Source of the DNA: Diabrotica undecimpunctata | Lineage: Eukaryota; Arthropoda; Insecta; Coleoptera; Chrysomelidae | Direction of reading: 5' to 3' | DNA: 64,000 bases | Assembly (NCBI RefSeq): GCF_040954645.1 | Contig: NC_092804.1 | Location: 93,380,862 to 93,444,861, forward strand | In this document: piece by piece, positions 1 through 64,000 of the stretch | Numbering within the stretch: the first letter of the stretch is position 1 | How the letters are laid out: each line of letters begins with the position of its first letter | The notes under the pieces: model-generated | Told to the model about the DNA's origin: nothing | Seen by the model: only the letters and a program-made list of their open reading frames with translations | Database searches by the model: none | Program-made: the position numbers and the translations under genes

Positions 1-2
1 TG

Positions 3-998
3 ATTGATTCTGGATCGGAGATATCGTTAATCAATAAAAAACTAGTAAAAGAATTAAATTTGGACAGATTTGTGTATAAGATCCCTAGGGTTGCTTTAGT
101 GGGTGCAAACAATAAAAAATTGACGACAGTAAACGAAGGTTTGGGAGTACGGATCAGAGTGGGAGACCAATTCTATATTATGCAATGTGTGGTGATCGAA
201 GATTTAAATCATGATATGATAGCGGGAATTGATAATTTAGTGAAAAACATATCACCATTAATTTTTCGGAAAATAAACTGGAAATCAGAGCAGAACCAAA
301 CAACACAGAGGAATAAACACATACTAGTTATGGTGGATCTTTTCTCAAAATATGTTAAATTGTACGCATGTCGAACCACGAAAGGAATTGAAATACTTCG
401 GAAGATAGACGATTTTATAGAAACAGTGGGAAGACCAGACAACATTTTATTGGACAATGCGACATACTTTAGGAACGAACGCTTTAAAGGGGAGTTAAGA
501 GAGGGAGGCATCAATACAAAATTTATAAGCAGCCGCCATCCACAGAGCAACCCTTCGGAGCGTTTTATACAAGAAGTCACAAAATTTCTACGAATTGCTG
601 CTGAAGAACATCATCGACATTGGGACAGAAAAGTGTTTGAGATCGAGACGTATTTGAACTGTGCACCAAATACGGTTACCAAAGAGACGCCTTTATATAT
701 AATGAAAGGAACAATGCCTACAAGACCGTGGGAAGACACTGCCCCCAGACAATACGAAGAAGTGATAGAGATGGTTCAAAGAAGATTGAGACGAAGTGGA
801 GAGAAATATCTCCAAAGGCAAGAGAGGACCCGAAGAAGAAGGCCGATCACATTCCAGAAAGGAGATAAAGTTTTAGTGAGGGCACTGAGGGTGTCGAATT
901 TACAAAATGGTATTTGTGCTAAATTGCCGGTATTTGAAGGTCCATATAGGGTCAATACGGAAAATGGGGTAAATACAGTTCATCCGTTTTCAACATGA
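3..998 (+). pseudogene. Ty3/gypsy Pol remnant: protease joined directly to integrase
   Basis: The reading frame is open from the window edge. It begins with an aspartic-protease active-site signature (IDSGSEISLI) and runs about 75 residues through a protease-like segment ending near GIDNLVKNI. It then passes directly into an integrase core: HILVMVDLFSKY (first Asp), DNILLDNATYF (second Asp), HPQSNPSERF (Glu), followed by a basic stretch and a GPY/F-type motif (VFEGPYRV) near the end. Reverse transcriptase and RNase H, which in Ty3/gypsy elements lie between protease and integrase, are absent, so this is an in-frame internal deletion joining two domains. The product could not reverse transcribe by itself. 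Gypsy assignment is secure; the lineage is not resolved. The 5' part lies outside the window. Confidence 0.85.
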
Positions 999-1440
999 GT
1001 TGTGGGTACACGCGGACGGTGGGTGTGGCGGTGTCGTCACAGCAATCCCGAGTTTTATCATTGGTTACAAATTAAATGCTCACGTTTGTCAATTTTAACA
1101 GTGACGAACCGACTTACTGTGTTTCTTAGTTACGTTTCGTATTTTCGTATATTAATAGCGTTATACTTCGTATATTGAAACTGTGTGGATAAATATTGTT
1201 TATAGTGTTGTTAATTTAAACTGTGTGGATAAATTTGTTTATAGTGTTAATTTAGACTTAAAAACTGTGCTATTGTACCTGTGTGTTCATTCTATTTTCG
1301 GCTTAATTCTGCAAGTAAGTATGCTTTTGTTCATTTATTTTTATAACTATAAGTTTACTATTTTATTTGGGAATAAAGCCATAATTTAAGTTGAAAATTA
1401 AATTTATTTGACGTGTCCATTTCCACTTCGGAAATCATTA
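999..1440 (+). other. Possible 3' LTR or 3' flank of the gypsy remnant
   Basis: This AT-rich stretch follows directly after the integrase stop codon. It contains a short tandem duplication (about 1178-1217 and 1218-1253, each starting AAACTGTGTGGATAAAT) and an AATAAA near 1372, which would suit the U3/R part of a 3' LTR. The partner 5' LTR is outside the window, so LTR borders cannot be set. No coding potential is seen. Confidence 0.3.
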
Positions 1441-1660
1441 TTATTATTCAAATTAGATATTGTTCAAAACACATTCTTTAGATTATTTCTATAGAATAGT
1501 ATATTGAGGATTTCAAAACTGTAAATTTGTTTATAATTTAGGATTATAATGGTCAGTTGGATAAAGGTATTTTTTTATCTTATCATTAATCTTGAATAGT
1601 CGATAAGTATAAGTATGAGTAATTATTTATTGTAATTACGTGAGGATGTTAAACCTATTT

Positions 1661-2347
1661 AAGTGGTGTAAGTCATGTTGTGTGATTTATGAAAAATAGA
1701 AGGTTTTGTTAGAATCTTTATAATAAATTACACAACAGATTATTAGCAATTTTTTTGTTGTACATTGTAGGAAGATATCTTTGTCTAAATGGGATAATCA
1801 TTGAAAATCATGTATGTAGTTCTTTTGTTGTATTTTATAAGGTTAAAGTAAATTGAAATTTAAAAAATTGAAAAAAATTAGGCACAAATTTCATGTTTTA
1901 CTCAAATAACTACACTAATACAACCATAAAGTAATTTCTTTGCAGTAAAACATTTCAGTCATGTTCAATATCAACTAAATCTTGTGTTTCTGTTGTTTCA
2001 ACAAGTTCCTGAAAGTAAACATGGTTGATAGGTGGAATGTTTGAAAGCAAATCTAACATGTCTCTCTTCTTTTCCTTAGCCACAAGTCTTGGCACAGGGT
2101 ATAAATTTTTCAGATCAATTTGTCTGAATGAAAGTGGCCTTCCTAGTTTTGCTGACTTTAGACATAGAGCAGAAAATGTCTGTTATTAAAAACAGCTCTT
2201 CATTCATTAGTTTAATTGTTATTGCCATCTATGAAAGTATAAATAAAGTTAGAAGGTATACCACTTTTCCTTTTAAGAAATCTGTATCTCAAGATTATAA
2301 AGCAAGACTTACACCAAAATATCAAAAATATGACTTACACCACTTTG
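1661..2347. mobile_element. Transposon remnant flanked by a 16-bp perfect inverted repeat
   Basis: AAGTGGTGTAAGTCAT at about 1661 is the exact reverse complement of ATGACTTACACCACTT ending at about 2347. A further partial copy (ACTTACACCA) lies at about 2309. The enclosed 690 bp carries a minus-strand coding remnant (1955-2155). The arrangement suggests a short DNA transposon or MITE derivative. No target-site duplication is obvious, and subterminal repetition of the ACTTACACCA motif could be a transposase-binding array. Confidence 0.45.
1955..2155 (-). pseudogene. Coding remnant of unrecognised, probably transposon-encoded protein
   Basis: Read on the minus strand, about 65 codons are open up to a TGA at 1955-1957. 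The translation contains SAKLGRPLSFRQIDLKNLY, then a lysine-rich KEKKRD segment, and it ends LVDIEHD. The pattern of a basic linker, DMLDLLSNIPP and INHVYFQEL resembles C-terminal tails of uncharacterised insect transposon proteins, but I cannot name the family. It sits inside the inverted-repeat pair at 1661/2347, which supports a mobile-element origin. There is no start codon or upstream exon that I can support. Confidence 0.4.
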
Positions 2348-2426
2348 GCTTTTGGCGAGAACACCCTAACGTATCAGTGGAAAAACTAAATCCCTAATAA
2401 CCTTTCCTGTTATTTACAGTTTCATA

Positions 2427-3858
2427 ATGTCTGATACGGATTCTGCAAATGATCTTGCTATTCCTTTGAGTCCTTCCAGAAAAAGAACAAAGAAAAATCA
2501 TTTAAGTTTGGAAATGAAAGAAGTAATTTTAAATGTCTATAAGAACGAAGTAATAGAACATCCAACAACACCATTAAGAGACATACAAAAAATAGTAGGA
2601 AATAAGGTTGGTGTGTGTGGTACCAGCGTCTTTAATGTAATTAAGGAGTATAAAACTACTAACAAACTAACTGCGCAAAAAAAAAATAAAAACCGCAAGA
2701 GCAAACTGGACAATGTTGACGAATTTACCAGGAATGCTATAAGGAGGATTGTCCATCAGTTCTTTTTTAAAAATGAAATTCCCACAGTGGATAAAATTTT
2801 AAACCAAATCAATAGTGATCCAGATCTGCCAAATTTCAAACGTACATCGTTTCACCTACTATTAAAAAAATTAAAATTTCAATTTCAAAGGCGTGGCAGA
2901 AACAGCATGCTAACAGAGAGAGACGACATTAGGATATGGAGGAGGGAATTTTTGAAAAAAATTAGGCAGTTGAGGAACGAAAAGAGGAAAATATATTATT
3001 TGGACGAGACTTGGGTTAATGCAGGTCATACTCGTTCAAAAGTATGGTGTGACACTTCAGTGGTTTCATCAAGACAAGCGTTTTTTGGAAGGACTGTCTG
3101 TGGGTGTCAAAAATCCTTCAGGTATTGATATGTTAAGTACTTCAATACAGTTATAATAAGTTATTTTTTTCAGGAAAAGGTAAACGTCTTATTGTGTGTG
3201 GCATTGGAAGTGAAGACGGATTTGTGCCTGAAACGTTGTGGACGTTTGAATCAAAAAAAAAAGTGGGGACTATCACGAGGAAATGGACGGACGGTCATTT
3301 GAAGAATGGTTTCAAAAAACGTTACTGACTTTGGAGGATAAAGCCGTTATTGTTCTAGATAATGCCCCCTATCATTCAAGGAAAGTCGAACGAGTTCCCA
3401 CGACAGCTTCAAAAAAGGCTGAAATTATAGACTGGCTGCGTTCTAAAAATATTTCCTTCGAAGATTCGCTTCTTAAAGTACAATTACTAGCAATTGTCAA
3501 GGAACATAAGAAACGTTATGACCAGTATATAGTTGACAAAATGGCTAAACGCCAAAATAAAATTGTTTTGCGACTGCCTCCATATCATTGCGAGTTAAAT
3601 CCCATAGAACTCGTATAGGCGGATATAAAAAATTTCGTTGCAGCCAAAAACACTACTTACAAGTTTCCAGATTTAAAAAATTTATTTAACGAGGCTGTAG
3701 CGAACATAACTCCACAAAAATGGCAAAAATGCGTTCAACATGTTGTATTAAAGGTAGAACCAAAAATGTGGGAATTAGATAATATAATAGAAGTCCAACA
3801 GGAATCTATTATAATAAACCTTGATGATGATAGTAGTACTGATAGTCTTTCAGAATAG
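2427..3858 (+). pseudogene. IS630/Tc1/mariner-superfamily transposase with DD82E spacing (Sailor-like), broken
   Basis: The protein starts MSDTDSANDL and has an N-terminal helix-turn-helix-like region. First catalytic Asp: YYLDETW. Second: VIVLDNAPYHS. Glu: CELNPIE. Counting residues between the second Asp and the Glu gives 82, a very long spacing typical of what has been called DD82E or Sailor. A 52-nt GT-AG intron (3122-3173) is needed to keep the frame. The copy is dead: one extra T in the T run at about 3080 shifts the frame before the intron, and a TAG at about 3616-3618 falls just after the Glu, where related proteins have Trp. The C-terminus reads acidic (NLDDDSSTDSLSE). TIRs were not identified. 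Superfamily is secure; the family name is from memory. Confidence 0.8.
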
Positions 3859-4560
3859 AATTTATGTACAAGTAAACGTGCATTCGCATTTTTATTTTCT
3901 TCTTTTATAACATGTTAAATACATTTCAATAGTTTACAACAAATTTATTATGCTATTTTTAATTTTAACTATATTTTCGTTGAAACGTTTTAAGACCGTT
4001 TTTGGTTCATAACGAATGTATTAGGTTATTTTCAACCGTAATTCTTAGCTAGTAGATGTTACTTGATTCTATTATATTTGCAATATTTCCTTTTTATTTA
4101 ATTTTCGCTACTGTCAGGTAGTAGATCTTTCTTGTCTTACAATTGCAGTGTTTACAGTATTACACGCCAGTGCAAAACATATATTTATTTTATATACTTA
4201 TATAAAGTATTAACATTTTATAAAAAGTAGTTTACGATTAACTATCAACTGTTTACATTAGAAAATTGTTTACTGTAAATTACTATTAATTATTAAAACA
4301 ACATTTATTATCATAACTACAAAAAAGGTTCACGTACGTAGAACAAAATTTTGATAATCATTGTATGAGATATTTTTGTTTAAGATATTTGAGTGTGAAT
4401 TTTATTTCAATTCAATTTTGTATCATATATGTTTATTATTCCGGTATTCCAATAGACCTTACCTATCATATGTAAAGCATAGATATTGAAGCACGAATAT
4501 AACCCTGAGATAAGAGAATTAAATAGTGTGATAAAATCATAATTGCATAATTTAAATAAG
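3859..4560. other. AT-rich stretch without recognised genes
   Basis: No coding run, RNA gene or clear repeat boundary is seen. It probably includes the untranslated 3' end of the DD82E transposon. A weak AATAACC/GGTTATT pairing between about 2395 and 4026 is too short to define element ends. Confidence 0.4.
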
Positions 4561-4592
4561 TTTAATTAATTAATTAATTAGCTAATTAATTG
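4561..4592. repeat. (TTAA)n microsatellite
   Basis: Seven to eight short TTAA/AATT repeats, one interrupted by GC, form a self-complementary AT tract. It lies some 40 bp before the start of the inverted-repeat element at 4632. Confidence 0.8.
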
Positions 4593-4745
4593 CTTGGCGC
4601 ACCTCTGACTTTTAATATCACATTAACTGGGAATATTCACTCCGTGCGTAACCATGGTAGGGGTACTTTGAAACGATGCCAGCGTGCGTAGCGGCGAAAT
4701 ATGACAAAATTGGACCTACCTATTTACGCATAAATTTTATCAAAA

Positions 4746-4882
4746 ATGTGTGCAAATACATATTGTGTATTTAATTGTGCTAATAATAGCAAAAATAGTA
4801 AGTGTAGTTTTTATAGGTTCCCAAAGATTACATATAAATTAGAGAAAAGAAAAAGATGGATCCGTGCTATTAATATGAAAAA
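4746..4882 (+). CDS. THAP-type zinc-finger first exon (partial)
   Basis: ATG at 4746 opens MCANTYCVFNCANNSK, followed by SFYRFPK and KRKRWIRAINM. This matches the start of a THAP DNA-binding domain: the C-x(4)-C pair, the conserved F-x-FP and the basic W-x-x-x-I. The frame then meets GTAAAT at 4883, a good splice donor. The second Cys-His pair that would complete the C2CH finger must lie in another exon and was not found on this strand. Exon status is inferred from the domain break coinciding with the donor. Confidence 0.55.
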
Positions 4883-4942
4883 GTAAATATCACATAACTT
4901 CATTTTTATGCAATTGAAATGGAAAAAATTTAAACAATTTAC

Positions 4943-5098
4943 CTTAAATGATATTTTATAAGGCTTCAAGCTAACTGCAGAGTGCCTGATGACTTTAGCT
5001 TTTATATCATAACTTTTACTATTACTGTTTTTAAATATATGCTCTTTCACGTGAAAAACTTGATTTGACAGTACTAGATTTTTCCCTTTCTTTTCCGT
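4943..5098 (-). CDS. Minus-strand exon-like open segment facing the THAP exon
   Basis: The minus strand is open through FHVKEHIFKNSNSKSYDI and VIRHSAVSLKPYKIS and then meets AAG|GTAAAT (donor at 4942). It converges with the plus-strand THAP exon, whose own donor is only 60 bp away. The order of basic and hydrophobic residues loosely recalls the end of a THAP domain, but the match is too weak to assign. It may be a chance open frame. Confidence 0.25.
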
Positions 5099-5328
5099 TT
5101 ATGGTTGAAAAGATATATGTATTATGATGAATTTTGAGAAACCCAGTTTTTAATACTACATTTATTTTGTACATAAACTGAAAAATATAATTAAAAAGTT
5201 AATTAGTAATAATTGTCAATTTCGCATGTATTTACAAATGTCAAACATATGTCATATGTTGAACCTGAAAATTGGTAGGTCCAAAACTGTCACATGAAGG
5301 CGGTAGGTGTCGCGTCAGTCACGCACGG

Positions 5329-5512
5329 AGCGAATACGCATGACACCGATAAATGCCGAGGCCCCAATAGGAGCGGCATGTGTTATTGTTGCGGTAAATC
5401 AGAGCATGAGGTAGAGAAGTGTCAAGAGGAAGGAAGGTGCGTCCTCTGCAATGACGCCCATAGAACTGGTAGCATGGACTGTATACATTTTAAGAACGCC
5501 CTTCGGGAAGCG
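5329..5512 (+). pseudogene. R1-like LINE ORF1 (gag) C-terminal zinc-knuckle fragment
   Basis: The segment encodes CCHC-type knuckles: KCRGPNRSGMCYCCGKSEH then CVLCNDAHRTGSMDC, followed by FKNALREAR. The same arrangement is found in the fuller R1-like ORF1 at 39.3-41.0 kb (CYRCGGKNHGIKEC, CVLCKAEHRTGSMDC), but the residues differ, so the two come from different copies or subfamilies. The fragment is truncated on the left by the inverted-repeat element and on the right by a minus-strand LINE. Confidence 0.7.
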
Positions 5513-6352
5513 AGATATTTATACATATCATTTTCACCCATTGCCTCGACCTTCTGGCCGTTTTGCATATCGAATCCACCGGGCTGAACCTTTCCTTTGA
5601 TTATATTTAAGACACACAGGTGGCTTCGAGTGGAAGCCAATAGTTTTAAATCATCCATATACAATAGATGATTTAGCTTTGCCACAACGGTAGTGCTATT
5701 ATTGATGGTAAAACCTGTGGCAGTTGAGTTTAGTAGCTGGGATAGAGGGTTCAACGCTAGACAAAACCACAGTGGGCTCAACGAGTCTCCTTGAAATAGG
5801 CCCCGGTTAATTGCAATATTTCCAGTTTCGATATTGTTTTCACCAGGTATTTGGAGGTGAATTTTTGTCTTCCAACTGACATTATATGTTTTAAAAAGGT
5901 CACTATGTTATCATCGACTTTATATATTTTTAATATATCTACAAGCCATTCATGCGGCACTGAATCAAATGCTTTCTGGTAGTCGATGAAAGCAATAGAT
6001 TCCTTTTTTTGCTATATGGTTGGATCTTGGGTGTTATTTTGATCTTTTGGTATTAAATAAGTTGTTCCCTGGGTTAGGAACAGGAAATGGAAAGTTTTTG
6101 TTTTAATGTATCCAGGCACTGTTGTGCTGTGTTGTTTGCTTGATTATATTGTGAGTGTCTTGCGGTGGTTATCATTATTTCTTCAGCTCTTCTGATTACT
6201 TTTCTACTTGTCCCTCGAACATATTCCGTGATTTGACCAATGTTTCTACGTAATACTTCAATTTTAATTAGCAGCCGTTTTTCCCAAGGTGCAACTCTCT
6301 TATCTGTCCTTTCAATATAAGTACCCCGTCGTGTTCTGATCTTAATGCTAAA
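5513..6352 (-). mobile_element. Internally deleted copy of the R4/Dong-like LINE
   Basis: On the minus strand, an N-terminal domain piece (about 6350-6090) is followed by deleted linkers and then reverse-transcriptase segments: WLVDILKIYKVDDN, SPLWFCLALNPLSQLLN and the catalytic LLYMDDLKLLAS. The frame ends with MGENDMYKYL at about 5520. It is closely similar to the fuller copy at 6.4-10.8 kb but lacks the sequences corresponding to the middle of that copy and carries frameshifts. It follows the 3' end of that copy directly, in the same orientation. Confidence 0.75.
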
Positions 6353-6356
6353 ATTC

Positions 6357-7712
6357 AGTCATCCCAGATACCTACGGTATCAAAAGGATTGAGCTCTGGT
6401 GGGACTCTTTCAGTGTTATCGAGCCCTAAGTGACTTAAGGCGGATTCACAATTAAGGGAAAAAGGTGTTTTGTGCAACGAATAGTTAAATGTTTTGTGTC
6501 ATTGTCACTTGTGCTGTTAATTATTTTTTTCTTAAAATAAATTTTGCAGAACAATCTTTTTCTAATTTTATTAAAAGAGGATGTCTGGTAACTCTGAAAA
6601 TATGGATTTATTTAATGAGGACTTTTAATATTTGCGTTTTTTATGATCTTGCAACAATTTTACGCAATATGTGTGCAATCACAAAGAAGGTTTGTCAGCA
6701 TAAAGATAAAAAGCATATCATAATCATTCAAATATTTATAAACAAAAGGGGTTTGGTTATAAAATGGTCACTCACAATGTAAACAAATTTTTATTTGGCA
6801 TTTGACAGTATTTTAAATACTGCTTTATGATTGGTTCCGGGAATACAACGGGAACGAGAAAGTGGTAACATGGGCAACTTTCCCGTTCTGGTTACCGGAT
6901 GGCTTGTCGTTCTCGATTATTGTGCATCTAAACATTGATTTACATATAGGTTAACTTTTTTCCCGTTCCCGTTTCCGTTCTCGGGCAATTGTGCAGCCGC
7001 CTTTAGTTTCCTGGAGTATCTCCCAAAAATTTTCGCACACATCTGGACGTCGCGAGAAGTATAGCTTTCTGCATGGCCTTATAAAGATGTTCATTTAGAC
7101 CCAGCTGTTTTATGTTCGCTAGGAGGTTTTTGGGAATAATACCAGTAGTAGATAGAATAATAGGTACTGTCTGGGTACTTTCCATTCTCCATTGTCTCCT
7201 GATTTGTATTTCTAGATCTCTGTACTTGGCGATGTTTTCGTTGTATTTAACACGTAAATTATTGGTGTTGGGTATCGCCACATCAATAAGTGCTGTTTGC
7301 CTAGCAAGTTTATTAACTAGTATGAGATCCGGTCTATTATGCGCCACTGGTTGGTCTGACAGCACAGTGCGGTCCCAGTATAGCCTGTAGTTGTCATTTT
7401 CAAGCATTCTGTCAGGGACGTATTGATAATAGGAAGATGGTCAGTTTGGAGCAGTCCCAGTTTATCAGCTAGTTCTTGGTGGATAATCTTTCCTACAGTC
7501 ATATCGTTCTTTATAATCAGTACCGACAAATCCCTGGCAGCGACCGGTAGGATGTTGGATGGTTTCTTGGGCTTGGCATCCATATCGGCATTGTCATTTT
7601 GAACTTGAGGATCTTTAACAATATATTTCAGGTAATTTTTAGTTGGTATAACCTGATCCTGAATGGAGAGTAGGAGACCCTCACTCTCGGGAAACATCTT
7701 TCCTGATGTCAA
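6357..7712 (-). pseudogene. Restriction-like endonuclease C-terminus of the R4/Dong-like LINE
   Basis: Two overlapping minus-strand frames (7712-7317 and 7407-7003) encode the end of the protein. The nuclease signature is HNRPDLILVNK followed by ALIDVAIP, i.e. an R-PD...D arrangement typical of REL endonucleases, and after it KYNENIAKYRDLEIQIRRQW. The protein ends RCVRKFLGDTPGN at a TAA that belongs to the MITE target site. Beyond the MITE, minus-strand sequence ending FDTVGIWDD and TGA at about 6357 matches the end of the next copy at 10.8 kb. Confidence 0.75.
6438..7002. mobile_element. MITE (PIF/Harbinger-like) inserted in the LINE
   Basis: Ends are AGGCGGATTCACAATT (left) and the reverse complement of the right end, AGGCGGCTGCACAATT: 14 of 16 identical. 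TTA flanks both sides (6435-6437, 7003-7005), matching the 3-bp TWA duplication of PIF/Harbinger elements. The right subterminal region has repeated CCCGTTCCCG/GGGAACG motifs. No transposase is encoded in the 565 bp, so it is non-autonomous. The insertion falls in the LINE 3' end. Confidence 0.7.
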
Positions 7713-7958
7713 CCAATAGTTCGACGCTGTATTGTCGACATATTCTTAGCTGATCTCATTGAGATGTCGCCCATGCAGAGGTTTACTCATCCTGGTGCGC
7801 ATTTTTTCTTGCTGAGTCAGGTGGTTTATGCGCATTTCTTGTTCCTTCAGTTTAAGCGGCGTTGTATCATCTACTGCGCAAATTGCTCGATGTAAAGTAG
7901 ATGTCTCATCCTGTACCTGAAAAGAAGTTCTTAAATTAGCAATTTGTTTATCTAATTG

Positions 7959-9418
7959 CTAACCTATATCCATACGTCCTCTTCCCCCTTGATACCGCGG
8001 TAATGTTGTTCTCTCTACTGCGCAGCGGGGATAATGTTTTTGCGCCTTTGTGAGAAGTGTTCTTACTTTCCGCTGAAGACCCTCTATATCCGTTTTTGCC
8101 CACTTTATAATACCAAATGAGTAGCTAAGCGCGGAACAGGCGTACGTATTTAATGCCTTAAACAAATTTTTACTATTAAGATATGACCGATTTAGTTGTC
8201 TTACTCTTCGCACGAACTCCGAAGTTAGTTCAGTTTTCATTTGTTTATGGTCAATTTTCCGCGCTTGTTTTACTCCGAGATATTTGTACATATCATTTTC
8301 ACCCATTGCCTCGATGTTTTGGCCACCTTGCATATCGAAACCTCCGGGCTGAACCTTTCCTCTGACTATATTTAGTATACGGCACTTGTCTAGTCCAAAA
8401 TTCATCCTGATATCATTTGAGAAAGTTTCTACAGTTTTTAGCATCTGATCTAGGTGGTTTCGAGTGGAAGCTATTAATTTCAAATCATCCATGTACAACA
8501 GATGATTAAGCTTCGCCACAACAGTATTGTTATTTTTGATGCTAAATCCTGAGTCAGTGGAATTCAGTAGCTGAGATAGTGGGTTCATCGCTAAACAGAA
8601 CCAAAGTGGACTCAACGAGTCCCCCTGGAAAAGAACCCGGTTAATTGGGATATCTTCAGTTTCGATATTGGTTTCACCAGGTATTTGAAGGTGAATTTTA
8701 GTCTTCCACTCTGCCATTATATGCTTTAAAAAGGTCACTAGATTATCATCGACTTTATATATTTTCAATATATCTACAAGCCATCCATGCAGCACTGAAT
8801 CAAAGGCCTTCTGGTAGTTAATGAAGGCAGTAAAAAGGTTCCTTTTTTTTTGGTGTATGCCTGGTTAGAAATGACTGAGTCGATAATAATTTGTTCTTTA
8901 CAGCCCATGGAGCCCTTAGCGCATCCTTTCTGTTGAGGCTCTATGATATTGTTTAGAGCACAGTGCTGGTAGATACGCCGGGCTACACAGGATGTGACCA
9001 ATTTGTACAAAGTTGGAAGACAAGTAATCGGGCGGTACTTGGCTGGATCTTGGGTGTTATTTTGATCCCTTGGTATTAGGTAAGTGGTTCCCTGTGTAAG
9101 AAATGATGGTGTTTCCTGCGGATTAGAGATAACATGATTGATCAATACTGACAGACACTCATGAACACTCCAAAACTTCTTTAACCAGAAGTTCTGAACT
9201 CCGTCTGGTCCAGGAGATTTCCAGTTATGAAGCTCTTTGATAGTATTTGAGACTTCTTCGGTGGTGAAGGGTTCGTAAGGAATATTATTGTAATGTTGAC
9301 AGTTGTTCGTTGTGTCTTCAATCCATCCAGCATTGGTGTTATGAGTAGCTAGCGTTGAAAGTTGAAGTCCCCAGAACTCATGAATTTCTTCTTGGCTTGG
9401 GTATGATTTATTTTCATT
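7959..9418 (-). pseudogene. Reverse transcriptase domain of the R4/Dong-like LINE
   Basis: RT motifs in order on the minus strand: NWKSPGPDGVQNFW (about 9230), YRPITCLPTLYKL (about 9030), NYQKAFDSVLHGW with the first Asp (about 8810), FQGDSLSPLWFCLAMNPL (about 8600), HLLYMDDLKLIAS with the catalytic YMDD (about 8490), then FGLDKCRIL and thumb sequence to RGRMDIG. A frameshift separates the first half (9145-8774) from the second (8795-7959). The second half is a 278-codon open run, so decay is moderate. Confidence 0.85.
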
Positions 9419-10374
9419 TTATATAGTGGAATTAAGCTTCCCATAAAACGCCTTCTCTGCATGCTCAAAAAGTATATTGTCGCATTTTCGGTTGTTACTT
9501 ACTTTGTATCTCCTTAGGCGGCCTGAATCAACGGAAAGTTTTTGTTTTAATGTCTCCAGGCATTGTTGCGGTGTGTTACTTTCTGGATCATGTTGTGAGT
9601 GTCTTAGAGTGTTCCGCACTATCTCTTCAGCTCTCTTGATGATTTTTCGACTTCTTATTCCTCGGATGTATTCCGTTATTTGTCCAATGTCCCTACGCAA
9701 TGATTCAATTTTTCCTAGTAGCCGTTTTTCCCAAGATGCAATTCTGCTATCATTCCTTTCGATATTAGTATCCCGTCTTGCTCTGATCTTAATGCCCATT
9801 ACATTAGCAATTGCTGTTGCTGCACAGTAAATCAGCATATGCAAATATTCCAATGTATGAGCTTCCACGATGTAATTGGGTAGGATTTCAGTGTTCACAA
9901 TTTGTAACAGCGCACCTAGTTTCTTACAAGAGTTTATTTTTGGTAGCGGTGGTCTGCTAAGAGGGTTCGTCCCATTAAACTCTTGTACGGCACGTGCCAT
10001 TTCACTTACCAGGTTATCATGCAACTCGTTATTGTCCTGCTGCGTATTAACAGGTTGAGTTTCTTATATGAGAGGTTCAGGAGCCTGCTCATTACGGATT
10101 TCATTAAGGATTTGATCTACAACTAGCTCTGGGTTATGAATCTTCGTTCGACTTCGCTTCTGATGGTATCGCGTCTAGTCTCTGGGATAAGATTATTTCT
10201 TATAATTACCCGGTATTGATCTGCTATTTTCTGTTCAGATACTTGAATCTCTGGGTACTCCCTGCAAAATTCGGCATACAGATGTTGTCGATAGCCCATC
10301 GTTTCGTGACCGAGGTTCGTCACCTTGTAATAAAAGCGCAAAATGTTTTCATTTATAGATACAGTCCATTTCAT
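9419..10374 (-). pseudogene. N-terminal domains of the R4/Dong-like LINE protein
   Basis: Two blocks are open. At 10374-10123 (MKWTVSINENILRFYYKVTN...) is a region that may bind DNA. After a gap, 10024-9419 contains the long helical domain with ASWEKRLLGKIESLRRDIGQ and LKQKLSVDSGRLRRYKVS, ending HAEKAFYGKLNS. This helical, Arg/Lys-rich segment ahead of the RT is characteristic of LINE proteins of this type, and the paralogous piece sits at about 6090-6350. Stops between the blocks show decay. Confidence 0.6.
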
Positions 10375-10771
10375 GCCCTGCCTCGGTCGTCCCGCTGTGT
10401 GAGCGCCGACTGATGTTCCAGCGCAGCACCTTCAGCGAGTAGAGCTCCTGCTGTTGTTTGGCTCGCTTGTGGTTTTTCTTGTTGTTGGGTTGTAGCTGAT
10501 TTTATGACAGGGGCCCGCCTCCTAACACCCTGCCACCGACGTCCCGCATGCTGTCACGTCCAGCGCCGGCTCCAGACGTGCCCTAGAGATCCCCAGGCAG
10601 CGACCTTAAACATAAATCGTTATTCTGCATTTTCATGGGTTTACATTTAATACCTCCTGCCAGGTGTCAGTTTTTGTTCCACGGCAAGTGCCCCCCTCTG
10701 GGTATCGGTGCTAAGAATACCCAGAAATCATCCCCCATTCGCAGGGGGCCGCGCCTGATAGAAGAACTGAC

Positions 10772-10794
10772 TTATTAATATTATTATTAATTAT
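10772..10794. repeat. TAA-rich junction between LINE copies
   Basis: The tract TTATTAATATTATTATTAAT lies exactly between the 3' end of one minus-strand LINE copy and the GC-rich 5' leader of the next. It is a short (TAA)n-like tract in the insertion orientation. Confidence 0.6.
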
Positions 10795-11121
10795 AGATTT
10801 AGCCATACGGCTCACACTCCCTCTAAGGGGAAAATTCACTCATCCCAGATACCTACGGTATCAAAAGGATTGAGCTCCTTTCGTACGCATCTGGACGTCG
10901 AAAGTAACACAGCTTTCTGCATAATCTTATATAGATGTTCATTTACACCCAGCTTTTTTATGTTTTCTAGGAGGCTCTTCGGGATGACTCCAGTGGTAGA
11001 AAGAATAATAGGTATCGTCTGGGTACTTTCCATTCTCCATTGTCTCCTGATTTATATTTCTGGATCTCTGTACTTGGCGATCTTTTCGTTGTATTTAACA
11101 CTTATTAATTATTATCATTAG

Positions 11122-11122
<1 letters not shown>
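10795..11122 (-). pseudogene. 3' end of a further R4/Dong-like LINE copy
   Basis: The minus strand encodes the endonuclease-distal C-terminus (ESTQTIPIILSTTGVIPKSL, then STSRCVRKELNPFDTVGIW and a stop at about 10836) and a short 3' UTR containing GCCGTATGGCTAAATC. It parallels 7.0-7.2 kb and 6.36-6.4 kb. The upstream part is cut off by the (TA)n tract at 11125. Confidence 0.75.

Positions 11123-11124
<2 letters not shown>

Positions 11125-11198
<74 letters not shown>
11125..11198. repeat. (TA)n microsatellite
   Basis: About 37 uninterrupted TA units. It borders the truncated LINE copy on its left. Confidence 0.95.
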
Positions 11199-11201
<3 letters not shown>

Positions 11202-11289
11202 CTGTGATTAATAATGTGACGTTATTTGCTCAATTATGTTTAAAATTTTACTCTGTTTTACTTTACTATGTTTTAAAAGCAAATAAAAA

Positions 11290-12085
11290 TTTACTCTACT
11301 CTATAATAATGATCCACTGAATTATGTTTCTTCTATTCAAAATTTGGATATAATTTTTTATGAGAAGCCTACTTTCTATGACCACATAAACTCTATTTCA
11401 ATAAAGGTATCTAAACTTCTTGGTTTCGTTACTAGGAATTGGAAGTATTTTTGCATTGATTCAACAATATTAGTGTATTGTTGCTTAGTTCGAACTATTT
11501 TGGAATACCGTTCTGTTATTTGGTCACTATATTTTCAGAACAATATTGATACCACAGAAAGAGTCCAGCATAAATTTTTCATCATGATCAAGCCCAGCAT
11601 AAATCAATCATGATTATTCCTGTATCGAACAACAATCATCTTTACCTTCACTTAAGAACCGTCATGATATGCCAGGACCAATATTTATATATAAGATTAT
11701 ACATGGATTGATTGTCCAAACCTGTTAAGCTAGAATAACTGTAATGTTCCCCATCAAGCCCTACGTTACCACAATGTTTTCAATATTCATATTCACAGAA
11801 CAACCTATGGTATTCACAAACCATTGGATAGATACACGGGGCTATAAAATGTTCTCGATTTTGATATTTTCAATATAACTTAAACTCGGTAAGATCTCTT
11901 GCTTTGTGATATGTACATTGGTATTGTTAAATTTTCTTCTTGTTATAATTTTAGTATGTAAGATTTTTAGTCTCATTTTTTAAACTTTTTGATATTGATT
12001 TTATATTATAAGTAATTTTAAGTTTTGAATTCTAACTGTGATATTGCATATTATAAATTATACTTTTAATGTTAATTCCGTGTAC

Positions 12086-12128
<43 letters not shown>
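11290..12128 (+). pseudogene. 3' end of a Jockey/CR1-like LINE with (AAAT)n tail
   Basis: The plus strand encodes the C-terminal region of a LINE ORF2: HINSISIKVSKLLGFVTRN, then STILVYCCLVRTILEYRSV and IWSLYFQNNIDTTERVQHKF. The next 400 bp contain further frame-shifted matches (LKNRHDMPGPIFIYKIIHG). The element ends in a (TAAA)n tract at about 12085-12128, as expected for a target-primed 3' tail. The catalytic RT region is missing, so this is a 5'-truncated copy. Confidence 0.7.
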
Positions 12129-12257
12129 AACAAAAGTAATTGACACAGCAAGAAATATCATAAGAAAAAAGAAGAAACAAAAAGAGAATGGTGATGAGTG
12201 TAAAAAGACCATACAGAAAAGAAATAAAGAACACAAGAAATATATGGAAAGAAGAGA

Positions 12258-12259
<2 letters not shown>

Positions 12260-12307
<48 letters not shown>
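12260..12307. repeat. (TA)n microsatellite
   Basis: About 24 TA units. A purine-rich (AAGAAAAAAG) stretch precedes it, and the inverted-repeat terminus ATCTACGGCATTAAGTG follows it directly. Confidence 0.95.
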
Positions 12308-12309
<2 letters not shown>

Positions 12310-12505
12310 ACGGCATTAAGTGAACTCCGCCCATGTTAAAATTCAGGTTCAATTGAGCTCCGTGGTCAAGTGGATACCGATATACGGAGCTCACTTGACA
12401 ATTCCGTAATATTGGTTCAGTCGATTCATCAGCATGTAGAGTTTAATAATTTATAAAAAATTTTTGGAGCCCGTAAAAACCCCTGTATCATAAATGTATA
12501 TCGCT
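12306..12505 (+). repeat. Left terminus with subterminal GAGCTCCG motifs
   Basis: Starts ATCTACGGCATTAAGTGAAC at the end of a (TA)n tract. Contains repeated motifs of the form CAAGTGG/GAGCTCCG on both strands (about 12324, 12348, 12392), and TTTTTGGAGCCCGTAAAAAC about 155 bp in. The reverse complement of 22000-22198 has the same plan: it starts ATCTAGCGGTTAATGTAAGC, and TTTTTGGGATCCGTATTTAC lies about 150 bp in. Similarity is moderate, so the two are related termini of one family and perhaps of one element. Confidence 0.45.
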
Positions 12506-13429
12506 TAGTTCACGTGTATATATTATAGGGGTCGTTCAGATCTTCTTCATTGTATATTTGAACCATACGTTTATCGGTTTAACTAAGCTCTAAGAGTTTG
12601 GCAACTGTGCGATTATACCGTATATTTTCAACATATACCCTGAACGGTTTATATGGGCTCCTTATTTTTATCTACTGTTTGTAGACAGTGGAATGTCATA
12701 CGCATAACACTGTGTAATAGAGGATATCATATTACCTGGTATAACTACGTACTAAAATGTAACTGGTTCTTTAAAAAACAGGTATGAAGATACAAAAGAA
12801 TTTGGGCTTATTATTGAATGGAATGTTCGCTTGCATAGAAAATTTTATTTTTTCTGTATTTTTAAAGATGTTGTTTTTTCATTTAATATAATTTTATTAG
12901 TTCAATGCCGAACTTGATGTTTTTTTTAATTACAGAAATTTCGTAATATATTTTGTTTACGTGAGTGTCTTTGTACATTTTATGTAAGCAGCTGATTAAT
13001 AAAAACTACTTTTATTTTATTCAATCTTCTGCGATATATTGTATAAAGCTTTTTTAATATTTTAGTTCTGGTCTTATTTGTGTACTACATGTGATATCTC
13101 GATAGAAGGTTATCTCAAAATAAATATGGTTAAGTGCTACAATAGATATTTTTGTGTTAAAATGGGTAGTAGTGTGCACAAAAAGAAAGAATGGTTAATT
13201 TGTCTAACAAGGTATATTCGGCAGCACAAGCATATAGTACAAGCGTCTATGTTTTAAGGGCGGAAGGACGTGCGCCTCATTTTTAGCTGAAGCTTGCAAA
13301 TAATAATATTTCTGGTCCTCAATTTACCTTTTAGTTTTAAACAATAATCTATGACTGACCCGGTGTGATACAAACTATTTTGAAAACGTCTATGTTGAGG
13401 AAATTAAAGGAGCACCCACGAGTTTTTCA
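12506..13429. other. Stretch without recognised genes
   Basis: AT-rich, no open frame of note and no motif I can assign. It probably belongs to the interior of the element whose terminus is at 12306. Confidence 0.35.
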
Positions 13430-14060
13430 GGGGTTTTGGCTGAAAATTTATTCATAGTTTATTTTTATTGTGCAATAATAGGTGTCTCGTCTATATAATA
13501 GAAGTCCTAGTATCTACCGGTATGGATCGTTTGTTTGTGTAAATGTTATACAGTGTAGGTGCCTTTATGCTACCCCAAGCGAGACCGTTCTTCATCTGCT
13601 ACTCTTACCAGTGAGTGATACAAAAAATATTTTCTTATGTTGGCATACGCAGACAATGTAAGTGAGCTTGTTATCTAAGGGGATATCATATAGTTTTTGG
13701 AGAAATATTCTGTAATTTAAGGTGTCGTAAGCGGCATTTAGATTGAAAAATACCACCCCTGATACCGGATATTTTTCGTACCCGTCTTTTTTTTGCCAGG
13801 TTTAAGCAAGGTAACAACTTTGGCTTGTCTCTAAATTTTGGCTATCTCCATAATTTGAATACAGTTGTTCATCATGCGGATAAGCCATTGTAGAGTGTTT
13901 TTGGTCCAGGTTTCGTAATAAGCTTTGTGCTCAGATCCTCAATGTCGGTAGTTGTATTATTTTTCATTAAATATGTAGATGGTGGATCCAAGCTCAACAT
14001 CGTTAAAAGGTTCTCTCGGCTGACTGGTTTTGTCCTTTCTTACTTTAAGTTATTCTTTGC
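13430..14060 (-). pseudogene. LINE reverse-transcriptase fragment (Jockey-like)
   Basis: Minus-strand translation gives VFFNLNAAYDTLNYRIF (RT motif with the first catalytic Asp), then QKLYDIPLDNKL and KIFFVSLTGKSSR. This is the palm entry of a LINE RT. The downstream sequence that should carry the PQGS motif is degraded and the YADD region is missing. Upstream (13800-14060) shows weak continuation only. Confidence 0.6.
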
Positions 14061-15004
14061 TTCTTTTGCGACAGAAATAGCATGTCTATATCTATGATGT
14101 GGTTTTCAGCGATCAGCTATATACCAAATACCCTAGGTTAGGCCCTATATGTGTTTCCTGCACCAGAGATAAGTTACATTCGTGTTTAGCTCATATGTCT
14201 GATAAGTTTAAGTAAAGTAAAGTTTCTTGATCTCTAGATATACCCTTAACAGTTATAGACATATGTTATTAGAACAGTTGGTTCTAACAAGGACCAATTT
14301 GACAAAATCATATTAAAGGGGTGACTGAAGAATTAGCCGATTAATTAATTAATCATTACCCGGGGTATGCCCGATTGCGGTGATCTTATTAGTACTTCAA
14401 TCTTCCTTAACGCGCGTTCTTTGAATCCCATAAGTAATGCCTAATCTTTTACTTTTTATTAAAAATTTAAATTTTACATGCCGTGTATTACTTTTTGACG
14501 ATATTTCGAATCAGATTTGTATAGTAATAATTTTAGGTATTAAAGAGCCTCTTTGTGAAAAATAAATAAGTTTGTGATATCGGTCGCAACTCATATCTAG
14601 ATAATAACAAAATAAACAGTTAAAATAAGTGTAAACAATTTCAACTACATATATCGGTGCCACTGTTCAGGTGATGGGTTTATCACAGATTATCAAAGAT
14701 TACATTTTAATTCAATGTTCTATTTATGTATTTTCAATATTAAAAAAATTGGGAGACATGTTTATGCTTTTATTTTTTTAAATTTATTCTATTTTCTTTT
14801 TAGAGTTCCGTCTTTTTTGAACGACCTGTGTTCTTTTTTTAATTGGGCACTTGTCCAAAGCTATGACAAATACTCTGTCCTCTACTATTCTACATTAATA
14901 TGACTGATTCATTATTTTCTCTAAACACTCTGTCCTCTGCTATTCTACATTAATATGACTGATTTATTTTATCTTTCTTGCAGCAATTTTAATGTTTATC
15001 CTGT
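14061..15004. other. Stretch without recognised genes
   Basis: No feature supported. It includes a short direct repeat (ACTCTGTCCTCTACTATTCTACATTAATATGACTG-like copies at about 14871 and 14926) and AT-rich palindromes near 14340. Confidence 0.3.
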
Positions 15005-16060
15005 GTATCTTCTTCTTCTTCTTCTTCTATTTATATAGACATGACTTTCATTTTTTAATGTGCCTCCAGTAAGTTGCCGTTCCATCGTTTTCGTGATCTT
15101 CCTACTGATCGTCTTCCTACGGGTTGACCGTCTCTTGCCGTCTTTACTACTCTATTTGTTGTCATTCGGCTTATATGATCGTTCCATTCTACTCTTCTAT
15201 TTCTTAACCAGTTCTTGATCTTCTCCATCTTGCATCTACGTCGTATATCTGTATTTCTAGCTCTGTCCCATAGTGTCTTACCATCAATTTTTCTAAGTGT
15301 TTTCATCTCTGCTGTTTCTAATATCCTTTTTGTTCTCTCTGTGTCAGGTCTTGTTTCTGCCGCGTATGTCATTGGTCTGATGACTGTTTTGTAAATTCTG
15401 CCTTTCGTTTCTTTCCCGATAGTTTGATTGCTTCATATTGTTTCATTTAGTCAGCCTGCGGCTCTGTTTGCTCTATTCACTGGATCTTCCACTTCAGTTT
15501 TGAGCTTTCCGTAGCTAGATAATGTGATGGCTAGATATTTAAACTCCATCACTTGTTCTATTATCTAACCTTTCAGCTCCAATTAACATCTTAGTAAATT
15601 TGCTGTTGTATCCATGAATTTTGTCTCTTTTGGGGAAATTAACATGTTAAATTTTCTGGCAGCTATATGAAATTGGTGCAGCACACGTTGTAAATCATCT
15701 TCATTTTGAAAGAGTAGTATTGCGTCGTTTGCACAGCAATTTTAATTTGTTTTTCTTCCATTTGGTATCTTTTTTTAGTTCTTACTTTTTTATTATTTCA
15801 TCCATAATCAGGTTGAACAATAGAGGACTCAGGAAATATCCCTGTCTTATCCCATTGTCAGCTTTATTAGGGTCGGTTGGTTCTTCTTCTGCTTTTACTT
15901 TTATTGTGTTATTTTGGTATATATTTTCGGTCGTTTTGATTTTTCCTAGAGGTATCTCTCTTGCGTACAATAAGTGGATAACGTTTTTTACTTTGTGTTT
16001 CTTCTGCATATCATTATTTCTTCTGTGTATTAAAAGTTAAATTTTGCTTATTATTAAGAT
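15005..16060 (-). pseudogene. RTE-like LINE 3' half (endonuclease/RT family), degenerate
   Basis: Minus-strand pieces in order: RQGYFLSPLLFNLIMDEI at about 15830, a corrupted palm motif (ANDAILLFQNEDD) at about 15720, and the C-terminal region MTYAAETRPDTERTKRIL through RNRRVEWNDHISRM and GRRSVGRSRKRW ending at about 15055. A (CTT)n tract at 15008-15030 lies at the 3' end. Several frameshifts separate the pieces. It belongs to the same family as the copy at 18.6-21.1 kb. Confidence 0.7.
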
Positions 16061-16089
16061 TTCCTTAACGTGTTTATTAATTGTCTTGT

Positions 16090-16330
16090 TTCTGCAGTAC
16101 GAATATATGTGTATCATGATAGATTGTAATGCATATTTCATTTGCGTTTGCCAATTACTTTTTCACTTCCTCAGCGATAGGTCTTTTTTTCCTCATCAAT
16201 AACCTTATTCTATCCTCGCTCGATACAGCTATTCTAAGATATTTATATTTCACTATATGCTCTATCATTTGGTTTTTATCTCAAATTTGCACCTATGACG
16301 AAATTTATAATACATATCTAATATCTGGTG
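16090..16330 (-). pseudogene. Short RTE-like LINE piece
   Basis: Weak minus-strand similarity to the segment at 15.5-15.7 kb (the region between palm and C-terminus). It is short and degraded and may be part of the same insertion as the neighbouring copy. Confidence 0.3.
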
Positions 16331-16339
16331 CTTTCATAT

Positions 16340-16897
16340 GAAACTGGAATAAAACAATTGGTAGATAATATTTATTTGTTTTGAGTACACTTTTTTTAGA
16401 ACCTAGTACATAAAGGAATAAATATTTTTCTGTTTAGTGTTTTCCAAGTCTGTAAAACATAAACAGGCTTAAATATTAGATTATACATTTATTAAGAATA
16501 TTCAATATCGAAATTGAAGATTTTGTATCACAAAATATGAATAGGTTTTTACATTTTGTTTGACGTTTTAATCTTCTAATCGGAGTTCATTTTTCGAAAA
16601 ACTATAAAATTGTGAGAACAAATTGCTATATAAAAGTATGAGGCAATATTCTCATGCTGTGAGCTTTGCTGCTCTGTTACTTGTATAACGCTTAAGCTAT
16701 TTTTAATTTTTTGTCAATATTTTTGAGGTGTTTCCTTAAATGACCATGTTTAAGGTTAGTACGTTTGATTAAATGAAATTGACATTAATTTAATAGTTTC
16801 CATTTTATTAGTACTGATGGTATATAACTAGCATCTGTTGGTACTATATATCAATTTTAACATGTGGAAGTGAGAGCACTCTCTTGTTAGTATTTTC
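16340..16897. other. Stretch without recognised genes
   Basis: AT-rich unique-looking DNA. The SINE at 16911 inserted at its right edge. Confidence 0.35.
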
Positions 16898-16910
16898 AGT
16901 GTAAATTATG

Positions 16911-17156
16911 TGGCAGCCGTAGCTCAGTGGCTGTGTTACTGGCTTAACAAGCTGGAGGGCCCGGGTTCGAATCCTGGCACCGACAAAATTTTCAATTTCT
17001 AATTTAACTGCGCTGCCACCGTGCTTCGGAGGGTACGTAAAGCCGTCGGTCCCGGCTACGAAAGTAGTCGTTAAGTCATGTTAGGGGCGCTTGCGCGACC
17101 TGAAAACCCTAACACTAGACCTTAGCCAGAAGGTTACACGAACTTACTTACTTACT
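16911..17156 (+). mobile_element. tRNA-derived SINE, with intact target-site duplication
   Basis: The head looks like a tRNA: an A-box-like TAGCTCAGTGG and a B-box-like GGTTCGAATCC at tRNA spacing. The body contains GTGCTTCGGAGGGTACGT and AAGCCGTCGGTCCCGGCT, a block that recurs in SINEs of many insects and has been described as a conserved central domain. The tail is (ACTT)n. The 13-bp duplication AGTGTAAATTATG at 16898-16910 and 17157-17169 is perfect, which indicates a fairly young insertion. It is expected to be transcribed by RNA polymerase III and mobilised by a LINE; which one is not determined here. Confidence 0.9.
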
Positions 17157-17379
17157 AGTGTAAATTATGACGAAACCAGAAATAACCCATAATTCCCCCC
17201 GTGTGATCTTAGTATTTCCATTGATTGAATAATATAGGGTCTCCAATATTTCAGTCAACGGTATGTCAGAGTGGTTTTTATTAATTTTTATATATATTTG
17301 CAACATGAAGAAGAAAGTTCAGTATAGGCAGTTAAACAGCTAACCTGTCAATCTAAAAGTAAGAGCAAGTACCAACTTG

Positions 17380-17980
17380 CTGAAAAGCATACCCATACAC
17401 AAAAGGGATGATAAAATGTACTGCACAAACTATAGCGGTATAAGCTATATATTAATTATTAGGATATACAGATTTTTTTCTAATAAACCTATAACGATTG
17501 AGTGAATAGGTGAACTATCAAATAGGAGACTATTAGTGTGGAATTAGAAATAAATCATTGATCAATTATTCACAATTAGGCAGTTAATGAGAAATGTTGG
17601 GAATACAAAAAAAAAACAATAAACTAGTTATTTATAGATTTTGAACAAACACATGATATAATAATAAGAATAAAACTATGGAATACTATGGCATAACTAG
17701 GCTTAATTTAACAAGGAGTAACGTACAAGTAAAGTAATATTTCAAGGAAAATTATCGACTTATTTTCAAATGTACATTGACCTCAAACAGAAAGAAGACA
17801 TTAGAAGAAAATGTAACGTAAAGTTTATAAATGAATTTACACAAAATAGAAAAAAAGAATGGAATAATCACATAATCAGAATGGAGGAGACCCGTGACGT
17901 CAAAATTGGAAGAGATAAGTCACGAATCGGCAGAAGAAGTATCGGACGATCGCGCAAAAAATGAAGTGATAACCTTCCAT
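17380..17980 (+). pseudogene. RTE-like LINE fragments, plus strand
   Basis: Two conserved blocks remain: PIHKRDDKMYCTNYSGIS (before the RT core) at about 17390, and the C-terminal block EDIRRKCNVKFINEF, RKKEWNNHIIRMEE and GRRSIGRSRKK at 17770-17964. The RT core between them is deleted or eroded. Related to the minus-strand copies on both sides. Confidence 0.6.
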
Positions 17981-18589
17981 AGAGGTATTATTCCACCAAT
18001 GAACAAGTAAAATTGCTTATAAAGAGAAATAATAACAAGAAAAAAAAAGTAACATCTCTCAGATAAATAAGCGGAACAACAGAAACTGAGTATAAACGTG
18101 AAATTCCAAAATTAACATTAAATAAATTACCGCAAATCGTACGAACTGAAATAAGTGTTATTTTCTGCTCATATATATAATAAGAACTATATTTAAACCA
18201 AGTGACAGAAAAAAAATTATATATATATTTACTTCTAAATGATTAAGGTCTATAAAATTATTATTAAAGTTAAAGCTTATACAACGGAATACAACGCTTT
18301 ATATACGGAAACAATAAAGAAATAGATATGTTTAGTGGTTATGAAACCGCGTGTCGTCTGCCATGAATTTTATTACAGAATCAAGTTACCAATACCATAA
18401 GACACCAAAATATTTTGTCTGAGTAATGACTTACTACGATAAAAAGAAATAGAATACTTTTATAATACACAACGTTATAACGTTGTGTAAACGCATGTTA
18501 ATAACAATTGGTAATAAAGACATAAAGATACCCACTATAAAGTTTAAAATTTCAAAACGACAGTAAAATAAAGTTCAAGTATATTATTT
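17981..18589. other. Stretch without recognised genes; contains a 22-bp perfect palindrome
   Basis: No coding. A perfect palindrome occupies 18467-18488, centred on TTATAA and flanked by AACG/CGTT, inside AT-rich DNA. Confidence 0.4.
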
Positions 18590-21130
18590 TCATTATTTGT
18601 TCAATACTGATGCCATCAATTTTTATTTTACATCTAGTTGGTTCTTTGCTGACTACTATTGTTTTAGTTTTCTGAGATGAAATTGTCATAATAAATTCAT
18701 AATGCCAGGTATTTTATTTCCATTACCTATGTGGTTATTCCATTCTTTTTTTCTATTTTGTATCCATTCATTTATACACTATACGTTACATTTTCTTTTC
18801 GATTTCTCAGAGTATTTCCTGTAATTCTTCTCAGTACTCTCATCTCTGCCGCGTCCATTATTCTTTGCGTTGTGGCTGTGTCGGGTCTTGTTTCTGCTAA
18901 TGCTATCAATTTCTATTTTACATCTGTGTTCCTTTGCTCACTACTATTGTTTTAGTTTTGTGAGATGGGACTGTCATATTAAATTCTTTTGCTCTTATGT
19001 TAAATTTGTGGACAAATCTTTGCAGACTTGGGCTTCATCTTCATCTTGGGCTATTAATATTGCGTCATCTGCGTAACGGAGTACTTTAATTTCTTTGTTT
19101 CCCATTCTGTATCTTCTTCGTTTGTTAACGCTTTTGATGATTTGATCCATGATCAAATTGAAGAGCATGGGGCTCAATCTCAACGAATCCCCTTGTCTTA
19201 TTCTGCTGCCTATTTCTCTAGGTTCTGTAAGTTATCCATCTATTCTGAATTCCATTTTGTTGTTTTAGTAGATGTTTTCGATAGTTTTTATAATATTTAG
19301 GAGAGCTTCTCTATTATACAGAAGATGGATTACATCTTTCAGTCTTACTCTGTAAAACGCTTTCTTTAGGTCAATCAGACACAGGAATGCTGGTCTATTA
19401 TACTTCAGTGATTTCTCAGTAATTTGCTTTATCACGAATTTTGCATCTGTACACGATCTACCACTAAAAAAACCCGGTTGTTCATCTGCTAAACTTATAT
19501 TGTGATTAATTAGCACTTGTATAATTTTAGTTGTAAGTTTTAGCGTAGTATTTAACAAGTTTATACCTCTGTAGTTTTTTGTCTGTTTTTATCTCCTTTT
19601 TTATACAGTAGAGTTAGTTCGCTCCTTCTCCATTCTTCCGGCATTTTATTGTGTTTTATAATTTTATTAATTAATATTGTTAATTGTTCTGTCATTGCTG
19701 CTCCACAATATTTCAGTATTCGTTTGGTATCTCGTCTTGACCTGCTGCTTTTCTGTTCCTCAGGTTTTCAAGTATTTTCCGAACTTCCTGTACATTTATA
19801 TTAAGTTCTTTATATGTTGTAATTTCTGATGTTTCCGGTTCTAGCGTCGTTTGTTCTTCTCTTGTATATAGCTTTTTTAGGTAGTCAATCCACGTATCAT
19901 TTTCTATGTATTTTAGTTCTATTAGTTACTTTACCTTCGTTCTTTGACGTCTGATGAAGCGCTATATTTCCTTTTGCAGACGAGAAAAATTATGTTCCAT
20001 TTCTTTCGAAAAACGTTCCCAGTGACCATTTTTTATTTTCTTATAAGTGCATGTGTTTCGTTTCTAATTGTCTTGTAATTATGTTATGCCTCTTGTGTTT
20101 TGGTTGACATGTATTTCAGGTAAACTTTTTTGTTTTCTTTACATTTTTCCTTCACTTTACTTATATTTCTTTTACCGAGAACTTTCTTGGCCGAGGCTAA
20201 GATATTAGACTTAAGTATTGTTCAGCTTTCTTCGACTCCATCACTTTCTGTGATATATGTATTTCTGTTTTTTTCGGTTGTTCTTTTCTGGAATAGGTAT
20301 CTTGTCGAGTCATCCTGTAAGCTTTCGACTTTTATCTTTGTGGTGTATTTCGGTGTTTAGTTATCACATATATGTTAGTGCTCTCTATTCAACAGAATAT
20401 AGTCTATAATAGATCTTTGTCCTCTACTGTTTTCAAAAATGTATTTGTATTGTTCTTTGTGAGGGAAAAATGTATTATTATTACATACCTGGTTTTTGCT
20501 GCAGAGGTCCGTTAGAAGGTTTCCGTTTTCATTTCTGATATTTTCGTTATATCGCTGTTTTATCGCTGGAACTAAATCATTGCCAACACGGGCGTTAAAA
20601 TCACCCATAATGATTATATATTTATCATTTGGGGTCTCGTTTATTACAGTCTGAAGGTGTTCCTAGAAGTTTTCCCTTGCGGTGGTATCTTTGTTGTTCT
20701 CTGGAAGTGAATTGCTACCACATTCAGAGGTTTAACATCCAGTATAATTTTTACACTTACTATTTTTATACTTGGTGTAAAAAATTTTTGTGTACTAACA
20801 GAGCGACTCCTTCTTTGGCTCTGGTTTCTTTGGCAACACCACTGTAAATCATGAGATGGTCATCTATAATAATTTGACCCTTTTCCTTTTTTCTTTGTAT
20901 CTTTTAACGCACACATGTCTATATTTTTTTTCTACAAGCTCTTTTGTAATTTTCTGCTCTCTTGTAGAGACTTTACGTTCAAAGCACCGATGGGAAGTGT
21001 ATTTCTCGTTTACCACAAATTCGTTGTCCTCTTTCTCCCGTTAGTCGTCGTAATGAAATCATTCCTGTCCCGAGGCATAATTCTGTTTCTATGAGCTGTA
21101 TGGTTTAAAGTCTATTAGTAGGGTGCTAAA
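18590..21130 (-). pseudogene. RTE-like LINE, nearly full length but degenerate
   Basis: Minus strand, 5' to 3': endonuclease block MGDFNARVGNDLVPAIKQ and RSIIDYILLNREH (20608-20375), a linker with KVLGKRNISKVKEKCKE (about 20200), RT block ADEQPGFFSGRSCTDAKFV and FLCLIDLKKAFYRV (19558-19265), LSPMLFNLIMDQIIKSV and LRYADDAILIAQDEDEAQ with the catalytic YADD (19183-18995), then C-terminal remains. Frameshifts and stops break it into at least four frames. Part of its 3' region is repeated (about 18600-18680 and 18890-18970), so the 3' end contains a small duplication. Confidence 0.8.
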
Positions 21131-21999
21131 CTGGCTGTAGACCCCCTCCTCCTTTATTTGGGCTTGGAACCGGCAACAGTTCTGTCGAGCTACTCGATCT
21201 ACCCAAAAAAACTGCAGGCGGATTTGAGATATGTTACTTAAGGATGTACTTAATCTCTATTAATTCTTTGATCTGTTTTTTATTCTCTTTCAGATCTGTT
21301 TTGTATTAGGTAAATTCTTATTTCATTCCTTAGGTAAATTCTTATTTCAAAGCCTCCGGCGTACTTTCAGGTCTACATATTATATAAGTATTTTAGTTTT
21401 TTTTTTTTTTCATTTTACTTTCACCTCTTTTTGTACTTACTTTACTTTCCGTGTCCGGAACACAAACAGCTTTAAATTTTGTATTTCCAATGGTTGGCTA
21501 CATAAATGGCCCTGTCATTCGCTAAAAATAAATCTTCTTCTGTGTAGGTCTCTCTCATCTCTGTGCATGCTAGTAGATTTTTTGTGGTAACAAACTTTAT
21601 AATCTTACCGAAGGGGCTTCTAATTTCAGAAACTGTTACACGATTACTCTATTTGATATACGTACATTTATGTACTAAATGTTTTAGTGCCAATGCATTT
21701 TAATAAACAATTCTAATTAATAAAAACGGAAATTTTCGCTTTTCCAAGTTTATAATACACAGTTTCTTATGTTTGAAAATATATAAAAGTAATATAAATT
21801 ACCGCCTTGCTTATTAAAACTAAAAAGTAAAATAAAGGTATATGGCGGTTAACAATTTATATTTAACTACATAAATTAGCCAAATAGTCCTTAAATTCCT
21901 CCATGATTAGATTGATGGATATTTAAATAAATTTCAAGTTCCAGAATGTATCTGCTGTAAAATTTGAAAATCTACTACTAATACAATTATTGGCAACAT
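21131..21999. other. Stretch without recognised genes
   Basis: A short direct repeat (TAGGTAAATTCTTATTTCA at about 21306 and 21331) and a poly-T run near 21400. It includes the presumed 5' flank of the RTE-like LINE. No coding supported. Confidence 0.3.
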
Positions 22000-22198
22000 C
22001 GCAGGAGTTTAGAAGTATATGCAATATCGTAAATACGGATCCCAAAAATGGTTTATCCTTTTGTGGAGTCCACTTAATCCTACGTGTTGGTCGGAGTCTA
22101 CATAAAGCGCTACTTAGATAATAAAATACACGGTGTATATTCTACTGGAGTTAGTATAATACCGTTTTAGAACGGAGCTTACATTAACCGCTAGATGT
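22000..22198 (-). repeat. Right terminus related to the one at 12306
   Basis: In reverse complement it starts ATCTAGCGGTTAATGTAAGC, has GACTCCGACC and TTAAGTGGACTCCAC motifs, and carries TTTTTGGGATCCGTATTTAC about 150 bp in. It ends at the (TA)n tract at 22199, mirroring the left terminus at 12306. Confidence 0.45.
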
Positions 22199-22222
22199 AT
22201 ATATATATATATATATATATAT
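22199..22222. repeat. (TA)n microsatellite
   Basis: About 12 units. The 5' LTR of gypsy element A starts at its last base. Confidence 0.95.
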
Positions 22223-22291
22223 TGTTACGATAGATGGTGACGTGTCGTATGACTCAGAACGGTAAACATGTTTATTACTAATATGCTTATT
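22223..22291 (+). repeat. Truncated 5' LTR of gypsy element A
   Basis: Identity with the 3' LTR start is nearly complete (one visible substitution) until ATGCTTATT at about 22291. The sequence then switches to gag-like coding, so a deletion removed the rest of the LTR and the leader. Confidence 0.85.
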
Positions 22292-22318
22292 CATTCGAGT
22301 ATTTTCTAGTAAGAAGAT

Positions 22319-22918
22319 CGACGGGTCGACGGGAAAACAAAGTTTCTAAAGAGATTTCTTCTCTGGAAAGCAAAGTTGCTGCCGATAAGTTGGCCTTCGA
22401 AGAAAAGATGAAAGAGATGGAAAGGAAGATGGAGGAAACAGGGACAGCAGAGAGAGGACACAATCCAATTACAATAGAGACAAAAGAAGACGAGACCAAG
22501 TGTAAGTTGGAAACACGACCGAAATTTGAAGGAAGTGGAGGATCTGTTCATGTTAAAGTCCCAACTTTCGACGGAAAATCGTCATGGAATAACTACATGA
22601 AACAGTTCGAATCAGCTGTAAGAGCGAATGGATGGTCTGAAAAAGAAAAGGCTGTAAACCTGACTATCGCTCTTCGAGGAGATGCCTTAGATGTGCTTCA
22701 GACCATAGCCGTAGAAGAGACGGATGATTTCGAACAACTGAAGAAGAGGTTAAACATGCGATATGGCCACGAACATTTGGAGCATGTATATCAGTCGCAG
22801 CTTAAAAACCGAAGACAGAAGAAAGATGAGGCTCTTTAAGAATATGATTTAGATATTGCCAGATTAGTACGATATGCTTATCCAACAGCTCCCGAAGACA
22901 TGATGGAAAAATTGTCCG
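22319..22918 (+). pseudogene. Gag fragment of gypsy element A
   Basis: The frame is open through a Glu/Lys-rich coiled-coil-like region (SLESKVAADKLAFEEKMKE), then the capsid-like retrotransposon gag domain: VKVPTFDGKSSWNNYMKQF, EKEKAVNLTIALRGDALDVL and FEQLKKRLNMRYG. A TAA at about 22837-22839 interrupts it, and gag sequence continues after it (EYDLDIARLVRYAYP, EDMMEKLSV). It then passes by deletion into the RT. No zinc knuckle or protease is present. Gag would form the particle that encloses element RNA. Confidence 0.8.
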
Positions 22919-22920
22919 TT

Positions 22921-24618
22921 CAACAGCCAAAACGATTGTTCAGGAAATGAAGAAAGACGGGGCGATAGAACCTTCTACAAGCCCATGGGTCTCTCCGGTG
23001 GTCCTGGTTAAGAAGAAAGACGGAACAACGAGGTTCTGTGTGGATTACCGTTTGCTGAACAACGTTACCAAGAAAGATAGTTATCCTCTGCCTCGGATCG
23101 ACGATACATTGGACACATTGGCTGGAAGTAAATTGTTTCCTACTTTGGATTTGAAGTCTGGATACTGGCAGGTAGAAATGGACCCAGTAGATAAAGAGAA
23201 GACAGCCTTCACCACAGGATCTGGATTGTGACAATTCAACGTTATGCCATTTGGACTCTGTAATGCTCCTGCGACATTTGAGAGGCTTATGGAAAATGTG
23301 TTGAGAGGGTTATCTTGGAAAACATGCCTGGTTTATCTAGATGACATAATCGTCTTGGGGGAGACATTTGAAGAACATTTGAAGAATTTAGAAAACGTTT
23401 TTAATCGACTTAAAGCTGCCCAATTGATGTTAAACCCCAAGAAGTGCCAGCTATTTCAAGGTAAAGTCAATTATCTGGGTCATATAGTCAGTAAAGAAGG
23501 AGTGGCCGTGGATAAGGGAAAAATTGATTCCATTAAGGAATGGCCAGTACCAACGGACAAACATCAAGTTAGAAGTTTTCTTGGACTATGTACTTACTAC
23601 CGAAGGTTTATTAAGAAGTTTGCAGATATCGCTAAGCCATTAACGCGACTCACAGAGGAAGCAAGAGATTACCGCTGGGATACAGACTGCCAAAATGCCT
23701 TTGAGACCTTGAAAAAGCATTTAATAACAGCACCAATTTTAGGGTATCCATTGCCAGAAGGAGAGTTCATCTTAGATACAGATGCAAGTAATGTGGGAAT
23801 TGGAGGAGTGCTGTCTCAGATCCAAGGAGGACAGGAACGAGTCCTCGGATATTTTAGTGAAGTTCTTTCAAAAACTGAGCGGAATTATTGCGTCACGAAA
23901 AGGGAACTTCTAGCAGTAGTGAAATCAGTAGAGAATTTCTATCAATACCTCTATGGAAGGAAGTTTTTAATCCGAACCGACCATGCAGCCCGTAAGTGGT
24001 TAATGCAGTTTAAGAATCCAGAGGGTCAGATAGCCAGATGGATCGAACGACTCCAAGAATACGATTTCAAGATTGAGCACCGGGCCGGAGTTAGCCACAG
24101 GAATGCTGATTCTCTTTCCAAAAGGCCATGTCCAGCGGAGTGTTCCCACTGCAACAAAACGGAATCCAAGGAAGCAGCAGTGCTAAGAACAACGATGGTC
24201 AACGACGACTGGACGCCTACTAAGATCAGAGAACAAGAAAGAGATCCAGTTATACAGAAAATTCGAAAATGGAAAGAGGAAAACCGTCGACCACCTTGGC
24301 AAGAAATATCAAACCTATGCTCAGTAGTTAAGACGTATTCTGCCCAGTCGGACTCATTTATCGTGGAAGATGGCTTGCTCAAACGAGTCCTGGAAAATGA
24401 TGACGGTTCAGAGAAGAGAAGACAGTTGGTGATCCCAAAGAGCAGAATAGCCGAAGTACTTTGTCAGTTACACGACAGTCCATCAGGAGGGCATTTTGGT
24501 GTAAAGAAAACCCTTCAGCGAATTCGGGAACGGTTTTATTGGATGAACAGTTCCGACGACGTAAAAGACTGGTGTAAGAAATGTACTATTTGTGCTACGA
24601 GTAACGGGCCTTACCGAT
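22921..24618 (+). pseudogene. Pol of gypsy element A: reverse transcriptase, RNase H and integrase zinc finger
   Basis: RT motifs: PSTSPWVSPVVLVKKKDG, FCVDYRLLN, FPTLDLKSGYWQVEM (first Asp), MPFGLCNAPATFERLM and LVYLDDIIVLG (catalytic YLDD). A TGA at 23229-23231 stands where RTs of this type have Trp before QFNVMPFGL. RNase H follows with ILDTDASNVGIGGVLSQ, TKRELLAVV and RTDHAARKWL. The integrase zinc finger (H-H-C-C) is visible in LHDSPSGGHFGVKKTL and CKKCTICATS. A stop follows at 24618-24620. The RT/RH block itself is long and well preserved. Confidence 0.9.
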
Positions 24619-25990
24619 AAGTTGATCCAAGAATATATCAGCCGATTTGGAGTGCCTTTGGAGATCCATAGTGACTAAGGCAGGAACTTCGAAAGCGATC
24701 TATTCCAAGGAATATGTGATAGACTAGGCATGAAGAAAACAAGAACTAGCGCGTATCATCCGCAATCGGATGGTATGGTAGAACGAATGAATAGGACAGT
24801 TGGCAAGTATTTGACAAAGATGGTGTCCGATCATCAGCAAGACTGGGACCAATACCTTCCGTTCTTCACAATGGCCTACAGATCTGCTGTTAACGAATCA
24901 ACAGGCCAGATACCAGCCAAAGTCCTATTCGGACGCGAAATGCGACTACCTTGTGATCTAGAGTTTGGGTGTCGACCTGGAGAAGATGTAGCAGGTAAAG
25001 ATTATGTGATCGAATTACGAAGAAGAATGGACGATGTACATGAGTTGGTCCGTTCCCACCTTCAGATCGTTAGCGACCGAATGAAGAAACGGTACGATAC
25101 ACAAGCCGAAAAGGATTGCTTTAAGAAGAACGACAAAGTCTGGCTCTATAATCCCAAGAAGCGAAAAGGTTGTTCTCCCAAATTGCAGCAGTTTTGGGAA
25201 GGCCCATACTTAATTATGGAGAAGATCAACGATGTCATCTACCGAATAAGCAAGATTCCGAGGGGAAAGCCGATGATAGTACACCATAACCGGCTGGCGT
25301 CTTTCGAAGGTGACCACGACGTAGATGAAGAAGTGGAAGTAAACCAAGTCCAAGATGTGTCTGACCTCACGTTTGAGGAATTCATAGGTGCCTATGGAGG
25401 TACCGGTAAAGCAAGACATGGTGTTACTACTGAAGAAAGGCAAGATCTACTCGCTCTCCCCGATGACTACTCGCTGGCCCTTACCATCCCGGCCAGTATC
25501 AAAGACGCACCAGGGTTGGCATCCGTCTTTCGAAGGAAGTTCTGTCGAGTTGCAGAACTTCAATGTCAAGTGCCAGCTCCTGGGAAAGCCTTGAAACTCC
25601 AAGAAATGTCACGTTACCTTTTCTACCTGGTAACAAAAGACATTGCCCGTGACCAACCTACCTACCGAGATGAATGGGAAGCCTTACTTCAATTGAGAGA
25701 GCACGTACGACGTGCAACAGTTAGCCATGCCAAAGTTAGAGTGCCGCCAATTAGATTGGAGGGTTATCCGAAGTATGGTGGAGGAGATATTTAAAGACAC
25801 CGAAGTCCAGGTGTTAGTCTGTTGCAATCCGCATAGTTACTGGTGCGGAGAGAAAACCGTCCCTTGTCATTTTTATACAACTGGAAGTTGTAAAAGAGGA
25901 TCCAGTTGCCGATACCTGCATACCGTTCCAGTTCCGACAAGGTTCCAGGAGGAAACCTCTTTTAAGAGGGGGGCAATGTTACGATAGATG
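24619..25990 (+). pseudogene. Integrase C-terminal half with macro domain and CCCH zinc finger (gypsy element A)
   Basis: Integrase resumes after a deletion with LIQEYISRFGVPLEIHSD (second Asp), a TAA, and then HPQSDGMVERMNRT (Glu). The first Asp is missing. After VWLYNPKKRKG and FWEGPYLIMEKIND come an acidic linker and then an extension. The macro-like part (25417-25825) contains HGVTTEERQDLLALPDDYSL, PGLASVFRRKFCRVAEL, YLFYLVTKDIARDQPTYR and, after a frameshift at about 25715-25735, LAMPKLECRQLDWRVIRSM and VQVLVCC. The CCCH finger (25865-25921) is C-x7-C-x5-C-x3-H. Homologous to 63.0-64.0 kb. The macro assignment rests on pattern similarity to TARG1/OARD1. Confidence 0.8.
25964..25976 (+). 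promoter_or_regulatory. Polypurine tract of gypsy element A
   Basis: AAGAGGGGGGCAA lies immediately before the 3' LTR, at the expected plus-strand priming position. Confidence 0.8.
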
Positions 25991-26355
25991 GTGACGTGTC
26001 ATATGACTCAGAACGGTAAACATGTTTATTACTAATATGCTTATTAGTATGGCGTGACCTTAGTAGAAAACCAGTATGGCGTGACCTTCTAGATTTTTTC
26101 GCCAAGGGTCAGGTCGACATCCTTCGACGAGATTCTAGTTAACGGTGCTTTTTATATAAATACGAAAGTTTTTAAAGAACAGTTGGTTAATATCTGAAGA
26201 TCGCGCGCCGCTTTTAAATTGTACGCACGAATTATAATAAATTGTATAATTCAGATAAGTTATTTAATAAAGACTTTAATAAATTTATAAGTGTTATAAA
26301 TAGTACCTTTTAATAACTAAATAATAGATAAATTAGAATTATTAAAAATATTACA
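25977..26355 (+). repeat. 3' LTR of gypsy element A
   Basis: Begins TGTTACGATAG and ends ...AATATTACA, followed by ATATAG. A TATA-like element (TTTATATAAA, about 26151) and AATAAA signals (about 26266) fit a U3-R-U5 order. Length is about 379 bp. The right end is set by the TG...CA rule and the ATAT flank and could be off by a few bases. Confidence 0.75.
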
Positions 26356-26975
26356 ATATAGTTTAAGTTTATGGTCGCTATGGTAAAATTTAACAGGATA
26401 TCTAACACAGATATAAAATCATGTTTTCAGCGAATAGACCAAGATAACAATCATTTCCCCTTGGTCTCCCCTCCATATTTCTCATAGACGCCCATTGCCC
26501 ATTAGTGAGACGATTAGTTCCGATCAGAGATATTTTACATATCTCTGGTTTCGATCCAGCTATACCTAAGGAACTAGAGGTGGGTCGTTGACATTTTTAT
26601 TGGAACCGTTTTTCGGAAACTAGTAACTAGTTGATTGTTTAACAGTGGTTTCAAATAAGCGAGTACACAAACAAACATATTGGCTATTATCGTTTATGTG
26701 TATAAGAATTGAATTGAAAGAAACTAACGAAGGATATATTTATTATAACTTGAAAAATAAATTAAACAATACAAATAGTAAATAGTACTTACATTTACAT
26801 TACACATTAAAAAATCGCGAATCGTCTAAATTGACATTTAAAAACATAAGTTTTTCCACTTTTCTTGTTAACCGTGTTCTTCTTTTATTTAAAATTAAAC
26901 CAGATTTTGAACATGTGTTCACAAGGAACAGATTTTGTTACAATACTACAATATTTTATGAATATAGTGGTTAAG

Positions 26976-27309
26976 TTAAGATATACATGGCGATGGTTTT
27001 TCCACTACTGTAATGGACAGTTCCAATCTCCGTTCGAAATTTTTTGTGCGTAATATATCATCAGACAAATACATGTCGACTTCTTTTATATCTCTCGATA
27101 CAGGTGTATGTTTAGATGAGTCATGTCCAATTAATTCATCAAAAATACACCATGCACTTAAGTCATCTTTATCGGTTTCTTTTTCTTGTAATGGTTGATT
27201 TTCAATAGTACAACCTTCTTGTTCTTTAATTATAGAAGTAACCAGCTTCTTAACTCTTTCTTTTGTTTTTTTACCTTCATTTTTATCAGAAAATCCCTGC
27301 ATTTTAAAT
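26976..27309 (-). pseudogene. Inverted copy of hAT transposase C-terminal part
   Basis: The minus strand is open for 108 codons: GFSDKNEGKKTKERVKKL, SIIKEQEGCTIENQPL, CIFDELIGHDSSKH, PVSRDIKEVDMYLSDDIL. This corresponds to the start of the hAT C-terminal dimerisation region. The equivalent plus-strand piece in the right arm (28946-29170) is more decayed, so the inverted copy preserves a better version of the same exon. Confidence 0.7.
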
Positions 27310-27738
27310 CATTATTTGTCATTTACGAATCTACGGTTTCTCACTGGTAAGCCAACTAGTTGATGGTTGATTCAAAAAAACTACGTTTTGTGTAGACGTA
27401 AACAGAGGAGCAACGAACACTTTACGTCGACGAGGACGATTAGTTGATCTGAGAGACTACTACAAAACTAAAAATAACATGCGACTCTTTCAAGACAGTG
27501 GACAGTCGGGCTATCGGTTGACGTTGAAAATAAAATAACTAGGTATTCTAATAATGAATGAGTTTCGATTTTCGATTGATCTGCATTTTCGATTTCAAAT
27601 CTTTATTGATAGTTCGTCAAAGGATTTATTTATTGTAAATATTCAATTAAGAATTCTTTTTCTTAGTCAAAATTATTGACCTAGTATAATAATAATTTTA
27701 TCTTTAAAAAATGCATATTTGTAGAAGATGCAGCTTTT

Positions 27739-28945
27739 ATGGTTCTATTTCTCAATATTGCAATGATTGAAACTTCTCCTGACGCATTTCTGTCCGTTTC
27801 GACTACTTCTACTACAAGTACTGACATACTGCCACCGCCACCCATGCGTCAAAAGGTGTTGGATACTTCCATTAATAAAAATATTAGTTTAGAACAAAAG
27901 AAACAAATAGATATGGGTTTACTAAACCTATGCAAAGACTCGTTTCATCCGTTTTTCATAGTTGAAGAACGAGCTCTTAAAAAGTTTGAGGGTGGATTCC
28001 TGGATATAAACCGCCAACAAGAAAAACTTTGTCAGGTTCATTACTTCAGGAATGTTATATCAAAACTGAGCAAATTATTAGATCACAAGTTGTTAAAGAA
28101 GTAGAAAATATCTGTATTACTACTGACCTCTGGACATCTGGAGTAACTGAGAGTTACATCGCATTAACAGGATATTATTTAACGGAAAATTTAGCATTTA
28201 AAACGGTTTTATTAGGCTGCTGCCATTTTTCTGGAAGCCATAATTCAGAAAACATCGCTTTTGAATTTAGTGAAATTATTAATCAGTGGGGTCTAAAACG
28301 AAAAGTAAATTTTGCACTAACTGATAATGCCTCAAATATGGTCAAAGCTATTAAAGATGTTTTGGAATGATTGTTTTGCTCATACGTTAAATTTATTGGT
28401 GGAAGATGCACTTAAATGCTTTCGTGTACAAATAGATAAAATAAAAAGTCTTTTTTTTCGACATTTCGGCAAAAAACACATTTCAAAAAAAGTACCTTAT
28501 CTTCAGAAAGGCTTTTAAAGTATCAATTACAACATAACAAAGTTTTCAAACGGCCAATCCAAGACGTGGAAACTAGGTAGAACTTCACCTATTACATGTT
28601 AAAAAGAATGACCGAGTTAGAAGAGACAATCCGTTCCACATTGGTATTAGTTAATACAGACTTGGACCAAATCTAAATAATGAAGACTGGATTATTTGTT
28701 CTCAACTTTCCCAAATTTTAAGGCCTTTTAAAGAAATAACAAGTACAATGAGTGGCCAAAAATACTTGAAGGGTAGTTCAGTGATTGTTATGGTACGCTG
28801 CCTGCAAGAATCTTGCAATAAAATTTTAGAAAACGGTAACCTTACATCTATAGTATCCGACGTAGTACAATTAATAATATCGGGTTCAGCAAAAAGATTT
28901 AGAGGGATAGAACAGAGTGGCACATTGTCATTATGAACATTTATG
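27739..28945 (+). pseudogene. hAT transposase remnant
   Basis: Block 1: QKVLDTSINKNISLEQKKQ and LLNLCKDSFHPFFIVEE. Block 2 (frameshifted): CITTDLWTSGVTESYIALTG with the first Asp, and NFALTDNASNMVKAIKDVL with the second. Block 3: CFAHTLNLLVEDALK. Block 4 (about 28700-28945): CSQLSQILRPFKEITSTMSG and ISGSAKRFRGIEQSGTLS. No BED zinc finger is found upstream. The WNST-type region near 28570 is corrupted. At least three frame changes and several stops mean no active protein. Confidence 0.8.
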
Positions 28946-29595
28946 GATTCACGATTTAAAGTGCAGTGATTCTCTGATAAAAATGAAGCTAAAAAAAAAC
29001 AAAAGAAACAGTTAAGAAGCTGGTTACTTCTATAATTAAAGAACAAGAAGATTGTACTATTGAAAATCAACCAGTACAAGAAAAAGAAACCGATAAAGAT
29101 GACTTAAGTCCATGGTGAAATTAATTGGACATGACTCATCTAAACGTACACCTGTATCGAGAGTCCATTACAATGGTGGAAAAACCATGGCCATGTGTAT
29201 CCTAACTTAACCACTATATTCATAAAATATTGTAAGTGTGAACATATGTTCAAAATCTGGTTTAATTTTAAATAAAACAAGAACACGGTTAACAAGAAGT
29301 AAAGTGGAAAAAATTATGTTTTTAAATGTCAATTTAGACGATTTGCGATTTAATAATAACGTGCAATGTAAATGTAAGTACGATTTACTATTTTGTTTAG
29401 TTTATTTTTCAAGTTATAATAAATATATCCTTCATTAGTTTCTTTTCTTCAATAAATATACACATAAACGATAATAGCCATTATGTTTGTTTATGTAGGT
29501 ACTCTCTTACTTGAAACTACTGTTAAACAATCATAGTTATTGTTCACGAAAATCGATTAAGTTGCGTTAACGATAAAAATGTCAACGACCCACCT

Positions 29596-30153
29596 GTACT
29601 CGTTACCACTGTCCCTACTTTCGGTGTTTTGACGACGCAAGACGAGATGTTGCCAAATAATTTTGTATGAAGGTTTTTTATTGTGGCGTCATAATGCAGT
29701 TTATTTTTATTGGGAATAAGGCACAATGTGACTTTAAAAGAAGCTTATTTTGATGTTTAGATTTTTAATTCGGAAATCGTACTTAAAATACGAAACATTA
29801 TTAAATTTTATTTATATAAAACGATCTCCGAAGTGGAAATCAAAATGTTATATTACACTTATTGTAAAGTACAATTGTGGCATATTCTCAATAAAAAAAC
29901 AGTAAGCTGCCATTTAAATCCATTTCGCCCAAATTTGATTTTGATTATCTTAGAAAGTTGTTCAAATGCTAAAAAGACAACAGGTCAAATAAAACCAATA
30001 ATTTTGGCAACGTTGAACTTTCCCTTTTTTATTATTTCCACTGATGCATTTTCGGTGATATAAAGGGCGGATCTAATATACATCTCTCTTTTTAAACAGG
30101 CGTCTCCCACTCCATCTCACCTAAGGTCAATACCGACCAAACTTTTACCTATA

Positions 30154-30158
<5 letters not shown>
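29596..30158. other. Stretch without recognised genes
   Basis: AT-rich, no assignable coding or repeat border. Confidence 0.3.

Positions 30159-30210
<52 letters not shown>
30159..30210. repeat. (TA)n microsatellite
   Basis: About 26 TA units. Confidence 0.95.
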
Positions 30211-30217
<7 letters not shown>

Positions 30218-30699
30218 CTATCATTTTCGCATCGATACATTATGCTTTTACCATCAATTTAGCATCGTCTTGCAAAGTAGCATCTGTATATCGACGCTAC
30301 TTTACAAGACCTTAATAACTTTTTTCCTGTACTTGTTGCAAGAATTTTAACCATCTCATTGATTAGAGTGTTGATACCGTGTTGATATTTTAAAATATCG
30401 GCTTTCTCTTTTTATCCCTTACTGAGCTATACAAGTTTATTCCAGAAAATGTTTGAGTCTAAAATGATGGTACAGTGAAAATATTATATATATTTAGTTC
30501 AGGGTTTTACCGTTTACTCGCTGCCATTATATACATGAAAATGTATATCCCACTTTCATTATCAATCATTTTAGCATCAGAAATTTGGCATCGCTGTTGA
30601 ATATAATATTACCCACAATGAAATAGTAAATTTAAGAATATATATATATTCTTTTCATCCACAAATCATTCTGGCATCATGGTTGGTTAAAAGTAACGG
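30211..30699. other. Stretch without genes; short hairpin
   Basis: No coding. TCTTGCAAAGTAGC and GCTACTTTACAAGA (about 30268-30310) form an imperfect hairpin. TTAGCATC/TGGCATC motifs recur at irregular spacing. Confidence 0.35.
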
Positions 30700-31940
30700 G
30701 TTATGATATATTGCAACTACCTATTGTATCTTCGCTCCAATTGGTCCAGTCGCGACCTACAGCCCCTCAAATGATAGGATTTAACCAATAAAATACAATA
30801 AGACAGAAAAATCAAATATAGCAGCATGTCAAAAAGGCCTTAATTATATATCTTCGTTTCTATAAGTCCAATCGTGACGTACAGTATCTCAAATGACAGG
30901 ATTTAACGAATTTAAAACAATGAAATAAAAAAATTAAATACAGCAACATGTCAAAAGGGCCGTAGTCACGTATCTTCGGTCCTATTAGTCCAATCGTGAC
31001 GTATAGTACCTCTAATGATAGGATTTAACATAGAGAATACAATGGGATACAAAAATCAAATACAGAACAATGTCAAAAGGGCCTTAGTTGTGTATCTTTA
31101 GTTCTATTAGTCCAATCATGACGTACAGTACCTCAAATGAAAGGATTTAACAAATAAAATACAATGAGGTATAAAAATTAAATAAAGTAGCATGTCAAAA
31201 TGGCCTTAGTTATGTATCTTCGGTCCTATTAGTCCAATCGTGACGTACGATACCTCAAATGATAGAATTTAACTAATAGAATACAATGAGATAGAAATCA
31301 AATACAGAAAAATGTTAAAAGGGCCTTAGTTACGTATCTTCGTTTTTAGTAGCCCAATCGTGACGTACAGTACCTCAAATGATAGGATTTAACCAATCGA
31401 ATACAATAAGATAGAAAAATAAAATACATCAGCTTATCAAAAGGGCCTTAGTTATGTATCTGCGGTCCTATTAGTCCAATCGTGACGTTTCGTACCTCAA
31501 ATGATAGAATTAAACTAATAGAATACAATGAGATACAAAAATTAAATAGAGTAGCCTGGCAAAAGGGCCTTAGTTATGTATCTGCGGTCCTATTAGTCCA
31601 ATCGTGACGTACAGTACCTCAAATGGTAACATTTAACCAATAGAATACTACGACGTAGAAATCAAATACATCAACACGTCAAAAGGACCTTAGGTATATA
31701 TCTTTGCTCCTATATATGTTATGTCAAAAGAGCCTTAGTTGCGTATCTCGGGTCCTATAGGTCTAATCAGGATATATGGAGCCTAAAATGATAGGATTTA
31801 ACGAAGATAATACGATAGTGGAGAGAAATTCAACATGGCTGCATCTAATAACACCTTAAACTGGCAGCAATAAAACGAATTTACGCACAGAGGTATGTGG
31901 CATATTACGTGACAGGATTTAGCGAATACCATACGATTAC
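30700..31940. repeat. Satellite-like tandem array, about 122-bp unit
   Basis: The phrase CTATTAGTCCAATCGTGACG recurs at about 30742, 30864, 30987, 31108, 31229, 31349, 31471 and 31593, followed by a partly deleted unit and a diverged one at about 31760. Spacing is 120-123 bp. Each unit also has ATGATAGGATTTAAC and GTCAAAAGGGCCTTAGTTA. Units differ by about 10-20%, so the array is not freshly amplified. A lone diverged piece (ATAGGATTTAACAAATAAAA) lies at about 32406. Confidence 0.9.
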
Positions 31941-32004
31941 GTCATACATCTCTTTGCATACGTCCACTTTTAGTTAACTACTTAGTATGTATTCAGTACT
32001 TAAC

Positions 32005-32345
32005 TTTACGGTGTTGAGGCATGGACTCTTAAACAGAAGAATGTTACAAATCTTGAAAGCTTTGAGATGTGGTGCTACTGCCGTATACTAAAAATAAGTT
32101 GAGTGGATAAAATTACAAATGAAGGGGTAATACGTAGAATACATAACGATCCAGAAGTTATACTGAATATAAAAAAGAGAAAACTTAAACACTTTGGGCA
32201 CCTGATGAGTTAGTGATGAGTGAATTATTCAAAACAGCAGTAAATAAAATTAGAATCGCCCTAATGATATCCAATCTCCGATAGGAGAGGCACTCAAAGA
32301 AGAAAATATGAAAGACTCGAAAAATCTCCAACGTTCACTGTTAAA
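32005..32345 (+). pseudogene. RTE-like LINE C-terminal fragment
   Basis: Plus strand: YGVEAWTLKQKNVTNLESF, MWCYCRILKIS, and KKRKLKHFGHLM, with stops between. This is the post-RT region common to the RTE-like elements here. It is strongly 5'-truncated. Confidence 0.6.
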
Positions 32346-32879
32346 CATATTCCTCCCGTTCACTGCACACATTTACTGCTCCTTGACGCTGTGATGAGAA
32401 TGAGATAGGATTTAACAAATAAAATGATAGAAAACTAAACAAGACAGTGTGTCAAACGTGGAATGCGTCGTAGAACGTGAAATAGCGTCAAATTATATGA
32501 TGGCCATAGACGTTTCTTTAATACCCAGCAAACGACTCGCTTTGTAAAGTTACATAGGCGGGATCTGTGCGAGAAAAAGTCGATCATTCGTTTTATAATC
32601 CAAAGGGGACCATAAAATATTCAACGTTAAAATGTGACATAATGTAACGTTATGACAAATCTTTTTTCTCCCGCACGGGTGCATGCCTGTGTACCTATGC
32701 AAGGGGAGTCGTGCATAACCTTTAAGTTGATCGTAATACATAACTGCAACAACAAGTATGTTGACGGTTTGGGTTAGTATATACAGTGCATTCCGTACGT
32801 ATTTTAAACATGATTAGGAAATTGTTGACTGGAGGCTATTAAAGAAGTTCTTAAAATTTTTGCGGGTCACCCCCTTTTC
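32346..32879. other. Stretch without recognised genes
   Basis: Includes the isolated satellite-like piece at about 32406; otherwise nothing assignable. Confidence 0.3.
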
Positions 32880-33050
32880 TATAAATGGAGTGAATATTGT
32901 TATCCGTTTAATTTTTTCCCCAGTTGAATAATTCCTGCTGGTATTTGGTCTAAGCTTACTTCTTTTCCCCATTTAAGCTGTTTCATAGCTAATTCTACTT
33001 CCTCTTTATAGTACCCTGTTCACCTGGCAATTTCGGACTATTTCATCTCT
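32880..33050 (-). pseudogene. LINE RT-upstream fragment
   Basis: The minus strand reads EEVELAMKQLKWGKEVSLDQIP then AGII, the conserved motif just before the RT fingers (usually KxGKAPGxDxIPAE). Only this short piece is left. Confidence 0.5.
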
Positions 33051-33214
33051 TATAACATAAAACAGTTGTTTCAGATATCTTTATCGCGTTTCCTTTTTTT
33101 ATGCATGAATATGCTGCCGTTTTCATCTTTTACTATTTCATATGGAGCTACACGATTAACAATTCCAAATCAAGAAAACACAAGTAACACTCCGAATTAA
33201 ATTATACAACTAAT

Positions 33215-33500
33215 AGTCGAAAAATGAAGAGCAAGAGTTAGATGACCAAGAAGCCGAAATCTTAATGACGAACACAAATATAATCGACTAATCAGACAAT
33301 TAAGATCAGCGCTACATGACGCACGCAATGCCACATTTGAACACTACATTAGTACATTGTCTAAAGAAAATCATTCAGTATGGATACCAACAAAAACACT
33401 TAAAGAGACCTGAACAACACAACCCACAAATTAAGAAAGATGACGTTAGTTGAGGAAGATCAGACCAGGAAAAAATGTCAACATTTTCAGAATACCAGAT
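33215..33500 (+). pseudogene. Jockey-like LINE linker fragment
   Basis: Plus strand: YNRLIRQLRSALHDARNAT, FEHYISTLSKENHSVWIPTK and TLKET, the endonuclease-RT linker typical of Jockey-clade ORF2. It is very well conserved over about 60 codons, then decays. There is no RT core. Confidence 0.65.
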
Positions 33501-34139
33501 AATAATAATCAAGCAATAGAACACTGAAAACTGTACGCCCGTCGTGAATGACATACCATTTTTTAAATAACACTGCACTAAATAATATTGCACTTTTTTA
33601 GTGTATTTATTTCATGTTTCAAGATAATTCTTTTAGGAATATATTTATTTATAACATACGGTCTTATGGTCTTATTACGGCTTTCAGATTATACGACATA
33701 AATGTATCTTGTACCGCACTGCTAATTAAGAATTATGTTTGTAATGCGATAAGAGGTCCGGATATACGAGACACCAGTGACTCATGCCGCACTGATAAAA
33801 ATCCGACAGGAATCTGCATTTCTATAAAAAAAATAGATTAATTTGTTTTGTGTATTAATTTAGTTTAGGTCGAACAAGAGTTGCAGTAAAAGATTTTTCT
33901 AAATATAGAGTGTAAACCATATTTCCAATGCTTTATGAAAGAGAACCAGTTTATAATATTCTGGACGACGTAATAACACCTTATTTTAGAATATTGGTCG
34001 ATGAATTGAAATCATTGTTCAAGAAACGAATTATTCATGTGCAGATGTTTTACTCTAAAAACATGTAAAACTAAAATCTCGATTAAAAAAGTTGCAACCA
34101 GTTACTCTCGATGAAATTTAACCCCATTATTGATTTTAC

Positions 34140-34703
34140 GAGTGATAAAATGGGTCGACAAAAGACCAGTTTTAATCCTTGCAACATTTAAACATAATAG
34201 TTGTATCTTGGTTTAATCAAATAAAAAGAAAAATTATACACAAGTACTAAAACCACAAATTATTCTCGATTATAACTTGGTGAAAAAGAGTGTTGATTTT
34301 AGTGATCAAGTGGCTTCTTACCAAAGCCCAATACGCAAAATTCTGAAGTGGTACCGGAAAGTGGCAATGGAATTAATATTTAATACCGCAGTAGTCAATG
34401 CTTAGTTGCTAAATAATAGAAAACGCGACAACCTATCCTTGAGTTCAGACTGGAGTTCGCGAAGGCATTTACAAATAAAGAAATGTTGTAACCCTCATGA
34501 CCAGTTACACCCAAAAATACCATCTAAGGCAAAGCGATGTAGATAATACAAAGAGAAGAAAGTGTACAAGATGTTACAAAGTTTTAAGAAGAAGCATGAC
34601 TAGTAGAAAGGACGATAGAAAAGTTAAAAAAGTTAAAACATACTCTGAAGAATGTGATGGCAAAACTGAAATATATGTGGTGTGCTTCAATGAAGCACAT
34701 TAA
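34140..34703 (+). pseudogene. piggyBac-like transposase, C-terminal half
   Basis: Blocks in order: WVDKRPVLILATFKHNSC, then QIILDYNLVKKSVDFSDQVA (containing the third catalytic Asp region), SPIRKILKWYRKVAMELIF, and, after several stops, KRRKCTRCYKVLRRSMTSRK and VVCFNEAH with the Cys-rich tail. It is decayed. It is followed, not preceded, by an N-terminal piece (34875). Confidence 0.75.
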
Positions 34704-34874
34704 AAAACAATTTTACTTATACAGGAACTATTATTGAGTAAAAACGTATTGTGGCTCGTTTAAACGTACTAAAAGTGGCCTTATAGTATTGGAAGTCGTA
34801 AGTTGATAGTTTCCAGTAGAACGTTTTTATTGTTAATTACCTCCGTAAAAGTGAATTATAGTATTTATAAAGAA

Positions 34875-35215
34875 ATGAATGTAAATAATATGCCTTCGAC
34901 ATCTAAAAAAGGTAGATGTGAACATAAACGTAGATTGACCACTGCTGAATTACAATCATTGTTAGAAGCATCGGGCGAGGACGATGTGGATTGGTGTAAG
35001 TGACTGACAAAATACTTGCACAAAGTCGTTCAGAAAAATCGAGGATTGCGTTTTGGAAAGAGACAACACAAACAGAATTTAAGAATTTTCTCGAGCTTAT
35101 GTTCCATATGGGGACAATTAAAATGAACCGTCTGCATGACTACTGGAAAAGTATAGGTAACTATAATAGTGTTGACTTGACTAGACAATTGTTCATAGCC
35201 CATATGAAGAAATAA
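34875..35215 (+). pseudogene. piggyBac-like transposase, N-terminal piece
   Basis: ATG at 34875 opens MNVNNMPSTSKKGRCEHKRR and LTTAELQSLLEASGEDDVDW. After a TGA the sequence continues SRIAFWKETTQTEFKNFLEL and FHMGTIKMNRLHDYWKS, the start of the conserved piggyBac core. No catalytic Asp is included before it breaks at about 35215. Confidence 0.7.
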
Positions 35216-36542
35216 CCGAATTCTCACTTGTCAAAGAAACTAAAAAAACCTTAAGTGGTCTAAAAACTAAAAAGTCCCCTATTCAAACTGGTTTTTAATA
35301 AAAAATTTAATAATATGTTAAAAGTTTTTTTAATATACCCTAAAACTGAAAGCGCAAAGAATCGATTGCAAGTTACAAAATACTTATAGTCATACGAGTT
35401 TGGACAAGTACAGTTGTTTAAATAATTGCTTTCTGTGATAAACAAATTGAATAAATTGTAAAATATTTTTTGATCTGCTTGATATTTAGCACACTTTAAT
35501 AACTCATCAATTGCCATGATTTCAAGTAGCTATATTATCTGTCGTTAGTCACAAAACAAAGTTATTAACATTTATAAAACATATAATATCTTAGAGTTTA
35601 TGGTTTTTTGGAATTATCTCAATTATTTATGTATTTAAATTTGGCATTTCTCTACATAGAAAACTTTTTATGGTCTACAACTTTTATTTAAATTATTTTT
35701 CTTTAGAATGTATACAAAACGTTTTATAAGCAAAATCAACTGTACGTCTTTACGAATTTTTCGTCGGCTACCCCTCATACTATTTAGAATTTAAATTTCT
35801 GTAAGATTTTTTAAAACTATTTAGCGAGGTTCCGTTAACTACTTTCTTATGGCATGGTCAAAGTCAAATATTATTTTTTTATGTGATTATGCCACAATTA
35901 TTGGTCGATATTGAGATGAAAATTACATTTTTAATTAACTAATATTTAACGATACGATTTCCAATATTTAACCTTGTTTATTGTACAAATTATGTAAAAA
36001 TGTGTATACACATTTTGTACAAAAAACGTTTTTTGAGAACGATTTCCTGAATTGAAATCAAAATGTTAAACATTAAATAATTAAAAATGTGATTCTCCTC
36101 CCAATCACAACCAATATTTTTGACCTAATCCCATAAAAATCTAATATTTATCTTAAACTATTCACTGATAGCTTCGATTAAACAGCTTGGAAATTGAAAT
36201 ATGTAAAATATTCCTCTACACAACTCTCTGGGAAAAAATATCTAAATTGAATAAATATAACAACTGAACGTTGATATAAAAAAACTAGTTGGTTGACCCC
36301 AGCCGGTCGGCAGGTAGTTTCAATGGCTTTAAAATGATACCAAATACAGTAATTTTACCTCCCAATGTTAAAATGATGGTTTGATGTAAAAAATTTAATT
36401 TATACAAAAAATCGGATTATTGAAAAACCGACAACGGTGTCAAGCCTACAAAGGTGCACTAAACGAACATACACGACTTATAAATAGAAAATGATAGCAT
36501 TTCTTGGTGATTCTAAATGACTGCAACGTGAAAAGAGCTTAA

Positions 36543-36545
<3 letters not shown>
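35216..36545. other. Long AT-rich stretch without recognised genes
   Basis: No coding supported. An imperfect palindrome with TTTTGTACAAA-like arms around GTGTATACAC occupies about 35980-36025. A few GC-richer bases near 36295 (ACCCCAGCCGGTCGGCAGG) are isolated. Confidence 0.35.

Positions 36546-36638
<93 letters not shown>
36546..36638. repeat. (TA)n microsatellite
   Basis: About 46 TA units, the longest of six in this window. It forms the 3' border of a minus-strand LINE. Confidence 0.95.
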
Positions 36639-36640
<2 letters not shown>

Positions 36641-37660
36641 CTCAGTCTCATAGGACAATCTGCAATCGTCCCTAAACCCAAGGCATGCAAGAACTCTTAT
36701 AGCCTTACGTTGCAAGCCAAAGACTCTCGGCATTCCCACCGAATGCCCCCAGGCCAAGATTGCATATGTCAGATGAGAGTGAAAAATTGCATAATAAGCT
36801 GTTCGAAGACCTTGTGTGAAACGCCCGATGCTAGATTTCTGAGCACATATAAGTTCTTTCGATAGATTTTTGCTTAGTCAATATGTTGACCCCATTGAAG
36901 CTTGGGGTCTAGATGTACTCCAAGGAACTTCACACTTGTCACATTTGCATTTTCAGCCTGTTGGTCTTTGCTTCATTAAGCAGGAGCCTATTAACACAGA
37001 ACCACTCTTTAGTATCAGACAATGCAGACCTGGAACCCCTATGGGAGTCCTCAAGTGTGTCAACTGAGAAGGAGACTGTGGTGTCATCAGCAAAGAGTGT
37101 GTATGTAGCGTTTGATTCAATGCTTGTAAGGTCATTAATATATATTAGAAATAGTATGGGTCCAAGGGCTTAACCCTGAGGAACACCAATATTAACAACA
37201 CTCTCCCCTGACAGCACCTCAGACACCCTTACAGATTGTACCCTGTTCTCGAGGTATGATTGGATCAACTTGACACTCTGTGGACAAAAGTTGTACCTCT
37301 GTAGTTTTTTCAGGAATATCTCATGGTCCATACAATCAAATGCCTTACTCAAGCCACAAAACGCAACATTGTTGAATTGCATTGTATGAAAGGATTCCAA
37401 GATGCAGAACACTAGGTAACGAATGCCAAAAGTTGTGCTCCTTTTCTTCCTGAAACCGAACTGTGATCCTGAAAAATAATTGTGACTTTAGAAAAAGTTT
37501 GTTCTTTGCAAAGCCATGGCCTTTTCTACTATTTTAGAGACGACTGGGAGCAATGCAACAGGCTTATAGTTCTCAGGGACGTCAATTTCCCCTGTTTTAA
37601 ATATGGGTGTTTATAATAGCCCTTTGTAGAACTTAGGGAAATGTATTCTCTTTAAAGTAT
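36639..37660 (-). pseudogene. CR1/Jockey-like LINE reverse-transcriptase part
   Basis: The minus strand is open at 37412-37170: NNVAFCGLSKAFDCMDHEIF (first Asp), KLIQSYLENRVQSVRVSE and VNIGVPQG. It continues frame-shifted through LTSIESNATYTLFADDTT (catalytic FADD, about 37110), WFCVNRLLLNEAKTN and LQCKVRL-type C-terminal sequence down to the (TA)n tract. The 5' part is weak (37413-37660). It is broken by frameshifts but keeps the catalytic motifs. Confidence 0.75.
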
Positions 37661-38280
37661 TACTTTATTGAGTGTGTAAGAGGGCTTATGATAATATTTT
37701 TTATCATCTTAATAATGCTAACACTTAAGCCATATACGGTGTGGAAACCACACAACCTAAAATTGTTTGTGTCCTTATTATAGAAAATAATAAAAAACTC
37801 TGGGACACGTTAACTTTTAAATTTAAATGGGCGCTTTTTAAGCATAAATTTATATGTACAGGGTGATCCTCCCCGCAAGTCTGGTATAGTCCATAATCCT
37901 TATTTTTAATGAAACACCCTGTATATTTTTATGTTTTTAAAAGATTCTTAACAGCCCGATTTCAACGAACTATATCATGTAGGGTATGAATAATACAAGG
38001 TGAAACTTTGAAATTAAAAATTTATCATGTGTTATGGCATTATTTTAAATTAGCTAAATACAGACAATACACTTCTACTCTCAGTGTCAGTATATTAGGG
38101 AAAATTTCTGTTTAGTAACCATGTTAACATTTTCTGTCATGAATAGGTAAAAACTGTCTAGATAGTCTGCTAATTAAATTAAATCGGTAAATAATGCGGA
38201 TTATTATCAATCAGTGTGTTGACCTTTTACATTAAAATAATAAATTCCTAATTAAAAGCTAATTTCTTGCAGAAATAAAA
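37661..38280. other. Likely 5' flank of the mariner-like element; short inverted repeat
   Basis: TACAGGGTG (37857) and CACCCTGTA (about 37916-37924) form a 68-bp inverted pair. TACAGGGTG-type termini are common in insect mariner-like elements, so this may be the left terminus for the transposase starting at 38281. No coding is seen. Confidence 0.4.
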
Positions 38281-38905
38281 ATGAAATATTTAACTGAGAC
38301 CCACTGAATTGAGATTTTAATGATGATCAGTTACGGGGAGAATTGTAGAAGTCAAGTTCAAGTAGCAAACTTATTTAATCAGAGGTATCCTCAGTTGCCT
38401 AATGGACATGTCAAACCATTAAAAAGAAAATCGAACTTCATTAAATGAGGTGAAAGTGGATATTTTGTTAAGTGTCGCAGAGAATCCAATGTCAAGTTCA
38501 CGTCAAAATAATGTGGGTCACACAACTGTCCTAAGGTGTCTCCATGTGCAGGAGCTAACAGAAAATGATCCAGATCGTAGAATGGATTTCTGCAAAAGAA
38601 TGATGGATAAAATTAACAAAAATGAAATAGCTCTTGACACGATTCTTTTTTCTGATGAATCAACATTTACATTGAACGGAGAGGTAAACCGACAAAACTG
38701 TAGATATTGGTCAGCGGAGAATCCTCATTGGATGCATGAGACACACACTCAGTATCCTCAAAAGTTGAATGTTTGGGCAGGTATTATATTAAATCATATT
38801 ATTGGTCCTATATTTATAGATGGTAATTTGACAGCGGAAAAATATTTCAGCATGCTAAGAGACGATGTTCTTCCTCCGTTGGCTAACTTATATCCAAATC
38901 CAATA
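38281..38905 (+). pseudogene. Mariner/Tc1-like transposase, 3'-truncated
   Basis: The N-terminal HTH region reads IEILMMISYGENCRSQVQVANLF and NQRYPQLPNGHV. The next piece has VQELTENDPDRRMDFCKRMMD and DTILFSDESTFTLNGEVNRQ (first Asp), followed by CRYWSAENPHWMHETHTQY and NVWAGIILNHIIGP. It ends at LPPLANLYPNPID, where an R1-like LINE starts. The rest of the catalytic core (second Asp and third acidic residue) is lost. Frame breaks near 38425-38450 confirm it is dead. Confidence 0.75.
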
Positions 38906-39316
38906 GATCCGACCCTCCTTCCAGGGCTGTGAAATGACCTCGACGTGATGGAAGGCCAAGTAACTGGTCTTGGTCCCTACAAATGTGAGGGGAGCACGAC
39001 CAGTGAAACCAAGACAGCCCAGATAGAGTGCGGCGTAGGAGCACCGGGTGGGCGCCGGACTCCGCCGCCGGACGCTGAAAGGCGCAGCAACCGTTCCCAA
39101 GTGCTGCGCCTTCCTCCCACTCCTTATCTTTTCACACCCAAACAAACGTAAGCTAAGGCGTGAGAAACCGTGCTGAGGGATGGATGGCCACACGTAACGT
39201 GGTCACGAACAGTTCCCTTGGAGAAACGGGCGAAACCCCATTGAAATAAGCCTTATTCCCACACGCGGGGCTCTGTGGGAATGGACCGTACTTTCCTAGC
39301 TACTCGTGGGATTTAG
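38906..39316 (+). other. GC-rich 5' UTR of R1-like LINE
   Basis: Marked rise in GC compared with the surroundings, no frame. It joins the truncated mariner at about 38905 and leads to the ORF1 start at 39317. LINE 5' UTRs often hold internal promoters; none can be pinpointed here. Confidence 0.5.
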
Positions 39317-40976
39317 ATGAATCGAATAACACAAACAAATACAAAAAGAAACGAAGACAATAGTTGCAGAGGTGTAAGGAAGAGGGTAAACACCCTCCTG
39401 GACCTACCTCTAAAAATTACGGGGACAAAAAGGAAAAATGATCCAACAGAGGCAAATGAAATATATATAAAAAAAAAGAATGCTGTGAATACTTCACTAT
39501 TATGGAAGGGCTGGAGACTTATCAAACACTAGTACATGAACTCACCAGATTAATGGCGGAGGTTCCCAATACCCATAAAGGCATAAAAGAGGTAGCGGCA
39601 ACATTGGAAAAACCTCTAAAACATTTGAAAAAGACTTTGTAATAGAGTGGTTGAAGAAGCGCAGATACGAGCCAGTTGAAAAGAGGATGATGGAAGCTGA
39701 CACCCAGACCGACCCATGGCATGTAGGTCCGACAAGAAAAATAACAAACATAGAAAAAATCAAGACCTTTGAAGACTGGGAGGCCATAGTGGGTCACGAG
39801 TGGGAGGAAAAAGTTTTTAATAACACCAAAGTAGTCATCGGAAATCCGATCGAAACAGGCAACAATGTTACGAAGGTGGTCCTAGTTGAGCCAAAGGATG
39901 TGTCCATGAACAACAGCACCCAAAGACTGTACAGGGATAGATACCCAGAACTGTCTGGTCTAGAGGACCCATACGAGGTCCTAGTACAGTCAACCATAAT
40001 AAGAAATAAGGAGACACAGACTAAAAAGATTATAAAAATCAAGCCAACAGGGGACCGGAAAAATCTTTGGGAAAACCTCATCAAGGTAAAAGAAGAGATG
40101 TGTCTGGGAGGTAAAGTGGCGTTACACCACGTCAGCTACCTCACCGTCGGTGACCTCAGGAAGATGTGTGAGGTCTTCTTTCAAAAGACTGAAACGGAGG
40201 TGCTAGTCTACACAACAACACAACGTAAAGAACGTCCCACGTATGGTATGATAGTCTCCAAAATAGATGGAGATTATAATCAGATCCTGCAAACGGTAAA
40301 AACGGCCGTTAAGACGACTGGAGCCACGGAAGCAGTCAGATCGATGAGGAGTACCAAAGATGGTAGGCTTCTCATCACCCTAGGAAAGGACCAGGCGGCC
40401 CTAAACAAAATTAAGACAGCATTAAATAAAAAGGAGGACGGTTTAAGGGCCTTACAGTTAGCGGATGAAGGAAAGAACTTAACCCTACACATTAGGGGTA
40501 TGTCAGCGGATGCCACGAAAGAGGAAATAATAGAGGCCTTCAATGAACAAGTCGGCAAATGGGAGGACACATACAAAATAGGCGCGCTAAGAGGAGACAC
40601 CCAGGCAATCACACTGGTAGTTCCTGTGAGGGTGGCGGAAGTTATCCTCGGGAGAGGGTACATCAGAGTGGGTATAGTCAGATGCCAGGTAGAAAGACGT
40701 TTGAGAGTTATCAGATGCAGTAAGTGTTGGGCCTATAGCCATGAAACAGCGAGCTGCAGAGGACCAGATCGCAGCGACATGTGCTATCGCTGTGGAGGGA
40801 AAAATCATGGCATAAAAGAATGCGAGGGAAAACTTTGGTGTGTCCTGTGTAAAGCAGAACACAGAACAGGAAGCATGGATTGTCCAGAATTTCGGGAAGC
40901 TCTGAAAAAGGCTAGAGATGCAGAAAGGCAGGGGACCAAGTTACATCTACCTCCCCCCCCCCTAGTATACCCGTAA
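39317..40976 (+). pseudogene. R1-like LINE ORF1 (gag-like, three zinc knuckles), frameshifted near its start
   Basis: The start region MNRITQTNTKRNEDNSC is followed by frame changes at about 39510 and 39620, then 441 codons stay open to 40976. That part holds an acidic/basic region and a helical domain (LTLHIRGMSADATKEEI). Three knuckles follow: CSKCWAYSHETASC (C-x2-C-x4-H-x4-C), CYRCGGKNHGIKEC (same spacing), and CVLCKAEHRTGSMDC (C-x2-C-x3-H-x6-C). R1-clade ORF1 proteins bind element RNA through such knuckles. A second, diverged copy of the knuckle region lies at 5.3 kb. Confidence 0.8.
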
Positions 40977-41085
40977 AAACAAACGTGCAGGTACCTACCG
41001 AAGTAGTCGAGGTCTTCGAAGATCCTCTTATGATGGAGTTTTCAAAAGTCTGCGACGAAGCAAGCATGTCGAAGCATGTCGTCAA

Positions 41086-43143
41086 ATATTACTAGAGGGC
41101 GTTACAGACAACACACGGAAAATATAATCGATACGTCGCAGAGGGAGAAACATTTTCTAGTAGCCGGAGACATAAACGCAAAATCCATTCTATGGGGATC
41201 CCCCCGAAATGACGAGAGGGGTGAAATTTGAAATGAGTGGATCTCCGCAGCGGACCTTATAGTGTTAAACAATGGAAAACCAACCTTTGTGAGAGGTACA
41301 TCGAAAAGTCACATAGATGTCACCATAGCTAGCAATGGTGTTGCCAATAAGATCAGGGATTGGGATGTACTGGATGAGAACCTTTTCACCTTCCATCGGT
41401 ACATCACGTACGAAATTGGTACCAAGGTCAGGAAATATGCCAGGAAGAGAACAATATTCGATAAAGAAAAATTTAAAAGAGAAATAAATAACCTACAAGA
41501 AGAAACTACCGACTTTAATGAGTTACGAGAAAATATCATAAACGCACATAGAAGTACCATAAATAGGCACACCACATATACAGTACCTTACTGGTGGAAT
41601 GACCAGATCCAAAATAAGCGAGAGGAATGCTTAAGACACAGGCGTATAGCACAAAGACACAGGAACCAAGAAGAACATAAGGAGGCATATAAGAGCGCCA
41701 AAAAAGAATTAAGTATTGAAATTAAAACTACCGAAGAGATTATACAAGCAGCAGAAAGTATAAAGGCAGGAAAAGCACCAGGCCCGGATAAAGTAACACC
41801 AGAAGCAATAAAACTGGTAGTAAAAGAGAAACCCGAACTGATGCGCAGAATATTCAATGAACTGTTGAATACGCAAGAGTTCCCAGATAAACTGAAATTG
41901 GCGAGACTCGTATTATTACCAAAACCCGGATGAAGCCAATTCATATAGACCTCTGTGCCTACTAGATTGCATAGGAAAGTTCTATGAAAGCCTTATAAAG
42001 AAACGTCTTGAAGAAGAGCTCGAAGTGCTGGGGAAAATTTCAGATAGACAGTACGGTTTTAGAAAAGCCAGATCGGCTATAAATGCGGTGAAGAAGATCT
42101 CTGACACGGTAAAAAGATCGGAAAAAAGATGGGCCATTCTCGTGATGTTCGACGTGAAGAACGCCTTCAACTCTGCAAATTGGCATCACATACTAACGAA
42201 GCTCGAAGAAGCAAGACTGTCAGAATACATTATAAATAAATACCTGACAAACAGATACTTAAACATAGCACATAATGCAGACATGAAACTCTCATCAGGA
42301 GTACCGCAAGGGTCCGTCATGGGACCTACCCTATGGAATGTACTGTACAACGGGGTATTAGAAATAGACTATGGTCAGGACACCTACGCCATAGCATATG
42401 CAGACGACCTTGCAATCCTAATAGAAGCTAACTTAAATGGGGATATTGAAGATAAAGTGACAAGTTGTTACAGAAAAGTCAACAGGTGGATGATAGAGAA
42501 TGACCTAGAGTTGGCAAGTAGCAAAACAGATATAGTAGTACTAAAGGGACCAAGACAGAGACCAACTTTGAGTTTTGATTTAAATGGTAGTATTATAGAA
42601 CCGAGAAACTGTGCTAAATATCTGGGCATACACCTTGATTCGAGTTTGCGATACACGAAACACCTTATAAATGTAGTTCAGAAGGCTGAACAGAGAATCG
42701 CTGCTATGACAAAGATCATGCCAAATATAGGTGGACCAAGTACCTATAAAAGAAAAATGTATCTCCAGGTAGTACAATCCACCCTCCTATATGGGGCACC
42801 TGTATGGCTTGAAGTGTTGAGTTTCAAAAAATATAAGGAATTATTAACAAGAGCTCAAAGAAAACCCCTATTGAAAGTAGTAAGTGCGTACCGGACTACA
42901 TCAACGATAGCCCTACAGGTGATTGCAGGTACGCCCCCCATCCACCTCCTAGCGAAGGAACGTAAGATCATTTACGACAGTGTAAACGGCCACCTAATAG
43001 GGGTCAAAGCAGAGGTAAGAGAACAAATGCTAAACGAATGGCAACAAGAATGGGAGACACAGACAGAAAAAGCACAGTGGACGAAGAAACTAATTCCAGA
43101 CGTGAAACAGTGGTATCCACATGGTTTTTGGAGGATTTCTTGA
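41086..43143 (+). pseudogene. R1-like LINE ORF2 (endonuclease end and reverse transcriptase)
   Basis: The endonuclease C-terminal part remains: FLVAGDINAKSILWGSPRND and FVRGTSKSHIDVTIAS. Its N-terminal half is deleted. The RT begins with AGKAPGPDKVTPEAIKLV. A frame break follows LLPKPG (about 41932). RT continues with SYRPLCLLDCIGKFYESL, DRQYGFRKARSAINAV, VMFDVKNAFNSANWHHIL (first Asp), GVPQGSVMGPTLWNVLYN, IAYADDLAILIEANL (catalytic YADD) and NCAKYLGIHLDSSL. The last 370-codon run is unbroken to 43143. The 3' end of the element is missing: the next sequence belongs to another LINE. Confidence 0.85.
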
Positions 43144-43484
43144 AGTCAAGATTACTCTGTCAAATAAAGATTCGAAAGACAAAAAAACTAACACAGGCAA
43201 GAGCTAGGGGAAAAGGATACACAGTTGAATTAGAGGACGATATTGAAACTGTAGAAAGTTTCACATATCTGGGAGTTACATTAAACATGGATGGAACAGA
43301 AGAACCAGAAATTCAAAGAAGAATAGTAAAGGGGAAAAAAGCTAAAGCTTACTTTTCACTTGCCCATGTGTTCTGCTCCAAAAACACACACTGGAGATCG
43401 AAAATCATGGACTACAAAGCTATTATCAGACCAATAGTATGTTATGGATGGGGTTCAAATGGGGTAGTGATGCATAAAATATGA
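43144..43484 (+). pseudogene. RTE-like LINE, post-RT fragment
   Basis: VESFTYLGVTLNMDGTEEP, EIQRRIVKGKKAKAYFSL and IIRPIVCYGWGS are the typical block after the RT catalytic motif in RTE-like LINEs. It starts in an open frame that overlaps the R1-like stop, so the two elements were joined by truncation. Confidence 0.65.
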
Positions 43485-45175
43485 CGCTGCATCCTGTTAG
43501 CGTCACTAGCCTCTCCTACTCAATTCCAACTCTTACCTCCACGCGGTGAACCCTGGTAACCTGAGCAACTCTGTGGAAGATTGTGGTAACTAACCCCAGT
43601 GGGAAGCAGAGTCAGGGCAAACGAGAGTGGGAGAAATGGTCCTTCGAAGATTAGGGGGTTGGGCAAAAGGTTAACGACCTCTTCCCTTAAAAAAACTCAT
43701 TGTTATGAAAGCACAAAGTGGAAAAGCCGGACTTTTTAATTCACGACGACCTAGCAAATGACAATGGAATAACGATTTACGAATATGCACATGGAATGTA
43801 CGAACCCTTTATGCCCCAGGTGCTCTTAGACTGCTAACACAAGAGCTTGATAAAATGAAAGCCGATGTAGTAGCGATTCAAGAGATGAGATAGACTGGTT
43901 CAGGAATTATCGAGAAAAGAGACTACAATATATACTATAGCGAACATAGCACCCGACACGAGTTTGGCAGTGGTTTTCTAGTCAGTAAAAAAAGAAAAGC
44001 AATTAGTCCTTAACTTTAAACCCATAAACAACAAAATATGTTATCTACGTCTAAAAGGAAAATTCTTTAATTATAGCTTACTTAGTGTACACGCACCTAC
44101 GGAAGAAAAGGAGGATAATGAAAAAGATGAATTCTATGACACCTTAGACAAAGAATATGATCGATGTCCACGTCATGACGTGAAAATCATTGCTGGGGAC
44201 CTTAATGCAAAAACTGGCAAAGAGCAATTTTTCCAGCCAACTATAGGACGTGAGAGCTTACATGAAGAGTCAAATGATAACGGGTTGAGACTAATAAACT
44301 TTGCAAGTACTAAAAACATGATAGTAGGAGGAACAAGATTTCCCCATAAAATGATACACAAAGGAACATGGAAATCCCCTGATAACGAAACCATTAACCA
44401 GATAGATCACATCCTGATAGATGCAAGGCACTCTTCCGATCTCATAGACGTCAGAAGCTACCGAGTACCGAGGCCCAAACATTGACAGTGACCACTTTCT
44501 TGTAATGGCAAAAATCAGAGGAAGAATATCAAACCTAAAGAAAGATAAACACACGAAACAAGACAGAATTAATGTTGATAATCTGCGCATTGAAACCGTT
44601 GCGAGAGAGTATAGGAGACAAATGGACGAGGAAATGGAGAGCCTGGAGAGGTGGGGGAAAATGTAGAGGAACTGCGGACAAAATGTAAAAACATAATAAC
44701 TGAGAAAGCAACAAAAATATTGGGGAAAACCAAACCAGTTAAAGAAAACAAATGGTTTGACAAGGAGTGCCAAGAAGCAACAGATAACAAAAACAGGGCA
44801 TACCTAAAGACAAATCAAGTTGGATGCACAAGAAGAGCAAAGGAAGAATACCGGACCCTAAGAAGAGAAGAAAAACGATTACATAGGAGAAAAAAAAAGA
44901 CAATTTGAGCAAAAGCAGTTGGAAAGCACAGAACGGCTAAGAAATCAAAATGAAACTCGAAAGTTCTCCTGAAATCTAAACCAAATGCGCAAAGAGTTTA
45001 AGCCAAGAATAAGGAGCTGTAAGGATGTAGAAGGAAACATCCTAAATGATACGGCCTCAATCCTAAACAGATGGGTTGAATTTTTCGATGCAAAATTTAA
45101 TGGCCATCATATCGAAGAAGCAGATAACACCCTAGCAAATCGAAATGATTGGAATCCTTTCAACCCAAAAAACTG
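43485..45175 (+). pseudogene. RTE-like LINE 5' half: leader, endonuclease and linker
   Basis: A GC-richer leader (about 43485-43780) precedes the apurinic-type endonuclease: TWNVRTLYAPGALRLLTQEL, MKADVVAIQEMR, then EFGSGFLVSKK, KIIAGDLNAKTGKEQFF, INQIDHILIDARHSSDLI. The linker shows NKWFDKECQEATDNKNRAYL and AKEEYRTLRREEKRLHRR, and WVEFFDAKFNGHHIEEA at its end. Several frame breaks occur. It stops at about 45175 before the RT. With the fragment at 43144 it forms a 3'-then-5' order, i.e. two pieces head to tail. Confidence 0.75.
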
Positions 45176-45491
45176 TATTCTAATTATATGGTAAATTGAT
45201 GTGCTCCATAAATGTGTGTTGTTTTATGGTTTAAACTGGTCAAAAATTTCTAATTTTTTGGCAAGTTAAAATTGAAATTGTGTATAAGTAAATTTCTAGA
45301 AAATTTTAAGTGTAACTAGCTGTTTAATTGAATAACTTTGATGTTGAATCCTTTCTTTACTACAAAAAGTTGATGAATAAAATTAAATAGTGACAATAAA
45401 AACTTAATTTGCTGATAAGGCTACGTGGTTCCGAGATTATGATTATAGTCCAGGAAGTTTTCTATATTTGTTCTATATTTTAATAAATAAA
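45176..45491 (+). other. Probable 5' UTR of CR1/Jockey-like LINE
   Basis: AT-rich, no frame. It joins directly to the ORF1 start at 45492. Confidence 0.35.
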
Positions 45492-46220
45492 ATGGGTACA
45501 TGCGCTGAGTGTAAAAACCAACTTGACTTAAATCAAGTTTTTGCTTGTGATGGATGCAGAACTGTGCTTTGTATGGAATGTGGTAATCTAACAGCATCTG
45601 AAGTTAAATGCATGCAGTTGAAAACGAAACGTAAACTAAAGTTTTTCTGTGAACAGTGTAAAGTGGGATTGCAGAAGGTACCAGCTCTGTTAAAAGAAGT
45701 GAGTGAGCTCAAGGAAAGTATAAATAAAATTCTACATAAGGAAAATGTCGCATCTGTTGCACCAGATATGGAGGATATTATTTCCGAAATGCTGGAGAGG
45801 CAGAATAGGGCTTCCAATATAGTTATATTTAATGTTAATGAATCTGTTAAAAATAATCAATCGGATCGTAATGCAGAGGACAAACAAGCGGTACTAAATA
45901 TTTTGACTGATTTTAATATTAACAAAAATAATATTAAACTATTTAGATTGGGAAAATTTGCTAACAGAACGAGACCCATTAAAGTAGTATTGAATATAGC
46001 TGAAGATGCTAAAACTGTTGTCAAAAATAAAAGATTAATTAAAGTGCCCGATGTCAGAATTTCCCTTGATCAAACAAAGGCCCAGCAAGAGTATTTCAAG
46101 AAAATCAAATTACAAGTAGATGGTATGGTTAAGAAAGGTGATCATTCTAAAACAATCAAATTCATTAATAATAAGCCTACAATAGTGAAAAAAGATGTAA
46201 TGTTATCTCAAAAAAACTAG
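45492..46220 (+). CDS. CR1/Jockey-like LINE ORF1 with PHD-like zinc finger
   Basis: ATG at 45492 is preferred to one 24 nt upstream because the Cys-rich domain starts there: MGTCAECKNQLDLNQVFAC, DGCRTVLCMECG, then FCEQCK, i.e. Cys pairs at residues 4/7, 19/22, 27/30, 53/56 resembling a PHD or RING-like C4 finger. A coiled coil (LLKEVSELKESINKIL) follows, then RASNIVIFNVNESV, a motif seen in ORF1 proteins of CR1-like insect LINEs, where it begins an RRM-like or CTD region. 242 codons, uninterrupted. It presumably binds element RNA. Confidence 0.8.
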   Translation: MGTCAECKNQLDLNQVFACDGCRTVLCMECGNLTASEVKCMQLKTKRKLKFFCEQCKVGLQKVPALLKEVSELKESINKILHKENVASVAPDMEDIISEMLERQNRASNIVIFNVNESVKNNQSDRNAEDKQAVLNILTDFNINKNNIKLFRLGKFANRTRPIKVVLNIAEDAKTVVKNKRLIKVPDVRISLDQTKAQQEYFKKIKLQVDGMVKKGDHSKTIKFINNKPTIVKKDVMLSQKN

Positions 46221-46276
46221 TAAGTAGCCCTAGTATATTATTTAATATTTATGTTTTATATTTAAATGCATAGAGC

Positions 46277-49225
46277 TTGTTAAACAAAATGGATCAAATC
46301 AAGTTAAGTCTGCTGTGTTATTGTCCTAAAATAATAGTGGTTAGCGAGGCTCGAGTTACAAGTGAAATTGAAGATTCTGAAATTGCTTTGTGTGGGTATA
46401 AGGTGATACGCTGCAATTCATCTAAACGATCTACAGGGGGTGTTGTACTATATGTTCAGGATAACCTTAAGTGTACTGCCGCTAAAACTTTTGTTAAAGA
46501 AGATAATTTTTGGTGTAAATTTATTAAAGTAGATATTGGTTCTTACAAGATTGTTTTGGGTGGCATGTATCATTCACCTTCTAGTTCTGATTCAGTATTT
46601 TTAGATAACTTAGAGCATATTTTTGATGAATTATTTAAAAGTAATGTCAATTGTATTTTAATTGGTGATTTTAATTTGGATTTTTTAAGTACTAGCTTCT
46701 ACACTCAGAAAATTAAAGCAATGTTTTTACAATGTGGCATTAAGCAGTTAGTAACAGAACCTACTAGAATTACGAATTTTAGTGAAACCTTAATTGATTA
46801 TGTTCTTGTTAATAATGATCTGGTTAGTTGTTTTGTTCATTCAACTCCCAAGTTGAGTGATCATTCAATAATATCGGTCAGTTTTAGTAATAGCTTTCAA
46901 AATTTTAATGTATCTAGTAAATGTTACAGATGTCTGAACGAGGAAAAAATATATCAAATCCAAATGAATTTACTTTCTTGTGATTGGGATTTAGATTGTA
47001 CTGATGTCAATACTATTTACAATGAAATTTTATCAAACAGTAAATAAAATAGCACCTATTCAAACATGTCAGATCAAAAGTAACATACCATGGTTTGATA
47101 ACGAAGTTAATAGTAAAATTAAAATTAGGGACAAATTATACAAAGCTTTTAAAACTGCTAACATAAATGATAGAAATGCCAAATGGGAGGATTTTAAAAG
47201 AACAAGAAATGTAGTTAATATGTTAAAAGCAAAAAAAGAACAATATTATTTTGATAAAATCGATAGGTATAAAAATAACTCTAAACCCTATTCATTCTAC
47301 AAATTCCCACTCGTCAATAGAACCACGTGTAAGCCAAACAGGGTCGTACTGATGTACGACCTATGTATCATATGATTTTTAAAAATATTTACTTTTGAAA
47401 CTGTTAGTGTAAGAATTTCTTGAAATTTAATCATTATATTAGGTACAATTAAACTAAACTCTAAAAAATAACACGACCAGTAAATAAATAACTTAACAAT
47501 AACTATAACATAAATATAACACAATATATTAACTTAAAAATCAACACGATACAATTAGAATTTAAAATGATGGCAAGTTGGGATCTGTAACATGAGAATC
47601 TGTCTCGCTTACGGTAATAAATTAAATTTTATAGCCTCTTGACGAATGAGACGGCGAATATCAACACGTGCTCATGTTTACTGATGGGAATTTGGTAAAC
47701 GAATAAACTTTAGACTTATGTGGAAAACGCTAAAAACACTAATTAACAATAATTGTCAAAAATTCCCTTATCGCATTGAATTTAAGGTTCAGAATCAGTT
47801 ATGCATTCTGAGTGACAAAGTTGAAATGGTGCGTCAGTTTGGTAAGTATTTCGTCTCTAGTATTCAGCAAATTATTGAAACTATCGACTCTGAAGAACTA
47901 TGGAGTTATGATAATCAGAATTTGTATCCTAGTAAACATGAATTTCGGTTACTGTCACTGAGCGACTTGGCAGTCATGGTTAAGTCGTTAGATAATAGAA
48001 GTAACATTAATGAAATACTAAACTCCAAAATATTAAAAGAGTTTTTTGTAACTTGTGGTCACGTTATCTTAAATTTTAATAAATACTTCTCTTAGATCAT
48101 CAAAAATTCCAGATTTATTAAAAATCAGTACAGTTGTTCCAATACCAAAAGTTAATAATACTATTAAGGCGGATGAATTTAGACCTATAAACATACTTCC
48201 GCCCATTGAGAAATTATTAGAATTGGTAGTATATGATCAAGTCATGGATCACATTGATAAAAATGAAATATTAATGAATACTCAGTCAGGTTTTCGTAAA
48301 AAGTATTCATGTGAAACTGCACTGCAACTTTCACTTTGTAAATTCAGGTCTGAATTGGACAATAATAATTATGTAGTAGTAGTAGTAGTATTCCTTGATT
48401 TAAAAATAGCGTTTGAAACTATTGATCGTAATATACTTCTCACTAAATTAGAAGGCTATGGTATTGGAGGAAATGTTCTTGAATGGTCTAAAGATTACTT
48501 ATTGAATAGAAAGCAACAAGTGAGGATTGATGATATTACTTCTTCTGCAATTAGTGTTAATATTGGGGTACCTCAAGGTAGTGTCTTAGGACCCCTTTTA
48601 TTTATATTGTATTTAAATGATATAAACTTGTTTGTTAAATGTGATTTCTTTAATTTGTATGCAGGTGACACCCTACTTGCCTGTTTTGATTCAAACTTAG
48701 AAAATGCTGTATCTAAAATGAACTCAGCATTGCAGTCTGTTAATAAATATTTAAAGATCAACAAACTAAAGTTAAATGTGTTAAAGACAAAGGCTATGAT
48801 AATGACAACGAAATTCAAATACTCAAATATTGATATTAATACTATTAATCTTCAAATTGACAATGGCAAAATAGAAATCATTACAACAATTAAGTACCTT
48901 GGTTTTAAATTGGATAATTTATTGTCTTTTAATGACCATTTTAATTACCTATTAAAAAAGATTTCTAAAAAATTATACTTTTTTCAAGAATATCTAAAAA
49001 TTTGTCAACTGCAACTAAAATTACAGTTTTTAATGCGATTATTCAACCTCACTTCGATTTTTGCTCGTCAGTTATTTTTCTCTTCGATTTAAATCAATCG
49101 GCCCAGTTGCAAAAATTACAAAATCGTGGAATGAGAATCATTATTGGTGGAAACAGATATACACCTATACCAACAATGCTTAGCATGCTTCAGTGGGTTT
49201 TAGTTCAACAAGGTCTCAAGGCGTG
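46277..49225 (+). pseudogene. CR1/Jockey-like LINE ORF2 with mutated catalytic motif
   Basis: Endonuclease 46277-47047: KIIVVSEARVTSEIEDSEI, GDFNLDFLSTSFYTQKIKA, LIDYVLVNNDLVSCF, LSDHSIISV. A frame change at about 47040 leads to SNIPWFDNEVNSKIKIRDKLY. An insertion (47298-47700) interrupts the linker. The RT has EFRPINILPPIEKLLE, VFLDLKIAFETIDRNIL, GVPQGSVLGPLLFILYLND and, at the catalytic site, NLYAGDTLLACFDSN, where YADD would be expected: the first Asp of the pair is Gly. A (GTA)n run gives six valines before FLDL. A further frame change lies at about 49000, and the copy is cut at 49225. Confidence 0.85.
47298..47700. mobile_element. Approx. 400-bp insertion with short inverted ends
   Basis: CAAATTCCCACTCGT near 47299 and the reverse complement of CTGATGGGAATTTGGT near 47683 share CAAATTCCCA. 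The segment interrupts an otherwise continuous LINE ORF2 linker (KPYSFYK before, MWKTLKTLINNN after) and has no coding content. AACCACGTGT and CAACACGTG recur near the two ends. A MITE is likely. TSD not determined. Confidence 0.5.
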
Positions 49226-49227
49226 AT

Positions 49228-49440
49228 ATGCCTGTTACATAAAAAAGGTGACCAGCTCCAGTGTGACAACTATAGAGGTATAACCCTGTTAACAACTGCT
49301 TACAAAATAGTAGCAATATTCTCTATGAAAGGGTGCAAGTTTACACAGTGGGCATAGTTGGTAAATATCAAGCTGGATTCACTCCAGAAAAATCAACAAT
49401 TGACCAGATTCATTCAATATTACATATTGACATCTATATA
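49228..49440 (+). pseudogene. RTE-like LINE RT fragment (left part, interrupted)
   Basis: Encodes [20 protein letters not shown] and, after frame changes, VGKYQAGFTPEKSTIDQIHSI. The following RT motif (HLFVDFKAAYDSVKRAV) resumes at 52540, 3 kb later. A CR1/Jockey-like LINE sits in between. Confidence 0.7.
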
Positions 49441-50315
49441 AATCAAATGTGTTCGAGGGTCACTTCAGTGACCATAAAGTATTTTCACTTAGTGTAAATT
49501 TGCAAGCCAATAAAGTATCGAAAAAAGATAAAAAACCCATCAGTTACAGGGATATGTCAGATGAAAATATGCTGATGTTTAAAGCAGGGATTTCTTCTAC
49601 AGTTTTTGATGAAGTTTATTCACAATTGAATGTTGAATATGCCACAAATTCATTTGTTAGCATTTTAGATTACAATCTAAATTTATATTGTCCAATAAAA
49701 ACACGGTATAAAGCACTCAAAACAAATAAGGCTACATGGGTAACAAATGAGGTAAGACACGCTAGTGAAAAACTAAAAAATCTACACTGGATAGCAAAAA
49801 ATATAGGGAGTCTCGAGTCTCAAGATACCTATAAACAGGCAAAAAAAGAATATAATTCTCTATTAATAAATACTAAAAAAACTTTCATAGTGACTTAATT
49901 AATCAATCTTACAATATACCAAAAACAATTTGGAATTTAGTAAACAGTGAAACTGGTAGGCAAAAGAACAGGTCTGATATTATTCTACATTATGATAATA
50001 AAATTATTACCAAGTCTTGTGATATTGCTAATTCATTTGCCTCATATTTTGCTACAATTACAGAATACAATCTTCAAACTCATTTTGGCACATCGTTACC
50101 TTCTTCTTGTACTACTTCAAAAATGTGTAACAAAACATTTTTCTTTTTACCCGTAACTCCAGTTGAAATAAAAAATATAATCGATCAACTAAAAAATAAG
50201 CCTAGTACTGGTATTGATAACATATCTGTAAAAATAATAAAACTGATAAGTAATCATATATCGATTCCTTTAACTCATTTAGTTAATCTCTCAATAACAG
50301 GTTGTATACAACAGA

Positions 50316-51473
50316 ATGTTAAATTTTATAGAAGAATACAATTTATTAACTCCAACCCAACACGGCTTTAGATCAAAAAAGTCAACACTCACGGCTGCAT
50401 GCAGCTTGTTTGAGCGTATTTATGATGAATTGGATAGTAGAAACCACGTGGCAGGACTATTTTTTGATCTATCACGTGCTTTTGACTGCTTAGACATAAC
50501 ATTTATTCACAATAAATTATATAACGTTGGTTTTAGAGGGATATTTCTAGAATGGATAATAAATTTCTTAAGTGACAGGAAGAGTGTTGTTAAGATGAAA
50601 GAATCAAGCTCAGAACCATACACGACAAATAAAGGAGTACCACAGGGATCCGTGCTGGGACCATTATTATTCCTAATTTTTATTAATGACCTACCAGATC
50701 ACATAAGGGCACTTATAATATCAATGTTTGCTGATGATACCTCGTTAATAGTCTCTGCACGTACACTAGAGGAATTAAAAATGACAATGAAGACTGTTGT
50801 TGACTGCTTTATACGCTGGTGTAATACCAACAGACTAATATTAAACATTGACAAGACGCAAATTATTTATTTTCATTCATACAACTCATCTAAATATGAC
50901 TATATCTTAACCATCCACGATAGAAACAATATGTTATCTTCCACTCACTCTACAAAGTTTTTGGGTGTATTCATTGATTGTAATCTCAAATGGTCAGAGC
51001 AAGTGAATTCAGTGAACATGAAATTGAATAAAGCTTTTTATGCTATATCTAGAATTAAAAACACACTACCCATCTCGGCATTAATGAACATTTATTATAG
51101 CCTTGCTTACAGCCACATGTGCTACAATGTAATTTTGTGGGGGAACTCAGTAGATAGTAACAAAGTGTTCATTAACCAAAAAAAAATTATCCGTAAAATT
51201 TTTAATTTGGATTATCAACAGTCCTGTAAACCAGTTTTTATTAAACATCAAATTTTAACTTTCTACTGCCTATATATCTATAAATCTTTACTTTATGTCA
51301 AAGAGGAAATCAATACATTTCCAGTAAATTCAGACAATCACTACTACAACACAAGAGGTGCTGAATCTTTACGAGTTCCTAAACACAGAACATCCAAATT
51401 TCAAAATTGCTTCAGATATATGGGACTGACCTTATACAATCATCATCTCGGCATTAATGAACGTTTATTATAG
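50316..51473 (+). pseudogene. Reverse transcriptase ORF of the inserted CR1/Jockey-like LINE
   Basis: A 385-codon frame with all palm motifs: FDLSRAFDCLD, KGVPQGSVLGPLL, FADDTSL, then LNIDKTQIIYFHS, THSTKFLGVFIDCNLKW and the C-terminal SLAYSHMCYNVILWGNSV. It ends artificially (NHHLGINERLL stop) because the next 373-bp unit shifts the frame by +1. Without the triplication the frame would reach 52309. Confidence 0.8.
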
Positions 51474-52189
51474 CCTTGCTTACAGCCACATGTGCTACAA
51501 TGTAATTTTGTGGGGGAACTCAGTAGATAGTAACAAAGTGTTCATTAACCAAAAAAAAATTATCCGTAAAATTTTTAATTTGGATTATCAACAGTCCTGT
51601 AAACCAGTTTTTATTAAACATCAAATTTTAACTTTCTACTGCCTATATATCTATAAATCTTTACTTTATGTCAAAGAGGAAATCAATACATTTCCAGTAA
51701 ATTCAGACAATCACTACTACAACACAAGAGGTGCTGAATCTTTACGAGTTCCTAAACACAGAACATCCAAATTTCAAAATTGCTTCAGATATATGGGACT
51801 GACCTTATACAATCATCATCTCGGCATTAATGAACGTTTATTATAGCCTTGCTTACAGCCACATGTGCTACAATGTAATTTTGTGGGGGAACTCAGTAGA
51901 TAGTAACAAAGTGTTCATTAACCAAAAAAAAATTATCCGTAAAATTTTTAATTTGGATTATCAACAGTCCTGTAAACCAGTTTTTATTAAACATCAAATT
52001 TTAACTTTCTACTGCCTATATATCTATAAATCTTTACTTTATGTCAAAGAGGAAATCAATACATTTCCAGTAAATTCAGACAATCACTACTACAACACAA
52101 GAGGTGCTGAATCTTTACGAGTTCCTAAACACAGAACATCCAAATTTCAAAATTGCTTCAGATATATGGGACTGACCTTATACAATCAT
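51071..52189 (+). repeat. Three tandem copies of a 373-bp segment
   Basis: Units start CATCTCGGCATTAATGAAC at 51071, 51444 and 51817 and end TTATACAATCAT. The only difference I see is A/G in ATGAACATT (unit 1) versus ATGAACGTT (units 2, 3). Each unit covers the C-terminal coding region of the LINE. 373 is not a multiple of three, so the frame is broken at each junction. CAT is shared at the junctions. Confidence 0.9.
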
Positions 52190-52483
52190 TTGCCAAAAAC
52201 TGTGAAAGAAATACCACTTATCTCTAAATTTAAAAAAAATGTTAAAGATTTACTCTTAAGAAAAGCATATTATTCTATAAATGAATATCTTGAGGACAAA
52301 CTGCAATAGCTTCATATTTTACTTGTAAAAATGTTATTTTATATATTTTATGTTTTGTCAATTTTTCTTTACTGTGAATATTGTATTATACACATTAATG
52401 TTTTTTATACCAAATTCTGTAGTGACGTATCCTATACATTTACTTTGAATGTCTTAAAGGATCAATAAAGATGACTATGACTA

Positions 52484-53640
52484 ATAAGACAGATTCTCAA
52501 GAAAACATTAGAATTCAATATTGAAACCCATCACCTATTCGTCGACTTCAAGGCCGCATACGACAGTGTCAAGAGAGCAGTGCTATACCAATCAATGCAT
52601 GAGTTTGGTATACCAGAGAAACTTATTCGATTAACGAGAATGACAATGTCTAACTTAGAAGCCACTGTTAGAATACAAGGAGAGAATTCTAGATCCTTTC
52701 AGATAAAGGATGGACTCAGACTCTGGCTTGCCTCCTATTTAATATTGCCTTAGAAAAGGCAGTCCGAAATACACGAATTAGGGATGGCGGTACTATTTAC
52801 AATAGATCGATACAAGTCTTAGCATATGCTGATGACATTGACATAATAGGGCGGAGCAAGCGAGATGTTGAGCAATATCTCCTAGAATTGGAAACAGCGG
52901 CGAAACAGGTCAGTCTAGGCATCAACGAAGACAAAACCAAGTACATGTTGGTCACAAAGGATCCGATAGCAAATGAGGAACGAGAAACAGTCTTTGGAAG
53001 TCATACCTTTGGATGTGTTGACAACTTCACATACCTTGGGTCACTATTGACTGCTACCAATAAAACAAGCGAAGAAATCAAAAGACGAATAAATCTTACA
53101 AATAGGGCATACTATGGACTCCAAAAGCATTTCCACTTAAGAAACATTCAAAGAAGAACTTAAATTATTATATACAAAACATTGCTGAGGCCAGTCCTCA
53201 CATATGGAGCAGAAACATGGACTCTAACGCAGAAAGATGAAAGACTTTTGGGAATATTTGAGCGTAAAATACTCCACAAAATATTTGGAGCTATAAACGA
53301 CCAAGGGCAGTGGCGCAGAAGATATAATTTTGAATTGTATCAGCTCTTTGATGAGCCAGATGTCATAACGTTCATTAAAACACAGCGACTTAGATGGGCT
53401 GGACACATAATACGAATGCCAGAAAATATGATTGCTAAAAAGCTAACCACAGGAACACCTGTAGGAAGAAGAAGCAAAGGCCGACCGCGAATTAGGTGGT
53501 TAGATGAAGTTGAAACTGACTTACGGATATTAAAAATCAGAAGATGGCAACATGTTGCCAGAAACCGAACAGAATGGCGACGAATCTTAGAGCAGGCCAA
53601 GATCCACAGAGGATTGTCGAGCCGAAGATGATGATGATGT
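52484..53640 (+). pseudogene. RTE-like LINE, RT and C-terminal part (right part)
   Basis: RT: HLFVDFKAAYDSVKRAVLYQ (first Asp), IKDGLR with a frame break where CLxSPxLFN is expected, SIQVLAYADDIDIIGRSKRD (catalytic YADD), GSHTFGCVDNFTYLGSLLT. C-terminal: LRPVLTYGAETWTLTQKDE, RTQRLRWAGHIIRMPE-like sequence and GRRSKGRPRIRWLDEVETD. It ends LSSRR and a GATGATGATG run (about 53629). Only a few breaks, so it is among the younger LINEs here. Confidence 0.85.
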
Positions 53641-54035
53641 ATGTTATGGATGCAAGACATGGGTGATGGCAGAAGACACAAAACGAAAGCTGGAAGTCTT
53701 TGAAAGAAAAGTCCTAAGAAAGATATTTTGAACCTATTAACAAAACGGAGTATGGAGATCCAGGTACAGCCATGAACTTTACCAACTGTTCAAAGAGGCA
53801 CCAATCTCAGAACTTGTTAAACTTCAGTGACTTCCATGGGCTGATCATGTAGTGAGAATGGAGACTGAAAGATTGCCAAAAAGAGTCCTAGATAGTAAAA
53901 TGCAGGGCTCAAGACCAAAAGGAATGCCACAGAAAAGGTGGAGGATGAAGTGGCAGCGGACACACAAAATTTGCTAGACATGAGAACCTGGAGAAGATCA
54001 GTGAGAGAGAGGGAGTAGACCTAATAATAGAAATA
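53641..54035 (+). pseudogene. Second RTE-like LINE C-terminal fragment
   Basis: CKTWVMAEDTKRKLEVFERK, RSRYSHELYQLFKEAPISEL, VVRMETERLPKRVLDSKMQG, PQKRWRMKW. It follows directly after the previous element's GATGATGATG end. A different subfamily from the preceding element. Confidence 0.7.
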
Positions 54036-54830
54036 ATAACAATTTTTGTATCTGAAAAAATATACACAGCATTTAAATTAAATAAGTTGAGGGTATTTCC
54101 AGTGAATCCCAAAAAGAGTAGTAACAAAAAATATGGTATACTTGCATGCAAAGGTTCATGAATAGTCTTTTTTGTTTTAAAGATATTTACTTGGTTTCAT
54201 ACCTTATCCCAACCCTGTATATATAGTATGTATTAGCATCTTTGTTAATAGAAGATTTAAAAAGGTTATTATATTTGCTTGTTTTGGTATATATGAAAGA
54301 AAGTAGCTCTCAAAATTAGAAAAATTGATACTATAGAACAGGTATTGTCAAAAGTTCCTGTGACAAAGTCAAATATAAAGTTTTCAAAAAATTTGAGAGG
54401 TCATCTCATACTAGTTTTAGCTGCCATCAGTATTAACAGTTTTTATTTGTTATTGTTAAGTTATTTATGTTTTTGAGAGTACTTTTATATTAAAATAATT
54501 TGACTGATGTTTAAAATTTTGCAAATAAATTGTTAACTTTGATTTTCATCAAATTGATTACTATGATTGTCACCTAGAGAAAAAACATTTTGTAAAAAAT
54601 ACTCACAATTTAAATATTCTTGTATGTTTTTAATTTACAGAAAAGTTACATTGTTTGTTTAACTATTAGGAGTGATAAAAATTAATACCTTAATATCTAA
54701 TCTGATATACATAAACATATAGAATCCATTAACTGTTCATATAAAACAAATCACATTTTTATTTGTTTAAACCAATTATTGTAATACTGTTGCAATTCTG
54801 TAACGAACTACATTTGATTTCAATTTGATA
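54036..54830. other. AT-rich stretch between LINE remains and VMA21
   Basis: No coding seen on either strand; in particular no further NSUN5 exon was found on the minus strand. Confidence 0.45.
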
Positions 54831-54833
54831 ACA

Positions 54834-54839
54834 TTTATT
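54834..54839 (-). terminator. Polyadenylation signal of VMA21
   Basis: AATAAA on the minus strand, about 80 nt after the VMA21 stop codon, at the expected distance for a short 3' UTR. Confidence 0.6.
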
Positions 54840-54918
54840 CACAAGAATATAATTATTAGCTAATAATATTTGCCACATTATTTCAAAAGGTATGATAGTT
54901 TCTATGAAATAAGATAAA

Positions 54919-55242
54919 TTATTGTTGTTTTTTATCTTGACTTTCTTCTTTTATAACATTTCCTTTTTCATCATAATCTGGCTCTAAGTAAGCAATATAT
55001 GCATATGCTACAATAATCAAGTTTACAGTTACAACACTGAAAAGAACTGACCAAACAGTGTTAGTAAAACCTATCACATCAAAATGCTCCTGCAATATGT
55101 ACTTAGTTCCAAAAAAAACAAAAAAAGGTAATGTAAACATCAAAACACTGAAAAACATAAGTTTTCCTAGCGCTGTTGCTGCTTGTTTTGTTTGTAGAGG
55201 CAAAAGTGATTCATTTGATCTTAGTTCACTCTGATCAGCCAT
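54919..55242 (-). CDS. VMA21: VMA21, V-ATPase assembly factor of the ER membrane
   Basis: 107 codons, one exon, start at 55242 (MADQSELRSNESLLPLQTKQ); the ORF is open further upstream, but an acceptor (TTTCTTTTTCAG|AAGT) falls 4 nt before this ATG. VMA21 is a small two-pass ER protein needed to assemble the Vo sector of the vacuolar H+-ATPase. Two hydrophobic segments are visible: LGKLMFFSVLMFTLPFFVFF (about 26-45) and VWSVLFSVVTVNLIIVAYAY (about 64-83), with a short luminal loop between. The tail is charged (EPDYDEKGNVIKEES) and ends KKQQ, a dilysine ER-retrieval type signal like that of yeast Vma21. Length fits the family (about 100 residues). It appears intact. Confidence 0.9.
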   Translation of the reverse strand: MADQSELRSNESLLPLQTKQAATALGKLMFFSVLMFTLPFFVFFGTKYILQEHFDVIGFTNTVWSVLFSVVTVNLIIVAYAYIAYLEPDYDEKGNVIKEESQDKKQQ

Positions 55243-55250
55243 ACTTCTGA
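55243..55250 (-). promoter_or_regulatory. Splice acceptor just before the VMA21 start codon
   Basis: Minus strand TTTTGCTTTCTTTTTCAG|AAGTATGGCT: a long pyrimidine tract and CAG, four bases before the ATG. The closest upstream donor is only 26 nt away (NSUN5 exon 2, GTAATA at 55272), too short for a normal intron, so the acceptor should pair with a donor further upstream, such as 55592. Confidence 0.6.
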
Positions 55251-55272
55251 AAAAGAAAGCAAAATATATTAC

Positions 55273-55715
55273 CTTTGTGTTCAATTTCTTTAACCTTAGA
55301 GTCACTTAAATGTGCTTTAAATATTTGTTCATATGCACGAATTGTATTTTCGGGCTTGCTCTGTCCTGGAAGGTACATTTTACCCCATAATAATTCCACT
55401 ATTAAAACTTTTGCCAGCCATGGGTTAAACTTAGTTTCTTTAATTAAAAGCTGTGATCTCTTTAATAGAGTTTCTATTTCCACATATTTTTGAAAAAGTG
55501 TCGATACAAGTGCATATATAGCTTTGATATTCTAAAAAGGTCGGATATTATAATTTGTAAAATAAAGTGAAGTTCATAACCTCAATACTCACAGGATGCT
55601 TTTTTTTCTTCTCATATACAAGTGTTTTTATACTTCCTATTCCTTCGCCCACTTCTTTAGCTACCTCAGCAGCTACTTTATACAAACGAGGAACTTTAAC
55701 AGAATGAATTTTCAT
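55273..55715 (-). CDS. NSUN5: NSUN5 N-terminal exons (28S rRNA cytosine-C5 methyltransferase), partial
   Basis: Exon 1 (55715-55593, 41 codons, MKIHSVKVPRLYKVAAEVAK) ends phase 0 at GTGAGT. Intron 1 is 55592-55532 (61 nt, ends TTTTTAG). Exon 2 (55531-55273) encodes NIKAIYALVSTLFQKYVEIE, LIKETKFNPWLAKVLIVELL and EQIFKAHLSDSKVKEIEHK, ending at a GTAATA donor. This is the N-terminal helical domain of NSUN5, which methylates a conserved cytosine in helix 70 of large-subunit rRNA. The SAM-dependent methyltransferase domain and its Cys residues are not found anywhere in the window, so the gene is split by a long intron, broken by transposons, or misassembled. Confidence 0.8.
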
Positions 55716-56369
55716 ATTTACCTCTTATATTTCTAATTTCTTGTAAACTCCTTAACATTAAAAAAAATTGCTTCTGAGTTTAGATAGATTTAGATCGCCA
55801 CATGTCACGTAAAACTGTGTTCGTTGTTCGTGTTCATGGTACAATGATGAATGAATGAAGAATGAATACACAAGGTATGATATTGCGCATGACATTTGAC
55901 AGCTGACCCAGGAGTGTGACGTAGTCAAGACCGCTCGAACCCATTATACAGCTTAACATACACATTAATTTTGAAATTATGGTCAGAAAATGATCTAATT
56001 TTTTTTTTAAATAGTTTGTTTTGGTTATAATTGAATAAAAAATATATTTTCAGTAGCGTAAAACCTTTACTTTTCCTAGGGATTCGGGCGAAATATTTAT
56101 TTTTGTTTTCATACATATACTATAAAAGATTTTCATAAAGGCTGATTTATAAACTTTACGTTGGCGTTGGCGCTGGCGCTGACGTTCGCGCTACAACATG
56201 GTCAAATGGTAAATTCGTATGTCTATTTATAAACATCGTTCGCCGTTGGCGCTGGCGTTCGGTTCCGTTCAAGATGAACCAACTTTATCTTTTGCCGTTG
56301 GCCGTTGTAGCATAGAATACACCTACCCTTCTGTGGTTGTAGTCACGATCACAGAAAATAAAAAAAACT
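55716..56369. other. Upstream region of NSUN5 with a GGCG-repeat transposon end
   Basis: Probable promoter/5' UTR side of NSUN5 (55716 to about 55900), no clear core promoter. From about 56140 to 56290 there is a run of GTTGGCGTTGGCGCTGGCGC and, 80 bp later, GTTGGCGCTGGCGTTCG, each preceded by TTTATAAAC, which looks like an incomplete MITE with repeated subterminal motifs. Confidence 0.4.
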
Positions 56370-57659
56370 GGGCCCTGATTCTATTTCATTTCGATGTCGA
56401 AATTTAAAAGCGACTACGCCATGACAGTCGCAATCGCTAGAGATTCTCATTCATTTCGATTGTAGTTAAAACTGGGGATATTTACTTTATCATTTTGACA
56501 CTGCTGAAAATTTGGGTTGGCCCTGTTGTTTATTGGCTGCACTAGGCTTGTTGAATGTTTGTTGTTTGTTTTGTTTACGTTTCGTGAACGTCTTTTTTTT
56601 CTTGTTTGAGTTGTTAAATCATAAATATTGGCCATTCTCAATTATATTTTGAATTGAAAGAAAAGATGGCAAGAAAAAAAAGGCGATGTGGGAGATCCTT
56701 AAGTTATAACCACTAAGATTTGACTTAGTGGTTATATTTTAATATATTTTTAAATTTACTGCAGCTTAGTAATACTAACCCTAAACATTTTGAGTATCCT
56801 AGAGGCATAAATACCTTCTTCCAAATATGGTTCTAATACCCTTATTAAATAATTTGCAGCTTGTTTATTAAGCCGGAATTGCTGCCTAAATTGAGCATCA
56901 CTTAGTGAAAAAGAATTTTGAGTATCCCGTAACATTCTTCTTATCCTCCGTTATGAGCGTCGGATATCTATCCTCTCTAATTCCTCCAAAACTAGCAGAT
57001 GTCCGTAAAACACAGCCATATTATTACTTTTTGCCTCAGTTTTCCTTGCAAGGATCAAAACACCGCCTACCTAAACTGAACCTAAGTTCACTTCTCCCAG
57101 TCCAGTCAGTCATGTCAGATTAATTTCGACTCGAAATGAAATTTCAACCACTTTCTTGAAGTTGAAATTAATTTCGATAAGTCGAAAACTAGTGACGTCG
57201 TTTGGTTAGTTCAGCTGAAATCCACAAGGTTCGTAAAGTCGCATTTCGACGTCGCCATATTAATTTCGACATGTTTTGAGTCGAAATCTCAATTAGAATC
57301 AGGACCCTGATATATAGTTATAACTTAAGGATCTCCCACATCGCCTTTTTTTTTCTTGCCATCTTTTCTTTCAATTCAAAATATAATTGAGAATGGCCAC
57401 TATTTATGATTTAACAACTCAAACAAGAAAAAAAAAAGTTCACGTAACGACCGTAACGTAAACAAAACAAACATTCAACAAGCGTAGTGCAGCCAATAAA
57501 CAACAGGGCCAACCCAAATTTTCAGCAGTGTCAAAATGATAAAGTAAATATCCCCAGTTTTAACTACAATCGAAATGAATGAGAATCGCTAGCGATTGCG
57601 ACTGTCATGGCGTAGTCGCTTTTAAATTTCGACATCGAAATGAAATAGAATCAGGGCCC
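56370..57659. mobile_element. Foldback: 340-bp inverted arms around a Harbinger fragment
   Basis: 56370-56710 (GGGCCCTGATTCTATTTCAT...) is the reverse complement of 57318-57659 with only a few differences and small indels. The arms start at the outer edges with GGGCCCTGATTCTA. The centre (56711-57317) holds a minus-strand Harbinger transposase N-terminus and at its right edge a second terminus, CAGGGTCCTGATTCTA (reverse strand, about 57313). Arm and centre termini are related, so one Harbinger family seems to have inserted into, or captured, another copy of itself. An 11-bp stem (TAACCACTAAG) occurs at 56706-56733. Confidence 0.75.
56770..57019 (-). pseudogene. Harbinger transposase N-terminal fragment
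   Basis: Minus strand from ATG at 57019: MAVFYGHLLVLEELERIDIR, a TAA, then RRIRRMLRDTQNSFSLSD, FRQQFRLNKQAANYLIRVLE and PYLEEG. This is the conserved start of HARBI1-type nucleases. The sequence leaves the family after about 80 codons; the DDE catalytic residues are missing. Confidence 0.7.
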
Positions 57660-57831
57660 AGGGCCCTGTATTTTTGTCATCGCGATACCGAAAAAGTGAC
57701 AAGGTTTGTCAAACAAATCAAACTAAATTTTTTGTTTATGTCTGTGTACACAGTCTGTGTCTGTGTGTACACAGTCTGTGTTAACAGTTTAGATAATTTA
57801 TTTAATAATAGAGTCGTCTGTATAGTTGAAA

Positions 57832-58820
57832 ATGGAATCCAGCCAAAAGAGCATTGATAATGGTAAGAAATAATTTAAAAACAATTTTTCTTATATTTTA
57901 ATTACTTTTATTTCAGTGGATATAGATATTGGAACTTTTATTGAAGTGATTCAAACTTATGAGTATGTTTATAATCTTGCACATAAAGATTATAAGAATT
58001 CTAAAAAGAAAGATGCAGCGTGGGAGGTAATTGCGGAAACCGTGAACGCTAGTGGTAAATAAAAGTAAAAATACAAATAGTTTTGTAAAATATCAATTTT
58101 TTATTTTGGTTGTAGTGGATGAGTGCCAGAAGCTTTGGAAAAGCCTAAGGGACCGGTTTGTCAAAGAAAAACATAAAATACATTCTGGAATGGAGGCACC
58201 AGAAAGTTCATGGCCACATTTTAATAACGTTATTTTATGGCAATTTTTCTAGAAAAAGAAAGTAAGTTACACTAATGGGTTTCCAAAAATAAAAGTTCAT
58301 TACCACTTGAAATATTCAAATTATTAACTAATTTTAATAATTGTTTTATAAAGAACATTTACTGCAACAAAAGCAGTTGAAAAAAAAATCAGAAATAGTG
58401 AAGAAGAGAGTGGACCTTTTTCTGTTGGCTCTTATTCGCCAATAGAAATAAGTTTTGAGGAGGAACAAGGAACCTCACAAGATGTGGGTTCAGCCAGCCA
58501 ATATGAAACTTTAACCCCGACCACTTCAAAAGGCTTATTTACTCCAAAAGGTATTTTAGTCATTTTCTATTTATGTTCAGTACTTTAGCTAGTGTTTTTA
58601 TTTTCTGACATGATCAACCAAAGCAACAAAGCGGAATGATGCTGACATTTCCAATTTAATAATGGCCGCTGAGAAAATTGTAAGTGGTCTAGCTGCAGAC
58701 AGATGTGAAAAAACAACTGTGAATAAAACATTTTCACAGTATGTGTGTGCACGTTTGGATGCAATGAATGCTGAAGATGCTGCTGAAGCAAGAAAGCAGA
58801 TATGCGCATATTTAGAGTAG
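57832..58820 (+). CDS. MADF-domain protein, multi-exon, probably Harbinger-associated
   Basis: Exon 1 57832-57862 (MESSQKSIDN), exon 2 57917-58054 (DIDIGTFIEVIQTYEYVYNL, KKKDAAWEVIAETVNAS), exon 3 from 58116 (VDECQKLWKSLRDRFVKEKH), then further exons at about 58352-58553 and 58623-58820. The first three form a MADF domain (a Myb/SANT-like DNA-binding fold); the last exon (NLIMAAEKIVSGLAADR, SQYVCARLDAMNAEDAAE) is a C-terminal region like the BESS-side tail in such proteins. In exon 3 the frame slips near 58240 (a TAG in the continuing frame), so the copy may be defective. Harbinger elements often carry such a gene beside the nuclease. Confidence 0.55.
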
Positions 58821-58941
58821 TTTTTAAATGTTATTAGTTTAGTTTATTGTTTTAGGTTATTGTTTACTGTGTAAGGTATAAGTATAGGTTAGTTTATTAA
58901 TATAAAATAAAATAGCACTATCTTTTTATTTTTTCATTTAA

Positions 58942-61421
58942 CCCTTAACTGGTATGGCAGGGTCAAATTTGACCCTATTGGAAATTCTTTTGTAATTTTC
59001 GGAAAAACTAGGCGATATGGCAACATACCATTTGAGGTATTCTTTCAAGGCGTGCAACTGCTTCAGTTCCGCTATCAGTCGCCCGCAAGCAATTAGTGGC
59101 TCCACGTGAATATTGTGAATTGGGTCAGATTTGACCCTGCCATACCGTTAAAGGATAATTTCTCGTTTTCGGGTAAGAAGCACAATACTGTTATTTTTCC
59201 AGAAAAAAATACAATTTTGTTTGTTCTTTCAATTTAGAGTTGTGATCGAAGTATAATATGTCGAACGTGCGTGACAAAAGGGCGCCTTTGACACAAAAGG
59301 AAATTGAACATATTGCTGAAACTTTATGGGATACCGACAACGACCTTTCCGATGCAGAGACGATTGTTAGTGATCACGATACGGATAGTGACTACAATGC
59401 TGATAGTGAGAGTGAAGATGAAGCTGTTGATGGCAGTGATAGGCACTCTGTCGAAGAAGTTAGCTTATCTGTTGAAAGTGAAATTGTTGGGGATGAAAGT
59501 GGCTATTTCTACGGAAAAAATAGAAAAAAGTGGGCGAAAACGCCACCTGCGTCTAGCCGTACTCGCGTCACCAACATAGTGTCGCATATTCCTGGCCTTT
59601 CGGGACCATGTCGGACCAATAAGCCAACTACACCCTTGCAGGCGCTCAGTTTTTTTCTCGATGGATACATTATAAATGAAGTTATCGCAAGAACGAATGA
59701 GAAAATAACTGAACTGCAGGCAACCTATGGCGATCAGGCCTTGTCATGTCAGTTTATTAATCATGTCGATGAAGTAGAAATGCGAGCATTTCTCGGTCTT
59801 CTCTATCTAGCTGGAGTGTTCAAGTCGAGTCACGAGGACATAAATTCGCTTTTTGCAACAGATGGAACAGGTCGTGACATTTTTCGTGCAACAATGACTC
59901 TAAAGAGATTCAGTTTCCTGCTAACAGCCTTAAGATTTGACAATCCAGCCACTAGACGACAACGTATTGAAGACGGAGATAAACTTGCTGCAATTTCAAA
60001 TTTGTTTTACAGATTTATTGGAAACTGTAAGATAAACTATTCTTGTGGGGAATACGTAACCGTGGACGAAATGTTGGTTGGATTTCGGGGAAAGTGTAGG
60101 TTCCGTATGTTTATAAAAAGCAAGCCTGTGAAATACGGACTAAAAATATTGTGTTTGTGTGACGCTCGTACACATTATTTGATCAATGCTTTTGTATATA
60201 CGGGCAAAGATGAAAATAGGGCAAATCCAAAGAAGCTATCTATTCCAACCCAAACTGTGCTAACTTTGATTGAACCAATAGCAAATTCGAACCGTAATAT
60301 TACAGGGGACAATTGGTTCACGTCACTAGAGCTGGTTGAAGAATTGCAACGCCAAAACTTGACATACGTAGGTACTATTAGACGGAATAAAAGGGAGTTA
60401 CCTAAAGAGTTCCTAGCTAGTAAGCAACGTGAACCACTTTCCTCGCTTTTTGGATTTACTAAGGATATAACAATTGCGTCATACGTTCCAAAAAGAAATC
60501 GCTCAGTTTGCATGATGTCTACAATGCACCATAATAACATGGTCGAAGAAGGAGCAAAGAAATTACCAGACATCATCTCCTTTTATAACCTAACGAAAGT
60601 TGGCGTTGATGTACTGGACCAAATTTGTGCCAATTACAAAGTAGGAAGACGTACTCGGCGTTGGCCTCTAACTTTGTGGTACCGAATGATGGACATCTCC
60701 GCCGCAAATGCAGGCATAATTTATAATGCTGCTAATCCAAATAATGAGATGGTTCGTAACCGTTTCCTTATTGATTTAGGGAGAGAAATGATCAACGAAC
60801 ACTTAGTTCGAAGAAGTCAAATGAAAAACATTCCTCGGGAATTGAAGGTAACCATAAGGCGAATCAGCAATATCCCAGATGAGGCCCCACGAAGCATAGA
60901 TAACCCTCAACGTCGACAACCTAAGCGTGCCAGATGCTTCTTATGCCCTTACAGTGACAACAAACATCCAATTGTATGTGACGAGTGTAGCAGGCATATT
61001 TGCAAAGACCATTGCAAAACGTCCAACATGTGTACAAATTGCTCCGAACAATAAAATACTGCGCAAAATGTAGTTGTCAGAATTTTTGTTTATTATGTTT
61101 TTTCATGTTTTTAAGTATTTTTCCCTAGGTTTAGGTTTGTTTTGATTAAAACAATTCCGTTTAAAATTATTTTTAATTTTTTCTCTATTTTTTTTTACAG
61201 ATAAGAAAAGCCATGTTAATTTTTATAAGTTTAGCCAGAAGTAGGCCAGATATTATTAAAAAGTATATGTAAACATTATTATTTATAATAAAAAGGATTT
61301 ATATTCGATCTGAATGAAAATTTTTCTGTTTTCTATTTGCTGCATGCAAAAAAAGGCACAGGGTCAAATCTGACCCCGCCATACTTTAAGTGTAATTTTA
61401 AATCACCATACCAGTTAAGGG
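58942..61421 (+). mobile_element. Complete piggyBac element with TTAA duplications
   Basis: Terminal inverted repeats CCCTTAACTGGTATGG at 58942 and its complement ending at 61421, flanked by TTAA (58938-58941 and 61422-61425). Subterminal copies of a palindrome GGGTCAAATTTGACCC (left, about 58970), GGGTCAGATTTGACCC (about 59127) and GGGTCAAATCTGACCC (about 61361) lie near both ends. One uninterrupted transposase ORF is enclosed. Length 2480 bp. All parts needed for transposition are visible, so it may be autonomous. Confidence 0.95.
59258..61054 (+). CDS. piggyBac transposase, 598 residues, intact
   Basis: An acidic N-terminal region (1-85) is followed by the DDE-type catalytic core: D270 in YVTVDEMLVGFRGKCRF, D351 in NITGDNWFTSLELVEEL, and D451/D454 in KVGVDVLDQICANYKVG, close to the D268/D346/D447 positions known for the Trichoplusia piggyBac. 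The C-terminal Cys-rich domain (CFLCPYSDN, CDECSRHICKDHCK, CTNCSEQ) is complete; it binds the terminal repeats in the family. The element is excised seamlessly and re-inserts at TTAA. No stop or frameshift. The start is the first ATG of the open frame. Confidence 0.95.
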   Translation: MSNVRDKRAPLTQKEIEHIAETLWDTDNDLSDAETIVSDHDTDSDYNADSESEDEAVDGSDRHSVEEVSLSVESEIVGDESGYFYGKNRKKWAKTPPASSRTRVTNIVSHIPGLSGPCRTNKPTTPLQALSFFLDGYIINEVIARTNEKITELQATYGDQALSCQFINHVDEVEMRAFLGLLYLAGVFKSSHEDINSLFATDGTGRDIFRATMTLKRFSFLLTALRFDNPATRRQRIEDGDKLAAISNLFYRFIGNCKINYSCGEYVTVDEMLVGFRGKCRFRMFIKSKPVKYGLKILCLCDARTHYLINAFVYTGKDENRANPKKLSIPTQTVLTLIEPIANSNRNITGDNWFTSLELVEELQRQNLTYVGTIRRNKRELPKEFLASKQREPLSSLFGFTKDITIASYVPKRNRSVCMMSTMHHNNMVEEGAKKLPDIISFYNLTKVGVDVLDQICANYKVGRRTRRWPLTLWYRMMDISAANAGIIYNAANPNNEMVRNRFLIDLGREMINEHLVRRSQMKNIPRELKVTIRRISNIPDEAPRSIDNPQRRQPKRARCFLCPYSDNKHPIVCDECSRHICKDHCKTSNMCTNCSEQ

Positions 61422-61425
61422 TTAA

Positions 61426-61999
61426 TCATAAAATTACAACAAAAACAATCATTAAAAGAAAAAAAGAAAACAAAAAAAATAGAGAAATGCAAGAAAACTC
61501 TCACAAATTGGAGATAACAGAATTTTATCAAAAACTAAACAAAATGCCAAGTTCATACCTAGACTATATATATAGACATAAAGATTAATTATAAGCGACC
61601 ATGAAGACGGGGAAAAATTTCAGAGAACAATTAAATAAGGCCACTAACAAGGTGATAGGAATTCAACATCAAGATACTTACCAATGAAAAATCACTAGGG
61701 TCACAAAATTACATCAGTTAATTAAGCAGGGTTGAAAAAATTTTTGAAATAGGCATTTTGTATAAATTAAGTTTTGTCCAAAATGCTTACTGAAATATGA
61801 ATTCAGACACAAATAACAGATCAATTGTGTCTAAGAGTTACAGTCCAAATGTTAAAATAAGATACCCAATGAAATACGACTATTATTTATACATTACTAT
61901 ATATTAACACAAATCTTGGACAAGTGTCATGAATTTAATGTTAAAATCATCAACTGGTAGATGTCTGCAATGCAAATGACAGTATAATTGGTGACATGC
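61426..61999. other. Stretch without recognised genes
   Basis: AT-rich with poly-A runs. A short plus-strand open run starts at 61484 (MQENSHKLEI) but has no recognisable motif. Confidence 0.3.
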
Positions 62000-62160
62000 A
62001 GTTAGTTAACACAGAGTTTAGCGTGAAAATTCTAAAGATTCTTGACACATACAGATCTCATACAAGGTGTTAAAAGAAGACCCTAATGTGGTAAAGCTTG
62101 GCAGACTGAGATGGGTAGGTCATATGGAGTGCATATAACCTTCTGAACCACCTAATTATA
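62000..62160 (+). pseudogene. LINE C-terminal scrap
   Basis: VLKEDPNVVKLGRLRWVGHM at about 62070-62130 matches the conserved LRWxGHV block of RTE-like LINEs. Nothing else of the element is recognisable. Confidence 0.45.
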
Positions 62161-62675
62161 TACAAAACGATGCATTAAATAAAAAAAATATACAAGCAAT
62201 AAATAAAATACATAGTACATGTAACAAACAGAAAAATAGTAAATTACAATAGTTGCTTTACACTTTACTTACAAACATTACAACTCTGAGGCATATAGTA
62301 ATAAATCAAGGTCTATTTATTACCATTTAGAATCACTCTTCATTGGAGAATGTTTACCAAAATTACAACTATGGAAATTTACTGTAAATTTTGAAATGAC
62401 CAAGTAAATTTGAGAGGGACATTAAAAACAATAGATTATTGAAGCCAATTTTGGAATTGAGTAAAGGTTGAATGTTTCTGAAGAGTATGAACATTCACCT
62501 AAAGGCTTGTGTAGTTTAAATTTAAATATTTAATAAATTTATTTTGGACCCTCTCTGAAGATTGAATTGAATATTCGTATATTCAATCAACGGTAATATG
62601 TATTTGATATGAAGGTGGCCAAGTTTTTATGAAGAGATCTAAACAAGGGAATATAAATCAATCCAATAGACTTAA

Positions 62676-62680
<5 letters not shown>
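62161..62680. other. Stretch without recognised genes
   Basis: AT-rich. No support for any feature. Confidence 0.3.

Positions 62681-62742
<62 letters not shown>
62681..62742. repeat. (TA)n microsatellite
   Basis: About 31 units. It touches the end of the LTR of gypsy element B. Confidence 0.95.
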
Positions 62743-62745
<3 letters not shown>

Positions 62746-63026
62746 AGCGAGATTAAATAAAACGAGCGGTTCGAATTTATATACATATATTTATTTATAA
62801 CTTTACAGTTCGGTAGTATCTTAACGACTAACTTACTTCTAACATTGTTACCTATATATATACTACAGTTACTACGTTCGAGAATATTCTGGCGTTGTCC
62901 CACCTCTAGTTCGCCTACGTGACCGGTTATTCTCTCTCGCACTCGATACACGGAGAAGCTTCTGGAAGGGTATTAGAGATGCAATGCAACCGTTACCTGG
63001 GCCATGCCGAGAGCATGTTTGTAACA
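62743..63026 (-). repeat. 3' LTR of gypsy element B
   Basis: On the minus strand it starts TGTTACAAACATGCTCTC at 63026 and ends CTCGCTACA at 62743, with TG/CA borders. It is preceded (minus strand) by a polypurine tract TAAGAGGGGAGCAG (63040-63027), the same layout as element A (TTAAGAGGGGGGCAA|TGTTACG). The LTR end touches the (TA)n tract. Length 284 bp. The 5' LTR is outside the window. Confidence 0.85.
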
Positions 63027-63037
63027 CTGCTCCCCTC

Positions 63038-63994
63038 TTAAATCTGATCGTCCCGATCAGCAACTCTATATGTAGGCACAGGATGGCGGAATCTACAGGA
63101 CTCTCCAGCTCTGCATGAACCCTTTAGAAAGAAATAACAGTCTACTGACTTTGAAGGATACGATCTCATCGGGTTAATGCAACACACAGTAATTCGTACG
63201 CCGGTTTCTCGGAAGATTACTTCAAGCATGCTTCTGACAATCTTCCAATCCAGATTATCTAGTGCATGGCCTATCTTGGGTAAGGCCAAATTCTTGATGT
63301 CGTAATTGCACACAATTTTCTTCAAATTAGTTAGAGCACGCCATATATCCTCGTAGCTTGCCCTGTCTGTATACGACCTCCTAGTCACTATATACAACAA
63401 AGATCGAGAACCATCTTCTAATCTCAGTACTCTTCCAACTTTAGGCTGCTGGTTTTTTAACTCGTCCAAACGACCGAATTTCTTATAAAATACGGATGAG
63501 ATTCCTTTAGTCATCTCAAGATCTTGGGCAACACAGTGGGCTAGAGAGACGTTATGCGGAACACTAAAAAGATCCTGCTGAACTTCTGTGGTCACGCCGA
63601 ATCTAGCACTCTTTCTCTCTGCGTAATTTGACATAAATTCATTAAAGCTTGGTCGCCGGTCATCTTTGCTCTCATGTTGAAGGGTTCGTGCTTCTTCTGT
63701 TTCATTTGAGCCAGCATATGGTGCAAGACGATTTATGTGAACTACTTTTGGTTTACCTTTCGGCAACTTCTTAATTCGGTATATTACGTCATTTATTTTC
63801 TTTTTAATTTCATATGGACCTTCCCATTGTCTTTGCAGTTTGGGAGACAAGCCTCGACGACGTTGTGGATTATAAAGCCAAACAAGATCACCTACTTCAT
63901 AGCTTTCACTCTTGCATCGAGAATCATATTGATCTTTCATTCTGTCACTGGCTATCTGGATGTGTTGTCGGGCAAGTTCATGAATGTTGTTCAT
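63038..63994 (-). CDS. Gypsy element B Pol C-terminus: integrase end, macro domain, CCCH zinc finger
   Basis: 318 codons are open from the first in-window Met; the rest of Pol lies beyond the window. Residues 1-95 are the integrase C-terminal region (VGDLVWLYNPQRRRG, WEGPYEIKKKIND, HINRLAPYAG). Residues about 139-273 (63580-63176) resemble a macro domain of the TARG1/OARD1 type: DLFSVPHNVSLAHCVAQDLE, KGISSVFYKKFGRLDEL, LLYIVTRRSYTDRASYED, LALPKIGHALDNLDW, VRITVCC. Macro domains of this class bind ADP-ribose and remove it from acidic residues. Residues 286-304 are a CCCH finger (C286-x7-C294-x5-C300-x3-H304) followed by HPVPTYR. The frame is unbroken to the polypurine tract. Confidence 0.85.
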   Translation of the reverse strand: MNNIHELARQHIQIASDRMKDQYDSRCKSESYEVGDLVWLYNPQRRRGLSPKLQRQWEGPYEIKKKINDVIYRIKKLPKGKPKVVHINRLAPYAGSNETEEARTLQHESKDDRRPSFNEFMSNYAERKSARFGVTTEVQQDLFSVPHNVSLAHCVAQDLEMTKGISSVFYKKFGRLDELKNQQPKVGRVLRLEDGSRSLLYIVTRRSYTDRASYEDIWRALTNLKKIVCNYDIKNLALPKIGHALDNLDWKIVRSMLEVIFRETGVRITVCCINPMRSYPSKSVDCYFFLKGSCRAGESCRFRHPVPTYRVADRDDQI

Positions 63995-64000
63995 TCTTAA

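Follow-up and report, generated by a model that had tools for sequence, protein, structure and literature searches.

A TARG1-type macro domain behind the integrase of insect Ty3/gypsy retrotransposons as a candidate ADP-ribose reader

TARG1 (OARD1, C6orf130) is a hydrolase that uses K84 as nucleophile and D125 to complete the reaction, as described in the available part of PMC6397177. The enzyme acts in vitro on ADP-ribosylated DNA ends, and its D125A variant leaves on these ends the ADP-ribose that the wild type removes (available part of PMC5725667). Thymidine-linked ADP-ribose is also a substrate, and the K84A variant does not rescue cells from DarT (available part of PMC8501950).

The window analyzed here is a whole stretch of 64,000 nucleotides from the beetle Diabrotica undecimpunctata (NC_092804.1, positions 93,380,862 to 93,444,861). 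It contains an element, hereafter element B, which is a copy of a Ty3/gypsy family. In this element the integrase C-terminus is followed by a domain homologous to TARG1 and then by a CCCH finger motif.

Macro-carrying elements in the window and in the genome

Element B lies on the reverse strand. Its open frame, from the integrase C-terminus to the stop codon (63038..64000), comprises 320 aa in the window and extends upstream beyond the window end; the total open frame of this copy, computed from the genome, is 1857 aa. The integrase C-terminal SH3/GPY-type domain (frame residues 37-95; 63716..63892) is recognized above the cut-off in a Pfam scan by SH3_Tf2-1 (PF24626, residues 37-95, E 1.6e-7) and Integrase_p58_C (PF22938, residues 61-94, E 1.7e-12). 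A linker containing a F-x2-FM ... ARxGVT motif, seen in many relatives, occupies residues 96-136 (63593..63715) and connects the integrase to the TARG1-type macro domain (residues 137-273; 63182..63592). The CCCH motif C-x7-C-x5-C-x3-H is placed at residues 288-306 (63083..63139), where PF00642 scores 26.4 bits against a cut-off of 20.5. The stop codon and a polypurine tract (63027..63040) come next, ahead of a 3' LTR of 284 bp with TGT...ACA ends (62743..63026), present as a single copy in the window. The in-frame gypsy-type integrase C-terminal domain, the purine tract and the LTR are the features that place the element in Ty3/gypsy; its reverse transcriptase would lie beyond the window end. 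No chromodomain is found among the Pfam matches up to E 10 in the 320-aa frame.

The macro domain is best recognized through TARG1 itself. A phmmer search against the PDB sequences matches human TARG1/OARD1 to residues 137-273 with an E value of 3e-28, and the predicted structure has the TARG1 fold, which is the closest one in structural comparison. The Pfam Macro profile (PF01661) reaches 17.8 bits on the same frame, below its curated cut-off of 22. The first-pass annotation, made from the sequence alone, had described a TARG1/OARD1-like macro region in the same unbroken frame as the integrase C-terminus of Pol, ending in the C-x7-C-x5-C-x3-H finger just before the polypurine tract, and had expected TARG1 as the best match among the macro families. 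This description is borne out in each of these respects: the frame runs without a stop, the motifs are present, and finger, stop, purine tract and LTR follow in that order.

The second macro-carrying gypsy of the window, element A, is on the forward strand (22223..26355) and has broken frames with RT, RNase H and integrase domains. Its 5' LTR is shortened and ends at 22291 (LTR repeat of 99% over 69 nt); the 3' LTR spans 25977-26355, with the right edge inferred from the TTACA end. Downstream of the integrase C-terminus it has a TARG1-like region, with the same macro and CCCH pieces as element B. The first piece of the macro domain (25429..25725) is supported by a TARG1 match of E 5.8e-11 and by tblastn pieces. 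From about 25709 the frame switches inside the macro domain, and the end of the domain and the CCCH finger are read in a second frame (25709..25939), as indicated by the sequence and by tblastn pieces with P0008, P0012, P0044 and element B.

Both elements have numerous relatives in the 1.74 Gb assembly. A 601-base query from the 3' part of element B gives 1652 candidates, and at least 40 copies, that of the window included, are 99-100% identical. When the genome is queried with Drosophila TARG1 (P0023), 147 of the best 150 of 4718 candidates have no internal stop, and open frames of 1413-1414 or 1803-1857 aa are common in this set of 150. The set includes one host gene (L009), which is also its best match. 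L009 has a 760-aa frame and a macro domain that keeps K84, D125 and the loop MGSG. In the tree it clusters with a similar Aromia protein, P0016 (support 98/95), and these two features indicate that the host TARG1-type gene and the element macro domain are separate. L009 also shows a long charged N-terminal part and an apparent second, weaker macro-like part; P0016 likewise has a second, weak match to the macro profile. A chance fusion or an accident of a single copy, the alternative named in the first-pass annotation, is ruled out by element A, by the many near-identical copies and by the open genomic copies.

Elements A and B both adjoin AT repeats at the outer edge of an LTR (22198-22223 and 62681-62743), and such tracts represent 0.58% of the window. 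The outer edge is recognized in 18 of 40 element B copies, the window copy included. Eleven of the 18 flanks start with an AT/TA run of at least 4, and five, again with the window copy, with one of at least 20; other flanks start with CTAT or GTAT. This suggests a short, NTAT-like target for element B. Targeting to AT repeats driven by the macro domain was considered and set aside: the flanks look like a short target site and are uninformative on the macro domain.

Other features of the window are a piece of another LTR element at 3-998, with aspartyl protease and integrase core in one 331-aa frame, where the macro domain search of the window gives no match, and an uninterrupted transposase frame of 602 aa at 59246-61054 (DDE_Tnp_1_7, E 1.6e-74), which we take to be of piggyBac type. 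On the reverse strand, 54922-55531 contains overlapping frames of two host genes, namely VMA21 (PF09446, E 1.2e-14) and, with its N-terminal part, NSUN5 (PF21153, E 2.2e-15).

Relatives, catalytic site and selection

The relatives recovered by protein searches include proteins of Diabrotica, Exocentrus, Molorchus, Aromia and Pyrocoelia. Shorter macro pieces occur in the dragonfly Ladona (P0027, within the element clade) and in the firefly Aquatica (P0028, whose length did not suffice for the tree). Integrase_p58_C is given for 33 of 47 rows in one protein search and stands above the cut-off in 4 of 10 proteins scanned. The integrase tail is separated from the start of the macro profile by 34-40 residues in the eight proteins measured. 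By a simple pattern, the 68 element rows, many of them incomplete, show the integrase tail in 45 cases, the linker in 46 and the finger in 32, with element B entered as its macro-CCCH piece. None of the 17 host-type rows has tail, linker or finger, and the 21 rows out of 85 that combine tail, linker and CCCH are all elements. The 'element' and 'host' labels were assigned by the analyst: 60 of the 68 element rows have at least one of the three marks, and the eight that have none (P0002, P0003, P0004, P0011, P0024, P0027, P0074 and P0077) were placed by similarity.

Two trees were built after thinning at 96% identity, from rows in which 103 or more residues were aligned; P0064, P0080 and P0081 were left out as judged gene-model mosaics. 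The element macro domains form one clade in both, with support of 100/97 (30 element and 15 host rows) and 99/99 (32 element and 16 host rows). A single capture of a TARG1-type gene by an insect gypsy appears to be the simplest reading. Elements A and B belong to a subclade with support of 91/83 in one tree and 70/90 in the other. In one tree the element clade adjoins the two-macro host genes of beetles and in the other P0075/P0076, with weak support in both cases. No relative of the element was found in the viral contigs searched.

The clade also has a consequence for annotation. Among the Diabrotica proteins named OARD1-like, P0001, P0002, P0015 and P0017 sit in the element clade, and P0003 and P0035 go with the retrotransposon domains by similarity. 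The name 'ADP-ribose glycohydrolase OARD1-like' is therefore misleading for these six beetle proteins, which side with the retrotransposons and not with host TARG1.

Most of the clade keeps the catalytic residues. K84 and D125 are both present in 42 of the 52 element rows covering the two sites, many of the 42 being near-copies from Aromia, and only A- or B-type rows, ten in number, deviate. After thinning to 30 rows, the pair is kept in 20, three are short of D125 and seven have another pair. Twelve divergent rows outside the A+B subclade (45-73% pairwise identity), hand-picked with their residues already known, have 32 of 134 columns invariant, including H32, C33, T83, K84, G123 and D125. 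The TARG1 pattern TKx(30,35)Px[IL]GxGxD, taken from the available part of PMC6397177, is matched by few element rows (6 of 68) and by most host rows (14 of 17), and a relaxed version by 42 of 68 and 14 of 17, with incomplete rows included in these counts; neither the pieces of element A nor those of element B contain the pattern as given in that part of the source. The domain of most lineages is still predicted to remove ADP-ribose. Two changes of the K/D state are counted on the tree of 32 element and 16 host rows; one is read as falling on the A+B subclade and the other on the host row P0034, whose K84 site is K and whose sequence ends soon after.

The A+B subclade has no intact K84/D125 pair. 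The macro domain of element B keeps D20, H32, C33, D37, T83 and D125 (63257-63259), and has arginine at the K84 site (63380-63382) and alanine at the G123 site (63263-63265), all read on the reverse strand. These states (R, A and D at the K84, G123 and D125 sites) are found in 29 of 29 copies chosen by their integrase. The 40 copies chosen by protein all have R at the K84 site, with D in 38 and E in two at the D125 site and a stop in one copy. Among 40 near-identical copies chosen by DNA, the K84 site is R in 38, K in one and T in one, and the D125 codon is GAT in all. The other B-type Diabrotica proteins that cover D125, five in number, have E or V there. In the element A family, K84 is kept and the stretch carrying D125 is missing. 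The 17 element A copies, picked from 139 genomic matches, all lack D125 and all have L at H32, and C33 is replaced by T in 16 and by A in one; 16 of the 17 have no stop in the fetched piece, and five lie in open frames of 1421-1431 aa.

Because the K84 site is arginine and the G123 site alanine across the copies, erasure of ADP-ribose is not predicted for the window copy of element B. The term hydrolase, used for this domain in the first-pass annotation, is not supported for element B, and a simple active hydrolase in the window copy is not favored, given the change of K84 to R. The A+B subclade appears to have given up the hydrolase chemistry and kept the fold.

The macro domain of element B has a low pN/pS. 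Across 406 pairs of the 29 integrase-chosen copies, pN is 0.0092 and pS 0.0499, a ratio of 0.185. This sample comprises the first 30 of 150 copies, less L109, which was dropped for too few aligned macro codons; the integrase is no yardstick here, as the copies were selected for an identical integrase. It was taken as a repeat, since choice by protein score is biased to conserved copies: the 40 protein-chosen copies from 150 (780 pairs) give pN/pS of 0.204 for the macro domain and 0.408 for the finger, or 0.196 and 0.63 without the divergent L057. The 40 DNA-chosen near-identical copies have a ratio of 0.90, with 7 synonymous and 22 non-synonymous variants relative to the window copy, and so look neutral, as dead insertions should. 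Between elements A and B, the macro part differs by 0.47, 0.39 and 0.68 at the three codon positions, the third being the highest. From the low macro pN/pS and this third-position excess, the source elements seem to have kept the macro domain under constraint despite the lost lysine. The linker and CCCH of the integrase-chosen copies have pN 0.0215 and pS 0.0062 (ratio 3.4, few changes). Because pN exceeds pS there within the family, only the presence of the finger across the clade speaks for its constraint.

Candidate functions of the captured domain

For element B, the favored reading is that the macro domain, with arginine in place of the catalytic lysine, acts as an ADP-ribose-binding tether of the integrase and not as a hydrolase. 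We hold this with slightly less than even confidence. A binder is favored on two grounds: element B retains the fold, D125 and a large part of the pocket, and the location matches that of the chromovirus chromodomain. The broader proposal, that an insect gypsy clade converted a captured ADP-ribose eraser to a reader on its own integrase and uses ADP-ribose marks to find or hold the integration site or the cDNA ends, is tentative.

According to the proposed mechanism, the macro-CCCH tail would stay on the integrase past Pol maturation and would do for the element much what the chromodomain at this position does for chromoviruses. The macro part would bind chromatin proteins that carry ADP-ribose, or DNA ends so modified at breaks; nucleic acid would be bound by the CCCH finger. 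As TARG1 acts in vitro on ADP-ribosylated DNA ends and also on thymidine-linked ADP-ribose (available parts of PMC5725667 and PMC8501950), an integrase-borne domain of this type could be expected to partner with DNA ends and with chromatin at breaks. The alanine at G123 in element B and the E or V at D125 in the five other B-type Diabrotica proteins count against a binder. What speaks most strongly against a common role in ADP-ribose biology is the further pocket loss of element A, which argues for another use of the fold there.

The domain may instead be an active ADP-ribosyl hydrolase that clears marks set by host PARP-type enzymes from the element DNA ends, the integrase or the target chromatin and thereby lets integration and repair finish, with another nucleophile in element B. 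Erasure is the likely reading for the main clade. It agrees with a K84/D125 pair that is intact in 42 of 52 element rows and in 12 of 12 divergent rows picked outside A+B, and with the removal of ADP-ribose from DNA ends and thymidine by TARG1 (available parts of PMC5725667 and PMC8501950). When element B is included this explanation is doubtful: all 29 of its integrase-chosen copies have R at the lysine site, none of the 17 element A copies has D125, and TARG1 K84A fails in the rescue of cells (available part of PMC8501950).

On the other hand, the A+B subclade could keep the macro fold only to contact proteins or RNA, for instance in packaging or in dimerizing Pol, with no role of ADP-ribose. 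The element A family is without most pocket residues and yet largely stop-free in the fetched pieces, with long open frames in five copies, and element B combines a low pN/pS with an altered pocket. Such a scaffold has no need of D20, H32, C33, D37, T83 and D125, which element B keeps, and is considered unlikely.

Macro domains of some positive-strand RNA viruses blunt the host antiviral ADP-ribosylation. It is improbable that the domain dampens such a response in its host, an option raised in the first-pass annotation. The TARG1-type residues of the main clade would suit this role, and the structural comparison also returns RNA-virus macro domains, which rank far below TARG1. It counts against the role that both the A and B families have changed catalytic sites, though at least 40 B copies are 99-100% identical. 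A captured gene piece carried without use is already disfavored and very improbable: the neutral ratio among near-identical copies and the changed catalytic residues of A and B would allow it, and the single clade maintained across divergent lineages, with no variation in 32 of 134 columns, the macro pN/pS of 0.185 and the excess of A/B differences at third codon positions speak against it.

An ADP-ribose reader on the integrase remains the favored reading for element B. Its lysine- and arginine-bearing relatives, together with the host gene L009, are a natural set for distinguishing eraser from reader.

Comparison with known systems

What is new here is a Ty3/gypsy element with a macro-type module adjoining the integrase. 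The first-pass annotation knew of no LTR retrotransposon with this architecture. None was found in the literature searched, which covers few subscription journals, and the statement has to be qualified for the one precedent found there, some fish endogenous retroviruses with macro domain proteins mentioned in a review (available part of PMC4977317). These have macro domain or CNPase ORFs and so likewise join an LTR retroelement to a macro domain gene. As described in that part of the source, they are additional ORFs of vertebrate retroviruses, whereas the domain reported here is in frame with an insect gypsy Pol.

The closest single protein is TARG1/OARD1, to which the element B domain is 37% identical with the same predicted fold. 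It differs by its place within a gypsy Pol, by R at K84 and by A at G123. TARG1 residues 40-43 also set the groups apart: they read MGAG in 13 of 17 host rows, MSRG in 38 of 58 element rows and MTKG in all five B-type rows with these positions. The macrodomain of the DarG antitoxin is bacterial and more distant, with 18-21% identity over the aligned part.

With a TARG1-type domain, apparently captured once, following its integrase, this successful insect gypsy clade would tie ADP-ribosylation to retrotransposon integration. In one subclade the catalytic site has changed while the element B domain looks constrained. A parallel in position is that of the chromoviruses, which also have an extra chromatin-type module at the same place, a chromodomain at the integrase C-terminus (available part of PMC3605345); element B has the macro domain and the CCCH finger in its stead. 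If the proposal is true, a reader on the integrase would be the ADP-ribose counterpart of the chromodomain.
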